A DNA stretch of 64,000 nucleotides from Caulobacteraceae bacterium (GTDB taxonomy: Bacteria > Pseudomonadota > Alphaproteobacteria > Caulobacterales > Caulobacteraceae), in NCBI GenBank assembly GCA_027487945.1, contig JAIYCQ010000043.1:1-64000 (forward strand), in the 5' to 3' direction. A program made the position numbers and the translations under genes. Below the pieces are notes generated by a model, which was given only the letters and a program-made list of their open reading frames with translations, did no database searches and was not told the origin of the DNA. Each line of letters starts with the position of its first letter. Position 1 is the stretch's first letter. This document shows positions 1 through 64,000 of this stretch, piece after piece.

Positions 1-41
<41 letters not shown>

Positions 42-77
42 GCACTCCACGATCAGCGATACGCTGACCAGGATCAG

Positions 78-108
78 GGCCTCCGAGGGAAACCTCGGGG
101 GCCTTTTT
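78..108 (+). terminator. Rho-independent terminator after tuf
   Basis: An 11-bp stem (ggcctccgagg paired with cctcgggggcc, one G-U pair) with an AAAC-type loop is followed directly by TTTTT. It lies 37 bases after the tuf stop, so it should end the str operon here and uncouple it from rpsJ. The roughly 225 bases from here to the next gene hold no gene I can support, only GC-rich palindromic sequence. Confidence 0.9.
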
Positions 109-334
109 CCTGTGCGTGCGGCAAGGCCGGGTGGGGTGCCACACGCCGGCCCGGGAGCCGGCGCCTCACCATGACAAAGGGCGTGGCCTTCCACGGAGGT
201 CGCCATCCCGGGGAGCGAGATTGTGCGACCCCGGACTTGATCCAGGGCAAGGACGCACGGCGCTCCGGCCCGAGGTCGGGGACAGCGACCGGCTGGTCCA
301 CGCGAGGCCGTGGTTCCACCCGCATCCTTGAGGC

Positions 335-847
335 ATGCTGTCGCCGATGCGCAGCCCTCAGATCCTCGCCCTGATCGTCCTCCTCGCCACGCCGGCCCTC
401 GCCAGGACCCCCGGCCTGCGCGAGACGGCCCTGGCCCTGCACAACGAGGCCCGGGAGCGGGTCGGAGCGCCGCCGCTGGTGTGGGATCCGCAACTCGCCG
501 CCTCGGCCGCCGCCTGGGCGCGGGAGCTGGGCCGGCGCGACCGCATGGAGCATTCGCCATGGGAGATCCGCCGGGGGCAGGGCGAGAACCTGTCGATGGG
601 GGCGCGGGGCTGGTTTTCCGACGCCGTCCTGATGCACAGCTGGTTCGCCGAGGCCGACGACTATCGCCCGGGCGTCTTTCCCGATGTGAGCCGGACGGGC
701 CGCTGGCAGGACGTGGGGCATTATACCCAGGCGATCTGGCGCGGCACGACAGCGGTCGGCTGCGCCCGGGGCAGCAGTCCCACCCAGGACTATCTGGTTT
801 GCCGGTATTCCCCGCCCGGCAACATGATCGGCCAGCCCGTCCACTGA
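335..847 (+). CDS. Secreted CAP-domain (SCP/PR-1-like) protein
   Basis: The 170-residue protein begins with a hydrophobic signal peptide (about residues 1-23, ending TPALA) followed by one CAP domain. Visible CAP hallmarks are LHNEAR (His36), GQGEN (Glu84), the HYTQAIWRGTTAVGCA signature (about 129-144) and the final YLVCRYSPPGNMIGQPV block with a second cysteine, so a Cys143-Cys156 disulfide is plausible. Bacterial CAP proteins act outside the cytoplasm, but their biochemical role is mostly unsettled. An ATG 12 bases downstream (MRSPQ) is an equally good start. It stands alone after the tuf terminator and is not obviously in an operon. Confidence 0.9.
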   Translation: MLSPMRSPQILALIVLLATPALARTPGLRETALALHNEARERVGAPPLVWDPQLAASAAAWARELGRRDRMEHSPWEIRRGQGENLSMGARGWFSDAVLMHSWFAEADDYRPGVFPDVSRTGRWQDVGHYTQAIWRGTTAVGCARGSSPTQDYLVCRYSPPGNMIGQPVH

Positions 848-984
848 GGCCGCGCCCATAAAGGGAACCTTAGTCCCGCCGGGGGTATCTGACCGCGTCC
901 GGCTCGCCGTTCCGCATGGAACGGATATTGCGACCGGACCGGGCAGAAGGCTTGGAGGGTTCCGGATTGGGACGCGATCTGACC

Positions 985-2160
985 ATGGAGACGGTGACGC
1001 CGGCGGAACTCTCGCCGGACGAGCTCGACCTGTGGGCGTCGTTCGTCGCCGCCGACCCGCGCTTTTCCTCGCCCTATCTCCATCCCCGCTTCACCCTTGT
1101 CGCCGGCGAGGTCGCGCCCGGCGCGGCCGTCTCGATCCTGCATCGCCGCGGCCGGGTGGTCGGCTTCTTTCCGCATCAGCGGCGCGGCGGCGCGGCCCAG
1201 CCGATCGGGGCGCCGCTGAACGACTATCACGCGGTGATCACCGAGCCGGGCCTCGAGATCCCGCTGGAGGCGCTGCCCGACCTGATCGGCGCCGCCTCGC
1301 TGGGCGTCACCGGCTGGAGCGGCCCGGGCGCGGAGGGGGAGGGCGTCATCGCCCGCCGGACCCTGCAGGCCGACCTGTCGGACGGCTGGGCGGCCTATGA
1401 CGCCGCCCGTCGCGCCGACTGGCACAAGTATTTCAAGGACAAGGACCGCGCCCGCCGCTCGCTGGAGCGCGACCAGGGCGAGGTCCGCGCCCGTATCGAT
1501 TGCCGCGATCCGGCGTTGCTGGAGCGGCTGATCGGCCTGAAGAGCGACCAGTACCGCCGCTCGCGACTGCACGACATTTTCGCCTGCGGCTGGACCGCCG
1601 ACCTGCTCCGCGCCCTGCTGGCCGATACGGGCGCCGACGGCTTCGGAGCCCGGCTGGCGGTGCTGGAGGCGGGCGGCAGGCCCGTGGCGCTCGAGTACGG
1701 ACTCCATGCCGGTGGGCATTACCACTTCTGGTTCCCCGCCTATGAAGCGTCCGTCGCCCGCTATTCCCCGGGGATCCTGCTGAGCCTGGAAACCATGCGC
1801 CAGGGCGCGGCCGAGGGATTCAGGGTCTTCGACTACGGCTTCGAGGGCGAGGCCTACAAGAAGTACTTCTGCAATCGCTCGCAGACGGTGCTGGAAGGCG
1901 TCGCGCAGCGCCGGGGCTACGCCGGCGCGATGGCCGCCGCCCTGTCGATGGCCGGCGCCGACGCGGCGCTGGCCGCCGGCGCGCGCTTCGCCAGCGCGGG
2001 CCTGGGCCTCAGCGTCCGCCGCCGCTGGGCCGCGATCGACGCCTGCGAGACCACGGTGGTCGGCCGGGCGCGCGGCATCGCCGCCGCCGCCGCCGCCGCC
2101 CTCAACAAGACCCGCCCGCAGTCCGCTGTCAGCGCCCTCGGCGCGATGCTCTTTCTCTAG
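985..2160 (+). CDS. GNAT-fold acyltransferase, CelD/FemAB-like
   Basis: The 391-residue protein resembles the CelD/BcsL group (Acetyltransf_6), which has two tandem GNAT folds related to FemAB peptidyl transferases. Typical features are the central WHKYFKDKDRARRSLER helix and the C-terminal block RYSPGILLSLETM followed by FDYGFEGEAYKKYF. Members transfer acyl or aminoacyl groups in polysaccharide or envelope modification, but the substrate here is unknown. The track ORF starts at 916. I prefer the ATG at 985 because family similarity begins at VTPAELSPDELDLW and the upstream 23 residues look untranslated. The JmjC gene follows 12 bases after the stop, so the two are probably co-transcribed. 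The C-terminus is alanine-rich. Confidence 0.85.
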   Translation: METVTPAELSPDELDLWASFVAADPRFSSPYLHPRFTLVAGEVAPGAAVSILHRRGRVVGFFPHQRRGGAAQPIGAPLNDYHAVITEPGLEIPLEALPDLIGAASLGVTGWSGPGAEGEGVIARRTLQADLSDGWAAYDAARRADWHKYFKDKDRARRSLERDQGEVRARIDCRDPALLERLIGLKSDQYRRSRLHDIFACGWTADLLRALLADTGADGFGARLAVLEAGGRPVALEYGLHAGGHYHFWFPAYEASVARYSPGILLSLETMRQGAAEGFRVFDYGFEGEAYKKYFCNRSQTVLEGVAQRRGYAGAMAAALSMAGADAALAAGARFASAGLGLSVRRRWAAIDACETTVVGRARGIAAAAAAALNKTRPQSAVSALGAMLFL

Positions 2161-2172
2161 AAGGTCGACCTG

Positions 2173-3042
2173 ATGTCCCTGCCGCTCGAACCCCGCGTGT
2201 TTCCGCATCAGGTCGACCAGCTCGGCCTCGCCACCGACGAGGCGCTGGCGGCGCTGCTCGACCGCTACCCGGAAGAGCTCTTCGACATCAACGCCTACAG
2301 CTATGACGACGAGGGCCAGGTCAGCCTGGAGACCGGCGCACGGGGCCGGGCCGACGGCGCGACCATCCTGGCCGAGATCAAGGCCGGCCGGCTGTGGGTC
2401 AACCTGCGTGATGTCCAGGAGGCCCACCTCGACCTCTGGAACCCGATCCACGAGGCTTTCCAGGCCAACATGCGGGAACTGGGCATCAAGCCGATCAAGA
2501 CCACCGGCCAGCTGATCCTGTCCTCGCCCGGCACCAGGGTGCCTTACCATTTCGACGCGGCCGGCGTGATGCTGTTCCATCTGCGTGGCCGCAAGCGCCT
2601 GTTCGTCTATCCGCCCGACGAGGCGCATCTGCCCCAGGCCGAGATGGAGCAGGTGATCATGCGCACCACCACAGAGGAGCTGACCTATCGCAAGGCGTAC
2701 GACGCCAACGCCCAGGTCTTCGACCTCGAGGCCGGGCAGGCCCTGACCTGGCCGCTGTATGCCCCGCACCGGGTCGAGAACCTTGAGGTGTTCAACGTCT
2801 CGATGTCGCTGGACTTCCAGACCTGGGAAACCCGGATGACCCGCGGCGCCCACTACGCCAACGGCGTGCTGCGCCAGCGGTGGGGCGTCACGCCCGCCCG
2901 GATGGGCCGCACCCCGATGGCGGCCCGCGCCGCCCTCTGGGCCGCCTCGCTGGCCATGAAGAAGGCCAACCTGGTCGAGAACAGGATCAAGGACTACGAG
3001 CGCAGCTTCGAGCTGGGCGCCGACAAGCGCGCGGCGGCCTGA
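2173..3042 (+). CDS. JmjC/cupin_8-family putative Fe(II)/2-oxoglutarate oxygenase
   Basis: The 289-residue protein carries a double-stranded beta-helix core with the metal-binding pattern HxD...H: YHFD (His126, Asp128) and APHRVEN (His199). A strand with LRGRKRLFVYPP follows the first motif, as in cupin_8/JmjC proteins. Relatives hydroxylate proteins or small molecules using Fe(II), oxygen and 2-oxoglutarate. Substrate and activity here are inferred only from the motif. Twelve bases separate it from the upstream GNAT gene, so the two products may act on the same target. The last 80 residues are helical and basic with no domain I recognise. There is no signal peptide, so it should be cytoplasmic. 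Confidence 0.82.
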   Translation: MSLPLEPRVFPHQVDQLGLATDEALAALLDRYPEELFDINAYSYDDEGQVSLETGARGRADGATILAEIKAGRLWVNLRDVQEAHLDLWNPIHEAFQANMRELGIKPIKTTGQLILSSPGTRVPYHFDAAGVMLFHLRGRKRLFVYPPDEAHLPQAEMEQVIMRTTTEELTYRKAYDANAQVFDLEAGQALTWPLYAPHRVENLEVFNVSMSLDFQTWETRMTRGAHYANGVLRQRWGVTPARMGRTPMAARAALWAASLAMKKANLVENRIKDYERSFELGADKRAAA

Positions 3043-3145
3043 CGCCGCCCGCCCGCATGAAGCCTCTGTCATGACCGCGAATTAAGCTGCCTCGGCAGAC
3101 CTGCGGTCCTAGCCTCTCCCTGTCATACATTCGGGGAGAACAGCA

Positions 3146-4078
3146 ATGCGCGCACTTCTGGCTTTCGGCGTCGCGGGCGCGGCGCTTTTGGCGGCGGGCG
3201 CCGCCGCGGCCGCCGAGACGCGGGTCGAGATCAAGGACGCCGTCGCCCGCGTGGTGATCGTGCCGCAGGCGCGGCCGGACGTGAAGGTGTCCTTCAGGAC
3301 CACCAACGCCGCGCTGCCCTTGACCGTCCGGGTCGAGGGCGACCGGACCATCGTTGACGGCGACCTGGACGGGCCGCTGGGCAAGGGCCGGGTCCGCAAC
3401 TGCCGCTCGATCGACGGCGTCGTCAGCGTGGATGTCTCCGGCGTCGGCAAGGTGGCCTGGGAGGACATGCCCCAGGTCGTCATCCAGGTTCCCATGGACG
3501 CCACCGTCAGCGCCGGCGGCGCGGTGTTCGGCAGCGTCGGACGCAGCGCCTCCCTGACTCTCTCCAACGCCGGATGCGGCGACTGGACCGTGGCCAACGT
3601 CCAGGGTCCGCTCACCGTCAACCTGGCCGGCTCGGGTGATGTGAAGGCCGGCAGCGCCGGAAGCGCCGACATCCGGATCGCCGGCTCCGGCGATGTGGCC
3701 ACCACCGGCGTGCGCGGCAAGCTGGACGCCAATGTCGCCGGGTCGGGCGATCTGGTCTCCGGACCGGTCGGCGGGGCCCTGAGCGTCCGGGCCATGGGCT
3801 CGGGCGATGCGGACGTGGCCTCGGTCAACGGCGATATCGACATCGACATCGCCGGCTCCGGCGACGCGGTGATCCGCGGCGGTCGGGCCGGGGTGCTGTC
3901 GGTCAACATCGCCGGCTCGGGCGAGATCCAGTTCGCCGGGGCGGCCGACAGTGTGACCGCCCGCATCGCCGGTTCGGGCGATATCCGCGTGGCCAGAGTC
4001 AGCGGCGAGGTGAAGAAGCGTGTCGTCGGCTCGGGCGAGGTCCGGGTTGGTCCCTTCACCCCTGACGCCCGGGACTGA
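3146..4078 (+). CDS. Exported head-GIN (DUF2807-type) beta-helix protein with GSGD repeats
   Basis: The 310-residue protein has a Sec signal peptide (about 1-22, ending AAAAA) and then a repetitive beta-structure. From about residue 160 a turn of the form (I/V)AGSG(D/E) recurs eight times, roughly every 20 residues, as in head-GIN-domain proteins that fold as right-handed parallel beta-helices. A strong ribosome-binding site (ggggaga) lies 9 bases before the ATG. The family is often surface or periplasmic and its function is not established. It is 100 bases downstream of the JmjC gene and is probably separately expressed. Confidence 0.85.
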   Translation: MRALLAFGVAGAALLAAGAAAAAETRVEIKDAVARVVIVPQARPDVKVSFRTTNAALPLTVRVEGDRTIVDGDLDGPLGKGRVRNCRSIDGVVSVDVSGVGKVAWEDMPQVVIQVPMDATVSAGGAVFGSVGRSASLTLSNAGCGDWTVANVQGPLTVNLAGSGDVKAGSAGSADIRIAGSGDVATTGVRGKLDANVAGSGDLVSGPVGGALSVRAMGSGDADVASVNGDIDIDIAGSGDAVIRGGRAGVLSVNIAGSGEIQFAGAADSVTARIAGSGDIRVARVSGEVKKRVVGSGEVRVGPFTPDARD

Positions 4079-4296
4079 CGCCTCGCCCCCCCGAACAGGG
4101 GGTGGGGCGATGCGCCCGCCCCCCTAGGGTCTTCTGGAGCGGAACCCCACGGACCTGTCGTGTCTTCGTCGTTCACGACAGGTCCGGGCGCGGGCTTGCC
4201 CGCCGTCGCCCCGGCGCTGTCCCTCCAAGGGCGCCTGGCTGACGGGGTTCCGCCGCCTTGCGGCCCGAAGCCATAAAGCCTGACGCCATAAAGAAA

Positions 4297-4320
4297 GCCC
4301 CGGAACCTGGGTTCCGGGGC
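4297..4320 (-). terminator. Terminator of the outer-membrane beta-barrel gene
   Basis: A perfect 11-bp inverted repeat (gccccggaacc / ggttccggggc) is followed, reading on the minus strand, by TTTCTTTA. It lies 70 bases after the stop of the minus-strand porin-like gene and could also block read-through from the plus-strand GIN gene. The rest of the 4079-4389 gap holds no gene I can support. Confidence 0.85.
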
Positions 4321-4389
4321 TTGCTCGTGCGCCGACCGATGGCGGGCGCGCCCTGGAGCGGCCGGCGGGCGCCGACCGCTCCCCGGGAC

Positions 4390-5145
4390 CTAGAGGGCCG
4401 AGGCGAAGGGGTTGCCGCCCGCGCCAAGGTCCGAACCCGAGCGATCGCGCGCCTTCAGGTCGCCGCCGAAGCTGTAGCGGAAACCGATCGAGAAGGTGTC
4501 GGCGGCAAAGTCCACGTCCTCGACCTCGGCGTGCGCGTAGCCGCCGGTCAGGCTCCAGGGGGTGCCGGCGAACTGGTACTCGGCGTCAACGCCGACATTC
4601 CAGCCGTTGACGTCCGAACCCGGGACCTTGGCCACGGCCCAGGTCGCGCCGCCGTCGACACGGAAGTTGTCGGAGACGAAGTAACGGAGCTCGCCGCCCA
4701 TCGACCAGACGTCGGCGTCGATGTCGTCGATGCTGGCGTAGTTCACGGCGCCCGACAGGGTGACGGTGTCGAAGTACTTCTGCGCGACGACGCCGGCCGT
4801 CCATTGGCCTTCGCCGTCGACGTCGGCGTACGAGAGGGTCGGGCCGACGCGCCAGTCGTCGGCGGCGTAGGTCAGGCCCGCGCCGATGGCGAAGGACTCA
4901 TCTTCGCCCAGATCGCCGTCGTTGGCGCCGGCGGCGCCCTGCAGGGTGACCGTCCAGGCGTCCGCCGCCTTGAAGGCGACCGAGCCGTCGAGGCCATAGG
5001 TCTGGCCGTCGCCTTCGACGCCGAGCACTTCGACGTTGGTCGTGGCGGCGGAGACGCCGACGGAGCCGGTGGCGTCCTGCGCCAGGGCCGGGGTGGAGAG
5101 GGCGGCGGCGACCACGGCGGCCGTGGCGAACATACGGAGTTTCAT
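4390..5145 (-). CDS. Outer-membrane beta-barrel protein, porin-like
   Basis: The track ORF is 387 residues, but the true start is the internal ATG giving MKLRMFATAAVVAAALSTP, a clean 22-residue Sec signal peptide ending ALAQ. A minus-strand Shine-Dalgarno (aggggat) lies just upstream. The 229-residue mature protein alternates short amphipathic strands with Asp/Gly-rich turns and ends its barrel with an aromatic strand (FSIGFRYSF), followed by an unusual 25-residue polar tail. This pattern fits a small outer-membrane barrel of about 8-12 strands. Ligand and role are unknown. It is transcribed away from rpsJ. Confidence 0.8.
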   Translation of the reverse strand: MKLRMFATAAVVAAALSTPALAQDATGSVGVSAATTNVEVLGVEGDGQTYGLDGSVAFKAADAWTVTLQGAAGANDGDLGEDESFAIGAGLTYAADDWRVGPTLSYADVDGEGQWTAGVVAQKYFDTVTLSGAVNYASIDDIDADVWSMGGELRYFVSDNFRVDGGATWAVAKVPGSDVNGWNVGVDAEYQFAGTPWSLTGGYAHAEVEDVDFAADTFSIGFRYSFGGDLKARDRSGSDLGAGGNPFASAL

Positions 5146-5308
5146 AGGTGGGTATCCCCTTGTGATTGAACCGTCGGCGTCTTCGGCCGATCGGGGAGGG
5201 GGCACGTATGGCCGCCCGCAGCTTGCCGCAAGGGCAGGGGCCGAACATGGATGCGAATTAATCGCGGCGGCCCGAAGGCCTAATCCGCACGGTCGTCGGT
5301 CACCGCGC

Positions 5309-5337
5309 TTGACCTTCCCGAGTCGCTGACGTAAAGA
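5309..5337 (+). promoter_or_regulatory. Likely housekeeping-sigma promoter of the S10 operon
   Basis: TTGACC and TAAAGA hexamers are separated by 17 bases. It is the best promoter match I found between the divergent porin gene and rpsJ and would start a leader of about 250 bases. Assigned by eye; no start-site data. Confidence 0.55.
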
Positions 5338-5344
5338 CCGCGCC

Positions 5345-5597
5345 TCTGTTGGACCGGCTGTGCACTTCGGTGCAGACGCGGCCCGCGGAACGAACCGACC
5401 TATGGCTTTCCCATAAAGGAAAATCGCGGTTGGGGACCAGGTCCTCGCGGATGTCCGCGTGGGCCACATTCGTTTTGCGGACGTCGCGTGTCCGGGCTTC
5501 TTTCCCTCGCAAGGGGCGGGTTGTCCGGGTTGGTCTTTGAAATGTCTAGGCACGCGGGCGCCGCCCTTCTGGGAGCCCTTTGGGAAACACGAGCGAT
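5345..5597 (+). promoter_or_regulatory. Long structured 5' leader of the S10 operon
   Basis: About 250 untranslated bases precede rpsJ. They contain a tight hairpin with a UUCG loop (tgcac-ttcg-gtgca, about 5359-5372), a cgcgga/tccgcg hairpin near 5450-5465 and further self-complementary stretches. No open frame here looks real. Leaders of S10 operons in other bacteria bind L4 for autogenous control. That parallel is an inference, as I do not recognise a known motif. Confidence 0.45.
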
Positions 5598-5906
5598 ATG
5601 GATCGTCAGAACATCCGCATCCGGCTCAAGGCCTTCGATCACCGCGTGCTGGATCATTCCACACGCGAGATCGTGAACACGGCCAAGCGCACGGGCGCCA
5701 CCGTCAGGGGGCCGATCCCCCTGCCCACGCTCATTGAGAAATTCACCGTCAACCGTTCGCCGCACGTCGACAAGAAGTCGCGCGAACAGTTCGAGATCCG
5801 CACGCACAAGCGCGTGCTGGATATCGTCGACCCGACCCCGCAGACCGTGGACGCGCTCATGAAGCTCGACCTGTCGGCCGGCGTCGATGTCGAGATCAAG
5901 CTGTAG
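5598..5906 (+). CDS. rpsJ: 30S ribosomal protein S10
   Basis: The 102-residue protein is full length and carries the family blocks [21 protein letters not shown] and [13 protein letters not shown]10 sits in the 30S head and also forms the NusB-S10 antitermination complex. The track ORF starts six codons early; the ATG at 5598 ([11 protein letters not shown]) is the family start. It is the first gene of a co-directional run of ribosomal protein genes, with rplC starting 13 bases after its stop. Confidence 0.99.
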
Positions 5907-5919
5907 GGAGCCGACAGTC

Positions 5920-6711
5920 ATGACTCTCCCCGCACAACGCACCGGTGTTCTCGCCAAGAAGCTGGGCATGACCCGCTTCTTCGATGAGGCCGGCCAGCAC
6001 GTTCCGGTTACGGTGCTCAGCCTCGAAGGCTGCGTCGTCACCGCCCAGCGTACGGTCGAGAAGGACGGCTACACCGCCCTCCAGCTCGGCGCCGGCGCCA
6101 AGAAGCCGAAGAACACGCCCAACGCCATGCGTGGCCACTTCGCGAAGGCTCAGGTCGAGCCCCGCCGCGTCGTCGCCGAGTTCCGCGTTGAAGAAGGCGC
6201 GCTCATCGATGTGGGCGCCGAGCTCACCGCCGATCACTTCCTCGCCGGCCAGAAGGTCGACATCCAGGGCGTGACCGTCGGCAAGGGCTTCGCCGGCGCC
6301 ATGAAGCGCTGGAACTTCGGCGGCATGCGCGCCACCCACGGTGTTTCGGTCTCGCACCGGGCGCACGGCTCCACGGGGAACCGTCAGGATCCGGGTCGCA
6401 CCTTCCCGGGCAAGAAGATGGCCGGTCACCTGGGTCAGGAAACCGTCACCACCATGAACCTCACGGTCTGGAAGGTGGACGTCGAGCGCGGCCTCATCCT
6501 GATCAAGGGCGCCGTTCCGGGCGCCGAGGGTTCCTTCGTGAAGGTTCGCGACGCGATCAAGAAGGCCGCTCCGGCCGACCTGCCGCGTCCGGGCGCCTTC
6601 CGCAAGGCCGGCCAGGCGCCGGTCGCCGCCGCGGCTGAAGAGCCGGCGGTCGAGGAGGCCCCCGCGACGGAAGCTCCGGCTGCCGAAGCGACGAAAGAGG
6701 GCGCTGAATAA
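5920..6711 (+). CDS. rplC: 50S ribosomal protein L3
   Basis: A 263-residue L3 with the family region [13 protein letters not shown] and the [21 protein letters not shown] loop that reaches toward the peptidyl-transferase centre and carries the methylated glutamine in other bacteria. The start is the ATG at 5920 ([10 protein letters not shown]), 33 bases into the track ORF. The last 50 residues form an Ala/Glu/Pro-rich acidic tail absent from E. coli L3 and probably disordered. Its TAA shares one base with the rplD ATG, implying translational coupling. Confidence 0.99.
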
Positions 6712-7349
6712 TGAAACTCGACGTCATCAAGCTTGACGGCGCGAAGGCCGGTTCGGTCGATCTCGACGACGCCATCTTCGGCATCGACGAGATCCGCGGG
6801 GACATCCTTCAGCGCGTCGTCACCTGGCAGCTGGCCAAGCGCCGCTCCGGGAACCACAAGATCCAGGTCCGCAACGAGGTCTCTCGTACGGGCAAGAAGA
6901 TGTACAAGCAGAAGGGCACCGGCGGCGCCCGTCACGGTTCGCGCCGTGCGGCCCAGTTCGTCGGCGGCGCCAAGGCCCACGGCCCGGTCGTCCGCAGCCA
7001 CGAGTTTGGCCTGAACAAGAAGATCCGCGCCCTGGCCCTGCGCCATGCGCTGTCTTCCAAGGCCAAGGCCGGCTCGCTCGTCGTCCTCGACGCCGCGGAG
7101 CTGACGGAGCCGAAGACGGCCGCCCTGCGCGCCACCTTCGACAACATCGGTCTGAAGAACGCCCTGATCATCGCTGGTCCGGAAGTGGACGCCAACTTCA
7201 AGCTGGCCGCCCGCAACATTCCGAACATCGATGTGCTGCCGAACGCCGGCCTGAACGTCTACGACGTGCTGCGCCGCGGGACCCTGGTCCTGACCAAGTC
7301 GGCCATCGAGGGCATCTCGGCCCGTTTCGCTGAGAAGGAAGCCGCGTAA
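6711..7349 (+). CDS. rplD: 50S ribosomal protein L4
   Basis: The 212-residue L4 shows the extended-loop sequence [18 protein letters not shown], which lines the exit tunnel, and the globular alpha/beta body after it. L4 binds 23S rRNA early in 50S assembly and in some bacteria represses its own operon. Its start overlaps the rplC stop by one base and its stop overlaps the rplW start by one base, so the three are tightly coupled. Confidence 0.99.
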
Positions 7350-7645
7350 TGTCCGCAACCGCTCGCCATTACGACACCATTCTGGCCCCCGTGATCACGG
7401 AAAAGGCGACCATTCTGTCTGAACAGAACAAGGTCGTGTTCCAGGTCGCGGATGACGCCACGAAGGACGAGATCGCCTCGGCGGTCGAAGCGCTGTTCAA
7501 GGTCACCGTGACCAAGGTCAACACCCTGAACGTCAAGGGCAAGACCAAGCGCTTCCGTGGTCGCCCGGGTCGTCGTTCCGACGTCAAGAAAGCGATCGTG
7601 ACGCTGGCCGATGGCCAGTCGATCGACATCACCACGGGGCTCTAG
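7349..7645 (+). CDS. rplW: 50S ribosomal protein L23
   Basis: The 98-residue L23 has the N-terminal APVITEKAT motif, the beta-sheet core and the loop [15 protein letters not shown]23 stands at the tunnel exit and is the docking site for trigger factor and SRP. ATG overlaps the rplD stop by one base; rplB begins six bases downstream. Confidence 0.99.
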
Positions 7646-7651
7646 AGACAG

Positions 7652-8491
7652 ATGGCTCTGAAGCAATTCAATCCGACCTCCCCGGGCCGTCGCGGTCTGG
7701 TCCTGGTCGACCGCAGCGAGCTCCACAAGGGCAAGCCGGTCAAGGCGCTCGTCGAGGGCCTGACCAAGTCGGGCGGTCGCGGCGGCAACGGCCGTATCGC
7801 GGTCCGTTTCCGTGGCGGCGGCGCCAAGCGCCTCTACCGCCTGGTCGACTTCAAGCGTCGCAAGTGGAACGTTCCGGCCACGGTCGAGCGTCTCGAGTAC
7901 GACCCTAACCGCACCGCCTTCATCGCGCTGATCAAGTACGAAGACGGCGAGCTGGCCTACATCCTGGCCCCGCAACGCCTCAAGGCCGGTGACACGATCA
8001 TCGCGTCCGAAAAGGTCGACGTGAAGCCGGGCAACGCCGCGCCGCTCAGCGGTCTGCCGATCGGTACGATCGTGCACAACGTCGAGCTGAAGCCCATGAA
8101 GGGCGGCCAGATCGCCCGTTCGGCCGGCGCCTACGCCCAGCTCGTGGGTCGTGACGGGGGCTACGCCCAGATCCGTCTCGGCTCGGGCGAGCTGCGCATG
8201 GTGCAGGACAGCTGCATGGCCACCGTCGGCGCCGTCTCGAACCCGGATCACATGAACCAGGTTCTGGGCAAGGCCGGTCGCGTCCGCCACATGGGCTTCC
8301 GTCCGCACGTTCGCGGCGTCGCCATGAACCCGGTCGACCACCCGCACGGCGGCGGCGAAGGCCGCACCTCGGGCGGTCGTCACCCGGTGACCCCGGCCGG
8401 CAAGCCGACCAAGGGCGCCAAGACCCGCAGCAACAAGGCCACGGATAAGTTCATTATCCGGTCGCGCCACAAAGCGAAGAAGGGCCGTTAA
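7652..8491 (+). CDS. rplB: 50S ribosomal protein L2
   Basis: The 279-residue L2 contains the conserved segments [27 protein letters not shown], and the C-terminal [24 protein letters not shown] with the histidine essential for peptidyl-transferase assembly in other bacteria. Length and motifs are standard. rpsS follows after three bases. Confidence 0.99.
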
Positions 8492-8494
8492 GCC

Positions 8495-8773
8495 ATGACC
8501 CGCTCAGTCTGGAAGGGCCCGTTCGTCGACGGTTATCTGCTGAAGAAGGCAGAGACCGCTCAAGGCAGCGGCCGTAAGGATGTCATCAAGACCTGGTCGC
8601 GTCGTTCGACGATCATGCCGCAGTTCGTCGGCCTGACCTTCGGCGTCCACAATGGTCTCAAGCATGTGCCCGTGTCCGTGTCGGAAGACATGGTCGGCCA
8701 CAAGCTCGGCGAGTTCGCCCCGACCCGTAACTTCCCGGGCCACGCGGCGGACAAGAAAGCCAAGAGGAAGTAG
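8495..8773 (+). CDS. rpsS: 30S ribosomal protein S19
   Basis: The 92-residue S19 begins [16 protein letters not shown] and contains the [11 protein letters not shown] and [16 protein letters not shown] blocks typical of the family. S19 lies in the 30S head with S13 and contacts the A-site finger bridge. Only three bases separate it from rplB and from rplV. Confidence 0.99.
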
Positions 8774-8776
8774 GCC

Positions 8777-9157
8777 ATGAGCAAGTCCAAGACCGAACGT
8801 CGGCTGCCCGCGACCGAAGTCCAGGCCAAGCTGCGCACCCTGCGCACCTCGGCCCGGAAGCTGAACCTCGTGGCCCAGTCGATCCGCGGCCTGAAGGTGC
8901 AACGTGCGCTGAACGAACTCGAGTTCAGCCACAAGCGCATCGCCAAGGACGTCCGCAAGGCGCTCTACAGCGCCATCTCGAACGCCGAGAACAACCACAA
9001 CCTCGACATCGACTCCCTGGTCGTCGCCGAAGCGTTCGTAGGCAAGAACCTGATTATGAAGCGTTTTTCGGCCCGCGCGCGTGGCCGCTCTTCGCGCATC
9101 GAGAAGCCGTTCAGCGAGATCACGATCGTGGTCCGCGAACTGGGTGAGGCCGCCTGA
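8777..9157 (+). CDS. rplV: 50S ribosomal protein L22
   Basis: The 126-residue L22 has the family order of an N-terminal helical domain ([17 protein letters not shown]) and the long beta-hairpin ([22 protein letters not shown]) that forms part of the exit-tunnel constriction. It carries about 12 extra residues at the N-terminus compared with E. coli. Its TGA overlaps the rpsC ATG. Confidence 0.99.
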
Positions 9158-9918
9158 TGGGTCAGAAAGTCAATCCGGTCGGGCTTCGGCTCGGCATCAA
9201 CCGCACCTGGGACAGCCGCTGGTTCGCCGACGGCAAGGACTACGGTCGCCTGCTGCACGAGGACATCAAGGTCCGCAAGGAGCTGAAGAAGCGCCTCGGC
9301 GCGGCCGGCATCTCGCGCATCGTGATCGAGCGTCCGCACAAGAAGTGCCGCGTGACCATCTATGCCGCGCGCCCCGGCGTGATCATCGGCAAGAAGGGCG
9401 CCGACATCGACAAGCTCCGCAAGGATCTGTCGGCGATGACCGACGGCGAGGTTCACCTGAACATCGTCGAAGTCCGCAAGCCCGAGACCGACGCGCAGCT
9501 GGTGGCCGAGAACATCGCCCAGCAGCTCGAGCGCCGCGTCGCCTTCCGTCGCGCCATGAAGCGCACCATGCAGTCGACCATGCGTCTGGGCGCCAAGGGC
9601 GTCCGGATCAACGTGTCGGGTCGCCTGGGCGGCGCTGAAATCGCGCGGATGGAATGGTACCGCGAAGGTCGCGTGCCGCTGCACACCCTGCGCGCGGACA
9701 TCGACTACGGCTTCGCGGAAGCCAAGACCACCTACGGCATCATCGGCGTGAAGACCTGGATCTTCAAAGGCGAAGTGCTGGAACATGACCCGATGGCGCT
9801 CGACAAGCGCCTGGCCACCGAGTCCGGCCCGGCCGGCGAAGGCGGCGGCGGTCGTGATCGTGACGATCGTGGACCCCGCGGCCCGCGCCGCGACCGCGGT
9901 CGGGGAGCTGAGGGCTAA
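9157..9918 (+). CDS. rpsC: 30S ribosomal protein S3
   Basis: The 253-residue S3 contains an N-terminal KH domain with the [16 protein letters not shown] loop and the C-terminal S3 domain with [21 protein letters not shown]3 helps form the mRNA entry tunnel and has helicase-like function there. The last 35 residues are rich in Arg, Gly and Asp ([18 protein letters not shown]) and are probably disordered. rplP begins six bases after the stop. Confidence 0.99.
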
Positions 9919-9923
9919 CCGTC

Positions 9924-10355
9924 ATGCTGTCACCGAAGAAAACCAAGTACCGGAAGGCCTTCAAGGGCCGCATCCACGGCACCGCCAAGGGCGGCACCCT
10001 GCTGAACTTCGGCTCCTACGGCCTCAAGGCTGTTGAGCCGGAGCGCATCACGGCGCGTCAGATCGAAGCGGCCCGCCGCGCGATCACCCGCCACATGAAG
10101 CGCCAGGGCCGCGTCTGGATCCGCATCTTCCCGGACCTGCCTGTCACCGACAAGCCGGCCGAAGTCCGGATGGGTAAGGGCAAGGGCGCCGTCGACTACT
10201 GGGCTGCGCGCGTGCACCCGGGCCGCATCATGTTCGAGATCGACGGCGTCGCCGACGACATCGCCCGTGACGCGCTCAAGCTCGGCGCCGCCAAGCTGCC
10301 GATCAAGACGCGCATCGTCACCCGGATTGGTGACGCCGTGGCCGCGGAGCACTGA
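9924..10355 (+). CDS. rplP: 50S ribosomal protein L16
   Basis: The 143-residue L16 begins [16 protein letters not shown] and contains [19 protein letters not shown], the segment near the A-site tRNA elbow. L16 is the last major protein needed for 50S activation. In E. coli one of its arginines is hydroxylated by a JmjC enzyme (YcfD); the equivalent RMGKGKG arginine is present here. rpmC follows after two bases. Confidence 0.99.
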
Positions 10356-10357
10356 AG

Positions 10358-10549
10358 ATGAAGATTGATGACGTTCGGGGCATGACGCCCGACCAGCTCG
10401 CCGAAGCCCTGCTGAACCTGAAGAAAGAGCAGTTCAACCTGCGCTTCCAGGCCGCCACGGGCCAGGTGGAGAAGACCCACCGCGTGAACGAGATCCGCAA
10501 GGACATCGCGCGGATCAAGACCGTGCTGCGCGCCAAGAAAGCCGCGTAG
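10358..10549 (+). CDS. rpmC: 50S ribosomal protein L29
   Basis: The 63-residue L29 is two antiparallel helices with the family pattern [18 protein letters not shown] and a basic C-terminus ([12 protein letters not shown]). It lies beside L23 at the tunnel exit. A clear ribosome-binding site for the next gene (gaggagaacg) lies in the 11-base gap before rpsQ. Confidence 0.99.
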
Positions 10550-10560
10550 AGGAGAACGAT

Positions 10561-10800
10561 ATGCCGAAACGTATTCTCGAAGGCGTTGTCGTCTCCGACA
10601 AGGGCGACAAGACGGTGATTGTGAAGGTCGAACGGACCTTCCTGCACCCGCTGCTGAAGAAGACCGTCCGCCGGTCGAAGAAGTATCACGCTCACGACGA
10701 GTCCAACGCCTACCAGGCCGGTGACATCGCCAAGATCGTCGAGTGCGCGCCGAAGTCCAAGCTGAAGACCTGGGAAGTCCTTCCCAAGGCCTCGGCCTAA
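10561..10800 (+). CDS. rpsQ: 30S ribosomal protein S17
   Basis: The 79-residue S17 is an OB-fold rRNA-binding protein with the blocks [18 protein letters not shown] and [20 protein letters not shown]. It binds 16S rRNA early in 30S assembly. Length is normal. rplN follows after 21 bases that include its ribosome-binding site. Confidence 0.99.
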
Positions 10801-10821
10801 AAGAGTCTGGAAGGTTAAGCC

Positions 10822-11190
10822 ATGATCCAGATGCAAACTAACCTGGAAGTCGCCGATAATTCGGGCGCTCGCCGGGTCATGTGCATCAAGGTGCTGGGCG
10901 GCGCCAAGCGTCGCTACGCCCACGTCGGGGACAAGATCGTCGTCTCCGTCAAAGAAGCCATTCCGCGCGGCCGCGTGAAGAAGGGTGACGTGCTCCAGGC
11001 CATCGTGGTCCGCACGTCCTCGGCCATCAAGCGCAAGGACGGTTCGGTCATCCGGTTCGACAAGAACGCGGCGGTGATCGTCAACAAGTCGAGCGAGCCG
11101 ATCGGCACGCGGATCTTCGGCCCGGTTCCCCGCGAACTGCGCGCCAAGAACCACATGAAGATCATCTCCCTCGCGCCGGAGGTGCTGTAA
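10822..11190 (+). CDS. rplN: 50S ribosomal protein L14
   Basis: The 122-residue L14 carries the signature [19 protein letters not shown] and [20 protein letters not shown]. It forms intersubunit bridge B8 and is the binding site of the silencing factor RsfS. Its stop overlaps the rplX start by one base. Confidence 0.99.
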
Positions 11191-11504
11191 TGGCTGCCAA
11201 GATCAAGAAGGGTGACCGCGTCGTCATCCTGACCGGCAAGGACAAGGGCAAGACCGGCGACGTCTCGCGCGTGCTTCCGAAGGAAGAGCGCGTCGTGGTC
11301 TCCGGCCTGAACATGGTCCAGCGCCACACCAAGCCGACCCAGGCCGATCCGCAGGGCGGCATCAAGCACAAGGAAGCCCCGCTTCACGTCTCGAACGTGG
11401 CGCTGGTCGACTCCAAGGGCAAACCGACCCGCGTCGGCTTCCGCATGGAAGGCGAGAAGAAGGTCCGTTTCGCCAAGACCACGGGTGAGGTCATCAATGG
11501 CTGA
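11190..11504 (+). CDS. rplX: 50S ribosomal protein L24
   Basis: The 104-residue L24 contains the KOW motif ([19 protein letters not shown]) near the N-terminus and the family segment [17 protein letters not shown]24 is an assembly initiator at the tunnel exit. Its last codons overlap rplE by eight bases, favouring coupled translation. Confidence 0.99.
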
Positions 11505-12057
11505 GCAAGCGTACGAGCCCCGGCTCAAGACCGTTTATCGCGAGCGCATCCGCGCCGCGATGAAGGAGAAGTTCGGGTACACCAACGAGATGCAGGTCCC
11601 CAAGCTGGACAAGATCGTCCTGAACATGGGCATCGGCGAGGCCGTGGCGGACTCCAAGAAGGCCGTCGCCGCGATGAAGGACCTGGGCGCGATCGCCGGC
11701 CAGAAGCCGATCGCGACCAAGGCCCGCAACTCGGTCGCCCAGTTCAAGATCCGTGAAGGCATGACCATCGGCGCCAAGGTCACCCTGCGCGCCGACCGGA
11801 TGTATGAATTCCTGGACCGCCTGATCACGATCGCGCTTCCGCGCGTGAAGGATTTCCGCGGCCTGAACGGCAACAGCTTCGACGGCCGTGGCAACTACGC
11901 CATGGGCCTGAAGGAACACATCGTGTTCCCGGAGATCAACTATGACCAGATCGATCAGGTCTGGGGCATGGATATCGTTGTCGCCACCACTGCGAAGACC
12001 GATGATGAAGCGCGCGCGCTTCTCAAGGAATTCCAGTTCCCGTTCAACAACGTCTAG
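11497..12057 (+). CDS. rplE: 50S ribosomal protein L5
   Basis: The 186-residue L5 begins at the ATG giving [11 protein letters not shown], four codons into the track ORF. Family blocks [34 protein letters not shown] and [20 protein letters not shown] are present. L5 binds 5S rRNA and contacts P-site tRNA. It overlaps the end of rplX by eight bases. Confidence 0.99.
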
Positions 12058-12077
12058 AGCGGGAAGAGGACACACAC

Positions 12078-12383
12078 ATGGCCAAGAAAAGCGCCGTCAA
12101 CCGCAACGAGATGGTCAAGAAGCTCGTCAAGCAACTCGCCAGCAAGCGCGCCGCGCTCAAGGCGACTGCCAACAACGAGGCTCTTCCGCTCGAAGAACGT
12201 TTTGAAGCCCGGCTGAAGCTCGCGAAGCTGCCGCGCAACTCCGCCGCCAACCGCATCCGTAACCGGTGCGAGGTGACGGGTCGCCCGCGCGCCTACTATC
12301 GCAAGCTGAAGATGAGCCGGATCGCCCTGCGCGAACTTGGCTCGGCTGGGTTGATCCCCGGCCTCGTCAAGTCGAGCTGGTAA
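12078..12383 (+). CDS. rpsN: 30S ribosomal protein S14, zinc-independent form
   Basis: The 101-residue S14 is the long, zinc-free form: the C-terminal [21 protein letters not shown] region keeps a single cysteine instead of the CxxC pairs of the short zinc-binding form. It sits in the 30S head with S3 and S10. A ribosome-binding site (gggaagagga) precedes the ATG. rpsH starts 11 bases after the stop. Confidence 0.99.
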
Positions 12384-12394
12384 GGGAGGGTCAG

Positions 12395-12790
12395 ATGGTC
12401 AACGACCCCATTGGCGATATGATCGCCCGCATCAAGAACGCCGCCATGCGCAAGCGGGCGAAGGTTTCCACGCCGGCCTCGAAGATGCGTGCGCGCGTCC
12501 TCGATGTCCTCGCGACGGAAGGCTACATCCGCGGCTACTCGCTGGTCGAGAAGCCCGGCGCGTTCCCTGAATTCGAGATCGAGCTCAAGTACTTCGACAA
12601 CGAGCCCGTGATCGCCGAGATCCGCCGCGTCTCCAAGCCGGGACGTCGCGTCTACTCGTCGATCAAGGACCTCAAGCCGGTGAAGAACGGCCTGGGCATC
12701 TCGATCCTGTCGACGCCCCAAGGCGTGATGTCGGACAACGCCGCCCGCGACGCCAATGTCGGCGGCGAAGTCCTCTGCCGGGTGTACTGA
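12395..12790 (+). CDS. rpsH: 30S ribosomal protein S8
   Basis: The 131-residue S8 begins [16 protein letters not shown], 43 codons inside the track ORF and preceded by gggaggg. The C-terminal signature [14 protein letters not shown] is complete. S8 binds the central domain of 16S rRNA; in E. coli it is the translational repressor of the spc operon, which may hold here too. rplF starts one base after the stop. Confidence 0.99.
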
Positions 12791-12791
12791 T

Positions 12792-13325
12792 ATGAGCCGT
12801 ATCGGAAAGAGAATCGTGGCGATCCCCTCCGGGGTGACCGTCAACATCGACGGTCAGACGGTCGCGGTGAAGGGTCCCAAGGGGGCGCTCTCCTGGACGG
12901 TCTCGGACGAGATCGAGATCAAGCTGGAAGGCGCCGAGCTGACGCTCGCGCCGCGCAACGACACCAGCCGCGCTCGCGGCATGTGGGGCCTGTCGCGCAC
13001 TCTGGTGAACAACATGGTGGTCGGCGTCAGCCAGGGCTACGAAGAAACCCTCGAACTGGTCGGCGTTGGTTACCGCGCCGCCCTCAAGGGTTCGGCCCTG
13101 TCGATGCAGCTCGGCTTCAGCCACGAAGTGGATTTCCCGGCGCCGTCGGGCATCACCTTCGCCGTGCCGAAGCAGACCGAGATCAAGATCGCCGGCATCG
13201 ACAAGCAACTGGTCGGTGAAACCGCGGCCAAGATCCGCCGTATCCGTCCGCCCGAGCCCTACAAGGGCAAGGGCGTCCGCTACGCCGGCGAGAAGGTTCG
13301 CCGCAAGGAAGGCAAGAAGAAGTAG
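12792..13325 (+). CDS. rplF: 50S ribosomal protein L6
   Basis: The 177-residue L6 begins [15 protein letters not shown] at an internal ATG of the track ORF. Two repeated alpha/beta domains are visible, with the C-terminal signature [22 protein letters not shown]. It lies near the sarcin-ricin loop, where translation factors bind. rplR begins two bases after the stop. Confidence 0.99.
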
Positions 13326-13327
13326 TC

Positions 13328-13684
13328 ATGGCGCTTTCTCCTCGCGAATCCCACGTGCGTCGCGCTCAGCGTACGCGCACCCGCCTCAAGGCGCTGTCGA
13401 ACGGTCGTCCGCGCCTGTCGGTCTTCCGCTCGAGCAAGAACATCTACGCCCAGGTCATCGACGACGAACGCGGCGTGACCCTGGCCTCGGCCTCCTCGCT
13501 GGAAAGCGAGAAGGTCAGCAAGGGCACGGACAAGGACGCCGCGGCCCTGGTCGGCAAGCTCGTCGCCGAACGCGCTATCGAGAAGGGCGTCAAGGACGTC
13601 GTCTTCGATCGTGGCGGCTACATCTATCATGGTCGGGTGAAGGCGCTGGCGGATGCCGCGCGTGAAGCCGGTCTGAACTTCTAA
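13328..13684 (+). CDS. rplR: 50S ribosomal protein L18
   Basis: The 118-residue L18 has the 5S-rRNA binding N-terminus ([20 protein letters not shown]), the [16 protein letters not shown] strand and the final [19 protein letters not shown] helix. It joins L5 in the 5S RNP. The ribosome-binding site of rpsE (aaggagcg) overlaps its stop codon. Confidence 0.99.
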
Positions 13685-13695
13685 GGAGCGCCCAG

Positions 13696-14301
13696 ATGGC
13701 TCGTGAACCCCGTGGCGGTGGTGGCGGCGATCGCCGTGATCGCCGTGACCGCAACGCTCCCCAGGCCGATGGTCCCGACAGCGATATCGTCGAGAAGCTC
13801 GTCCACATCAACCGCGTCGCCGCCACCGTGAAGGGTGGTCGTCGCTTCAGCTTCGCCGCTCTCATGGTCGTCGGCGACCAGAAGGGCCGCGTCGGCTTCG
13901 GTCATGGCAAGGCGCGTGAAGTGCCGGAAGCCATCCGCAAGGCGACCGAAGAAGCCAAGAAGTCGATGATCCGCGTTCCGCTGCGCGAGTCCCGCACGCT
14001 GCACCACGACGGCAACGGCCGTTGGGGCGCCGGCAAGGTGATGGTCCGCGCGGCGCCTCCGGGCACCGGCGTCATCGCCGGCGGTCCGATGCGCGCTGTT
14101 CTGGAAACCCTCGGCGTCCAGGACGTCGTCGGCAAGTCCAGCGGTTCGTCCAACCCCTACAACATGGTCCGCGCGACGTTTGAAGCGCTGAAGACCCAGA
14201 GCTCGCCCCGCCAGATCGCCGCCAAGCGCGGCAAGAAGGTTGGCGATATCATGGGCCGCCGGGCCGACGGCGCCTCCGCGCCGGATGCGATCGAGGGCTA
14301 A
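13696..14301 (+). CDS. rpsE: 30S ribosomal protein S5
   Basis: The 201-residue S5 has a double-stranded RNA-binding-type N-domain ([20 protein letters not shown]) and a C-terminal domain with [20 protein letters not shown]. It lines the mRNA entry channel and affects decoding fidelity. An extra N-terminal Gly/Arg/Asp-rich stretch ([17 protein letters not shown]) and an extended C-terminus make it longer than in E. coli (166 residues). rpmD follows after three bases. Confidence 0.99.
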
Positions 14302-14304
14302 CCC

Positions 14305-14490
14305 ATGGCCGAGAAGAAAACCGTCACCGTCCGCCAGACGGCGAGCCCGATCCGCCGCAAGGCCGACCAGCGCGCCACCCTGCAGGGCCTGGGCCTCAAC
14401 CGCGTGGGTCGCACCCGCGTGCTTGAGGACACCCCCTCCATCCGCGGGATGATCGCCAAGGTCGCCCACATGGTGGAAGTGGTCGACTAA
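14305..14490 (+). CDS. rpmD: 50S ribosomal protein L30
   Basis: The 61-residue L30 has the compact family fold, with the [20 protein letters not shown] and [19 protein letters not shown] segments. It binds 23S rRNA domain II. Translation stops at TAA 14490, and an unusual 183-base spacer containing repeat sequence separates it from rplO, a pair that is normally tight. Confidence 0.98.
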
Positions 14491-14500
14491 ACACCGTATA

Positions 14501-14633
14501 CCGCTCATCCCGGCGTAAGCCGGGACCCAGGTCCAGCCTGAGAAATCAGGCTGGATTTGAGCGTTCTGAGACCCCGACTGTTTCCGGCCCTCGGCAGGGC
14601 AGGCGGGACGAAACCCTGAAAGCCGAGTCGGGG
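14501..14633. repeat. Dispersed palindromic intergenic repeat inside the spc operon
   Basis: The rpmD-rplO spacer holds three nested inverted repeats: cccgg-cgtaag-ccggg (14509-14524), a perfect 9-bp stem closed by a GAAA loop (14533-14554), and the outer pair ccccgact/agtcgggg (14572-14579 with 14626-14633). The first part belongs to the common alphaproteobacterial CCGGCxxxxGCCGGGACCCA-type intergenic repeat, whose minus-strand translation gives the recurrent spurious string WVPAYAGMS. A related palindrome lies at 24141-24208. rplO has its own strong ribosome-binding site (aaggagagg) after the element. Confidence 0.75.
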
Positions 14634-14673
14634 CCATCTGGCCCCGGCGCCAGATCTCCAAGGAGAGGCAACC

Positions 14674-15159
14674 ATGACGAAACTGAACGAACTCGCCCCG
14701 CGCGAAGGCTCCACCAAGAACCGCATGCGCGTCGGCCGCGGCCCGGGCTCGGGCAAGGGCAAGACCGCCGGTCGCGGTGTGAAGGGCCAGAAGTCCCGCA
14801 CCGGCGTCGCCATCGGCGGCTTCGAGGGCGGCCAGATGCCGCTCCACATGCGCATGCCCAAGCGCGGCTTCAACAATCCGTTCGCCAAGGAATTCGCGGA
14901 AGTGAACTTCTGGCGCATCGAGCAGGCGATCGCCGCCGGCAAGCTCGACGCCACGAAGGCCATCGACGCCGACGTCCTGGTGGCCGCCGGCGTGATCCGT
15001 CGCAAGAAGGACGGCGTCAGCCTGCTGGGCAAGGGTGAACTGACCTCGAAGATCGAGATCACCGTCTACCGCGCCTCGGAAGCCGCCAGAGCGGCCGTCG
15101 AGAAGGCCGGCGGCAAGCTGACCGTGACCCGCCCGGCCAAGGTCGAAGCGGAAGCCTAA
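14674..15159 (+). CDS. rplO: 50S ribosomal protein L15
   Basis: The 161-residue L15 has the Gly/Lys-rich N-terminal extension ([19 protein letters not shown]) that penetrates the 50S core and the globular C-domain ending in an acidic tail. It is a late-assembling core protein. The ATG is preceded by aaggagagg, the best ribosome-binding site of this stretch, which fits re-initiation after the long spacer. Confidence 0.99.
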
Positions 15160-15168
15160 GCGCCAGAA

Positions 15169-15200
15169 GACGCCGCCGGGTGACAACCCCCGGCGGCGTC
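15169..15200 (+). other. Intercistronic stem-loop between rplO and secY
   Basis: A perfect 12-bp stem (gacgccgccggg / cccggcggcgtc) with an 8-base loop begins 10 bases after the rplO stop. No U-run follows, so it is unlikely to be a full terminator. It could stabilise the upstream mRNA or attenuate secY expression. Confidence 0.6.
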
Positions 15201-15239
15201 CCTATCTGTGTCGCTCATTGAAGAGTCGCGGGGAAGTCC

Positions 15240-16589
15240 ATGGCCTCGGCCGCCGAGCAGCTAGCCGCCAATCTCAACTTCGGAGCCTTCCAGAGGGCCA
15301 CGGAGCTGCAGAAGCGCATCGGGTTCACCCTGATCGCGCTCGTCATCTATCGTCTCGGAACCTATGTCCCGATCCCGGGCATCGACGCGGTGCAGTTCGC
15401 CGCGCAGTTCCAGCAGAACAGCCAGGGCATCCTGGGCATGTTCAACATGTTCTCGGGCGGCGCCGTCGAGCGGATGGCCATCTTCGCCCTGAACGTGATG
15501 CCCTACATCTCGGCCTCGATCATCGTTCAGCTGCTCCAGACGGTTTATCCGCCCTGGGAGAAGCTGAAGAAGGAAGGCGGGGAGGCGGGCCGCAAGCAGC
15601 TCAACCAGTACACCCGCTACCTGACCGTCGTGCTGGCGCTGTTCCAGTCGTTCGGCACGGCGCTCGGCATGCAGTCGGTGGCGCTGGATCCGGGGCCGTT
15701 CTTCATCGTCTCGACCGTGGTCACCCTCACGGGCGGCACCATGTTCCTGATGTGGCTGGGCGAGCAGATCACCAGCCGCGGCGTCGGCAACGGCATCAGC
15801 CTGCTGATCTTCGCCGGCATCGTCGCGGTGCTGCCGCGCAGCGTCTGGCAGCTGTTCCAGCAGGCCCAGGTCGGCTCGATTTCGCCGCTGGTTCTGTTCG
15901 GCCTGCTCGGCATGGCCATCGCGGTCGTGCTGTTCATCGTCTTCATGGAGCGCTCGCAGCGCCGGCTGCTGATCCAGTATCCCAAGCGTCAGCAGGGCAA
16001 CCGGATGGTCGGCGGCGAGTCCTCGTTCCTGCCGCTGAAGGTCAACACCGCCGGCGTCATCCCGCCGATCTTCGCCTCGTCGCTGCTCCTGCTGCCGACG
16101 ACGGTCATCACCATGATGGCCGGCCAGGCCAATCCGCCCGAGTGGATGCAGACGCTGCAGCCGGTTCTGGCCCAGCTGCAGCACGGCCGCCCGCTGTTCA
16201 TGGGCCTCTATGCCGCGCTGATCATCTTCTTCTGCTTCTTCTACACCTCCATCGTGTTCAATCCCGAGGAGACGGCCGAGAACCTGCGCAAGTACGGCGG
16301 CTTCATGCCCGGCATCCGGCCCGGCAAGCGGACGGCGGAGTACCTCGACTTCGTCCTGACCCGTCTGACCGTGATCGGCGCCGGCTACATCACGCTGGTC
16401 TGCCTGCTGCCCGAGATGATGGTCAGCTTCATGAACGCCCCGGCCACGGCCATGGCGCTCGGCGGCACCTCGATCCTGATCGTGGTTTCGGTGACGATGG
16501 ACACCGTCGCGCAGATCCAGTCCCACCTGCTGGCGCACCAGTACGAGGGCCTGATCAAGAAGTCGAAACTGCGCGGCGGCAAGCGGTAG
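15240..16589 (+). CDS. secY: Protein translocase channel subunit SecY
   Basis: The 449-residue integral membrane protein shows about ten transmembrane helices. It has the SecY signatures YRLGTYVPIPGID in TM1, GIGNG-type sequence (SRGVGNGISLLIFAGIV) and the cytoplasmic loop ERSQRRLLIQYPKRQ used for ribosome and SecA binding. It forms the SecYEG channel for Sec export and membrane insertion. The ATG gives MASAAEQLAANLNFGAF. adk follows after 46 bases. Confidence 0.99.
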   Translation: MASAAEQLAANLNFGAFQRATELQKRIGFTLIALVIYRLGTYVPIPGIDAVQFAAQFQQNSQGILGMFNMFSGGAVERMAIFALNVMPYISASIIVQLLQTVYPPWEKLKKEGGEAGRKQLNQYTRYLTVVLALFQSFGTALGMQSVALDPGPFFIVSTVVTLTGGTMFLMWLGEQITSRGVGNGISLLIFAGIVAVLPRSVWQLFQQAQVGSISPLVLFGLLGMAIAVVLFIVFMERSQRRLLIQYPKRQQGNRMVGGESSFLPLKVNTAGVIPPIFASSLLLLPTTVITMMAGQANPPEWMQTLQPVLAQLQHGRPLFMGLYAALIIFFCFFYTSIVFNPEETAENLRKYGGFMPGIRPGKRTAEYLDFVLTRLTVIGAGYITLVCLLPEMMVSFMNAPATAMALGGTSILIVVSVTMDTVAQIQSHLLAHQYEGLIKKSKLRGGKR

Positions 16590-16635
16590 AGTTCAGAGAC
16601 AAGCCCGGCCGCAAGAGCGGGGCGAGGGGAGAGCC

Positions 16636-17208
16636 ATGAACCTGATCCTGTTCGGCCCGCCGGGAAGCGGCAAGGGCACCCAGGCCAAGCGTCTGGTCGA
16701 GACGCGCGGCATGGTCCAGCTCTCGACCGGCGACATGCTTCGCGCGGCCATCGCCTCCGGCTCCGAGCTGGGCGAGCGGGTCAAGGACGTGCTGGCCCGT
16801 GGCGATCTGGTCTCCGACGAGATCGTCATTGCCCTGATCGAGGAACGGCTGCCGGAGACCGAGGCCGCCGGCGGCGCGATCTTCGACGGCTTTCCCCGCA
16901 CCGTGGCCCAGGCCGAGGCGCTCGACGCCATGCTGGCTGGCCGCGGCGCCCGGATCGACACCGTTATCCGCCTGCTCGTCGACGAGCCGGCCCTGCTCGC
17001 CCGGGTGACCGGCCGATTCGAGGAGCAGGGGCGGCCCGACGACAATCCCGAGACGTTCAAGACGCGCCTCGCCGCCTACAACGCCCAGACCGCGCCGCTG
17101 CTGCCCTACTATGAGGGGCAGGGTAAGCTCCGGGCCGTGGATGGCATGGGATCGCCCGATACCGTCTCGCAAGCCATCGAGGCCTCTCTGCAGACAGTGC
17201 AGGCCTAG
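16636..17208 (+). CDS. adk: Adenylate kinase, short-LID form
   Basis: The 190-residue enzyme converts AMP + ATP to 2 ADP. Visible are the P-loop GPPGSGKGT, the AMP-binding TGDMLRAAI, GDLVSDEI and DGFPRTVAQAEAL segments, and LID-flanking arginines (RVTGRFEEQGRPDDN). The LID is the short alphaproteobacterial form without zinc cysteines. The gene follows secY with its own ribosome-binding site (gaggggaga), a common arrangement. Confidence 0.98.
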   Translation: MNLILFGPPGSGKGTQAKRLVETRGMVQLSTGDMLRAAIASGSELGERVKDVLARGDLVSDEIVIALIEERLPETEAAGGAIFDGFPRTVAQAEALDAMLAGRGARIDTVIRLLVDEPALLARVTGRFEEQGRPDDNPETFKTRLAAYNAQTAPLLPYYEGQGKLRAVDGMGSPDTVSQAIEASLQTVQA

Positions 17209-17355
17209 GGACTGGCCAGACCCGGCGAGTCCGCCGGACCTGGAACAACAGCCTCGACTCTGAACGACAGGGACACGAACTCCCCGCCGGATCGGCAACG
17301 ACTTCGGCGGTTATCTACGAGAACTGGATTGGTCCGCAAAACGACCGATCCGCCA

Positions 17356-17383
17356 TTGACGGAAGCGCAACGATCCCTATAAC
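17356..17383 (+). promoter_or_regulatory. Promoter upstream of rpsM-rpsK-rpoA
   Basis: TTGACG and TATAAC are separated by 16 bases, close to the caulobacterial housekeeping consensus. It lies in a 300-base gap between adk and rpsM that holds no gene and would make the alpha-operon part independently transcribed. Position is by eye. Confidence 0.65.
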
Positions 17384-17508
17384 GGTGCGCTTCCGCGAAA
17401 GGCGCGACTCCCGCGTCGGCTCTAAGTGAAAGCTATGGGCCGGTGCGCGTGTCGCGTTTGGTTATGCGCATGCGCCCGTGAGGCGCGGCAAGGTTAGAGA
17501 GATAAGAC

Positions 17509-17877
17509 TTGGCCCGTATCGCAGGCGTCAACATCCCGACGAACAAGCGCGTGGTTATCGCGCTTCAGTACATCCACGGCATTGGTCCGAAATCCGCCAA
17601 GGAAATCGTCGCCAAGGTCGGCATTGAAGACGCCCGTCGCGTGAACGCGCTGACGGACGCCGAGGTGCTGCAGATCCGTGAAACGATCGACAAGGACTTC
17701 ACGGTCGAGGGCGACCTGCGTCGTGAGACCTCGGTCAACATCAAGCGTCTGATGGACCTGGCCTGCTACCGCGGCCTGCGTCACCGCAAGGGCCTCCCGG
17801 TCCGTGGTCAGCGCACGCACACGAACGCCCGCACCCGCAAGGGTCCGGCCAAGCCGATCGCCGGCAAGAAGAAGTAA
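17509..17877 (+). CDS. rpsM: 30S ribosomal protein S13, TTG start
   Basis: The 122-residue S13 begins (M)[18 protein letters not shown], exactly the family N-terminus, but the start codon is TTG. No ATG or GTG is available in frame at that point, and upstream agagagataag is a modest ribosome-binding site. The C-terminal [20 protein letters not shown] tail that touches P-site tRNA is complete. S13 forms bridges to the 50S in the head. Confidence 0.98.
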
Positions 17878-17889
17878 GAGAGAGCCTCG

Positions 17890-18279
17890 ATGGCCAAGGA
17901 ACCGGCTCGCGTCAAAAAGCGCGAACGCAAGAACATTACGTCTGGCGTGGCGCACGTGAACGCCTCGTTCAACAACACGATGATCACGATCACCGACGCC
18001 CAGGGCAATACGATCTCCTGGTCGAGCGCCGGCATGATGGGCTTCAAGGGTTCGCGCAAGTCGACCCCTTACGCCGCCCAGATGGCCGCCGAAGACGCCG
18101 GCAAGAAGGCCGCCGAGCACGGTGTGAAGACCCTCGAGGTGAACGTCTCGGGTCCGGGTTCGGGCCGTGAGTCGGCCCTGCGCGCCCTGCAGTCGGTCGG
18201 CATGACGATCACCACCATCCGTGACGTGACCCCCATTCCGCACAACGGCTGCCGGCCCCCCAAGCGCCGGCGCGTCTGA
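17890..18279 (+). CDS. rpsK: 30S ribosomal protein S11
   Basis: The 129-residue S11 shows the family blocks [41 protein letters not shown] and the final [18 protein letters not shown]. It sits on the 30S platform near the mRNA exit. No rpsD (S4) follows, so the classical S4-controlled order rpsM-rpsK-rpsD-rpoA is not present here. Confidence 0.99.
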
Positions 18280-18300
18280 GTACGTCTATTCGACCTTCCC

Positions 18301-18331
18301 TTCGCCGGCTGCGCGTTTCGCGGCCGGCGAA
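18301..18331 (+). other. Intercistronic hairpin between rpsK and rpoA
   Basis: A perfect 9-bp stem (ttcgccggc / gccggcgaa) with a 13-base loop lies in the 76-base spacer. There is no U-run. It may tune rpoA expression relative to S13 and S11 or stabilise the upstream message. Confidence 0.5.
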
Positions 18332-18355
18332 TCCGCGTTCCAAGGACATCCGCCC

Positions 18356-19372
18356 GTGATCGAAAGAAACTGGAACGAGCTCACCAAACCGGAAAAGCCG
18401 CTGATCGAAGCCGGTGTCGACGCCAGCCGCAAGGCCCGCATCGTCGCCGAGCCTCTGGAGCGCGGTTTCGGTGTGACGCTCGGCAACGCCCTTCGTCGTG
18501 TGCTCCTCTCCTCGCTGCAAGGCGCCGCCGTGACGGCGGTGCAGATTGACGGCGTGGTGCACGAGTTCTCGTCGCTCGAGGGCGTCCGCGAGGACGTCGT
18601 CGACATCGTCCTGAACATCAAGCAGCTGGCCCTGCGCCTGCACTCCGAAGGCCCCAAGCGCATGACCCTGCGCGCCAAGGGCCCCGGCGTGATCACCGCC
18701 AGCCAGATCGACGCCCCGTCGGACATCGAGATCCTCAACGGCGACCACGTGCTCTGCACGCTGGACGACGGCGCGGAAGTCCGCATGGAGTTCACGGTCA
18801 ACAACGGCAAGGGCTACGTCCCGGCCGAGAAGAACCGTCCCGAGGACGCCCCGATCGGCCTGATCGCCGTCGACGCCCTCTACAGCCCGGTCAAGCGCGT
18901 CGCCTACCGCGTCGAGCCGACCCGTCAGGGCCAGTCGCTCGACTACGACAAGCTGGTGCTGGAAATCGAAACCAACGGCGCCGTCGGCCCGGTTGACGCG
19001 GTGGCCTACGCCGCCCGCATCCTCCAGGACCAGCTGCAGATCTTCATCACCTTCGAAGAGCCCAAGGCCAAGTCCGACGGCGAGTCGAAGCCGGAGCTGC
19101 CGTTCAACCCGGCGCTGCTCAAGAAGGTCGACGAGCTGGAGCTGTCGGTCCGCTCGGCCAACTGCCTGAAGAACGACAACATCGTCTATATCGGCGACCT
19201 GATCCAGAAGACCGAGGCGGAGATGCTCCGCACCCCGAACTTCGGTCGCAAGTCGCTGAACGAGATCAAGGAAGTGCTCGCGGGCATGAACCTGCATCTC
19301 GGCATGGACGTGCCGAACTGGCCGCCCGAAAACATCGAAGATCTGGCCAAGAAGTTCGAAGACCAGATCTAG
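18356..19372 (+). CDS. rpoA: DNA-directed RNA polymerase subunit alpha, GTG start
   Basis: The 338-residue protein begins at GTG ([18 protein letters not shown]), the family start. The N-terminal assembly domain contains [22 protein letters not shown]. After a linker, the C-terminal domain carries the two helix-hairpin-helix segments ([33 protein letters not shown]) that bind UP-element DNA and activators. It scaffolds beta and beta-prime. The length is slightly above the E. coli 329 residues. Confidence 0.99.
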
Positions 19373-19532
19373 TTCGCTTCCGCGCTGTCTCCGGTCCGGC
19401 CTCTCGCAGGCGGGTCCGGGTCCGCTGACGCCGCATCCGCGGCCGAGGACCCCGGCGCTTCCGTTCTGACCCGGCAGGGAGCTGCGCCGGGATTGGTGAT
19501 GACACTGCGGGCCAAGGCCCAGGAGAGACAAA

Positions 19533-19949
19533 ATGCGTCACGGTAAGGCACACCGTAAACTGGGTCGTACGACCAGCCACCGCATCGCCATGTTCGCGAA
19601 CATGTCGGCGTCGCTGATCAAGCATGAGCAGATCGTCACCACGCTTCCCAAGGCGAAGGAACTGCGTCCCATCGTCGAGAAGCTGATCACGCTGGGCAAG
19701 CGCGGCGACCTGCACGCCCGTCGTCAGGCCATCAGCCAGGTTCGCGACATCGAGCAGGTCGGCAAGCTCTTCGCCGTGCTCGGCCCGCGCTACAAGGACC
19801 GCAACGGCGGCTACATCCGCGTCCTCAAGGCCGGCTTCCGCCACGGCGACAACGCCCCGATGGCCGTCATCGAGTTCGTCGACCGCGACGTCAGCGAAAA
19901 GGGCAAGGACTCCGGTCCGGTCCAGGAAAGCTTCGGCGGCGACGAATAG
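19533..19949 (+). CDS. rplQ: 50S ribosomal protein L17
   Basis: The 138-residue L17 begins [20 protein letters not shown], the family signature, and ends with a short acidic/Ser-rich tail. It lies near the exit tunnel. A 160-base spacer separates it from rpoA, longer than usual. A ribosome-binding site (aggagaga) precedes the ATG and a terminator follows, so it closes the cluster. Confidence 0.99.
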
Positions 19950-19980
19950 TCACTGGCCCAGCGCCAAGACATACGAAAGG

Positions 19981-20004
19981 CCCCGGAGCGATCCGGGGTC
20001 TTTT
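19981..20004 (+). terminator. Terminator of the S10-spc-alpha cluster
   Basis: A 7-bp GC stem (ccccgga / tccgggg) with a GCGA loop is followed by TCTTTT, 31 bases after the rplQ stop. The remaining 230 bases before the histidine kinase stop hold nothing I can assign. Part of it (about 20085-20215) looks lower in GC than its surroundings. Confidence 0.9.
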
Positions 20005-20233
20005 GCTTTCTGGGCGCGGCGCTCGCGTCGCGTGCTGATGGCGCCCGAGGTCGGCAATGGGCGGGAAGCGCCAGGAGCGGTTATTCCCTCAGTGCCAACA
20101 ACACGACATTCAGTGATGCACTTAGAGGTTGGAACAGCGTCTATTGTTCGGCTTGGTGCATCTGACAGCTCTTGTAGAAGGAGTGGACAGTTCCGTCGCC
20201 AGTCTTCTGCTTGGGTCGGGCGGACTCAAAACC

Positions 20234-21616
20234 CTATTCGGCGAGCACGTTTGGGAAGCAAGTTCTGGCGCACAGGCCGCCTTCGGGCCTGTTGGACAGG
20301 GTGATCTCAGCGCCGTGTGACTGGGCGATCGCGCGGGCGATGCCGAGCCCAAGACCCGTACCGCCGGTGGCCTGGTTTCGCGATCCCTCTCCGCGCACGA
20401 ACGGATCGAAGATGGTCGCCAAGAGCTGAGGCGAGATGCCTGGCCCGTCATCGATGACGTCGACAAAAAGCCCGTCCCTGCTGTTCTCGGTGCGGATCAA
20501 GACGAGGCCAGAACCATATCTGCGGGCATTCTCGAGCAGGTTCTCGAACAGGCGCGTCAGCGCCAGTCGGTTGCCGGCGATTGTGAACCTGTCAGCGCTC
20601 CGGTCGATCTGAAGCGAAACCGCGTAGGGGGCGGCGTTTGACAGACCGATCACCAGATCGTTCAGCGCAATCATTTCATGACCGCTGACGGGATGCTCCG
20701 CACGGGCGTAGGCCATCATATCCGCCAGCAGATGCTCCATCTGGGCGATGTCGGGTTCGATCAGATCAGCGGTGACGGTTTCGTTCGCGTCCATGCGCAG
20801 ACGGATCTTCGTCAGGCCGGTGCGGATGTCGTGGGCGATCGCCACCATGATCTGTTCGCGCTCGCGGACCAGGCCGGCGAGCCGGGCACGCATACGGTTC
20901 AACGCCATGGAGAGACGCTGCAGCTCGCGGGGGCCGACCTCGGAAACGGCGATCGCCGTCTCGGCCAGGCCCACGATCTCGGCGTCCCGTTCGAGCGCCC
21001 GGATCGGCCGCATGATCACCCGGTAGATCGCCAGGCTGAGCAACAGGGTGACGACGACGATCCCTCCGAACAGGAAGACGAGCGGATATGGGCCCTCCGT
21101 GTAGAAGATCGAAGGCGCGAGCCAGACGCTCAGCACCCGACCATCCGACAGCGGGATCGCGATGTGCATGACGCTGGCCGCGAAATAGGGGCGCAGGCCT
21201 TCGTTCCTCAAAACCTGCCGCAGCTCGATCAGCCCCAGTGTGCGAAACCGGATGTCGCGGCCATCTAATCGACCTGCTACACTCGCCTCGTCGTCCATCA
21301 GAAGCGTTCGTCGGGCATCATCCCCTTCCATCCCTTCCGGAAATCGCGACGTGATCCGAGCCGCCCGCGATCGGCTGGCATAGGTGGAAAGCAGAGCGCT
21401 CTCGGCTTCGGGTGGAGAGCTTTCGAGCAACCAGACCAGCTCGGCGATGCCACGTCCGCTCTCGGCGATGACCCGGTCAGACACCCGATCGGACAGAGGC
21501 GTCTGCATGACGACGGCCAGGGCGGCGAATGCCACCAGCAACAGACCCAGGGTTAGGCCGACGATGCGCGCCAGGATGGAGTTCACGGCGCTGCGGGCCA
21601 ATCCTCTCACCCTCAT
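20234..21616 (-). CDS. Sensor histidine kinase, EnvZ-like
   Basis: The 460-residue kinase has TM1 (about 15-37), a 140-residue periplasmic sensor with no domain I recognise, TM2 (about 178-200), a HAMP-like linker and the catalytic core. The H-box is AIAHDIRTGLTKIRLRM with phospho-acceptor His262, the N-box is RLFENLLENARRYG, and the G-boxes are DDGPGIS and GGTGLGLGIARAI. It should phosphorylate the response regulator upstream, whose stop overlaps its start by four bases. The signal is unknown; the neighbouring EF-hand gene suggests calcium or envelope conditions, which is only an inference. Confidence 0.93.
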   Translation of the reverse strand: MRVRGLARSAVNSILARIVGLTLGLLLVAFAALAVVMQTPLSDRVSDRVIAESGRGIAELVWLLESSPPEAESALLSTYASRSRAARITSRFPEGMEGDDARRTLLMDDEASVAGRLDGRDIRFRTLGLIELRQVLRNEGLRPYFAASVMHIAIPLSDGRVLSVWLAPSIFYTEGPYPLVFLFGGIVVVTLLLSLAIYRVIMRPIRALERDAEIVGLAETAIAVSEVGPRELQRLSMALNRMRARLAGLVREREQIMVAIAHDIRTGLTKIRLRMDANETVTADLIEPDIAQMEHLLADMMAYARAEHPVSGHEMIALNDLVIGLSNAAPYAVSLQIDRSADRFTIAGNRLALTRLFENLLENARRYGSGLVLIRTENSRDGLFVDVIDDGPGISPQLLATIFDPFVRGEGSRNQATGGTGLGLGIARAIAQSHGAEITLSNRPEGGLCARTCFPNVLAE

Positions 21617-22347
21617 TCCCGAACCACCGGTACCGTCAGCGCATAGCCGAGGTTGCGAATGGTCTTGATGAGCCCTGGCTCGCGTGGGTCTCTCTCGATC
21701 TTGCGGCGGATGCGGCTGATCTGGGAATCGATGCTGCGATCGAACGGTGAGGTGGCGACCCCGCGCGAGAGGTCTAGCAGGGTTTCACGCGACAGGACAC
21801 GGGGCGCGCGTTCTACAAGGGCAAGCAGCAGCGAGAACTCGCCCGATGTCAGGACGACCTCTTTCCCGTCGAGGGATTGCAGCGCCATCCGGTCAGGCAG
21901 CAGGCGATACGGCCCGAACCGAAACGCCACACCAAGGTGTCTCGCCGCTGGAGCGGACGCGGTCCCGTCGTGTCGACGCAGAACGGCCTTGATCCGGGCG
22001 ACGAGCTCACGCGGATTGAACGGCTTGGCGAGATAGTCATCGGCGCCGATCTCCAGTCCGACGATCCGGTCGACGTCCTCGGCGATCGCGGTCAGCATGA
22101 TGACCGGGACGGCCGACGCGCTCCGCAGTCTTCGGCAGAAGGACAGCCCGTCCTCGCCCGGCATCATCAGGTCCAGAACCATGAGATCGGTCCGACCCTC
22201 GGCGAGTATGGGCTCCGCCGCGGCGACCGAGGCGGCGGTCTGTGCGCGCATTCCGCTACGTTGCAGCACGCCTTGCACGAGCGTGCGGATGTCGCCGTCG
22301 TCGTCGACGATCAGGATGGATGGCCCCTGCTCCATGCGCCCCGTCAT
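21613..22347 (-). CDS. OmpR/PhoB-family response regulator
   Basis: The 244-residue protein has a receiver domain with acidic pocket DDD (15-17), phospho-acceptor Asp59 (VLDLMMPGEDG), switch residue in MLTAIAED and the YLAKPF lysine. A winged-helix DNA-binding domain follows (LTSGEFSLLLALVERAPRVLSRE ... IDSQISRIRRKIE ... IRNLGYAL). It is co-transcribed with the histidine kinase. Paired dyads in the divergent promoter region are the likely binding sites, so it may control both itself and the EF-hand gene. Confidence 0.95.
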   Translation of the reverse strand: MTGRMEQGPSILIVDDDGDIRTLVQGVLQRSGMRAQTAASVAAAEPILAEGRTDLMVLDLMMPGEDGLSFCRRLRSASAVPVIMLTAIAEDVDRIVGLEIGADDYLAKPFNPRELVARIKAVLRRHDGTASAPAARHLGVAFRFGPYRLLPDRMALQSLDGKEVVLTSGEFSLLLALVERAPRVLSRETLLDLSRGVATSPFDRSIDSQISRIRRKIERDPREPGLIKTIRNLGYALTVPVVRE

Positions 22348-22378
22348 AGTCGTTGCCCCCGGCTCGCTCTACTGCGGT

Positions 22379-22429
22379 TTTGTGATGAAATGTGTCCGCC
22401 ACCGCCAGTCGGTGACATTTCGTCACAAA
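22379..22429. promoter_or_regulatory. Paired operator-like dyads between response regulator and EF-hand genes
   Basis: Two 15-base arms, tttgtgatgaaatgt and acatttcgtcacaaa, form an inverted repeat with one mismatch and a 21-base spacer. Each arm also contains its own short dyad: the right one is a perfect gtgac-N5-gtcac, the left one imperfect. Read on the minus strand, the right site also has two TGTSAC units 10 bases apart, the period favoured by OmpR-family regulators. It lies in the 156-base divergent intergenic region, where it can serve both promoters. Confidence 0.7.
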
Positions 22430-22503
22430 TGGCCTTCCGCCCGGCAAACGTGGGCAACGCGACCGGGTCAATCTCCTCGCATTCCAACCGAGGAGACCAA
22501 CCG

Positions 22504-22929
22504 ATGATCAGGCTTTCGACTTCCACCTTGATCCCCTTCCTGACCGCCGTTGCCGCGACCAGCCTGCTCATGGCCAGCCCGGCTCTCGCGCAGTCAGGCG
22601 GGCAGATGGCCACCATGCTGGACCGCGCCGACCGCAATGCGGACGGTCGGGTGACATGGGGCGAGTTCACGCGTGCTCGCAGTGACATGTTCGACGAACT
22701 GGACCGTAACGACGATGGCAATGTCGATCGGGCCGACCGGCCGAGCATCATAGGCGACCGGTTTGACCAGGCCTACCGCGCCTTGTCGTCCCTGGACGCC
22801 AATGGCGATCGCCGTGTCTCGCGCACGGAACTCCGCGATGGTCCCGCCGACGCCTTCGACGCCGCGGACACCAACGGCGACCGCGTGCTGACCGCGGACG
22901 AACTCGCGACCCTTCGCCCCTCGCGCTGA
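22504..22929 (+). CDS. Exported four-EF-hand calcium-binding protein
   Basis: The 141-residue protein has a signal peptide (about 1-30, ending SPALAQ) and four 12-residue EF-hand loops at 43-54, 67-78, 98-109 and 122-133. Loops 1 and 2 are near canonical (DRNADGRVTWGE, DRNDDGNVDRAD). Loops 3 and 4 have Arg at the usual glycine position and may bind more weakly. It is presumably periplasmic and buffers or senses calcium. The start is chosen by the gaggag site and signal peptide; the track ORF begins far upstream in error. It is divergent from the two-component genes and followed by the hydroxylase gene. Confidence 0.9.
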   Translation: MIRLSTSTLIPFLTAVAATSLLMASPALAQSGGQMATMLDRADRNADGRVTWGEFTRARSDMFDELDRNDDGNVDRADRPSIIGDRFDQAYRALSSLDANGDRRVSRTELRDGPADAFDAADTNGDRVLTADELATLRPSR

Positions 22930-22969
22930 CCCGCCAAGTCGGCCTCATCCGATTACATAGGAGCTTCCC

Positions 22970-24051
<1,082 letters not shown>

Positions 24052-24140
24052 TAGGAGTCAGATCCGGGCCTAGAAGACGGGTGGTCTAAATGTCCGCTCA
24101 GGGTCGATAGCGGACTGAGACATCTCCCGTTTCCGTTTCT

Positions 24141-24208
24141 CCGGCAAAGGCCGGGTTCCATGCGGGTCAAGGGCTCGGAGCGGGATCATGGATCCCGGCC
24201 TTTGCCGG
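24141..24208. repeat. Palindromic intergenic repeat with 22-bp arms
   Basis: Arms ccggcaaaggccgggttccatg (24141-24162) and its near-perfect reverse complement (24187-24208, one mismatch) enclose 24 bases. It belongs to the same CCGGC-GCCGGG family as the repeat in the spc operon. It is the only recognisable content of the 494-base gap 23810-24303, which otherwise has no supportable gene. Confidence 0.8.
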
Positions 24209-24303
24209 GAAGACGGGACAGGGTCAGATCGGCGTCAACTTCACCCGTTGGCGTGGAGCCAGACAGCTGACCCCTGGATGTGCGCCAGGGGAGGAGACCG
24301 GCG

Positions 24304-25149
24304 CTACTCCCGCGTCAGGTCCTGTCGCTGGAACGCCCAGACCGCCAGGGCCGCGAGTCCCGCCGCCCACAGCGCCAGCGCCAGGAAGGCCAGCGGCCAG
24401 GCGGCAGGCTGTGACTCCGGCGGGGCTCCGGCCAGCAGGGCGGTGCGCAGGACGTCGGCGCTGAAGGCCGGCAGGAAGGCGTAGTCGAAGACCCCCGGTG
24501 GGCCGGTGAGGCCCTTGGCGATGCGGTCGATGGCCAGCAGCTGGACCGCCCACAGGCCGATGGCGCTGATCACCGCCGGGATGGCGTTGCGCGTCAGGAC
24601 GACCAGCAACATGGCCAGCGAGGCCATGGCTATCAGCTCCAGCCACGAGGTCGCGAAGCTGCCGCCCATGCGGACCAGGTCGGTGGCGAAGGAGAAGTTG
24701 CTCGTAAAGCCGTCGCCGGTCGCCAGCCCGTCGATCAGGGCGCTGACCATCGAGAAGACCGCCAGCAACAGGATCGAACCCGCCGCGCCGACCCCGAAGG
24801 TCATCAGCTTGGCCACAAGCAGGTTCGCCCGGGTGTTGCGCGGCGTGACCAGCCGCCAGGTCTCCCAGCGATAGTCGTCGGCGACCAGACCCGCGGCCGC
24901 CAGCATGAAGAACAGCTGCACCGGGATCAGGTCGGTCTGGGTCATGGCCTCGGACGCGGCCTTGGCGAGGTCGTTGGCCGCGAAGGTCAGGCCGGGGTCA
25001 CCCGGCGCGCGGCGGGTCGCCACGGTGATCACAGTGCCGATGAGGCCGAAGGCCAACGACATCAGGGGCACGAACAGGAAGCCCCAGAACAGCAGGCCCC
25101 GCGCCTTGGCAAGGCGCAGCCGCTCGGCGGCGAAGGCGTCAGCCAGCAT
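24304..25149 (-). CDS. ABC transporter permease (ABC-2 type)
   Basis: The 281-residue protein has about six transmembrane segments with a first helix at about 19-43 and a large first extracytoplasmic loop, as in ABC-2 permeases that pair with a single ATPase. It overlaps the ATPase gene by 11 bases. No substrate signature is visible. Such simple two-gene exporters move lipids, antibiotics or peptides. It ends in AFQRQDLTRE, a common tail in this group. Confidence 0.88.
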   Translation of the reverse strand: MLADAFAAERLRLAKARGLLFWGFLFVPLMSLAFGLIGTVITVATRRAPGDPGLTFAANDLAKAASEAMTQTDLIPVQLFFMLAAAGLVADDYRWETWRLVTPRNTRANLLVAKLMTFGVGAAGSILLLAVFSMVSALIDGLATGDGFTSNFSFATDLVRMGGSFATSWLELIAMASLAMLLVVLTRNAIPAVISAIGLWAVQLLAIDRIAKGLTGPPGVFDYAFLPAFSADVLRTALLAGAPPESQPAAWPLAFLALALWAAGLAALAVWAFQRQDLTRE

Positions 25150-26029
25150 CGGTCTCTCCCGTCAGGCTGAGGAACACCGTCTCCAGGTCCCCGCCGATCC
25201 AGCGCGCCTCGGTGATGTCGACCCCGGCCTTGACCAGCGCCTTGATCACGCCCGGGGCCGCGGCGCGATCGATCGCGGCCAGCACGGCCTCGCCTTCGAC
25301 GCGGGCCTTGTCGCCCAGCGCCGCCAGCGCCTTGTCGACCGGCGAGACGGTCAGCCGCAGCAGTTCATGGACGGCGGTCAGGTCGCTGACCGAGCCCTCG
25401 CGGACCAGCCGTCCCTTGTCGAGGAAGGCGACGCGGTCGCAGACGCGCTGGACCTCGTCCAGCTGGTGGCTCGCCAGGATGACGGTGACGCCGTCCCGGT
25501 CCGCCAGGTCGCGGATCAGGGCCCGGATCTCCAGGATGCCGGCCGGGTCCATGCCGCTGGTCGGTTCATCGAGGATCAGCACCTCGGGGCGGGTCAGCAG
25601 GGCGGCGGCCAGGGCCAGCCGCTGCTTCATACCGACCGAGAAGCCGTGCACCGTGCGGTCGGCGGCGTCGGTCAGGCCGACGCGGTCCAGCCAGCCGTCG
25701 ATGTCCGGGCTCTTCTCGCCGGACTCCAGCGCCAGGACCTTCAGGGTGTCGCGGGCCGTCAGCCAGGGCAGGAAGCGGGGCGTCTCGATGACGGCGCCGA
25801 TCCGGCGCAGCGCCTTGATGTCGCCCGCCGCCGCGCCGAGCAGCCGCGCCTCGCCGGCGCTGGGGCGAACCAGGCCGAGGACAATGCGGAACAGGGTGCT
25901 CTTGCCCGCCCCGTTGGGCCCGAGGATGCCGTAGACCCCGCCCTGCGGTATCCGCAGCGACAGCGCGTCCAGCGCCTTGACCGCGCCGAACGTCTTGCCG
26001 ACGCCGACAGCCTCGAGGGCGATGCTCAT
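25139..26029 (-). CDS. ABC transporter ATP-binding protein
   Basis: The 296-residue ATPase has Walker A GPNGAGKS, Q-loop region, signature FSVGMKQRLALAAALL, Walker B LILDEPTSGMD and the switch histidine in ILASHQLDE. A C-terminal accessory domain of about 80 residues resembles that of ABC-2 drug/lantibiotic-type exporter ATPases. It precedes and overlaps the permease gene, so the two form one exporter. The substrate is unknown. Confidence 0.95.
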   Translation of the reverse strand: MSIALEAVGVGKTFGAVKALDALSLRIPQGGVYGILGPNGAGKSTLFRIVLGLVRPSAGEARLLGAAAGDIKALRRIGAVIETPRFLPWLTARDTLKVLALESGEKSPDIDGWLDRVGLTDAADRTVHGFSVGMKQRLALAAALLTRPEVLILDEPTSGMDPAGILEIRALIRDLADRDGVTVILASHQLDEVQRVCDRVAFLDKGRLVREGSVSDLTAVHELLRLTVSPVDKALAALGDKARVEGEAVLAAIDRAAAPGVIKALVKAGVDITEARWIGGDLETVFLSLTGETDAG

Positions 26030-26185
26030 GGGGTCATCCGGGCTGTCCGCTCCCTGTCCCTGTCGGGAATAGCCGGGACTATGACCAGCGTCGCGCGCTC
26101 CGCCAAGCCGGACGCGCAGGGCTCCTTGACTAAGTAATTGCGTTATGAGTTAAATATTGGCGATATCAGGAAGGGAATCCCGTCC

Positions 26186-26653
26186 ATGGCCAGCCACCCG
26201 GCGTTGTCCTCGGCCCTCGTCTACAAGGATCCCAAGGCGGCCCTCGGCTACCTTGAAGCGGCCTTTGGCTTCGAACTGACGCTGCTCATCGAGGATGAGC
26301 AGGGCAACCTCGCCCATTCGCAGATGCGCTATGGCGACAGCCTGGTGATGGTCGGCAACGAATGGACCGACGAGCATCGCAGCCCCGCCTCGATCAACGG
26401 CCTGATGACCCAGACCGTCCACATCCAGATTCCTGAAGGGCAGGGGACGGTCGACGCCCACTGCGAGCGCGCCCGTGCTGCGGGCATGGTCATCCTCGCC
26501 GAGCCCGAGACCCAGTTCTACGGCGACCGCACCTATCGCTGCAAAGACCCCGAGGGTCACATCTGGACCGTGAGCCAGACGGTGCAGGTGATGTCGCCCG
26601 ACCAGTGGGACGCCGCCGACATGGGCCTGAAGACCACGGTCTACAGGGAATGA
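26186..26653 (+). CDS. VOC-family (glyoxalase/bleomycin-resistance fold) protein
   Basis: The 155-residue protein has paired beta-alpha-beta-beta-beta units (SALVYKDPKAALGYLEAAFGF ... DRTYRCKDPEGHIWTVSQ) typical of VOC proteins, including a conserved DPEGH. The start is ATG 26186 (MASHPAL), preceded by ggaaggga; the track ORF starts 48 bases too early. Its stop overlaps the ArsR start (ATGA), so it leads a five-gene operon. VOC members of this type often sit with ArsR and SRPBCC genes. The substrate is unknown. Confidence 0.88.
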   Translation: MASHPALSSALVYKDPKAALGYLEAAFGFELTLLIEDEQGNLAHSQMRYGDSLVMVGNEWTDEHRSPASINGLMTQTVHIQIPEGQGTVDAHCERARAAGMVILAEPETQFYGDRTYRCKDPEGHIWTVSQTVQVMSPDQWDAADMGLKTTVYRE

Positions 26654-27015
26654 GCGCCGCCGCCGCGCGCCTCGACGAGACCCTGACGGCCCTGGCTGAT
26701 CCGCATCGTCGGCGGGTCGTGGAGCTGCTGCGCGAGCGGCCGCACCGGGCCGGCGAACTGGCCGAGGCGACCGGTCTCACCCCGCCGGCCATGAGCCGCC
26801 ACCTGCGCACCCTGCGCCGCTGCGGCCTGGTCGAGGAGACCAGCCCGGAGTTCGACGCCCGGGTGCGCGTCTACCAGCTTAGGCCTGAACCGATGGTCCA
26901 CTTGCTGCGCTGGCTGGAGGAGACCGAGCGGATGTGGTCGGCGCAGCTGCTGGCCTTCAAGGCGCACCTGGAGGGCGGCTCCCCGGGCGCGGCGGCGCCC
27001 AAAGGAAAAGTCTGA
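26650..27015 (+). CDS. ArsR-family winged-helix transcriptional regulator
   Basis: The 121-residue protein is a winged-helix DNA-binding domain: LTALADPHRRRVVELLRERP leads to the recognition helix region LTPPAMSRHLRTLRRCGLVEE. No metal-binding cysteines are visible, so it is not a classic arsenic/metal sensor. It belongs to the subgroup that is paired with SRPBCC proteins, which follow here with a one-base overlap. It probably controls its own operon. Confidence 0.92.
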   Translation: MSAAAARLDETLTALADPHRRRVVELLRERPHRAGELAEATGLTPPAMSRHLRTLRRCGLVEETSPEFDARVRVYQLRPEPMVHLLRWLEETERMWSAQLLAFKAHLEGGSPGAAAPKGKV

Positions 27016-27479
27016 TGGCCAGCCGTGTCGTCGTCGCCCTGCGAGTCCGCGCCACGCCTGAGCGCGCCTTCGAGGCCTTCACAGCCGAGATCGGCGCCTG
27101 GTGGACGCCCAACGCCCTGTTCGCCTTCACGCCCCGTGCGCCGGGGGTGCTGTCGTTCGAAGGACGGGAGCGGCTGATCGAGACCCGCGAGGGCGGCAAG
27201 GTCTTCGAGATCGGCAGGGTTACAGTCTGGGAGCCTGGCGCGCGGCTGGTGGTCGGCTGGCGACAGGCGACCTTCACCCCGGACATGGCCACCCAGGTCG
27301 AGGTGACGTTCGAGGCGGTGGGCGAGGACGAGACGCGGGTGACCGTCATCCACACCGGCTGGGACAGCGTGCCCCAGGCCCACGCCGCCCGCCACGGCTT
27401 CCCGCTGACCGTGTTCCAGGCGCGGCATGGCGACTGGTGGCGGGTGCTGCTGGAGCGACTGGCGGGGTATGTGGGATGA
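27015..27479 (+). CDS. SRPBCC-domain (AHSA1-like) protein
   Basis: The 154-residue protein has the START-like fold pattern: VVVALRVRATPERAFEAFT at the N-terminus, WWTPN, then strands ending in a long C-terminal helix (HAARHGFPLTVFQARHGDWWRVLLERL). Such proteins bind hydrophobic ligands in a deep cavity. The start overlaps the ArsR stop by one base, so the pair is translationally coupled. The ligand is unknown. Confidence 0.88.
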   Translation: MASRVVVALRVRATPERAFEAFTAEIGAWWTPNALFAFTPRAPGVLSFEGRERLIETREGGKVFEIGRVTVWEPGARLVVGWRQATFTPDMATQVEVTFEAVGEDETRVTVIHTGWDSVPQAHAARHGFPLTVFQARHGDWWRVLLERLAGYVG

Positions 27480-27490
27480 GTGGCTTTCTT

Positions 27491-27513
27491 CCTTCTCCCG
27501 CGAGGGGAGAAGG
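27491..27513. repeat. Small dispersed palindrome CCTTCTCCC-GGGAGAAGG
   Basis: A perfect 9-bp inverted repeat around gcgag sits between two operon genes and supplies the purine-rich ribosome-binding region of the next gene. A close copy lies at 30623-30646. Confidence 0.7.
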
Positions 27514-27524
27514 GGAGACATTTG

Positions 27525-27869
27525 ATGACCCACGATGACATCCGCGTCCTCGCCCTGTCGCGGCCCGAAGCGCAGGAGCATCCGCACTTCGACCGGCCCT
27601 CGTTCCGGGTGCGCGGCAAGATCTTCATCACCCTGCCGCCGGTCGGCGAGGACGGTGTTCGCAAGGTCGTCCTGAAGCTGCCCCCGCTGGTCAAGGAGTC
27701 GCTCCGGGAGACCGATCCAGCAGCCGTCGTCTCGCTCGGAAACCAGGACAAGGGCGGCTGGACGCAGCTCGATATCGGGCGCATGGACGAGGGCAAGCTG
27801 GCCGACCTCATCAGGCTGGCATGGCGCGAGGTCGCGCCGAAGAAACTGAAGGCCGGGGAGCAGGCATGA
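27525..27869 (+). CDS. MmcQ/YjbR-family protein
   Basis: The 114-residue protein shows the compact MmcQ/YjbR (CyaY-like fold) pattern, with HPHFDRPSFRVRGKIFITL near the N-terminus and GNQDKGGWTQLDIGRM toward the end. The start is ATG 27525 (MTHDDIRVL), 15 codons into the track ORF, just after a small palindrome carrying aggggaga. Its stop overlaps the MFS start. The biochemical role of this family is not firmly known; it may bind nucleic acid or small ligands. Confidence 0.88.
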   Translation: MTHDDIRVLALSRPEAQEHPHFDRPSFRVRGKIFITLPPVGEDGVRKVVLKLPPLVKESLRETDPAAVVSLGNQDKGGWTQLDIGRMDEGKLADLIRLAWREVAPKKLKAGEQA

Positions 27870-29125
27870 CAGACCAGAACACGCCGCCGGCCGCGACCGG
27901 CGTGCGCCGCGCGGCCTTCAGCTTCATCTTCGCCTCGGCCCTGATCAACAGCCTGTCGTTCGGGATCATGATCCCGGTCCTGCCCAAGCTGGTCGAGCAG
28001 CTGGCCGGCGGCGATACCGCCTTCGCTTCCGAGTGGAACGTGGTGCTGGCCACCAGCTGGGGCCTGATGCAGTTCTTCTTCGGACCGATCCTCGGCATGT
28101 TGTCGGACCGGTTCGGCCGTCGCCCCGTCCTGCTGATCTCGATCTTCGGCCTCGGCATCGACTTCATCGTCATGGCCTTTGCCCCGGACATGTGGTGGCT
28201 GCTGATCGGCCGCATCGTCAGCGGCATCACCGCCTCGAGCTTCTCGACCGCCAACGCCTACGTCGCCGATGTCACGGCCCCGGAGGATCGCGCCAGGTCG
28301 TTCGGCCTGATGGGCTCGGCCTTCAGCTTCGGCTTCCTGATCGGACCGGTGCTGGGCGGGTTCCTCGGCAAGGACGACCTGCACCTGCCGTTCTTCGCCG
28401 CGGCGGGCCTCTGCCTGATCAACTTCGTCTACGGCTACTTCGTGCTGCCCGAGTCCCTGCCGGTCGAGCGGCGTGCCCCGCGTTTCACCTGGATCAAGGC
28501 CAACCCGGTGGGGGCGCTGCGCACGCTGCGATCCCATGCCGGCCTGCTCGGCCTGGCCAGCGTCGGCTTCCTGTTCCACCTCGCCCACATCGTGCTGCCG
28601 GCGATCTTCGTCTTCTACATGGGGCACCGGTACGGCTGGGACGTGCGGACCATAGGCTTCGCCATGAGCGGCTCTGGGATCATGGGCATCATCGTCCAGG
28701 TCTTTCTCGTCGGCCCGATCGTCAAGCGCATCGGCGAGCGCGGGGCGGTGCTGGCCGGCGCCTTCTTCGGCGCGCTGGGCTTCGCCATGTACGGGTTTGC
28801 ACCCAACGGCTGGTTCTATCTGGCCACCATGCCGGTCTTCGCCCTGATGGGCCTGCTGATGCCCGGCCTCATGGGGCTGATGAGCCGCCGCACCCCGCCC
28901 AACGAGCAGGGCCAGCTGCAGGGCGCCATGCAGAGCCTGCAGGGAATCGCCGCCATCATCGGCCCGGCGATCTTCGGCCTGACCTTCGCCTGGTCGATCC
29001 GCAATGACGCGACGCTGAACATCCCGGGCCTGGCCGTCTATCTGGCCGCGGCCTTCCTGACCCTGGCGCTGGTGATCGCCCTCAAGGTCGCGCGCCCGGC
29101 GCCGCCCGAGCCTGAAGCGACCTGA
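27866..29125 (+). CDS. MFS transporter, TetA/TCR-like
   Basis: The 419-residue protein has twelve predicted helices. Drug-exporter motifs are present: GMLSDRFGRRPVLL (motif A) in loop 2-3 and GPVLGGFLG (motif C) in TM5, which mark proton antiporters of the tetracycline-resistance type. The start overlaps the preceding gene (ATGA). As the last member of an ArsR-controlled operon it probably exports a compound sensed or bound by the upstream proteins. No specific drug can be assigned. Confidence 0.92.
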   Translation: MTDQNTPPAATGVRRAAFSFIFASALINSLSFGIMIPVLPKLVEQLAGGDTAFASEWNVVLATSWGLMQFFFGPILGMLSDRFGRRPVLLISIFGLGIDFIVMAFAPDMWWLLIGRIVSGITASSFSTANAYVADVTAPEDRARSFGLMGSAFSFGFLIGPVLGGFLGKDDLHLPFFAAAGLCLINFVYGYFVLPESLPVERRAPRFTWIKANPVGALRTLRSHAGLLGLASVGFLFHLAHIVLPAIFVFYMGHRYGWDVRTIGFAMSGSGIMGIIVQVFLVGPIVKRIGERGAVLAGAFFGALGFAMYGFAPNGWFYLATMPVFALMGLLMPGLMGLMSRRTPPNEQGQLQGAMQSLQGIAAIIGPAIFGLTFAWSIRNDATLNIPGLAVYLAAAFLTLALVIALKVARPAPPEPEAT

Positions 29126-29203
29126 GATCTTTCTCCGGGCCTTGATAAAGCCCGAAATTCTCGCTGGATTCAGGGCAGGGGCAACCTTGACCTGAAAGAC
29201 CTC

Positions 29204-30619
<1,416 letters not shown>

Positions 30620-30622
30620 TTC

Positions 30623-30646
30623 CCTTCTCCCGCTAGGGGAGAAGGA
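30623..30646. repeat. Second copy of the CCTTCTCCC-GGGAGAAGG palindrome
   Basis: The sequence cccttctcccgctaggggagaagg sits in the 56-base gap between the protease gene and rarA. It matches the 27491 copy except for the loop and edges, and extends to attcc/ggaat outer pairs. Confidence 0.7.
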
Positions 30647-30675
30647 ATCTCGCTGTGGTGCTACACCCACCCACG

Positions 30676-31980
30676 ATGAGCGATCTGTTCGAAGCCGCCG
30701 GCCTGACGCCCCACGCCCCCGCGCCCCTGGCCGAGCGGCTGCGGCCGCGCACCATCGACGAGGTGGTCGGTCAGGAGCATCTGCTGGGCGAGGCCGGTCC
30801 GATCCGGCGGATGATCGCCAACGGCCGGCTGGGCTCGATGATCCTCTGGGGCCCGCCCGGCACCGGCAAGACCACCATCGCCCGGCTGCTGGCGAGGGCC
30901 GCCGGCTATGAGTTCCAGCAGATCAGCGCCGTCTTCTCCGGCGTCGCCGACCTGAAGAAGGCCTTCGAACAGGCGAAGATGCGCCGCGCCGCCGGCCAGT
31001 CGACCCTGCTGTTCGTCGACGAGATCCACCGCTTCAACCGCGCCCAGCAGGACGGCTTCCTGCCGTTCGTCGAGGAGGGGGTCGTCACCCTGGTGGGCGC
31101 CACCACCGAGAACCCCAGCTTCGAGCTCAACGGCGCCCTGCTGTCGCGCTCCCAGGTCTATGTGCTGCGCCGGCTGGACGAGGCGGCGCTGGAGAGCCTC
31201 CTGGCCAAGGCCGAGGTGGAGGAGGGCCGCGCCCTGCCGCTCGACCCGGCCGCGCGCGAGGCGATGATCGCCATGGCCGACGGCGACGGCCGCTATCTGC
31301 TGACCCTGGCCGAGACCCTGTTCGCGATCGGCGCGCCGCGGCCCCTGACCCCTGCCGAGCTGGGCCAGGTGCTGCAGAAGCGCAGCCCGCCCTACGACAA
31401 GGACCGCGAGGAGCACTACAACCTCATCAGCGCGCTGCATAAGTCGGTGCGCGGCAGCGACCCGGACGCCGCCCTCTACTGGCTGGCCCGGATGCTGGAG
31501 GGCGGTGAGGACCCGCTGTTCATCGCCCGCCGCCTGACCCGCATGGCCAGCGAGGACATCGGCGCCGCCGACCCCATGAGCCTGCTGCTCTGCAACGCGG
31601 CCAAGGATGCCTATGGCTTCATGGGCAGCCCGGAGGGCGAGCTGGCCCTGGCCCAGGCCTGTGTCCATATGGCCTGCGCGCCCAAATCCAACGCCGTCTA
31701 CAAGGCCTTCGGCGCGGCGCGGAAGGCGGCGAAGGAGACCGGCTCCCTGACTCCGCCCGCCCACATCCTCAACGCCCCGACCCGGCTGATGAAGGACCTC
31801 GGCTACGGCAAGGGCTACGCCTACGACCCCGACACCGAGGAAGGTTTCAGCGGCCAGAACTACTTCCCGGACGGGATGGAGCGGCGCGTGTTCTACAAGC
31901 CGAAAGGCGAGGGCCACGAGGCCAAGGTCAAGGAGCGGCTGGACCGCTGGGCGGCGATGCGGAAGGGGAAGGGCGGATGA
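30676..31980 (+). CDS. rarA: Replication-associated recombination protein A (AAA+ ATPase)
   Basis: The 434-residue ATPase has Walker A GPPGTGKTT (59-67), Walker B LLFVDEIHRFN (111-121), sensor-1 GATTENPSF and the C-terminal MgsA/RarA domain (HKSVRGSDPDAALYWLARMLEGGEDP, EDIGAADP). RarA acts at stalled forks with SSB and the clamp-loader machinery. The start is ATG 30676 (MSDLFEAAGL); the track begins at an upstream GTG that lies just after a repeat. Length and motifs are standard. Confidence 0.97.
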   Translation: MSDLFEAAGLTPHAPAPLAERLRPRTIDEVVGQEHLLGEAGPIRRMIANGRLGSMILWGPPGTGKTTIARLLARAAGYEFQQISAVFSGVADLKKAFEQAKMRRAAGQSTLLFVDEIHRFNRAQQDGFLPFVEEGVVTLVGATTENPSFELNGALLSRSQVYVLRRLDEAALESLLAKAEVEEGRALPLDPAAREAMIAMADGDGRYLLTLAETLFAIGAPRPLTPAELGQVLQKRSPPYDKDREEHYNLISALHKSVRGSDPDAALYWLARMLEGGEDPLFIARRLTRMASEDIGAADPMSLLLCNAAKDAYGFMGSPEGELALAQACVHMACAPKSNAVYKAFGAARKAAKETGSLTPPAHILNAPTRLMKDLGYGKGYAYDPDTEEGFSGQNYFPDGMERRVFYKPKGEGHEAKVKERLDRWAAMRKGKGG

Positions 31981-32071
31981 GCGCGCTTTCTGGGCCGCGG
32001 CTCATTCGTTGCTGCATCATCGCTCGATCCGGCTATCGCCCCTAGAGGGCGCCAAACCAGAAGGTGTCCGT

Positions 32072-32833
32072 ATGCGACGGCTCTTGCTGATCCCTGTCGT
32101 GCTTGCCGTGCTGGGCGTGGGGCTGCTCGCGATCGGCTTCTTCACACCCCGCTATAGTGATGAAGCCGCCGCTGAACGGGCGCTCGATGACCTGGATCGC
32201 CAGTGGGGACAACATCTGGAGACCAGGGCGGATCTCGAGAGCCAAGGCTACACCGACCGCTTCTTCGACATCCTGCAGCAGTACGAGACGCCTCGCTGGA
32301 CACTCATCGATCTCGGCTATCTGGCCCTGGCCTGGAGCCTTGTCGCTGGCGTGGCATTCGCATTCCGTTGGCGGCCCTGGCGGCGGCAATCGCGACTGAT
32401 CCCGGCCATGGGTCTGACTATGGCGGCCCTGCTGCTTTTCTGGCTGGGTCTGGTCGCCGACCCGATCTACGCGTCCGCGAGAGAGCGGCTTCCCCACTGG
32501 GCCGACACAATCGGCATTCCGATCATCTCCTCGACAATCGGCATGCTCTTCGTCTCGCCGATTGTGGCGTGCGCACTATGGCTTCCGTTTCTGCGAGGGA
32601 CAGAGTCGGGTTCGCTCGTCGAGACCGCCGGCTACTGGCCACCGAGATGGCGGCTTCTACCGATGCTGCTGATCTATGGACCGCTCGCTGTCGCCTTTGC
32701 GATCTCACTCGTTTGGTCATTCGGGCCATCCGGCTGGGCGACCTCAGTCGCCGGCGGTGTTCTGCTGTGGCTGACTGTCAACGCGGCGAGCGTGTGGCTG
32801 GCCCCGCGCCGGGCTAAGCTGTCCGAGCTATGA
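32072..32833 (+). CDS. Unrecognised multi-pass membrane protein
   Basis: The 253-residue protein starts with a strong TM helix (MRRLLLIPVVLAVLGVGLLAI), then about 50 polar, acidic residues outside the membrane, and four further helices (about 80-100, 115-133, 150-175, 205-250). I recognise no family. The start at ATG 32072 is preferred over the track start because it begins the first helix. Its stop overlaps the following pseudouridine synthase start (ATGA), suggesting coupling. Base and codon use look slightly less GC-rich than in the neighbours. Confidence 0.7.
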   Translation: MRRLLLIPVVLAVLGVGLLAIGFFTPRYSDEAAAERALDDLDRQWGQHLETRADLESQGYTDRFFDILQQYETPRWTLIDLGYLALAWSLVAGVAFAFRWRPWRRQSRLIPAMGLTMAALLLFWLGLVADPIYASARERLPHWADTIGIPIISSTIGMLFVSPIVACALWLPFLRGTESGSLVETAGYWPPRWRLLPMLLIYGPLAVAFAISLVWSFGPSGWATSVAGGVLLWLTVNAASVWLAPRRAKLSEL

Positions 32834-33615
32834 GTCCCCGTCCCCCCCGCAAGGCCAAGGCCCACGAAGCGCCGATAACCCTCACGCCCGAGGAGATCGC
32901 CTTCACGCGCGGGCTGGTGATCCATCAGGACCCCCACGTCATCGCGCTGAACAAGCCGCCGGGGCTGTCCAGCCAGGGTGGGCGGATCAACGCCAATACG
33001 CTGGACGAGCTGCTCTGGGCCTTCGCCACGGCGGGCGGCAACCGGCCGCGGCTGGTGCATCGGCTCGACCGCGACACCAGCGGCGTCATCCTGACCGCCC
33101 GCACAAAGCCGGCCGCAAGTTTCCTCGGCAAGGCCATGATCGCCAAGCGCTTTCGGAAGACCTACCTGGCCATCGTCGCCCCCGGCGCGCCGTCGCCGAA
33201 GGGCGGGGTGATCGAGGCCGCCCTGCGCCGCGAGAGCATCGGCCGCGAGGCCTATATGCGCGTCACCGAGCCCGAACACCCCGACGCCGAGAGCGCGAAG
33301 ACCCGCTACCGCACCCTGGCGGCCACGCCGGAAGCGGCGCTGATGGAGGTCAGCCCCGAGACCGGCCGCATGCACCAGCTGCGCGTGCACATGGCCAGCC
33401 TCGGCCGCCCGATCGTCGGCGACGTGCGCTACGGCGGCGCCCTGACGGTCGGCGGCCATCCCGTGCCGCGCCTGATGCTGCACGCGGTGAAGCTCAGCTA
33501 TCCGCACCCGGACGGCCAGACCGCCACAATAGAGGCGCCGATGCCCGCTGATATGGCCCAGCTGGCGCGCGCGCTGGGTCTTGCGGGAAACCCGCAGCCG
33601 GACGCAGCCCCGTAA
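32830..33615 (+). CDS. RluA-family pseudouridine synthase without S4 domain
   Basis: The 261-residue enzyme has the RluA core: VIALNKPPGLSSQGG, the catalytic motif RLVHRLDRDTSGVIL with the nucleophilic aspartate in LDRDTSG, and the TGRMHQLRVHMASLGRPIVGD block. It isomerises uridine to pseudouridine in 23S rRNA or tRNA. The N-terminus lacks the S4 domain that its paralogue at 34575 has. The target is not inferable. It overlaps the upstream membrane-protein gene by four bases. Confidence 0.93.
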   Translation: MSPRPPRKAKAHEAPITLTPEEIAFTRGLVIHQDPHVIALNKPPGLSSQGGRINANTLDELLWAFATAGGNRPRLVHRLDRDTSGVILTARTKPAASFLGKAMIAKRFRKTYLAIVAPGAPSPKGGVIEAALRRESIGREAYMRVTEPEHPDAESAKTRYRTLAATPEAALMEVSPETGRMHQLRVHMASLGRPIVGDVRYGGALTVGGHPVPRLMLHAVKLSYPHPDGQTATIEAPMPADMAQLARALGLAGNPQPDAAP

Positions 33616-33631
33616 GGCCGGAGGAGTCGTC

Positions 33632-34135
33632 ATGAAGCGCGTCCTGATCGTCACCGCGGCGGCCCTGAGCCTGGCCGCCTGCGCCACGCCCACCGTCTAC
33701 GCCCCCTCCACGGGCGCGCGAACCAGCGTCGGGTTCAGCGACTACCGCATCGAGACCGGGCGCTATCGCGTCACCTACACGGGCGGCGGCGGGGCGCCGA
33801 TGGCCCAGGTGGCGGACTATGCCCTGCTGCGGGCGGCGGAGGTGGCGTTGCGCGACGGCTATGACTGGTTCCGGGTGGTGGATCGCAGCGACCGAACGGT
33901 CGGCGGCGCCGCCGCAGGCGGGCCGCGCGTGAGCCTCGGCCTCGGCTCGGGCGGCGGCTGGCGGCGGAGCGGCGGCCTGCGCGTCGGGGTCGGGACCAGC
34001 TTCGACCTGTCCGGCGGTCCGGCCCTGTCGCGCACGCTCGAAGTCATGGCCGGCAAGGGGCCGGTTCCCAGGCAGCCCGACGTCTACGACGCCCGCGACA
34101 TCGTCCGCGTCATCGGCCGGGGCGAGGGCCGCTAG
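33632..34135 (+). CDS. CC0125/CC1285-type lipoprotein
   Basis: The 167-residue protein has a lipoprotein signal (MKRVLIVTAAALSLAAC, Cys17) followed by TPTVYAPSTGARTSVGFSDYRIETGRYRV, the start of a family I know from Caulobacter lipoproteins such as CC0125/CC1285. The core segment LLRAAEVALRDGYDWFRVVDR resembles DUF4136-like lipoproteins. A Gly-rich loop and a C-terminal half with less conservation follow. Function unknown; it is anchored in the envelope. The start has a good ggagga site. Confidence 0.85.
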   Translation: MKRVLIVTAAALSLAACATPTVYAPSTGARTSVGFSDYRIETGRYRVTYTGGGGAPMAQVADYALLRAAEVALRDGYDWFRVVDRSDRTVGGAAAGGPRVSLGLGSGGGWRRSGGLRVGVGTSFDLSGGPALSRTLEVMAGKGPVPRQPDVYDARDIVRVIGRGEGR

Positions 34136-34191
34136 GCCGCCGCGCTCCAGGCCGCCTTTGCGCGCGGCGTCGCATCGTCGCATAAGGGCGC

Positions 34192-34578
34192 ATGGACAAA
34201 CTGCTTCTCGTGGCCGCCGGCGGGGCGATCGGCGCCGTCGCCCGCTACCTGACCGGGACCCAGTCCCTGCGCCTGTTCGGCGCCGGCTGGCCCTGGGGCA
34301 CGCTGGCGGTCAACGTCCTTGGCGGACTGGCCATGGGCGTACTGGTCGGCGTGCTGGCGCTGCGGGGCGGCGCGGACCAGGAGCGCTGGCGGTTGCTGCT
34401 GGGCGTCGGGGTGCTGGGCGGCTTTACGACGTTCTCGGCCTTCTCGCTGGACGTCGCCCTGATGATCGAGCGACGCGACTGGCTCGCGGCCTTCGCCTAT
34501 TCAACCCTCTCCGTCGTCGCCTCGGTGGCGGCGCTGTTCGCCGGCATGCTGCTGGTCCGAAAGCTGGTGGCCGCATGA
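34192..34578 (+). CDS. crcB: Fluoride efflux channel CrcB
   Basis: The 128-residue membrane protein has four helices and the Fluc/CrcB signatures GGAIGAVARYL, GTLAVNVLGGLAMG and GGFTTFSAFSLDV. Dual-topology dimers form fluoride-specific channels that keep the cytoplasm low in fluoride. Only one copy is present, as expected for the homodimeric type. No fluoride riboswitch is recognisable in the 56 bases upstream. Its stop overlaps the start of the next pseudouridine synthase (ATGA). Confidence 0.96.
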   Translation: MDKLLLVAAGGAIGAVARYLTGTQSLRLFGAGWPWGTLAVNVLGGLAMGVLVGVLALRGGADQERWRLLLGVGVLGGFTTFSAFSLDVALMIERRDWLAAFAYSTLSVVASVAALFAGMLLVRKLVAA

Positions 34579-35588
34579 CCGCGCGCGAAGTCAAAACCCT
34601 GTTCGTGGACGCGGCGGAGGCCGGCGAGGACGGTGTGCGACTGGACCGCTGGTTCCGCCGCCGCTGGCCGCACCTGACCCAGATCCAGATCCAGAAGCTG
34701 GCCCGCAGCGGCCAGATCCGCGTCGACGGCGCCCGGGCCAAGGCCGACAGCCGGTTGCAGGCCGGCCAGCAGGTGCGGGTGCCGCCGCTGCCGGACGCGC
34801 CGGACAAGTCCGAGCGCAAGGCTCTGTCGCCGCGCGACGCCGCCTTCGCCCGGTCGCTGGTGCTCTACGAGGACGAGGACGTCCTCATCCTCAACAAGCC
34901 GGCGGGCCTCGCCGTGCAGGGCGGCACCAAGACCACCCACCACGTCGACAAGCTGCTGTCGGCCTGGGGCGAGGGGCTGGAGCGACCCCGGCTGGTGCAC
35001 CGCCTCGACCGTGACACCTCCGGGGTGCTGGTCCTCGGCAAGACGCCGGCGGCGGCCGCGAAGCTGTCGGGCGCCTTCGCCCGACGCAAGGCGCAGAAGA
35101 CCTACTGGGCGCTGGTCGTCGGCACGCCGCACCCGACCGAGGGGATCATCGACATCCCGCTGGCCAAGAAGGGCATCAACGACCGCGAGATGATCGTGCC
35201 CGTCGATCCCAAGGACCCGAAGGGCGAGGTGGCCGAGACCGAGTTCGTGACCCTCAGCCGCGCCGGCCCCAGGGTCAGCTGGATGGCGCTGCGCCCGCAC
35301 ACCGGCCGCACCCACCAGCTGCGCGCCCACATGCTGGCCATCGGCCACCCGATCCTGGGCGATCCCAAATACGGCGACGAGAAGAGCGCGGCCCTGTCGC
35401 AGGGGCTGCAACTCCAGCTGCACGCCCGCCGGCTGGTTATCCCGCACCCTTCCGCCGGGATGATCGCCGTCGAGGCGCCGCTCAGCCGCGAGATGAAGGA
35501 AGGCTTCCAGCGTTTCGGATTCGACGAGCACGAGGCCGACCCCGACCCCTTCGACCGCAAGCGTGGCGGCCGATCGAGCCGACGTTAG
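34575..35588 (+). CDS. RluC/RluD-like 23S rRNA pseudouridine synthase with S4 domain
   Basis: The 337-residue protein has an N-terminal S4 RNA-binding domain (VRLDRWFRRRWPHLTQIQIQKLARSGQIRVDG, about 20-80) and the RluA-type catalytic core with RLVHRLDRDTSGVLVLGKT and TGRTHQLRAHMLAIGHPILGD. That order is typical of RluC and RluD, which modify 23S rRNA; RluC is the more likely by length and tail. The C-terminus is basic. The start is the ATG at 34575 overlapping crcB; the longer track frame upstream is non-coding. Confidence 0.93.
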   Translation: MTAREVKTLFVDAAEAGEDGVRLDRWFRRRWPHLTQIQIQKLARSGQIRVDGARAKADSRLQAGQQVRVPPLPDAPDKSERKALSPRDAAFARSLVLYEDEDVLILNKPAGLAVQGGTKTTHHVDKLLSAWGEGLERPRLVHRLDRDTSGVLVLGKTPAAAAKLSGAFARRKAQKTYWALVVGTPHPTEGIIDIPLAKKGINDREMIVPVDPKDPKGEVAETEFVTLSRAGPRVSWMALRPHTGRTHQLRAHMLAIGHPILGDPKYGDEKSAALSQGLQLQLHARRLVIPHPSAGMIAVEAPLSREMKEGFQRFGFDEHEADPDPFDRKRGGRSSRR

Positions 35589-35605
35589 CCTCCGGCGCGA
35601 GGGGG

Positions 35606-36838
35606 CTAGACCAGCCCGCTGACCGGGGCCACCCCGGCGCTGTCCGGAAACACCGTCGCGTCCAGCGCCCGGCGGTCCAGGCCCATGTGGTCGGCGAGCA
35701 CGCCCTTGAACAGGCCGCGCAGGTCCAGCGTCGGCCGGGTGTCGCGCCCCTCGAACAGCGCCGAGGCCTTGAGGGTCGGCCAGTCGCCGATGATGCCGCC
35801 GGGCTTGAGGCCGCCGCCCAGCAGGAACGCGGTCGAGCCGGTGCCGTGGTCGGTGCCGCCGGTGCCGTTGATCCGCGCCGTGCGGCCAAACTCGGTGGCG
35901 ACCACGACGACGGTGTCCTTCCAGTCGGCCGCGAGCCCGTCGTGCAGGCCCATCAGCAGCGCGTCGAGATAGAGCAGTCGGTTGGCCAGCTGGCCCTCGG
36001 CCGCGCCCTGGTTGGCGTGGGTGTCCCAGCCGTCGACGGAGATGGCCACGATCTGCGGTCCGTTGTCCTGCCGCATGAAGCCGGCCACGGTCGCGCCGAT
36101 GGACCGGGCCAGGGCCTGCCCCTGGCGGACCAGGCCCTGGGCGCCGCCGCCGGCCATCACCGCGGGCGCCTGCCCCGGGCTGTCCTGCATGGCCATGGCG
36201 GCCATGGCCTCGGTCTCAAGCCCTCGGGCGAGCGCCGGGCCGAGCAGGGGATCGTCGGCGTAGAGGTCGCCGAGGATGGCGGGAAGGCGGGGGCTGCCCC
36301 CGGCGGCGGCGCCCGGCGACCACGAGCCGGTCTGGACCTTGCCGCGCAGGATCAGCGGGGCGGTGGCCCCGACCGACAGCGCCTCGGTCTTCCGCGCCGG
36401 CATCGCCTCCAGCGCCCGGTTCAGGAAGCCCGAGGCGGTCCCGTAGACGACGGCGGCGCCGCTCTCCAGCACGTCCTGGGCCTCGAAGTGCGAGCGGGCG
36501 CGGTCGGGACCGGCGACGGCCGGCGCGATCCGCGCCTGGCCCTTCAGCGCCAGGCCATGGACCCCCGCCAGCGCCGGGTGCAGCGCGAAGGTGGCGTCCA
36601 GTTTCAACGCCTGGTCAGCCGGTATGGCGATCCGGCCGCGCAGACCGGCATAGTCGGGATCGCCGACCGGCGGACTGGCCGACAGCCCGTCCATGGCCCC
36701 CCGGGCGATGACGGTGATCATCTTCTTGCGGTGTGAGCCGCCTTCGGCGCGGGCGGCGTGGCCCATGAAGCCGACGGTGAGGCCGAGGCCGGCGGCGGCG
36801 GACAGCAGACCGCGACGGGACAGGTCGGTGCGGGTCAT
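35606..36838 (-). CDS. DUF1501-family protein, Tat-exported
   Basis: The 410-residue protein has a twin-arginine signal (SRRGLLSAAAGLGLTVGFMG) and a DUF1501 body: GAMDGLSASPPVGDPDY, RSHFEAQDVLESG, DGWDTHANQGAAEG and VVVATEFGRTARINGTGGTDHG. The conserved aspartates and histidines resemble the alkaline-phosphatase/sulfatase superfamily, but no enzyme activity is established. It follows the DUF1800 gene with a four-base overlap, the usual pairing of these two families. Confidence 0.93.
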   Translation of the reverse strand: MTRTDLSRRGLLSAAAGLGLTVGFMGHAARAEGGSHRKKMITVIARGAMDGLSASPPVGDPDYAGLRGRIAIPADQALKLDATFALHPALAGVHGLALKGQARIAPAVAGPDRARSHFEAQDVLESGAAVVYGTASGFLNRALEAMPARKTEALSVGATAPLILRGKVQTGSWSPGAAAGGSPRLPAILGDLYADDPLLGPALARGLETEAMAAMAMQDSPGQAPAVMAGGGAQGLVRQGQALARSIGATVAGFMRQDNGPQIVAISVDGWDTHANQGAAEGQLANRLLYLDALLMGLHDGLAADWKDTVVVVATEFGRTARINGTGGTDHGTGSTAFLLGGGLKPGGIIGDWPTLKASALFEGRDTRPTLDLRGLFKGVLADHMGLDRRALDATVFPDSAGVAPVSGLV

Positions 36839-38241
36839 CGGCGCTGGAACTCCGGGCTCATCAACAGGATCGACAGGGCTTCCTCACGGGACTCGGCGCG
36901 GGCGACGGCGATCCGGACAGGTTCGCTCAGCCGGCCGCCGAGCGCCTCGCGCGCTACGGTATCAGGGTCGAGCTCGCCGGCGACCGCGGCGGAAAAGCCC
37001 TCGGCCCAGGCCATGCGCTTGATCACCGCGTCGGGCGCCGCCCAGGTGGCGGCCGTCTCGTCCCAGCCCTTGGGCGAGGGCGCCGAGAACGGGCGCTGGC
37101 CCAGGGCGTTGAGGGGAGGGGCGAGATGCTCGATGGCGCCGGGCTGGCCGCCGATCGCCCGCCAGCTGGAGATCAGGAACTCGTAGGGCGTCTTGAACTT
37201 CGCCGGCCGGGGCTCCCAGGCCTCGGGCGCCTCGACCAGGGCCCGCGCCACAGCCGACAGGTTTCCGTCCGACGCCGTCCACGCCGCCTCCAGCCGCGAC
37301 ACCAGCCCGGGCGGCGGCTCGTCGGCCACGAAGTGTCGGGCGATCTTGCGGGCCAGGTGCCGGGCGGTGGCGGGGTGGGCCGCCAGGTCCCTGAGAATGG
37401 CCGCCGCCTGCGCGGCCTCGTCCTGGCGGTAGCTTCGGCCCATCACCGTGCGCGGGCCCGGCTCGTGGGCCGCCGCCCGGAAGACGAATCGGCCCTGTCG
37501 GTCCTCCGCCTCGCGCAGGCCGCCGACGCTCCAGCCGGTCAGGGCGCGGGCGAACTCGGTGACGTCCGCCTGGCTGTAGCCGCCGTCGACGCCGACCGTG
37601 TGCAGCTCGAGGATCTCGCGGGCCAGGTTCTCGTTCAGGCCGCCGCCGGCGGCAGCGCCGGCGCGACGCCGACGGGCGAGGACGGCTGCCGCCTGGCTTC
37701 CTGGCCCGACCGACTGGGCCTGGTCCAGGTAGAGCAGCATGGCCGGGTGGGCGGTGGAGGCGATCAACAGGTCCTCGAACCGGCCGAACACGTGCGGCCG
37801 GATCGCCTCCTGTTCGAAGGGACCGGCCACCGTGGCCGTGATCAGCTTGACCGCCGAAACGGTGAAATGGTTGGCCCAGAACAGGGCCCAGCGCTCGCGG
37901 AAGCCGGCCGGCGTGGTCGCGGCCAGCCGCGCCCGGGCGAGAAAGTCAACCGCCGTGCCCTCGCGCAGCATGCGGGCGGCGATCTGCACAGGATCGCGGT
38001 CGGACGCCGTCTCGCCATCGGCGCGGCGCATATCGCGGCGTTCGGTCTGGTAGGCGCGGAAGGCCTGGATGCGGACGGCCGACGTCTCGCCGCCGACCTG
38101 GGGCTGATCGGCGCCGGTGGGGCGAATCTGGGCCAGCAGCCAGTCGCGCGGGTCGCCGCCGACCCCCGCCAGCTCGCCGGGGCGGGCCCCCAGGCCGAAG
38201 CGGGTGACCGCGATGGCCGCCGAAACATCTCTTGAAGGCAT
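36835..38241 (-). CDS. DUF1800-family protein, partner of DUF1501
   Basis: The 468-residue protein begins, by my choice, at ATG 38241 (MPSRDVSAAIAVTRFGLG), since family similarity starts with AVTRFGLGARPGEL; the track ORF adds 37 unlikely residues. Other family blocks are FRERWALFWANHFTVS, ENLAREILELHTVGVDGGYSQADV and YSQ-type segments through the HFVADEPP region. Function is unknown. DUF1800 and DUF1501 genes are commonly adjacent. It is divergent from the ATP12 gene with 100 bases between. Confidence 0.9.
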   Translation of the reverse strand: MPSRDVSAAIAVTRFGLGARPGELAGVGGDPRDWLLAQIRPTGADQPQVGGETSAVRIQAFRAYQTERRDMRRADGETASDRDPVQIAARMLREGTAVDFLARARLAATTPAGFRERWALFWANHFTVSAVKLITATVAGPFEQEAIRPHVFGRFEDLLIASTAHPAMLLYLDQAQSVGPGSQAAAVLARRRRAGAAAGGGLNENLAREILELHTVGVDGGYSQADVTEFARALTGWSVGGLREAEDRQGRFVFRAAAHEPGPRTVMGRSYRQDEAAQAAAILRDLAAHPATARHLARKIARHFVADEPPPGLVSRLEAAWTASDGNLSAVARALVEAPEAWEPRPAKFKTPYEFLISSWRAIGGQPGAIEHLAPPLNALGQRPFSAPSPKGWDETAATWAAPDAVIKRMAWAEGFSAAVAGELDPDTVAREALGGRLSEPVRIAVARAESREEALSILLMSPEFQRR

Positions 38242-38341
38242 GGGCACTGTCGGCGCGTCCTTGAAACTGCGGGGCGGTTCGGTCACTTCAACGCCGTGCG
38301 TCGGCCCGTCCGTCGCGCCACGACCATCGAAGGATACTCCA

Positions 38342-39064
38342 GTGACCGGCAAGGGCGACGGCGTTCAGAAGCCGAGGCGGTTCTACAAGGGCGTGGCCGT
38401 GGGCGAGGCAGAGGGCGGCCATGCCGTGCTGCTCGATGGCCGGTCCCCGAAGACGCCGTCGGGGCGCAAGGTGGTGCTGCCGACACCGGCGCTGGCCGCC
38501 CTGGTGGCGGCGGACTGGGACGCCCAGGCCGAGGAGATCGACACCCTGCGCATGCCGGCCCAGCGGCTGGCGGCGACGGCGATCGACCGGGTGGCCGGCG
38601 TCCGCGTGGAGGTCGCCGAGGAAATCGCCCGCTACGCCGGATCCGACCTGCTCTGCTACCGGGCTGAGTCGCCCGCCAGCCTGGTCGAGGCGCAGCGCGA
38701 GGCCTGGGACCCGCTGCTGGCATGGGCGGACGAGGATCTCGGCCTGCGGCTGACGGCGGTAGGCGGCATCATTCACCGCGCCCAGCCCGAGGGCTCGCTG
38801 GCCCGGGCCCGGGCGCTGTCGCTCGACCTCGACGACTTCGGCCTGACCGCCCTGGCGCAGGCGTCCAGCCTCCTGGGCTCGGCGGTCCTGGCCCTGGCGC
38901 TGCAGCGGGGCCGGCTGGACGGGCAGGGCGCCCACGACATCGCCCGGCTCGACGAGGCCTGGCAGGAGGCGCGCTGGGGCGTCGACTACGAGGCCGCCGA
39001 CCGCACCGCCGCCCGGCTGGAGGAGGCCCTGTTGCTGGAGCGCTGGTTCCGGGCGCTCGACTAG
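38342..39064 (+). CDS. ATP12-family F1-ATPase assembly chaperone, GTG start
   Basis: The 240-residue protein contains RRFYKGVAVGEAEGGHAVLLDGRSPKTP, EEIDTLRMPAQRLAATAIDRV and the core SDLLCYRAESPASLVEAQREAWDPLLAWAD, all typical of ATP12. The mitochondrial relative binds the F1 alpha subunit before assembly. Alphaproteobacteria keep it. The GTG start at 38342 is chosen because aagga lies 10 bases upstream; the track ORF start is in non-coding sequence. No F1 genes are near. Confidence 0.92.
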   Translation: MTGKGDGVQKPRRFYKGVAVGEAEGGHAVLLDGRSPKTPSGRKVVLPTPALAALVAADWDAQAEEIDTLRMPAQRLAATAIDRVAGVRVEVAEEIARYAGSDLLCYRAESPASLVEAQREAWDPLLAWADEDLGLRLTAVGGIIHRAQPEGSLARARALSLDLDDFGLTALAQASSLLGSAVLALALQRGRLDGQGAHDIARLDEAWQEARWGVDYEAADRTAARLEEALLLERWFRALD

Positions 39065-39157
39065 CAGCCGCTTCCCGTTGCGTCAGCCAAATCAACGCCT
39101 TGTCATGCCCCCGTCACGGCTTTAACCCGTGCCTGACCTTGTAAGGGGGACGACGGC

Positions 39158-40690
<1,533 letters not shown>

Positions 40691-40708
40691 GCGGCGCTGT
40701 ACTTCTAT

Positions 40709-40810
40709 CCTCTCCCTGTCGGGCGAGGACGGAATGGGGGGATAGAATGATTTTATCCCCCTCCGTTCCGCCACCCGTATGCTTCCCCTCGTCCCGTCGC
40801 ACGGGGAGGG
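40709..40810. repeat. MITE-like palindromic element in the gap after pccB
   Basis: The 459-base gap 40691-41149 holds no gene. Its first part is a composite inverted repeat: cctctccctgtcgggcgagg pairs loosely with cctcgtcccgtcgcacggggaggg, and inside it cggaatggggggata pairs with tatccccctccgttccg (40730-40770). The inner hairpin could also act as a weak terminator for pccB. I see nothing assignable in 40811-41149. Confidence 0.5.
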
Positions 40811-41149
40811 CGCATGGCCAGCGACCTTGCGGCGTCGGGATGGAGTTCGAGCGGGGACGTCGCTTGGGGAGCCTTCGGCTTCGCCTGCGGCTCTGGGGTG
40901 AGGGGGTTACTCATCCGGTCCGGGACGAGGCCGCTGCCTTGCCCGCCCGTCGGAGGCGCTCCGGCTAAGCCCGAATACGGCTGCCGAGCGGAAGCTTCCG
41001 GATAACGGACTTCGCGGAGCGCTCTGGTTCGCACCACCGTTCGCACGTTCACACACAGACTTCCGGGGTGAACCCGGAACGCTCCGCACCACCTCCCCAA
41101 CCTGTTCATTCGTGGCGGGTCGCGAACCCGCGCCAACCAAGGAAGAGCC

Positions 41150-41416
41150 GTGTCCAAGCCACGCCCCAGCCGCGCGCGCCTCAAGGCGTATGAAGACGCC
41201 CGCCGACAGAGCCGGCAGGCCGCCATAACGGCGCACATGAAGGTGCTCGGCGAGATTGCCGCCGGTGCGGCGGAAGACGCCCGATCAGATCTGTTCGAAG
41301 GCTTCTTCGAAGCACTCGCCGAGGATGCCCGTGGCCTGCTCGAGGAGACGCTGGCGGAGATCGACGCGGCCCACCGCCGAGGCTGTGGTCACCCGCCGCC
41401 GGCCATGAAGTCGTAG
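41150..41416 (+). CDS. Possible small hypothetical protein, GTG start
   Basis: An 88-residue frame starts at GTG with aaggaag seven bases upstream. The product is helical, with an Arg/Lys-rich N-terminus ([20 protein letters not shown]) and an acidic middle ([20 protein letters not shown]). I recognise no family. Its last nine codons overlap the end of the convergent fliN-like gene. It could be a real short gene or chance; the ribosome-binding site and even composition speak mildly for it. Confidence 0.3.
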
Positions 41417-41682
41417 ACGTCGGCGGGGCCGGTGACGGCGATGCTGATGCGGTCGTCGTTGATCTGGATTTCCCCGCGGGCCACCGGGTGGTTGTTGGCG
41501 AGGATCCAGACCTCGTCATTGACCTTGGCGTCGAGCGGAATCACCGCCCCCCGGCCCATGCGCAGCAGCTGCTGCATCGGCAGGGTCGAGCGCCCCAGAA
41601 GCACCGCGATATCGACGTTGACGGCCTTGACCTGACTCACGAAAACGCAGCCCCTCTCGCGCAACTCGCGCTGAAGCGCCAC
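41389..41682 (-). CDS. FliN-like (SpoA-domain) protein, orphan
   Basis: The 97-residue protein is one SpoA domain: [67 protein letters not shown], the C-ring fold of FliN/YscQ. FliN normally sits in the flagellar switch. No other flagellar or secretion gene lies within the window, so it may be a second FliN-like subunit or a switch component moved away from its operon. The start is a GTG only 12 bases from the divergent lipB start. An alternative start nearby cannot be excluded. Confidence 0.8.
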
Positions 41683-41694
41683 ATTGCGGGCAGC

Positions 41695-42414
41695 ATGCTT
41701 GACCAGCCGTTAAATCCCGCCGCTCCGACCGCGCTATTCGGTCGCGACGACGGCCTTCCCGCCGCCTGGGCGGTGTCGACCTCGCCCGTGTCCTATCCCG
41801 AGGCGGTCGCTGCGATGGAAGCCCGGGCGGCGGCCATCGCCGAGGGGACGGCCGGAGAGCTGGTCTGGCTGCTGGAACATCCGCCCCTCTATACCGCCGG
41901 CGTGTCGGCCCGGGCGACGGACCTGCTCGACCCGGACCGGTTTCCGGTGTTCGAGAGCGGCCGGGGCGGCCAGTACACCTATCACGGGCCGGGCCAGCGG
42001 GTGGTCTATGTGATGCTGGACCTGACCCGGCGGGGGCGCGACGTACGGGCCTTCGTCGCCGCGCTGGAGGCCTGGGTCATCGACGCCCTGTCGGCCTTCA
42101 ATGTCGAAGGCGGACCGCGCGAGGGTCGCGTCGGGGTCTGGGTCGAGCGCAAGGGGCCCGGCTGGTCCCGCGAGGACAAGATTGCCGCCATCGGGGTCAA
42201 GCTGCGCCGCTGGGTCAGTTTCCACGGCATCAGCCTGAACGTCGAGCCGGACCTGTCGCATTTCGACGGCATCGTGCCCTGCGGCCAGACGGCTCACGGG
42301 GTGACCAGCCTGGTCGACCTCGGCCTGCCGGTCAGCATGGACGAGGCGGACGCGGCCCTGAAGGCGGCGTTCACGCGGGTGTTCGGGGCCGTGGCCGAGG
42401 CCCCGGCCCCCTGA
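41695..42414 (+). CDS. lipB: Lipoyl(octanoyl) transferase LipB
   Basis: The 239-residue enzyme moves octanoyl from acyl-carrier protein to apo-lipoyl domains. Visible are [18 protein letters not shown], the catalytic lysine region [22 protein letters not shown] and the catalytic cysteine in [15 protein letters not shown]. The start ([13 protein letters not shown]) is the first ATG before the domain; the longer track start would overlap the divergent FliN-like gene. It ends a few bases before a convergent small gene. Confidence 0.96.
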
Positions 42415-42419
42415 CGGCC

Positions 42420-42779
42420 CTATTCCTGGCCGCAGGCCTTCCAGGCGCGGAAGTCGGCGCGCTCGGTCGAGCGGCGCAGGTGGGGGGCGCCGAAGACGAA
42501 GCCGGTGTTGGGCTCGGTCGGGGCTTCCATGATCCAGATCTCGCCCGAGGCCTTGGTCCAGACGAACTCCATGTCGCGGGCGTCGGCGCTGGTGCGCACC
42601 ATGCCGCAGACGTCGCCGGACGGGCTGAGGCGCAGCTTGCGGAAGCGCAGGTTCTTGGCGCTGCGGGCCACGTCCTTGAGGGCCGCGACGGCGGGATCGG
42701 TGTCGGCGGCGGCCGGCTCGGCGGCGACGGCCGGCCCGGCGATCGCGAAGGCGAGGGCGGTGACGAGAAGCGTGCGCAT
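42420..42779 (-). CDS. Small exported protein of unknown function
   Basis: The 119-residue protein has a signal peptide (MRTLLVTALAFAIAGPAVAA, cleavage about residue 20) and a mature part with one repeated theme of charged strands and two cysteines (GDVCGMVRT, KACGQE) that could form a disulfide. I do not recognise a family. A ribosome-binding site (ggagtcctc) is present. It lies 11 bases after the DUF805 gene on the same strand and is probably co-transcribed with it. Confidence 0.75.
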   Translation of the reverse strand: MRTLLVTALAFAIAGPAVAAEPAAADTDPAVAALKDVARSAKNLRFRKLRLSPSGDVCGMVRTSADARDMEFVWTKASGEIWIMEAPTEPNTGFVFGAPHLRRSTERADFRAWKACGQE

Positions 42780-42790
42780 GAAGAGGACTC

Positions 42791-43195
42791 CTAGGCCTGT
42801 GCAGGCCGCATGGGGTTGGGGCCGAAGCGGTTGGCGCCCTGTTCGCCGGGCATGACGCCCAGTTCGACCACGGCCCAGACGACCACCACGGCGGCGATAT
42901 AGTCGATCAGCCCGTCAGGCCGCGGCCAGGCCAGCGCCAGGGCCAGCAGGAGGATGGCGGCCAGCCATCCTGATCGACCCCGGTCGTGCAGCCGGCGCGA
43001 CAGCACGCAGCAGCCGGAGAACAGCAGGCCCGGATAGACGAACCAACCGGTCAGGAAGTGGGTGGTGGGCCCGACCGCCGCCTCATAGACCGCTGCAATC
43101 GTGATCAGCACGGCGGCGGCGATCAGGAACGGCCCGCGCGCGACGCGGCCCGTGGAGGAGAAGAAAAGCTCCATCCAGTCGATCTGACCGCTCAT
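42791..43195 (-). CDS. DUF805-family membrane protein
   Basis: The 134-residue protein starts MSGQIDWMELFFSSTGRVARGPFLIA, with FxGRxxRxxF-type DUF805 signature, then helices at about 22-40, 50-66 and 80-115 and the later CVLSRRLHDRGRSGWLA block, all typical. DUF805 proteins are small inner-membrane proteins with no assigned function. A second copy lies just upstream in the same orientation. Confidence 0.9.
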   Translation of the reverse strand: MSGQIDWMELFFSSTGRVARGPFLIAAAVLITIAAVYEAAVGPTTHFLTGWFVYPGLLFSGCCVLSRRLHDRGRSGWLAAILLLALALAWPRPDGLIDYIAAVVVVWAVVELGVMPGEQGANRFGPNPMRPAQA

Positions 43196-43323
43196 GCGAG
43201 GGGGCGCTCCGAGTCCGCTGTACCTGCACCCTATCTAGTGTGCTTCCGGCCCGAGGGGAACGGCCCAGGCGCGGGACAGCGCCCGGGCGATCACGGAGCG
43301 GGCTGACTGTCCCGCCGCGAGGA

Positions 43324-43854
43324 TCAGTCGAACAGCGCCGCCGGGGACTGGGCGCCGATACCCTTGGGCGAGGGCCCGTACCTGTTGGGCCCCTGCGTGC
43401 CGTCGAGAAAGCCGAGGACCACAAAGAACCCGAGCGCCATGCCTATCCAGAGCAAGCCCCAGGCCATGAGCAGCGGCGATTGCTGCCCGGGGGCCAGTCC
43501 GGTGAACCACGACGTCGCCGTCTCGGGGAGGTAGTCGACGCCGTAGATCACGACGTAGTAGGCGACGATCGGCCAGGCCGACCAGCCCCGGTCGCGAAGC
43601 CGCTGCGTCGACAGCGCCAGCGTCGGCCACAGGAACGCCAGCTGTATCGGCAACAGGATGTAGGCGGGAAGGGCGGCGACGGCTTCGAACGGTGCGACCG
43701 GCGTCGTCGAAGACCCGAGGTTGGCGATGGACACGACCGAGGCCAGGGCGAACATCGTGATGATCTGTGCGATGCCGACCAGGATGTTCAGCCACCACCA
43801 GTCCTTCCGTCGGACACGGCCCCGAAATCCGAACAGCTTGTCCTGAAGCGTCAT
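43324..43854 (-). CDS. DUF805-family membrane protein, second copy
   Basis: The 176-residue protein has the same family hallmarks as the 134-residue copy: LFGFRGRVRRKDWWWLNIL at the start and LSTQRLRDRGWSAWPI in the middle, with four membrane helices. It is longer, with an extra helical pair, and ends GPNRYGPSPKG, matching the other copy's ANRFGPNP tail. It directly follows the carboxylase alpha gene (37 bases), so it may be co-transcribed with it. Confidence 0.9.
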   Translation of the reverse strand: MTLQDKLFGFRGRVRRKDWWWLNILVGIAQIITMFALASVVSIANLGSSTTPVAPFEAVAALPAYILLPIQLAFLWPTLALSTQRLRDRGWSAWPIVAYYVVIYGVDYLPETATSWFTGLAPGQQSPLLMAWGLLWIGMALGFFVVLGFLDGTQGPNRYGPSPKGIGAQSPAALFD

Positions 43855-43891
43855 GAGCGATTCCCCCTCAACCGGGGGTAGTCTGCACCGA

Positions 43892-45868
43892 TCAGCCGAA
43901 CTCGACCAGAACCTCGTCGGCCGCGACGCTGTCGCCGCCCTTGGCGGAGACCACCTTCACCACGCCCTCGCGTTCGGCGCGGATGATGTTCTGCATCTTC
44001 ATCGCCTCGATGACGCAGACCACCTCGCCCTCGCGGACGGTCTGGCCGACCTCGACGTCCATGCTGACCACCAGGCCCGGCATGGGCGAGATGATCATCT
44101 TGCTGGTGTCGGCGGGCTTCTTTTCCGGGATCTTGCCGTGCAGCTCGGCCGAGCGCGGCGAGAGGACCAGCACCTTCTGTTTGGCCGCGCGGTGGCGGAT
44201 CACGAAGCCCTCGGCGGCGGGGGCGACGTTGACCGTGAACGCCTTGCCGTCCAGCCGGCCGCGGAACTGCGCCTGGCCCGGCCGCCAGACGACGTCGGTC
44301 AGGCTCAGCACCCGGCCGTCGTCGGCCAGGGTGAGGGTCAGGCCCTCGCCCGTGTCGGCCACGGCCACCGCGCGACCGGCATGGCCGACGAAGACCACCC
44401 AGTCGTTGCGGGCCGGCGATCCGGCGCGGGCCGACAGGACGCGGTGCATGGCCACGCCGGCGGCGGTCAGGACGTCGGTCTGGAAGGCGGTCGGCGTCGT
44501 GCCGTCAAAGCCCTCGGGGAATTCGTCGACGATATAGCTGGTCGACAGCTTGCCGGACCGGAACCGCTCCTGGTCCATGACGGCGGCCAGGAAGGGGATG
44601 TTCTGGCCCAGCCCCTCGATGTGGAAGTCCTCCAGCGCCCGGGCCATGCCATCGACGGCGGCCAGACGCGTCGGCGCCCAGGTACAGAGCTTGGAGATCA
44701 TCGGGTCGTAGAACATCGAGATCTCGTCGCCCTCGCGGACGCCGGCGTCGTTGCGGACCGTATAGCCCTCATGCTCGCCCTCGACCGGCGGGTCGTAGCG
44801 GACCAGGCGTCCGATGGACGGCAGGAACTTGCGGTAGGGGTCCTCGGCGTAGATGCGGCTCTCGATCGCCCAGCCGTTGATCTTCAGATCGTCCTGGCCG
44901 AACGCCATCGTCTCGCCGGCGGCGGAGCGGAGCATCTGCTCGACCAGATCGAGGCCGGTGATCAGCTCGGTGACCGGGTGCTCGACCTGCAGGCGGGTGT
45001 TCATTTCCAGGAAGTAGAAGCTCTTGTCCTGACCGGCGACGAACTCGACGGTGCCGGCGCTGTCGTAGTTCACGGCCTTGGCCAGGGCGACGGCCTGGGC
45101 GCCCATGGCGGCGCGGGTGGCCTCGTCGAGCAGGGGGCTCGGCGCCTCCTCGATGACCTTCTGGTTACGGCGCTGGATCGAGCATTCGCGCTCGAACAGG
45201 TGCACGACGTTGCCGTGCTTGTCGCCCAGCACCTGGATCTCGATATGGCGCGGGCTGGTGATGAACTTCTCGATGAAGATGCGGTCGTCGCCGAAGCTGG
45301 ACCTGGCCTCGGCGCGGACGGCCGGGAAGCCTTCCTCGACGTCCTGGCGATTGTGGGCGACGCGGATGCCCTTGCCGCCACCGCCGGCCGACGCCTTGAT
45401 CATCACCGGATAGCCGATCTCCTCGGAGATCTTCACGGCGTGGGCGGTGTCGTCGATCTCGCCGATGTGGCCGGGCACGCAGCTGACGCCGGCCTTCTCG
45501 GCGAACTTCTTGGACTCGATCTTGTCGCCCATGGCGCTGATCGCGCCGGGGTTGGGACCGATGAAGACGATGCCCTCGTCGGCGCAGCGCTGGGCGAAGC
45601 TGGCGTTCTCCGACAGGAAGCCGAAGCCCGGGTGCACGGCCTGTGCACCCGTCTGCTTGCAGGCGGCGATGATCTTGTCCTGCACCAGGTAGGATTCGCT
45701 GGCCGGAGCCGGGCCGATGAACACGACCTCGTCGGCCATTTCGACCGCCAGGCTGTCGGCGTCGGCTTCGGAATAGACGACGACCGTCTTGATCCCCATC
45801 CGGCGGCAGGTCTTGATGACCCGAACCGCGATTTCACCCCGGTTGGCGATCAGAATCTTCGAGAACAT
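43892..45868 (-). CDS. pccA: Acetyl/propionyl-CoA carboxylase alpha subunit (biotin carboxylase plus BCCP)
   Basis: The 658-residue protein has the biotin carboxylase half (ATP-grasp): KILIANRGEIAVRVIKTCRRMG, GGGGKGIRVAHN, EMNTRLQVEHPVTE and the ERECSIQRRNQKVIEEAPSP block. A BT-type linker region and a biotinyl domain follow, with EAMKMQN (Lys624) near the C-terminus. It carboxylates biotin and works with the beta subunit encoded at 39158. The two genes are usually adjacent but here lie on opposite strands with about 3.2 kb between. Confidence 0.96.
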   Translation of the reverse strand: MFSKILIANRGEIAVRVIKTCRRMGIKTVVVYSEADADSLAVEMADEVVFIGPAPASESYLVQDKIIAACKQTGAQAVHPGFGFLSENASFAQRCADEGIVFIGPNPGAISAMGDKIESKKFAEKAGVSCVPGHIGEIDDTAHAVKISEEIGYPVMIKASAGGGGKGIRVAHNRQDVEEGFPAVRAEARSSFGDDRIFIEKFITSPRHIEIQVLGDKHGNVVHLFERECSIQRRNQKVIEEAPSPLLDEATRAAMGAQAVALAKAVNYDSAGTVEFVAGQDKSFYFLEMNTRLQVEHPVTELITGLDLVEQMLRSAAGETMAFGQDDLKINGWAIESRIYAEDPYRKFLPSIGRLVRYDPPVEGEHEGYTVRNDAGVREGDEISMFYDPMISKLCTWAPTRLAAVDGMARALEDFHIEGLGQNIPFLAAVMDQERFRSGKLSTSYIVDEFPEGFDGTTPTAFQTDVLTAAGVAMHRVLSARAGSPARNDWVVFVGHAGRAVAVADTGEGLTLTLADDGRVLSLTDVVWRPGQAQFRGRLDGKAFTVNVAPAAEGFVIRHRAAKQKVLVLSPRSAELHGKIPEKKPADTSKMIISPMPGLVVSMDVEVGQTVREGEVVCVIEAMKMQNIIRAEREGVVKVVSAKGGDSVAADEVLVEFG

Positions 45869-45960
45869 AGGCCTGCGGTCGTCCCTTGCGCACGATTGTT
45901 GCGCAGCGGGTTAGACCGCATGGGCGGGCTTGGCAACGCCTGACAGGCGTGGACGTAGCG

Positions 45961-46671
45961 TCACCACGGCACAGGGGTGTCGGCCCAGTCGAAAACGCCG
46001 CCGCTGTCGTCCGGGCCCCGATGATCGATCACCTCCAGCAGACGGCCCGCGCTGTAGGCCGGCGTGAACAGCCGCGCGTCCGGAACGGCGCCCTGAAACG
46101 GCGCGCTGAGACCGGTGTCGACGGTGCCGGGGTGCAGCGCCAGGCAGACCGCCTGCGGCCGGCTGCGCGCCAGTTCGATGGCAAGGTTGCGCAGCAGCAT
46201 GTTGAGCGCCGCCTTGGAGGCGCGGTAGCTGTGCCAGCCGCCCAGCCGGTTGTCGCCGAGGCTGCCGACCCGCGCCGACAGCGCCGCGAAAGTGGCCTTT
46301 CCGGCGCGCGGAAACAGCGGCGTGAAATGCTTGGCGACCAGCAACGGCCCGACGGCATTGACCGCGTAGCTCCGTAGCATCGCCGCCGGATCGACCGCCC
46401 GCAGCGCCTTCTCCGGCGTTACGCCCCGGCCGTGCAGCAGACCTGTGGCGACGATGACCAGGCGCGGCGGCGCATCCAGTCGGCCCGCGGCGGCGGAGAT
46501 GGAGGCTTCATCCTCGAGGTCCAGATCTGCGCGGCGCAGGGCGTGGACCGCCGTAAATCGCCGGCTGGCCGCCAGCGCCTCAGCCAGCGCGGCGCCGATG
46601 CCGCCGCCGGCCCCGACGACCACGGCGCAGCCGTCGGCGGGCAAGCTCTCAAGCGGGCAGGGGGCTGTCAT
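45961..46671 (-). CDS. Short-chain dehydrogenase/reductase (SDR)
   Basis: The 236-residue enzyme has the nucleotide-binding GAGGGIGAALAEAL, the Asp-rich RRADLDLED adenine region, NAVGPLL strand and the active-site pattern SARVGS...YRASKAALNMLLRNLA (Tyr-x-x-x-Lys). The N-terminal GxxxGxG has an extra Gly, a known variant. It follows the common cell-to-cell CsgA-like group of SDRs. The substrate is unknown. It stands alone between pccA and the YbjQ gene. Confidence 0.9.
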   Translation of the reverse strand: MTAPCPLESLPADGCAVVVGAGGGIGAALAEALAASRRFTAVHALRRADLDLEDEASISAAAGRLDAPPRLVIVATGLLHGRGVTPEKALRAVDPAAMLRSYAVNAVGPLLVAKHFTPLFPRAGKATFAALSARVGSLGDNRLGGWHSYRASKAALNMLLRNLAIELARSRPQAVCLALHPGTVDTGLSAPFQGAVPDARLFTPAYSAGRLLEVIDHRGPDDSGGVFDWADTPVPW

Positions 46672-46698
46672 CCCCCGTCAGATAGCGCGGCGCGGGCC

Positions 46699-47019
46699 TC
46701 AGCCCAGCTTCACCGCCGTGCCGGTGGCCGAGACCATGAGCATGCTGCCGTTCTGGCCGATGGTCTCATAGTCGTAGTCGACCCCGACCACCGCGTCGGC
46801 GCCGAGGCGCTGGGCGGCCTCGACCATATCCCGCGTGGCCGTCTGGCGCGCCTCGCGGAGGGTGTCCTCGTAGCTGGCCGCCCGGCCGCCGACGATGTCG
46901 CGGATGCCGGCGAACAGATCCTTGAAGATGTGGGCGCCGATGATCGCCTCGCCGGCGACGACGCCCAGTGTCTGGGTGGTGGGACGTTCGGCGATGGAAT
47001 GGGTGGTGGCGGTGAGCAT
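46699..47019 (-). CDS. YbjQ-family protein (heavy-metal-binding DUF74)
   Basis: The 106-residue protein has the family sequence [40 protein letters not shown] and the later [16 protein letters not shown]. The fold is a homopentamer in known structures. The function is not established, though a metal or small-ligand role is suggested. It stands alone. Confidence 0.92.
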
Positions 47020-47129
47020 CGGGCGATCTCCGTCGAATGGCCTTGATGGGAAGATATGGAACGACCCCGCGCCGCGCCATGCCTCGTCGGCGACTTTCCG
47101 AAGGGGCCGCGAGGCCCTACATTCGTCGC

Positions 47130-47594
47130 ATGACCGTTTCCCCTTCTGGCTTCGACCTCACCCCGCCCTCCGACGCCGAGCGCGCGCGTCTGGAGGCCGA
47201 TCTCACCCGCGAAGAGGCCGAGGTGCTGCTGCACCACGGCACCGAGGCGCCCTTCTGCGGCGGCCTGCTCGGCGAAAAGCGCCCGGGCGCCTACTGCTGC
47301 CGGCTGTGCGGCCTGCCGCTGTTCCGGTTCGAGACCAAGTTCGAGAGCGGCACCGGCTGGCCGAGCTTCTACGCCCCGCTGGACGAGACCCATGTCGGCG
47401 AGGTGCGGGACACCAGCTACGGCATGCTGCGCATCGAGACGATCTGCGCCCGCTGCGGCAGCCACCAGGGCCACGTCTTCCCCGACGGCCCGCCGCCGAC
47501 CCGCCTGCGCTACTGCATCAACTCGGTATCGCTGAGCTTCGTGGCGGACGGAGAGGCGCTGCCCGATCCGCTCCACAGGGGCGACAAGCTGTAG
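47130..47594 (+). CDS. msrB: Peptide-methionine (R)-S-oxide reductase MsrB
   Basis: The 154-residue enzyme reduces methionine-R-sulfoxide. Zinc-binding CxxC pairs are CRLCG and CARCG. The core [17 protein letters not shown] and the catalytic [11 protein letters not shown] are complete. The start is ATG 47130 ([10 protein letters not shown]), 31 codons into the track ORF. It ends before a convergent repeat region. Confidence 0.97.
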
Positions 47595-47605
47595 CTCTCT
47601 CCCCG

Positions 47606-47646
47606 CCGTCATGGCCCGGCTGGTCCGGGCCAGCCATGCGTGGTGA
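47606..47646. repeat. Dispersed repeat family A, copy 1
   Basis: The 41-base string ccgtcatggcccggctggtccgggcca...catgcgtggtga recurs at 60210-60250 with a few substitutions, and a partial inverted copy sits at 60292-60320. It lies just after msrB. Confidence 0.75.
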
Positions 47647-47665
47647 GGCGGCCGTCGCCCTGCGT

Positions 47666-47771
47666 GGTTCGACACGCGCGCTTCGAGCGCTGCTCAGCAT
47701 GACGTGGGAGGGCAGCCTTCCGACCTAGTCATCCTGAGCAGCCGCGCAGCGGCGTGTCGAAGGACGCAATG
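47666..47771. repeat. Inverted pair of dispersed repeat family B
   Basis: Two diverged copies face each other: ggttcgacacgcgcg...ctcagcatgac (47666-47703) is the reverse complement, with mismatches, of gtcatcctgagcag...gtgtcgaagg (47728-47765). A third copy lies at 48734-48780. Together with the family A copy it fills the gap between the convergent msrB and AEC-transporter genes. Confidence 0.7.
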
Positions 47772-47785
47772 CGCCTGCCACCCCC

Positions 47786-48706
47786 CTACGCCAGGTGAAA
47801 CACCAACAACAGCGCCGGTATCGTCACCAGGCTGGCCGCGGTCGTGAAGGCCACCACCCCGGCCATCAGCGGCGCGTCGCCGCCCATCTGCCGCGCCAGG
47901 ACGTAGGAGGCCGCCGCCCCGGGGGCTGAGCCGACGAGCAGGGCGATGCCCTGGGCCGTCTGATCGCCGCCCGCCAGCCGGGTCAGGCCCCACATCAGCA
48001 CGGGCAGCACCAGCAGCTTCACCGCGCTGACCGCCACGATCGTCAGCTTGTTGCGGCGGACGTATCCGAAGTTGAGGCCCGCGCCGGCCACCACCAGCCC
48101 GAGGGTCAGGGCGGCGCTGGACAGTAGCTCGATGGTGCTCATCAGCACCGGCAGTTGCGGAACCTTCAGCACGTTGAACAGAGCCCCGACCGCGCAGCCC
48201 CACAGGACCGGGTTGCGGACCAGGCCCAGCAGCGCCGTCCTCCAGCCGCCGCCCTGGCCTTCGCCCCACTTCGCCATGACCAGCACGCAGACGACGTTGA
48301 TGGCCGGGATCAGGGCGCCCATGATCATGGCCCCGAGGCCCGCGCCCTCGGCCCCGTAGACCACCGCCACCAGCGGCAGGAAGACGAAGGTGTTCCAGCG
48401 CAGACAGCCCTGGAAGACGCTGGTGTAGCCGGGGTCCGGCAGGCGGATCAGCGGCTTGGCCAGCAGCATCACAAGAGCCACCAGCAGGATCGCGCCGACC
48501 GTGCCGAACGCCAGCGGACCGGCCGACAGGGCGCTGAAGTCGGCCTTCCAGACGGCCGGCATCAGGAACCCGGGGTAGAAGACGAAATAGGTCAGACGTT
48601 CGATCGGCGGCCAGCTCGGCTCGGGAATGAACCTCGACGCCTTCAGCGCCCAGCCCAGCGCGATCATCGCGAAAACGGGCAGCACGCCCAGCAGGATGGC
48701 GGTCAT
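47786..48706 (-). CDS. AEC-family (auxin-efflux-carrier-like) transporter
   Basis: The 306-residue membrane protein has ten helices in two five-helix halves, with the family's VLPVFAMIALGWALK at the start and the C-half GIALLVGSAPGAAASYVLARQMGGD, where the second crossover resides. Bacterial members move malonate, malate or auxin-like carboxylates. The substrate is unknown. Confidence 0.92.
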   Translation of the reverse strand: MTAILLGVLPVFAMIALGWALKASRFIPEPSWPPIERLTYFVFYPGFLMPAVWKADFSALSAGPLAFGTVGAILLVALVMLLAKPLIRLPDPGYTSVFQGCLRWNTFVFLPLVAVVYGAEGAGLGAMIMGALIPAINVVCVLVMAKWGEGQGGGWRTALLGLVRNPVLWGCAVGALFNVLKVPQLPVLMSTIELLSSAALTLGLVVAGAGLNFGYVRRNKLTIVAVSAVKLLVLPVLMWGLTRLAGGDQTAQGIALLVGSAPGAAASYVLARQMGGDAPLMAGVVAFTTAASLVTIPALLLVFHLA

Positions 48707-48733
48707 GGGGCGATCCCGGGCGGTGCTGAGTCT

Positions 48734-48780
48734 GTCATCCTGAGCAGCCCGCTTAGCGGGCGTGTCAAAGGACGCAAGGC
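48734..48780. repeat. Dispersed repeat family B, third copy
   Basis: The sequence gtcatcctgagcagcccgcttagcgggcgtgtcaaagg... matches the 47728 copy and contains its own hairpin (gcccgc-tta-gcgggc). It sits upstream of the transporter gene and before the next gene's stop. Confidence 0.7.
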
Positions 48781-48797
48781 CTTTGCGGGCGACGCGT

Positions 48798-49307
48798 TCA
48801 GCAGGCGAACGTCCAGATCGGCCCGGTCCAGTGGACGCCGTCGCCCTGAACGGCGACGAGGTCCCTGACCCCGCAGGCCGCCAGCGCGCGGGGCCAGAAG
48901 GCGAGGGCGCCGGTGTTGCGGGCGAGGACGGCGGCCTCCCAGCGGCCCGGATGCCGGGCCAGGACCTGGCGCAGCGCCTCGGTCGCCAGACCGCCGCGAC
49001 GGTGCTGCCGCATGACGAAGAACTCGGCCATGTTGCGCTCCACGAAGCCGCCGTCGCGGTGGCTGACCTGATTGATCAGCACGAACCCGATCGGCGCGCC
49101 GCCGCGCCGGATGACCAGCGGCCAGCGGCCGTCCTCGCCCCGGTAGCTGTCGAGACCTGGATAGGGCCCGAACAGCCCGTCCGGCTCGACGGCGAACCGT
49201 TCCAGCTCGCCTGGATGCATCTCCGAGAAGTCGTAGACGTAGAACTGCATCAGCCCCGCGATGAGGGCGCGGTCGGCTTCGGTGGCGGGGGTGACGGCGA
49301 TCTCCAT
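48798..49307 (-). CDS. GNAT-family N-acetyltransferase
   Basis: The 169-residue protein shows the GNAT pattern: an N-terminal VTPATEADRALIAGLMQ helix, the central strand (GFVLINQVSHRD), VERNMAEFFVMRQHRRGGLATEALRQVL with the acetyl-CoA loop QHRRGGLA, and the final strand. The substrate is unknown. It starts at ATG 49307, two bases after the ruvX stop, so the pair is an operon. The track ORF continuing to 50042 is a shadow. Confidence 0.88.
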   Translation of the reverse strand: MEIAVTPATEADRALIAGLMQFYVYDFSEMHPGELERFAVEPDGLFGPYPGLDSYRGEDGRWPLVIRRGGAPIGFVLINQVSHRDGGFVERNMAEFFVMRQHRRGGLATEALRQVLARHPGRWEAAVLARNTGALAFWPRALAACGVRDLVAVQGDGVHWTGPIWTFAC

Positions 49308-49309
49308 CG

Positions 49310-49780
49310 CTAGCCGGCGTTCCGCATCCGCTCCAGCGCGCCCTGGAGGATCCAGGCGGCGGCCATCTTGTCGACGACCTCGGCCCGGCGCTTGCGGTTG
49401 ACGTCGTGCTCGTCGATCAGCACCCGGGTCACCGCCGCCGTCGACAGCCGCTCGTCCCAGAAGGCTATGGGCAGGTCCTTGAGGCGCAGGAGGTTGCGGG
49501 CCAGGGCGCGGTTGGACTGGGCCCGGACGCCCTCGCTGCCGTCCATGTTCATCGGCAGGCCGATGACGATTCCGACGGCGCCCCGGCTGTCCATCAGCTT
49601 GAACAGCGCCTCGGCGTCCTTGGTGAACTTGGTCTTCTCGATGGTGTGAAGCGGGCTGGCCACCGTGCGGGTGACGTCGGAGACGGCGACGCCGATGGTC
49701 TTCTCGCCCGGGTCGAGCCCGACGAGGGGCGCGTACTGCGGCAGGGCGGCGGCGAGGTCTGTGATGTCGAGGACAGGCAT
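49310..49780 (-). CDS. ruvX: YqgF/RuvX-type Holliday junction resolvase-like nuclease
   Basis: The 156-residue RNase-H-fold protein has LVGLDPGEKTIGVAVSD with the first catalytic aspartate, GIVIGLPMNMDGSEG, WDERLSTAAV and VVDKMAAAWIL. In other bacteria YqgF processes the 5' end of pre-16S rRNA and is also proposed to act at Holliday junctions. It starts at ATG 49780, 90 bases from divergent gatC. Confidence 0.95.
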   Translation of the reverse strand: MPVLDITDLAAALPQYAPLVGLDPGEKTIGVAVSDVTRTVASPLHTIEKTKFTKDAEALFKLMDSRGAVGIVIGLPMNMDGSEGVRAQSNRALARNLLRLKDLPIAFWDERLSTAAVTRVLIDEHDVNRKRRAEVVDKMAAAWILQGALERMRNAG

Positions 49781-49871
49781 TTGCGCCGTCTCTAGCGCGA
49801 AAGCGGGCGAACAGCTTGCAATATCGCCCCTTGGGCGGGTAACCCCGGCGTTCAAGACAAAGGAGGCCACG

Positions 49872-50159
49872 ATGGCCATCGACGCCGCGACCGTCCGCAA
49901 GGTCGCCCGGCTCGCCCGTATCGCCGAACCTGAAGAGCGCATCGAGCCGCTCGTCCAGGAACTCAACGGCATCCTGCAGTGGATCGAGCAGCTTGCCGAG
50001 GTCGACACCGACGGCGTCGAGCCGTTGACGTCCGTCGTCCACGCCACCCTGACGCTGCGCGACGACGTCGTCACCGACGGCGGCGACGCCGCCCGCGTCC
50101 TCTCCAACGCCCCGAAGAGCACCGACGGGTTCTATGTCGTGCCGAAGGTGGTCGAGTAG
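49872..50159 (+). CDS. gatC: Glutamyl/aspartyl-tRNA amidotransferase subunit C
   Basis: The 95-residue GatC has the family layout: [38 protein letters not shown], the [11 protein letters not shown] linker and the [19 protein letters not shown] end. It wraps around GatA and GatB and stabilises the complex. The start (MAIDAATV) has caaaggagg upstream. gatA follows after two bases. Confidence 0.98.
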
Positions 50160-50161
50160 CC

Positions 50162-51637
50162 ATGTCCGAACTGACCAAACTCACTCTCAAGGCCGCTCTT
50201 GATGGCCTGAAGAGCAAGTCCTTCTCGTCCGTCGAGATCACCCGCGCCCACATCGCGGCCGTCGAGGCCGCGCGGCCGCTGAACGCCTTTGTCCTCGAGA
50301 CGCCGGACAAGGCGCTCGAGATGGCCGCCGCCGCCGACGCCCGCATCGCCTCGGGCGACGCCGGGCGGCTGGAAGGCGCGCCGCTGGGCATCAAGGACCT
50401 TTTCTGCACCAAGGGCGTCCGCTCGACGGCCTGCAGCAGGATCCTCGGCAACTTCGTCCCCGAGTACGAGTCCACCGTCACCGCCAACCTGTTCGACGAC
50501 GGCGCGGTCATGCTGGGCAAGTTGAACCTCGACGAGTTCGCCATGGGCTCGTCCAACGAGACGTCCGCCTTCGGCAACGTCATCAACCCGTGGAAGTCGG
50601 CCAGCGGCGGCAACAAGGCCCTGACCCCCGGCGGCTCGTCGGGCGGCTCGGCGGCGGCGGTGGCGGCGGACCTCTGCCTGGGCGCCACGGCGACCGACAC
50701 CGGCGGCTCGATCCGCCAGCCGGCCGCCTTCACCGGCACGGTCGGCATCAAGCCGACCTACGGCCGCTGCTCGCGCTGGGGCATCGTCGCCTTCGCCAGC
50801 TCGCTGGACCAGGCCGGCCCGATCGCCAAGACGGTCGAGGACGCCGCCATCCTGCTGACCAGCATGGCCGGCCATGACCCCAGGGACTCCACCAGCCTCG
50901 ACGTCGAGACGCCCGACTGGGCGCCCTACGTCGGCAGGTCGGTGAAGGGCCTGCGCATCGGCGTGCCGAAGGAATACCGCGTCGACGGCATGCCGGCCGA
51001 GATCGAGAAGCTCTGGCAGGACGGCATCGACTGGCTGAAGGAGGCCGGCGCCGAGATCGTCGAGGTCTCGCTGCCCCATACGAAGTACGCGCTGCCGGCC
51101 TACTACATCGTGGCCCCGGCCGAGGCGTCCTCGAACCTCGCCCGCTACGACGGCATGCGCTACGGCTTCCGGGCCGAGGGCGGCAACCTGACCGAGATCT
51201 ACGAGAACACCCGGGCCGAGGGCTTTGGCCAGGAGGTCAAGCGCCGCATCCTGATCGGCACCTATGTGCTCAGCGCCGGCTACTACGACGCCTACTACCT
51301 CAAGGCCCAGAAGGTCCGCCGGCGCATCGCCGACGACTTCGACCAGGCCTGGCAGACCTGCGACGCCCTGCTGACCCCGACCGCCCCCTCGGCGGCCTTC
51401 GCGCTGGGCGAGCGCAACGCCGACCCGATCGCCATGTACCTGAACGACGTCTTCACGGTGACGACCAACCTGGCCGGCCTGCCGTCGATCAGCGTGCCGG
51501 CGGGCCTGGACAGCGGCGGCCTGCCGCTGGGCCTGCAGGTCATCGGCCGGGCGCTGGACGAGGGCACGGTGTTCTCGGTCGCCGGCGCGCTGGAGAAGGC
51601 GGCCGGCTTCCGGGCCAAGGCGGAGCGGTGGTGGTAG
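50162..51637 (+). CDS. gatA: Glutamyl/aspartyl-tRNA amidotransferase subunit A
   Basis: The 491-residue amidase has the Ser-cisSer-Lys site: Lys in [10 protein letters not shown], and the serine-rich loop [33 protein letters not shown]. It releases ammonia from glutamine, which GatB uses to convert misacylated Glu-tRNA(Gln) or Asp-tRNA(Asn). The start is the ATG at 50162 ([10 protein letters not shown]). Confidence 0.98.
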
Positions 51638-51639
51638 AG

Positions 51640-53130
51640 ATGACGAACGCATTCACCCTCAAGGGCCGCACCGGCGACTGGGAAATCGTCCTCGGGCTGG
51701 AAGTCCACGCCCAGGTGGCGTCCAACTCCAAGCTGTTCAGCGGCGCGGCCGTCGGCTTCGGGGCCGGGCCCAACGAGCAGGTTTCGCTGGTTGACGCCGC
51801 CATGCCGGGCATGCTGCCGGTGCTCAACAAATACTGCGTCGAGCAGGCGGTGCGCACGGGCCTCGGCCTGAAGGCGCAGATCAACCTGAAGAGCCGGTTC
51901 GACCGCAAGAACTACTTCTATCCGGACCTGCCGCAGGGCTACCAGATCAGCCAGTTCGAGTTCCCGATCGTCGGCGAGGGCGAGGTCATCGTCGACCGCA
52001 TCGACGGGACCAGCTTCACCGTGCGCATCGAGCGGCTGCACCTGGAGCAGGACGCCGGCAAGTCGATCCACGACCTGGATCCGAAGGCGACCTACGTCGA
52101 CCTGAACCGCTCGGGCACGGCGCTGATGGAGATCGTCAGCAAGCCGGACATGCGTTCGCCTGAAGATGCAGCGGCTTACGTCAAGAAGCTGCGCGCCATC
52201 CTGATCACCCTGGGCACCTGCGACGGTGACATGGAGAAGGGCAACCTGCGCGCCGACGTCAACGTGTCGGTCTGCCGTCCCGGCGACTACGAGAAGTTCC
52301 GCGAGACCGGCAGCTTCAGCCACCTGGGCACGCGCTGCGAGATCAAGAACGTCAACTCCTACCGCTTCATCCAGCAGGCCATCAACGTCGAGGCCCGCCG
52401 CCAGATCGAGATCCTCGAGGACGGGGGCAAGGTCGATCAGGAAACGCGCCTGTACGATCCGACCAAGAACGAGACCCGCTCGATGCGGTCCAAGGAAGAG
52501 GCGCACGACTACCGCTACTTCCCCGATCCCGACCTGCTGCCGCTGGTCCTCGACCCCGCCTGGGTCAAGGAAATCGAGGCCGGCCTGCCGGAACTGCCCG
52601 ACGCCAAGAAGGCGCGGCTGATGGCCGACTACGGCCTGTCGGCCTATGACGCCTCGGTGCTGATCTCGGACGGCGAGGTGGCCGCCTTCTTCGAGGAAGC
52701 CGCCAAGGGCCGCGACGCCAAGCTGGTCGCCAACTGGACGCTGAACGACCTGCTGGGCCGGCTCGGCAAGGACGGGCTGGAGATCACCGCCTCGCCGATC
52801 AGCGCCGCCGACATCGGCGCCCTGGTCGGGCTGATCGAGGACGGCACCATCTCCGGCAAGATCGCCCGCACGGTGTTCGAACACATGTGGGACGGGGAGG
52901 GGGCGCCGGCCGCCATCGTCGAGAAGCACGGCCTGGTCCAGATCACCGACACCGGCGCCATCGAGACCGCCGTCGACGCCCTGATCGCCGCCAACCCCGA
53001 CAAGGCCGCCGCGGTGAAGGAAAAGCCCCAGGCCATCGGCTGGTTCGTCGGCCAGGTGATGAAGGAGACCGGCGGCAAGGCCAATCCGGCCGCCGTCAAC
53101 GAGATCCTGAAGGCGAAGCTGGGGCTCTAG
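51640..53130 (+). CDS. gatB: Glutamyl/aspartyl-tRNA amidotransferase subunit B
   Basis: The 496-residue protein has the catalytic kinase-like domain ([53 protein letters not shown]) and the C-terminal tRNA-binding YqeY-like domain ([27 protein letters not shown]). It phosphorylates the tRNA-bound Glu/Asp and adds ammonia. The ATG at 51640 starts just after the gatA stop; a GTG start 12 bases upstream, inside gatA, is possible. Confidence 0.98.
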
Positions 53131-53197
53131 GCGAGGGCGGCTTGCAACCTCCCGCGTGGCGGCGCGTACTGCTGGCAGACCGCCTCCGGAGCCTGCG

Positions 53198-53536
53198 ATG
53201 ACCCTGCGCACCCTCGCCCTTGCCGCCTTGGCGGCTGTGACCCTGTCGGCCTGCCAGGGCGACGGCGGCCCCGCACCTGATCCCCGCGCGCCTCGCAGTG
53301 AGGGCGGTATGTGTGGCGGCATCGCCGGCTTCCGGTGCCAGGACGGCCTCTACTGTTCGATGACGCCCGAGATGCAGCAGGCCGCCGACGGGGCCGGCGT
53401 CTGTCGCAAGCGGCCGCAGGTCTGCACCCGCGAGTACCGCCCCGTCTGCGGCGCGGACGGCAAGACCTACGGCAACGCCTGCACCGCGGCCTCGGCCGGC
53501 GTCAGCGTCGCGTACTCGGGCGAGTGCAAGGGCTAG
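53198..53536 (+). CDS. Kazal-type protease-inhibitor lipoprotein
   Basis: The 112-residue protein has a lipoprotein signal (MTLRTLALAALAAVTLSAC, Cys19). A first Cys-rich stretch follows (MCGGIAGFRCQDGLYC), then a Kazal domain CTREYRPVCGADGKTYGNAC...SGEC near the C-terminus. Kazal domains of this type inhibit serine proteases in other organisms. A role against host, predator or self proteases is an inference. The start is ATG 53198, 14 codons into the track ORF. Confidence 0.88.
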   Translation: MTLRTLALAALAAVTLSACQGDGGPAPDPRAPRSEGGMCGGIAGFRCQDGLYCSMTPEMQQAADGAGVCRKRPQVCTREYRPVCGADGKTYGNACTAASAGVSVAYSGECKG

Positions 53537-53544
53537 ACGCAGAA

Positions 53545-53570
53545 AGGGCCGGGGATCGCTCCCCGGCCCT
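53545..53570. terminator. Bidirectional terminator between Kazal and TonB-receptor genes
   Basis: An 11-bp stem (agggccgggga / tccccggccct) with a TCGC loop lies between two convergent genes. On the minus strand it is followed by TTTCT, so it best ends the TonB receptor transcript. On the plus strand only TTG follows. Confidence 0.85.
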
Positions 53571-53597
53571 TGCCGTTCTCAGCCGTGACGGCCCGCC

Positions 53598-55790
53598 TTA
53601 CGGCAGGCGCGCGGTCAGCGAGACGCCGACGACGCGCGGCTCGTTCACGAAGGCGGTGTTGTTGTTGAAGTCGATACCGCCCTTGATGTTGTCCTCGTCG
53701 GTGATGTTCCGACCGAACACGGCCAGTTCCCACGAGCCGTCGTCGCGGGCGTAGCCGAACTTCAAGCCGCCTTCGAAGTTGCCTTCGGTGAAGTACTCAC
53801 GCGACTCGTAGAGGAACAGGTTGGTCTTGCCCTGGACGCTCCAGTCGGTGAAGGCGAACAGCTCGCCGCCATTGCCGACCGGCAGGCTGAAGCGCGCGGT
53901 CATGTCGAAGATGTACTCCGGCGCGTTGGGGAACGGATTGCCGTCGATGAAGACACGACCGACAGCGGCGACCGGATCGGTCGGCGTGCACTGGCCGGAG
54001 CCGCAGACGGCGACCGTCAGGCTGGAGTCGTTGATCTCGGTGTCGGCGTAGCTGTAGCCGGCGGTCAGCACGAGGTTGTCGCTGACGACCCATTCGCCGT
54101 CGACCTCGAAGCCCCAGGCCTTGCCCTCGTCGGCGTTGAGCAGGATCGTGTTGTTGCCCGCGCCGCCGACCGCGCTGAACTGCGGATCGGAGATGGTGTA
54201 GGTGAACAGCGCGCCGTTGAGGCGGACGCGGCGATCGAACAGCTCGCTCTTGAAGCCGGCTTCCCACGACACGATGGTTTCCGACTGCGCGACCGAGGGC
54301 GCGCCGAAGAAGGCCACGTCGCGGCCCTGGATCGTCGGGCCGCGGAAGCCGCGGGCCACGCGACCGAACAGGCTCACATTGTCACTGATGTCGTAGAAGG
54401 CGCTCAGGTCCCAGCTGACCTGCTCGTCCGAAACCTCGACGGCCGCGAACGGGATCGGGGCGACGATGTTGGTCAGGGTCTTTTCGTCGCTGGTCCAGCG
54501 CAGGCCGCCGGTGACCTTCAGGAGGTCGGTGACCTGGTAGGAGGCCTGACCGAACACGGCCCAGGAGGTGTTCTCGTGGCGCAGCTCGGTGGCGGCGACG
54601 AAGCCCGGATCGGTGCGCAGCACCGCCTCGGCGTCGAAGTAGTAGGCGCCGACCTGCCAGCTCAGCGGGCCGTCGGTGTCGCTGGCCAGGCGGAGTTCCT
54701 GGGTGAACTGGTCAAGGTCCTTGATGCCGTCGGTGGTGTCGGACGGGAAGGGGATGAAGCCCGGGCCGGTGACCATGTTTCCGCCGTCGATGTCGCCGCG
54801 GCTGTAGCCGTTGGTCGTCTCGAGCGCGGTGATCGAGGTCAGGGTGGCGCCGGCGAGATTGTACTCGACCTTCAGCGAGGTACCCCAGCCGTCGTAGGCC
54901 TGCGGGTTGTCGCCGCCGCCGTCGTAGTAGACCGTCTCGCGGTCATAGTTGGCGTTGAGGCTGTTGCCGCCCTTCGAGAGCACGTTGGCGCGGAACACGG
55001 CCGAGGTGCCGTCCAGCGAGCGGTTGCGGAAGCTCAGCAGGGCCGAGAGATCCTCGGTCGGGGTGAACAGCAGCTGCAGGCGGACGGCCAGCTCGTCGTA
55101 CCCGCCGAGCACGTTGTTGTCGCCGGTGAAGGCGTTGTCGATCCAGTCGTCGCGGTGCTGGACGAGCAGCGAGGCGCGGGCCGCCAGCTTGCCGTCGATG
55201 ATCGGGCCGCCGACGCCGCCGTCAAAGGTGAAGGTGCCGTAGCTGCCGTAGGTCGCGGTCCAGCGCGACGACAGGCTGTCGCCCGGCTTGACGGTGTCGA
55301 ACTTGACGATGCCGGCGGTGGTGTTGCGGCCGAACAGCGTGCCCTGCGGTCCGCGCAGCACTTCCACGCGGTCGAGGTCGAACAGCGGCGTGCTCTTCAG
55401 CACCACGTTCTCCATCACCACGTCGTCCATGATGACGGAGACCGGCTGCGAGGCGGCGAGATCGAAGTCGGCGTTGCCGAGACCACGGATGTAGAAGCGC
55501 GGCGCCACCCGGCCGTTCGAGGACTCGGCGTAGAGCGACGGAACGCGCGAGGCGAGGCTAAGGATGTCGTCGCCGCCGGCGAACATGCTCTGCAGGCGTT
55601 CACCCTCGACGGCGGCCACCGACAGCGGCACGTCCTGCAGGTTTTCGCTGCGCTTCTGGGCGGTGACGACGATCTCGCTGACCGTGGCCTCCTGGGCCAG
55701 GGCGGGAGCCGCGACGGCCAGCGCCGTGGTCAGCGCGGCGACGCCGCAGGAAAGGGCCAGGCCGCGTCGGGCCGACGAGTTCGAGATCAT
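53598..55790 (-). CDS. TonB-dependent receptor
   Basis: The 730-residue protein has a signal peptide (about 1-32, ending APALAQ), a TonB box region (ATVSEIVVTAQKRSENLQD), a plug domain with FYIRGLGN and VEVLRGPQGTLFGRNTTAG, and a 22-strand-type barrel that ends with an aromatic C-terminal strand pattern (VNEPRVVGVSLTARLP). The ligand cannot be told. Caulobacterales have many such receptors. No FecR, sigma factor or ligand-processing gene is adjacent. Confidence 0.95.
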   Translation of the reverse strand: MISNSSARRGLALSCGVAALTTALAVAAPALAQEATVSEIVVTAQKRSENLQDVPLSVAAVEGERLQSMFAGGDDILSLASRVPSLYAESSNGRVAPRFYIRGLGNADFDLAASQPVSVIMDDVVMENVVLKSTPLFDLDRVEVLRGPQGTLFGRNTTAGIVKFDTVKPGDSLSSRWTATYGSYGTFTFDGGVGGPIIDGKLAARASLLVQHRDDWIDNAFTGDNNVLGGYDELAVRLQLLFTPTEDLSALLSFRNRSLDGTSAVFRANVLSKGGNSLNANYDRETVYYDGGGDNPQAYDGWGTSLKVEYNLAGATLTSITALETTNGYSRGDIDGGNMVTGPGFIPFPSDTTDGIKDLDQFTQELRLASDTDGPLSWQVGAYYFDAEAVLRTDPGFVAATELRHENTSWAVFGQASYQVTDLLKVTGGLRWTSDEKTLTNIVAPIPFAAVEVSDEQVSWDLSAFYDISDNVSLFGRVARGFRGPTIQGRDVAFFGAPSVAQSETIVSWEAGFKSELFDRRVRLNGALFTYTISDPQFSAVGGAGNNTILLNADEGKAWGFEVDGEWVVSDNLVLTAGYSYADTEINDSSLTVAVCGSGQCTPTDPVAAVGRVFIDGNPFPNAPEYIFDMTARFSLPVGNGGELFAFTDWSVQGKTNLFLYESREYFTEGNFEGGLKFGYARDDGSWELAVFGRNITDEDNIKGGIDFNNNTAFVNEPRVVGVSLTARLP

Positions 55791-55980
55791 GGAAAGTCCT
55801 CGCGATGTTCGCCGCAGGCGCGGCCGCGCGAGCCGGAACGCCCCCCAGCCCTTCAGTGCGCGGAGAGAACAGGTAGGTCGGTCGCCGTCGGGCTTCTATC
55901 GCGCGGGCAGGGCGGCCTGTGGATAACTTACCGATTGTCTCGAAGCTGTGTCGGCTGTGTGACAGAGGGGTGACCGGCGC

Positions 55981-56520
55981 TCAAGACCTGTGCAGAACGT
56001 AGCGGCGCTGGAGGACATCCTCGCCGCGTGACCGCGACGGCACGGCGACATCGCCGACATGTCGGAAGCCGAGGGCCTGCACCAAGCGGGCCGAGCCGGC
56101 GTTGTCCTGTGCGTGGCCGGCCCGGATGCGGGTGAGGCCAAGGGGGCCGAACGCCCAGTCCACGACCGCCCGCGCCGCCTCGCCGGCATAGCCCCGGCCC
56201 CAGCAGGCCTGCTCCAGCCAGACGCCGATCTCCGCTTCCCGGCCGTCCACCGAGACGTCGTCCAGGTCGATGAGGCCGATCATCCGGTCATGGCGCGCGA
56301 TGGCGAACCGGAATGCCAGACCCTTGGCCCACTCGCGGGCATGGTCGGCGAACCAGTCGGCGGTCTCGCCCCGGTCCGGCGGGAAACGGGCCAGGCTCAG
56401 CATCCTCGACACCGCCGGGTCCGAGCGGATCTCGAACGCCCGCGCCGCGTCGCCGCCGTCGCTGGGGCGGAGCGTGAGCCTGGGCGTCGTGAGCAGGGTC
56501 GAGCGGGGCGGGAGCGTCAT
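55981..56520 (-). CDS. RimJ/RimL-like GNAT N-acetyltransferase
   Basis: The 179-residue protein has LLTTPRLTLRPSDGGDAARAFEI at the N-terminus, the EIGVWLEQACWGRGYAGEAARAVVDWAF acetyl-CoA loop and TRIRAGHAQDNAGSARLVQALGFRHVG, all typical of the RimJ/RimL and related group. The start is ATG 56520 (MTLPPRSTLLT); the track start lies in the glnA terminator. It lies 40 bases after that terminator and is probably independently expressed. The substrate is unknown. Confidence 0.9.
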   Translation of the reverse strand: MTLPPRSTLLTTPRLTLRPSDGGDAARAFEIRSDPAVSRMLSLARFPPDRGETADWFADHAREWAKGLAFRFAIARHDRMIGLIDLDDVSVDGREAEIGVWLEQACWGRGYAGEAARAVVDWAFGPLGLTRIRAGHAQDNAGSARLVQALGFRHVGDVAVPSRSRGEDVLQRRYVLHRS

Positions 56521-56556
56521 CGGCCCATCAACGCGCGAGGCGGGAAATCGTGCAAG

Positions 56557-56586
56557 CAAAAGGGCCGGAGATCGCTCTCCGGCCCT
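56557..56586 (-). terminator. Terminator of glnA
   Basis: An 11-bp stem (agggccggaga / tctccggccct) with loop TCGC is followed, on the minus strand, by TTTTGCTTG, just after the glnA stop at 56628. It resembles the TonB-receptor terminator. Confidence 0.9.
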
Positions 56587-56627
56587 TCGCATCTAGAGCT
56601 GACCGCTCATCCTCGCGAAAGCGAGGA

Positions 56628-58043
56628 CTAGCACTTGTAGTACATGTCGAATTCGACCGGGTGCGGGTGCAGCTGCAGGCGCATGACCTCTTCCATCTTC
56701 AGCTCGATGTAGCTGTCGATGAAGTCGTCATCCATGACGCCGCCCTTCTTGAGGAAGGCGCGGTCCTTGTCGAGGTTCTCGAGCGCCTCGCGGAGCGAGC
56801 CGCAGACTTCCGGGATCTTCTTCTGCTCGCGGGGCGGCAGGTCGTAGAGGTTCTTGTCGGCGGGCGCGCCCGGATCGATGCGGTTCTCGATGCCGTCGAG
56901 GCCGGCCATCAGCAGCGCGGTAAAGGTCAGGTACGGGTTGCCCATGGGATCGGGGAACCGGCACTCGATGCGCTTGCCCTTGGGGCTGTCGACGTGCGGG
57001 ATGCGGATCGAGGCCGAGCGGTTGCGGCTGGAGTAGGCCAGCTTCACCGGGGCTTCGTAGCCGGGCACCAGGCGCTTGTAGCTGTTGGTGGTCGAGTTGG
57101 CGAAGGCGTTGATGGCCTTGGCGTGCTTGATGATGCCGCCGATGTACCACAGGCACAGCTGCGAGAGACCCGCGTACTGGTCGCCGGCGAACAGCGGCTT
57201 GCCGTCGTTCCAGATCGACTGGTGCACGTGCATGCCCGAGCCGTTGTCGGCGAACATCGGCTTGGCCATGAAGGTCGCCGTCTTGCCGTAGGCGTGGGCC
57301 ACGTTGTGGATCACGTACTTATAGAGCTGCAGGCGGTCGGCCATGGTGATCATGGTGTCGAACTTCAGGCCGAGCTCGTGCTGGGCGGGCGCCACTTCGT
57401 GGTGGTGCTTTTCCGGCTTCATGCCCAGCTGGCCCATGACTTCCAGCATTTCGCCGCGAAGGTCCTGACCGCTGTCGATCGGGTTGACCGGGAAGTAGCC
57501 GCCCTTGGGCCCCGGGCGGTGGCCCATGTTGCCTTCCGGATAGGACTTGCCGGTGTTGGTCGGCAGCTCGATCGAGTCGTAGCTGTAGCCGGTGTTGTGC
57601 GGGTCGGTGGACCACTTCACGTCGTCGAAGATGAAGAACTCGGCTTCAGGGCCGAAGAACACCGTGTCGCCCACGCCCGAGGACTTCACATAGGCCAGGG
57701 CCGTCTTGGCCATGGAGCGCGGGTCGCGGTTGTAGGGGGTGCCGTCGTCGGGGTTCACCACGTCGCAGAACAGGCACAGCGTGGTCTGCTGGTAGAACGG
57801 GTCGATGTAGGCCGTTTCCAGGTCCGGACGCAGCTTCATGTCGGACTCGTTGATGGCCTTCCAGCCGGCGATCGACGAACCGTCGAACATCGTGCCGTCT
57901 TCCAGGAAGTCCTCGTCGACCAGGTCGATGTCGAAGGTGACGTGCTGCATCTTGCCGCGAACGTCGGTGAAGCGGACGTCGACGTATTTGACGTCCTTCT
58001 CCTTGATCTGCGCCAGGATGTCCTTAGCGGTGGTCTTTCCCAT
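56628..58043 (-). CDS. glnA: Glutamine synthetase type I
   Basis: The 471-residue GS-I makes glutamine from glutamate, ATP and ammonia. Visible are [54 protein letters not shown] and the adenylylation tyrosine (about Tyr400) in NLYDLPPRE. The start is the ATG with aagg upstream (MGKTTAKDI). It lies 55 bases after glnB on the same strand, the common glnB-glnA order. Control by adenylylation through GlnB is expected from the tyrosine. Confidence 0.98.
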
Positions 58044-58098
58044 GTGCCTTGATCCCCTCGGCTTTGGTTGTGGCTTTCGTATTGTGTGAGGCGGCGGC

Positions 58099-60200
<2,102 letters not shown>

Positions 60201-60209
60201 TCTCAAAAT

Positions 60210-60320
60210 CCGTCGTGGCCCGGCTTGTCCGGGCCACACATGCGTGATGATTGAGCCGGTTTCCGCGCGGGCCTTTCCGCGCCGTGTTCTTGGGTGGCCC
60301 GAACAGGTCGGGCCATGACG
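60210..60320. repeat. MITE-like element, repeat family A with inverted ends
   Basis: A 41-base family A copy (60210-60250) and an inverted, diverged copy (tggcccgaacaggtcgggccatgacgg, 60292-60318) face each other across about 40 bases. The layout is that of a short non-coding inverted-repeat element. It fills the gap between the thiolase and phosphatase genes and abuts the latter's ribosome-binding site. Confidence 0.65.
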
Positions 60321-60339
60321 GAAGAGGGTGGAGTTCCAG

Positions 60340-60915
60340 ATGCGCACCTACATGATCCGCCACGGCAAGCCCGCGGCCACCTGGGGCGACTCGAACGACG
60401 ACGGCGATCCTGGTCTGGATGATGTCGGTCGGGCGCAGGCCCAGGCCGCCGCCGAGGCGCTGCTGGCGCTGCCCGAGCCCGAGCGGCCGAGCCGCGTCGT
60501 GTCCTCGCCGCTGCGCCGCTGCCGTGAGACGGCCGCGCCGTTCGCCGCCGCCCTGGGCGTGGAGCTGATCATCGACCCGATGGTCGGCGAGATCCCGACG
60601 CCGTCCACCATCAGCCACGACGACCGCGGCGCCTGGCTGCGCAACGCCTTCGCCGGCCGCTGGGGCGAGATCGTCGGCGACCTCGACTACGATCAGTGGC
60701 GACGCGGCGTCGCCGCCGCCGTCGCCGGCTACCCCGGGACCGCCGTCTTCAGCCACTACGTCGCGATCAACGCCGCCGTCTCGACGGCGGAGGGGCATGA
60801 CCTCGTCATGGGCTTCCGCCCCGACCACTGCTCCATCCAGACCTTCGAGATCGGCGCCGATGGCGCCTTGATCCTGGCGGCGCGCGGGCGCGAAGCTGCG
60901 ACGCAAGTCCTCTAG
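60340..60915 (+). CDS. Histidine phosphatase family protein
   Basis: The 191-residue protein has the RHG motif (YMIRHGKPA), the paired arginine motif (SSPLRRCRETA) and a second histidine (FSHYVAINA), the layout of the phosphoglycerate-mutase-like branch. The substrate is unknown. I start at ATG 60340 (MRTYMIRHG) with ggag upstream; the GTG at 60328 is possible. nnrDE follows after 14 bases. Confidence 0.9.
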   Translation: MRTYMIRHGKPAATWGDSNDDGDPGLDDVGRAQAQAAAEALLALPEPERPSRVVSSPLRRCRETAAPFAAALGVELIIDPMVGEIPTPSTISHDDRGAWLRNAFAGRWGEIVGDLDYDQWRRGVAAAVAGYPGTAVFSHYVAINAAVSTAEGHDLVMGFRPDHCSIQTFEIGADGALILAARGREAATQVL

Positions 60916-60929
60916 CTCCGAGAGTCGCC

Positions 60930-62384
60930 ATGGCCGCGTCCGAGATCCTGACCGTCGCGGAGATGACGGCCGCCGACCAGGCCGCCATCGCCGCCGGAAC
61001 TCCCGGTCTCGTACTGATGGAACGCGCCGGCGCGGCGGTAGCCGAGGCCATTCGCGTGCGCTTCAAGCCCTGCCGCGTCGCGGTTCTCTGCGGCCCCGGC
61101 AACAACGGCGGCGACGGCTATGTGGTCGCCCGGCTGCTGAAGCGACGCGGCTGGCCCGTCTGGGTCGAGACGCTGGGCCAGCCGACCACGGCGGATGCGA
61201 AGGCCATGGCCGGGAAATGGCGTGGAGAGACGCGGCCGATGGGCGCCGCCGGCCGCCCTGCCGACCTCTATGTTGACGCCCTGTTCGGCGCCGGGCTCAG
61301 CAAGCCCCTGTCCAGTGACGCGCTGCGCTTCGCCCAGGCGACCCAGGCGCTCAAGGGCCAGGTCGTGGCGATCGACGTCCCCAGCGGCGTCGCCGGCGAC
61401 AGCGGCGCGGTGCTGGGTGACGTCTCCGTGCGCGCCGACCTGACGGTCACCTTCCATCGCAAGAAGGTCGGCCATGTCCTGGAGCCGGGCCGCGCCGCCT
61501 GCGGTGAGGTCGTGGTGGCCGACATCGGCCTCGGCGCGACCCCGACGCTGCTGCTGGAGAACGGCCCGGCCCTCTGGCTGGACCGCTTTCCCTGGCCGGA
61601 CGCGACGTCGCACAAACATGCCCGGGGACGGCTGGCGGTGGTCAGCGGTGAGCAGGCCTCGACCGGCGCCGCGCGCCTCGCGGCCCGGAGCGGCCTGCGG
61701 ATCGGGGCCGGGGTGGTCACGGTGCTGTCGCCGCCTTCGGCGGTCGCCGTGAACGCCGCCAACCTCGAGGCTATCATGCTGCGCGCCTTCGAGACCGACG
61801 CCGAACTGATCGAGGCCGCTGACACCGCCGAGGCGGTGGTGATCGGCCCCGCCGCCGGCGTCACCCCGCAGACCCGCGCCCGCGTATCGGCCCTGGCCCG
61901 CACGGGCGCGGCCCTGGTGCTCGATGCCGACGCCCTGACCGTGTTCCGGGACCGGCCGGCCGACCTGTTCAACGCCCTTGATCGCGACGATGTCCTCACG
62001 CCCCATCCCGGCGAGTTCGAGCGCGTGTTTCCCGGCCTGCTGAAGGCCACGCCGCACCGGATCGAGGCCGCGCGTCAGGCGGCGGCCAGTGCCGGCGCCG
62101 TGGTCCTGTTAAAGGGCGCCGACACCGTGATCGCAGCGCCGGATGGTCGGGCGGCGGTCAACGTCGAGCCGGCCCCATGGCTGGCCACCGCCGGCAGCGG
62201 CGATGTGCTGGCGGGTTTCATCGCCGGCCTGATCGCCCAGGGCATGGACAGTTTCGAGGCGGCCTGCGCCGGATCCTGGATCCACGCCGAGTGCGCCCGC
62301 CGGCACGGCCCGGGCCTGATCTCCGAGGACCTGCCGGGTCTGGCGGTCGGGGTGCTGGCGGACCTCTACAGGACGGGGCGGTAA
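60930..62384 (+). CDS. nnrD: Bifunctional NAD(P)H-hydrate epimerase / ADP-dependent hydratase
   Basis: The 484-residue fusion has the YjeF N-terminal epimerase domain (GPGNNGGDGYVVARLL, IDVPSGVAGDSG) in residues 1-210 and the C-terminal carbohydrate-kinase-like dehydratase (LTPHPGEFERVFPG, LLKGADTVIAAPDGR, TAGSGDVLAGFIAGLIAQG) after about 220. It repairs NADHX and NADPHX damaged by heat or enzymes. The two-domain order is standard. It probably shares a transcript with the phosphatase upstream. Confidence 0.96.
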   Translation: MAASEILTVAEMTAADQAAIAAGTPGLVLMERAGAAVAEAIRVRFKPCRVAVLCGPGNNGGDGYVVARLLKRRGWPVWVETLGQPTTADAKAMAGKWRGETRPMGAAGRPADLYVDALFGAGLSKPLSSDALRFAQATQALKGQVVAIDVPSGVAGDSGAVLGDVSVRADLTVTFHRKKVGHVLEPGRAACGEVVVADIGLGATPTLLLENGPALWLDRFPWPDATSHKHARGRLAVVSGEQASTGAARLAARSGLRIGAGVVTVLSPPSAVAVNAANLEAIMLRAFETDAELIEAADTAEAVVIGPAAGVTPQTRARVSALARTGAALVLDADALTVFRDRPADLFNALDRDDVLTPHPGEFERVFPGLLKATPHRIEAARQAAASAGAVVLLKGADTVIAAPDGRAAVNVEPAPWLATAGSGDVLAGFIAGLIAQGMDSFEAACAGSWIHAECARRHGPGLISEDLPGLAVGVLADLYRTGR

Positions 62385-62435
62385 CCCTCTCGGCTCCGCC
62401 TTTCCGGGCGACGGTCGGGATGAGCGGATCAGCGG

Positions 62436-63971
62436 CTAGTTCAGCGCCGCCTCCAGGGCCCGCGCAGCCTCTGCCGGCGTCGCCTTGTCACCGTCGCGGT
62501 CGACGCTGTAGTTCGCCGCGCGCATCGCCTCGACGCTGACCTTGCCGATCAACGGCTCCAGCGCGGCCATCAGCTTCCGGTCTCCGGCGCGCTTGCCGGA
62601 CACCAGCACCACCGCGTCGTACGGGGGCAGGGCGCCCTTCGGGTCGGTCAGCACCACCAGGTCGTCGGCGGCGATCCGTCCGTCGCTGGAGAAGGCCGAG
62701 ATGACGTCGACATCGCCGCTCGCCAGGGCCCGGTACATGAAGGTCGGCTGGTAGCGGATTTCGCGTTTGAAGGAGAAGCCATAGGCGGCGTCGACGCCCT
62801 TCCATTCCGGGCGCGACAGGAACTCGATGTCGGAGCCCAGCTTCAGGCGCGGGGCGAGGCGGGCAAGGTCGGCCAGCGAGGTGACGCCCAGCTCCGCCGC
62901 CCGCTCCCGCCGCATGGCGAAGGCGTAGGCATTCTCGAACCCGAGCGAGCCCAGCACGACCACGCCGTCCCGCGCCCTGAGCTCTTTGGTCAGGGCATCC
63001 ACCACCGCCTCGCGACCGGGATTGTCCGTCCGGCCCAGGATGCTGGTCCACACCGTCCCGCTGTAGTCGACGTAGACATCGATCTCGCCCGCCGCCAGGG
63101 CGCGATAGGCCACTGCGCTGCCGAGATCCTCCTTGCGGACGACGTGGGCGCCCCCGCGCTCCAGCCGCCCGGCGACGAGCTCGGCCAGGATGTACTGCTC
63201 CGAGAAGTTCTTGGCCCCGACGGTATAGCCCGCCGGCTTGCCGAAGCTGACGAGCGGGAGGAGGGCGATGGCGACGCCGATCAGCAGGCCCGCGCCTCCG
63301 GCGATCACTCGCCGCCGGTCCCGCCGCGCGGCGCCGGCCTCCATCAGGCCCAGAAGCTGGTCGGCGCAGATGGCCAGCGTGGCCGAGGCGGCGCAGCCGA
63401 ACAGCACGAAGATCCAGTTCTCGGTCTGCAGGCCGGCGAAGATGTAGTTGCCGAGGCTGGTCTGGCCGACCGGGGTCGACAGGGTCGCCGCCCCGATGGT
63501 CCAGACCGCCGCCGTTCGGACGCCGGCCATGATCACCGGCAGGGCCAGCGGCAGCTCGACCCGCCACAGCTTCTGGCGCGGCGTCATGCCCACGCCGTCA
63601 GCCGCCTCGCGTACGGCCGGATCGACGCCCATCAGGCCGGTCGTGGCGGTCCGCAGGACGGGCAGCACGGCGTAGAGCGTCAGCGCCAGCAGCGAAGGCA
63701 GGAAGCCCAGGGCCGAGAAGCCATGGCCGGTCAGGCTTTCCGTCAGGCGCGACAACAGCAGGAGGAGCGGGAAGAACAGCGCCAGCAGCGCCAGGCTGGG
63801 GATGGTCTGGATCAACCCCGCGCCGGCCAGCAGCGGCCAGCGCAGGCGTGGATGTCGGCTGGCGGCCACCGCCAGCGGCAGGCTGATCGCGATGCCGAGC
63901 GTCAGGGCCGAGGCGCTGAGGAGAACATGCCAGGCCAGATAGTCGGGCAGCAGGGCGAAGGCCTCGCTCAT
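62436..63971 (-). CDS. OpuC-type ABC transporter: permease fused to substrate-binding domain
   Basis: The 511-residue protein has an N-terminal ABC permease part with six helices and a ProW-type loop (EAADGVGMTPRQKLWRVELPLALPVIMAGVRTA), then a linker helix (about 215-240) and a periplasmic OpuAC-like binding domain (VGAKNFSEQYILAELVAGRLE, YVDYSGTVWTSILG, VISAFSSDGRIAADDLVVL). The family takes up quaternary amines such as glycine betaine or choline. The start overlaps the stop of the upstream gene. The ligand is not certain. Confidence 0.93.
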   Translation of the reverse strand: MSEAFALLPDYLAWHVLLSASALTLGIAISLPLAVAASRHPRLRWPLLAGAGLIQTIPSLALLALFFPLLLLLSRLTESLTGHGFSALGFLPSLLALTLYAVLPVLRTATTGLMGVDPAVREAADGVGMTPRQKLWRVELPLALPVIMAGVRTAAVWTIGAATLSTPVGQTSLGNYIFAGLQTENWIFVLFGCAASATLAICADQLLGLMEAGAARRDRRRVIAGGAGLLIGVAIALLPLVSFGKPAGYTVGAKNFSEQYILAELVAGRLERGGAHVVRKEDLGSAVAYRALAAGEIDVYVDYSGTVWTSILGRTDNPGREAVVDALTKELRARDGVVVLGSLGFENAYAFAMRRERAAELGVTSLADLARLAPRLKLGSDIEFLSRPEWKGVDAAYGFSFKREIRYQPTFMYRALASGDVDVISAFSSDGRIAADDLVVLTDPKGALPPYDAVVLVSGKRAGDRKLMAALEPLIGKVSVEAMRAANYSVDRDGDKATPAEAARALEAALN

Positions 63972-64000
63972 TGTCCGCCCCCCAGCCGCGCGGCCAGCCG
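63968..64000 (-). CDS. Upstream ABC-transporter gene, C-terminal end (partial)
   Basis: The last ten codons (RLAARLGGGQ) and TGA of a minus-strand gene overlap the start of the permease fusion by four bases. By operon logic it is most likely the ATPase of the same betaine-type transporter. Too little is in the window to prove that. Confidence 0.5.
   Translation of the reverse strand, partial: RLAARLGGGQ

Follow-up and report, generated by a model that had tools for sequence, protein, structure and literature searches.

What does a pair of facing inverted arms do in the divergent promoter between a two-component operon and the gene for a small EF-hand protein? The question arises from the window (the whole stretch of DNA analysed here, 64 kb from a Caulobacteraceae bacterium), in which an OmpR-family response regulator gene and an EnvZ-like kinase gene are transcribed away from the EF-hand gene (Table 1). 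An earlier note on this DNA had described paired arms, each containing its own dyad, and had taken them for a response-regulator binding array controlling both divergent genes. Our analysis suggests that the arms most likely provide two out of three places at which the regulator docks, and we consider it probable that they are OmpR-type operator sites of the adjacent regulator, serving autoregulation and activation of the divergent gene.

Table 1. Features of the divergent locus, in window coordinates
Feature	Position	Strand	Remarks
EnvZ-like sensor histidine kinase	20234-21616	-	overlaps regulator by 4 bases
OmpR-family response regulator (receiver + winged helix)	21613-22347	-	domains, orthologues, structure comparison
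Possible regulator -10, TATGAC	22343-22348	-	position comparable in orthologues
Inverted pair of 15-base arms	22379-22429	.	21-base spacer; 0/2000 shuffles
Site B (left arm core)	22381-22396	+	matches the pattern; paired with a second site in most orthologue loci
Site A (right arm core)	22412-22427	-	half-sites TGTGAC, TGTCAC, 10-bp period
Element C, GGCAAA-N4-GGCAAC	22443-22458	+	conserved without gaps even where the divergent genes are unrelated
Small EF-hand protein, signal-peptide-like N-terminus	22504-22929	+	divergent gene, putative target
Fatty acid hydroxylase family protein	22970-23809	+	40 bases downstream of EF-hand gene

The arms and the repeat within them

The arms, TTTGTGATGAAATGT (22379-22393) and ACATTTCGTCACAAA (22415-22429), were found exactly where the earlier note had placed them, with one mismatch in 15 bases and the spacer it gave, and they can be extended to 20 bases with 17/20 matching. 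The pair is not a chance occurrence: dinucleotide shuffling of the 156-base divergent intergenic region yielded no comparable 15-base inverted pair in 2000 trials. About five independent inverted pairs as good as this one occur in the whole window. A long GC-rich inverted repeat with arms of more than 20 bases also lies at 24140-24209, between genes near 23.8 and 24.3 kb, and is perhaps a terminator or a small repeat element.

The internal structure of the arms is better described as a direct repeat than as a dyad. The two proposed dyad centres do lie 30 bases apart, and the right-hand dyad, GTGAC-N5-GTCAC (22412-22426), is perfect, but to give each arm a dyad of its own was an overstatement, because the left one (GTGAT-N5-GTGTC, 22382-22396) matches at only two of five pairs. 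The 10-base period of TGTSAC units that had been noticed alongside the dyads is real and is the more meaningful description. Read in this way, the arms are TGTGAC-GAAA-TGTCAC and TGTGAT-GAAA-TGTGTC, both 10-base direct repeats, with site A starting 31 bp from site B and with the half-sites of B (TGTGAT, 22381-22386; TGTGTC, 22391-22396) having their outer end toward the regulator operon. GTNAC reads the same on both strands, so a dyad will appear wherever it is repeated directly. At the third base, 30 of 34 sites had the same letter 10 bp further on and 15 had its complement in the dyad register, while the leading T was kept in 16 in the direct register versus 8 in the dyad register; we therefore rejected the dyad as the binding unit. 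Judged by its sequence, the conserved unit of each arm is a 10-bp direct repeat, TGTNRC-N4-TGTNRC, a site of the OmpR type: two direct-repeat half-sites with a 10-bp period, like GTTACA-N4-GTTACA, are present, and the conserved 6-4-6 inverted repeat of palindromic CopR/AgrR-type boxes is not. The site consensus is about TTGTNACG-NN-TTGTNRCG, as written after inspection of some of the loci, which are related to one another.

The regulator has the domains of the OmpR/PhoB family (Pfam Response_reg, 2e-29; Trans_reg_C, 1.7e-20) and is not OmpR itself, scoring 246.8 bits against the NCBIfam OmpR equivalog (cut-off 331) and 125.2 bits against the heavy-metal CopR/CzcR subfamily. Among solved structures, the DNA-binding domain of E. 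coli OmpR comes nearest to its own, and the two share RSID-QISR-RR. The kinase, a HATPase_c protein in the same operon whose adjacency to the regulator is kept in related loci, scores 178.9 bits against the EnvZ equivalog (cut-off 415). The regulator probably starts at 22335, 12 bases inside the listed open reading frame; its best orthologue (L004, 74%) starts at the equivalent codon, and the distance from site B to this start, 45 bases, is 43-46 in most other loci. The -10-like TATGAC directly before that start hints at a nearly leaderless mRNA. On the other side, the fatty acid hydroxylase gene is possibly co-transcribed with the EF-hand gene. The regulator/kinase/EF-hand locus (20234-22929) adjoins the ribosomal genes rpsM-rpsK-rpoA-rplQ (17509-19949).

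Conservation with the regulator

The regulator system is patchily distributed. At E<=1e-67 no other genome of the genus (74 genomes) had it, and at E<=1e-75 it occurred in 3 of 390 genomes of the family, with further orthologues scattered across the order and class; that the locus is unique among 75 genus genomes suggests gain by transfer or widespread loss. The earlier note had named a lack of conservation in relatives as grounds for abandoning its reading. Conservation was found: of 19 loci that encode a close relative of the regulator, 17 had an inverted site pair scoring above shuffles (p<0.05) just upstream of it, the convergent arrangement was the top-scoring of four orientations, and the spacing was 28-32 bp, about three helical turns, in 16/19 (in L133 the automatic register chose a neighbouring pair). 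A pair score of at least 16 was reached in 16 of these 19 loci versus 1 of 27 loci of OmpR paralogues (L006-L032), which served as the negative control. L004 shows a single clear site, and L132, with insertion-sequence-like DNA upstream, has no pair. In the latter (L132:1-1500), transposase-like sequence lies directly upstream of the orthologous regulator, and both the site pair and the divergent gene have been lost. Eighty further loci, with identity of at most 55%, behave as paralogues; the strict site pair occurred in none of them, and an EF-hand motif upstream in three (L039, L108, L112).

Gap-free alignment of the loci on site A brought out a third element, C, a direct repeat with a 10-bp period that begins on the divergent side, 31 bases away from where A begins. 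Its 16 columns hold an information of 9.74 against a maximum of 5.27 in a randomised-register null, and 13.68 against 11.02 when one locus per divergent-gene family is used; in the five loci from other orders alone the best conserved window lies elsewhere and the support is weaker. Element C has a fixed spacing from A, and the -10 of the EF-hand gene is weak in the window. From position and conservation, C is a probable weaker site in tandem with A, near the -35 of the EF-hand promoter. For the proposed response-regulator array, conservation alongside the orthologous regulator is strong support, but its unit is a direct repeat and its third element lies outside the segment originally described.

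The same control module faces different divergent envelope genes in different loci. In the window, in L004 and in L116-L119 this gene encodes an EF-hand protein; L113, L114 and L005 have a DUF6491 lipoprotein there, and L135, L136 and L138 an LTXXQ (Spy/CpxP-like) protein, to which the L137 protein looks similar. Other small exported-looking proteins are encoded in L115, L133 and L134, and L139 and L132 have other DNA upstream. The kinase aligns over nearly its full length, including the sensor, in loci of the same order, and mainly in its C-terminal part in L133-L139. We tentatively raise the idea, which we hold at somewhat below even chances, that the three sites with the regulator and kinase form a portable cassette in the class, in which spacing is kept and the divergent envelope gene is exchanged. 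A single circuit that senses envelope stress or ions might use the exchanged small proteins as alternative partners for feedback. If so, partner exchange behind one module would illustrate how two-component systems recruit new small envelope proteins.

The regulator's reach within the genome looks local. A regulon of further sites had been expected, and the scan did not bear this out: in a pattern scan of its own genome, fewer than two mismatches were seen only at the two window sites (0 mismatches each), and there were two hits with 2 mismatches, no more than control matches. The sites therefore look dedicated to their own locus. A profile model, which had little power, recovered only site A in the genome (E=0.6). 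A two-mismatch version of the site, TTTGTAACGAAACGTCAG, lies upstream of a GTP-type phosphoenolpyruvate carboxykinase-like gene (L142:1500-1520; G000:C5:168430) and is not above the control count.

Proposed control and its alternatives

The operator reading rests on the sequence, its conservation, the spacing and orientation of the sites and the lack of other good sites in the genome. Each site presents two head-to-tail half-sites with a 10-bp period, which would fit one tandem regulator dimer; the sites being inverted, B would point to the regulator operon and A to the EF-hand gene. In our proposal, tandem dimers of the phosphorylated regulator would occupy A and B, and through B the regulator would control its own operon (autoregulation), while A and C would recruit RNA polymerase to the EF-hand/hydroxylase genes and so activate them. 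We infer that the cognate regulator binds here, that C is also a site for it, that both divergent genes are under its control and that its effect on the divergent gene is activation. The proposal amounts to a control map that can be tested, for a two-component system as yet uncharacterised and not described in any paper that our literature searches turned up; it also connects a small EF-hand protein with this system. A single promoter reporter could serve to look for the signal (calcium, metal or envelope stress).

Operators placed between divergent promoters are able to repress in both directions, and the regulator could mainly be a repressor, repressing itself and silencing the EF-hand gene, with C as a repressor site or simply the core promoter, at whose expected position it sits. 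We think this unlikely: a direct repeat of 10-bp period around -35 that lacks a good -35 hexamer, as element C would be, is typical of OmpR/PhoB-type activators. Another regulator might use the sites, either a paralogous OmpR or a different winged-helix protein: on the same contig lies a second OmpR-like gene, with 53% identity, whose product might also recognise this motif, and motifs are shared within the family. Such a reading is improbable, given that the pair accompanies this rare regulator from one order to another and is absent upstream of 26 of the 27 paralogues.

We regard as quite improbable the reading of GTGAC-N5-GTCAC as a palindromic box of the CopR/AgrR type, with one symmetric dimer site per arm. 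The perfect right arm would suit it, and AgrR binds a 6-4-6 inverted repeat (PMC7380067), but the poor left dyad and the third-base comparison speak against it, as does a regulator far closer to OmpR than to CopR/CzcR. Arms of 15 bases with a 21-base loop could also fold into a hairpin in RNA or DNA, as an attenuator, terminator or riboswitch, which is very improbable indeed: the region is situated between divergent starts, and arms from the same locus are hardly more alike than arms from different loci (12.8/22 versus 11.4/22), so that pairing is not maintained. Lacking co-variation between loci, and with no Rfam match, the RNA hairpin was rejected.

Relation to known systems

With the arms read as OmpR-type operators, the locus is a control switch of an ordinary bacterial type. 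Distant relatives conserve it, the twist being its changing partner gene. AgrR, CopR and CzcR of Cupriavidus and Pseudomonas are likewise OmpR-family regulators at divergent promoters, where such regulators activate themselves (PMC7380067), but the core of their boxes is a 6-4-6 inverted repeat and not a direct repeat. UzcRS of Caulobacter crescentus is also an alphaproteobacterial two-component system that controls exported and membrane proteins; UzcR differs in having the motif CATTAC-N6-TTAA and a broad regulon (PMC8963506).

A close match is EnvZ/OmpR of E. coli. Its sites, too, are two tandem 10-bp half-sites (GTNACA-N4-GTNACA), and the motif here is the published OmpR motif GTTACAnnnnGTTACA (PMC7315122) on the opposite strand. 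The regulator is closest to OmpR by both DNA-binding domain and NCBIfam model, and the kinase to EnvZ. Unlike in E. coli, both proteins fall under their equivalog cut-offs, the half-sites are often TGTGAC or TGTTGC, the sites converge within a divergent promoter, and control is apparently local.

In layout, the locus recalls CpxRA/CpxP, a self-controlling two-component system beside a small envelope protein. The sites here do not appear to follow the published CpxR motif. Here too, a regulator-kinase operon diverges from a gene for a small exported protein, which in several orthologous loci is an LTXXQ (Spy/CpxP) protein, whereas in the window it is an EF-hand protein.
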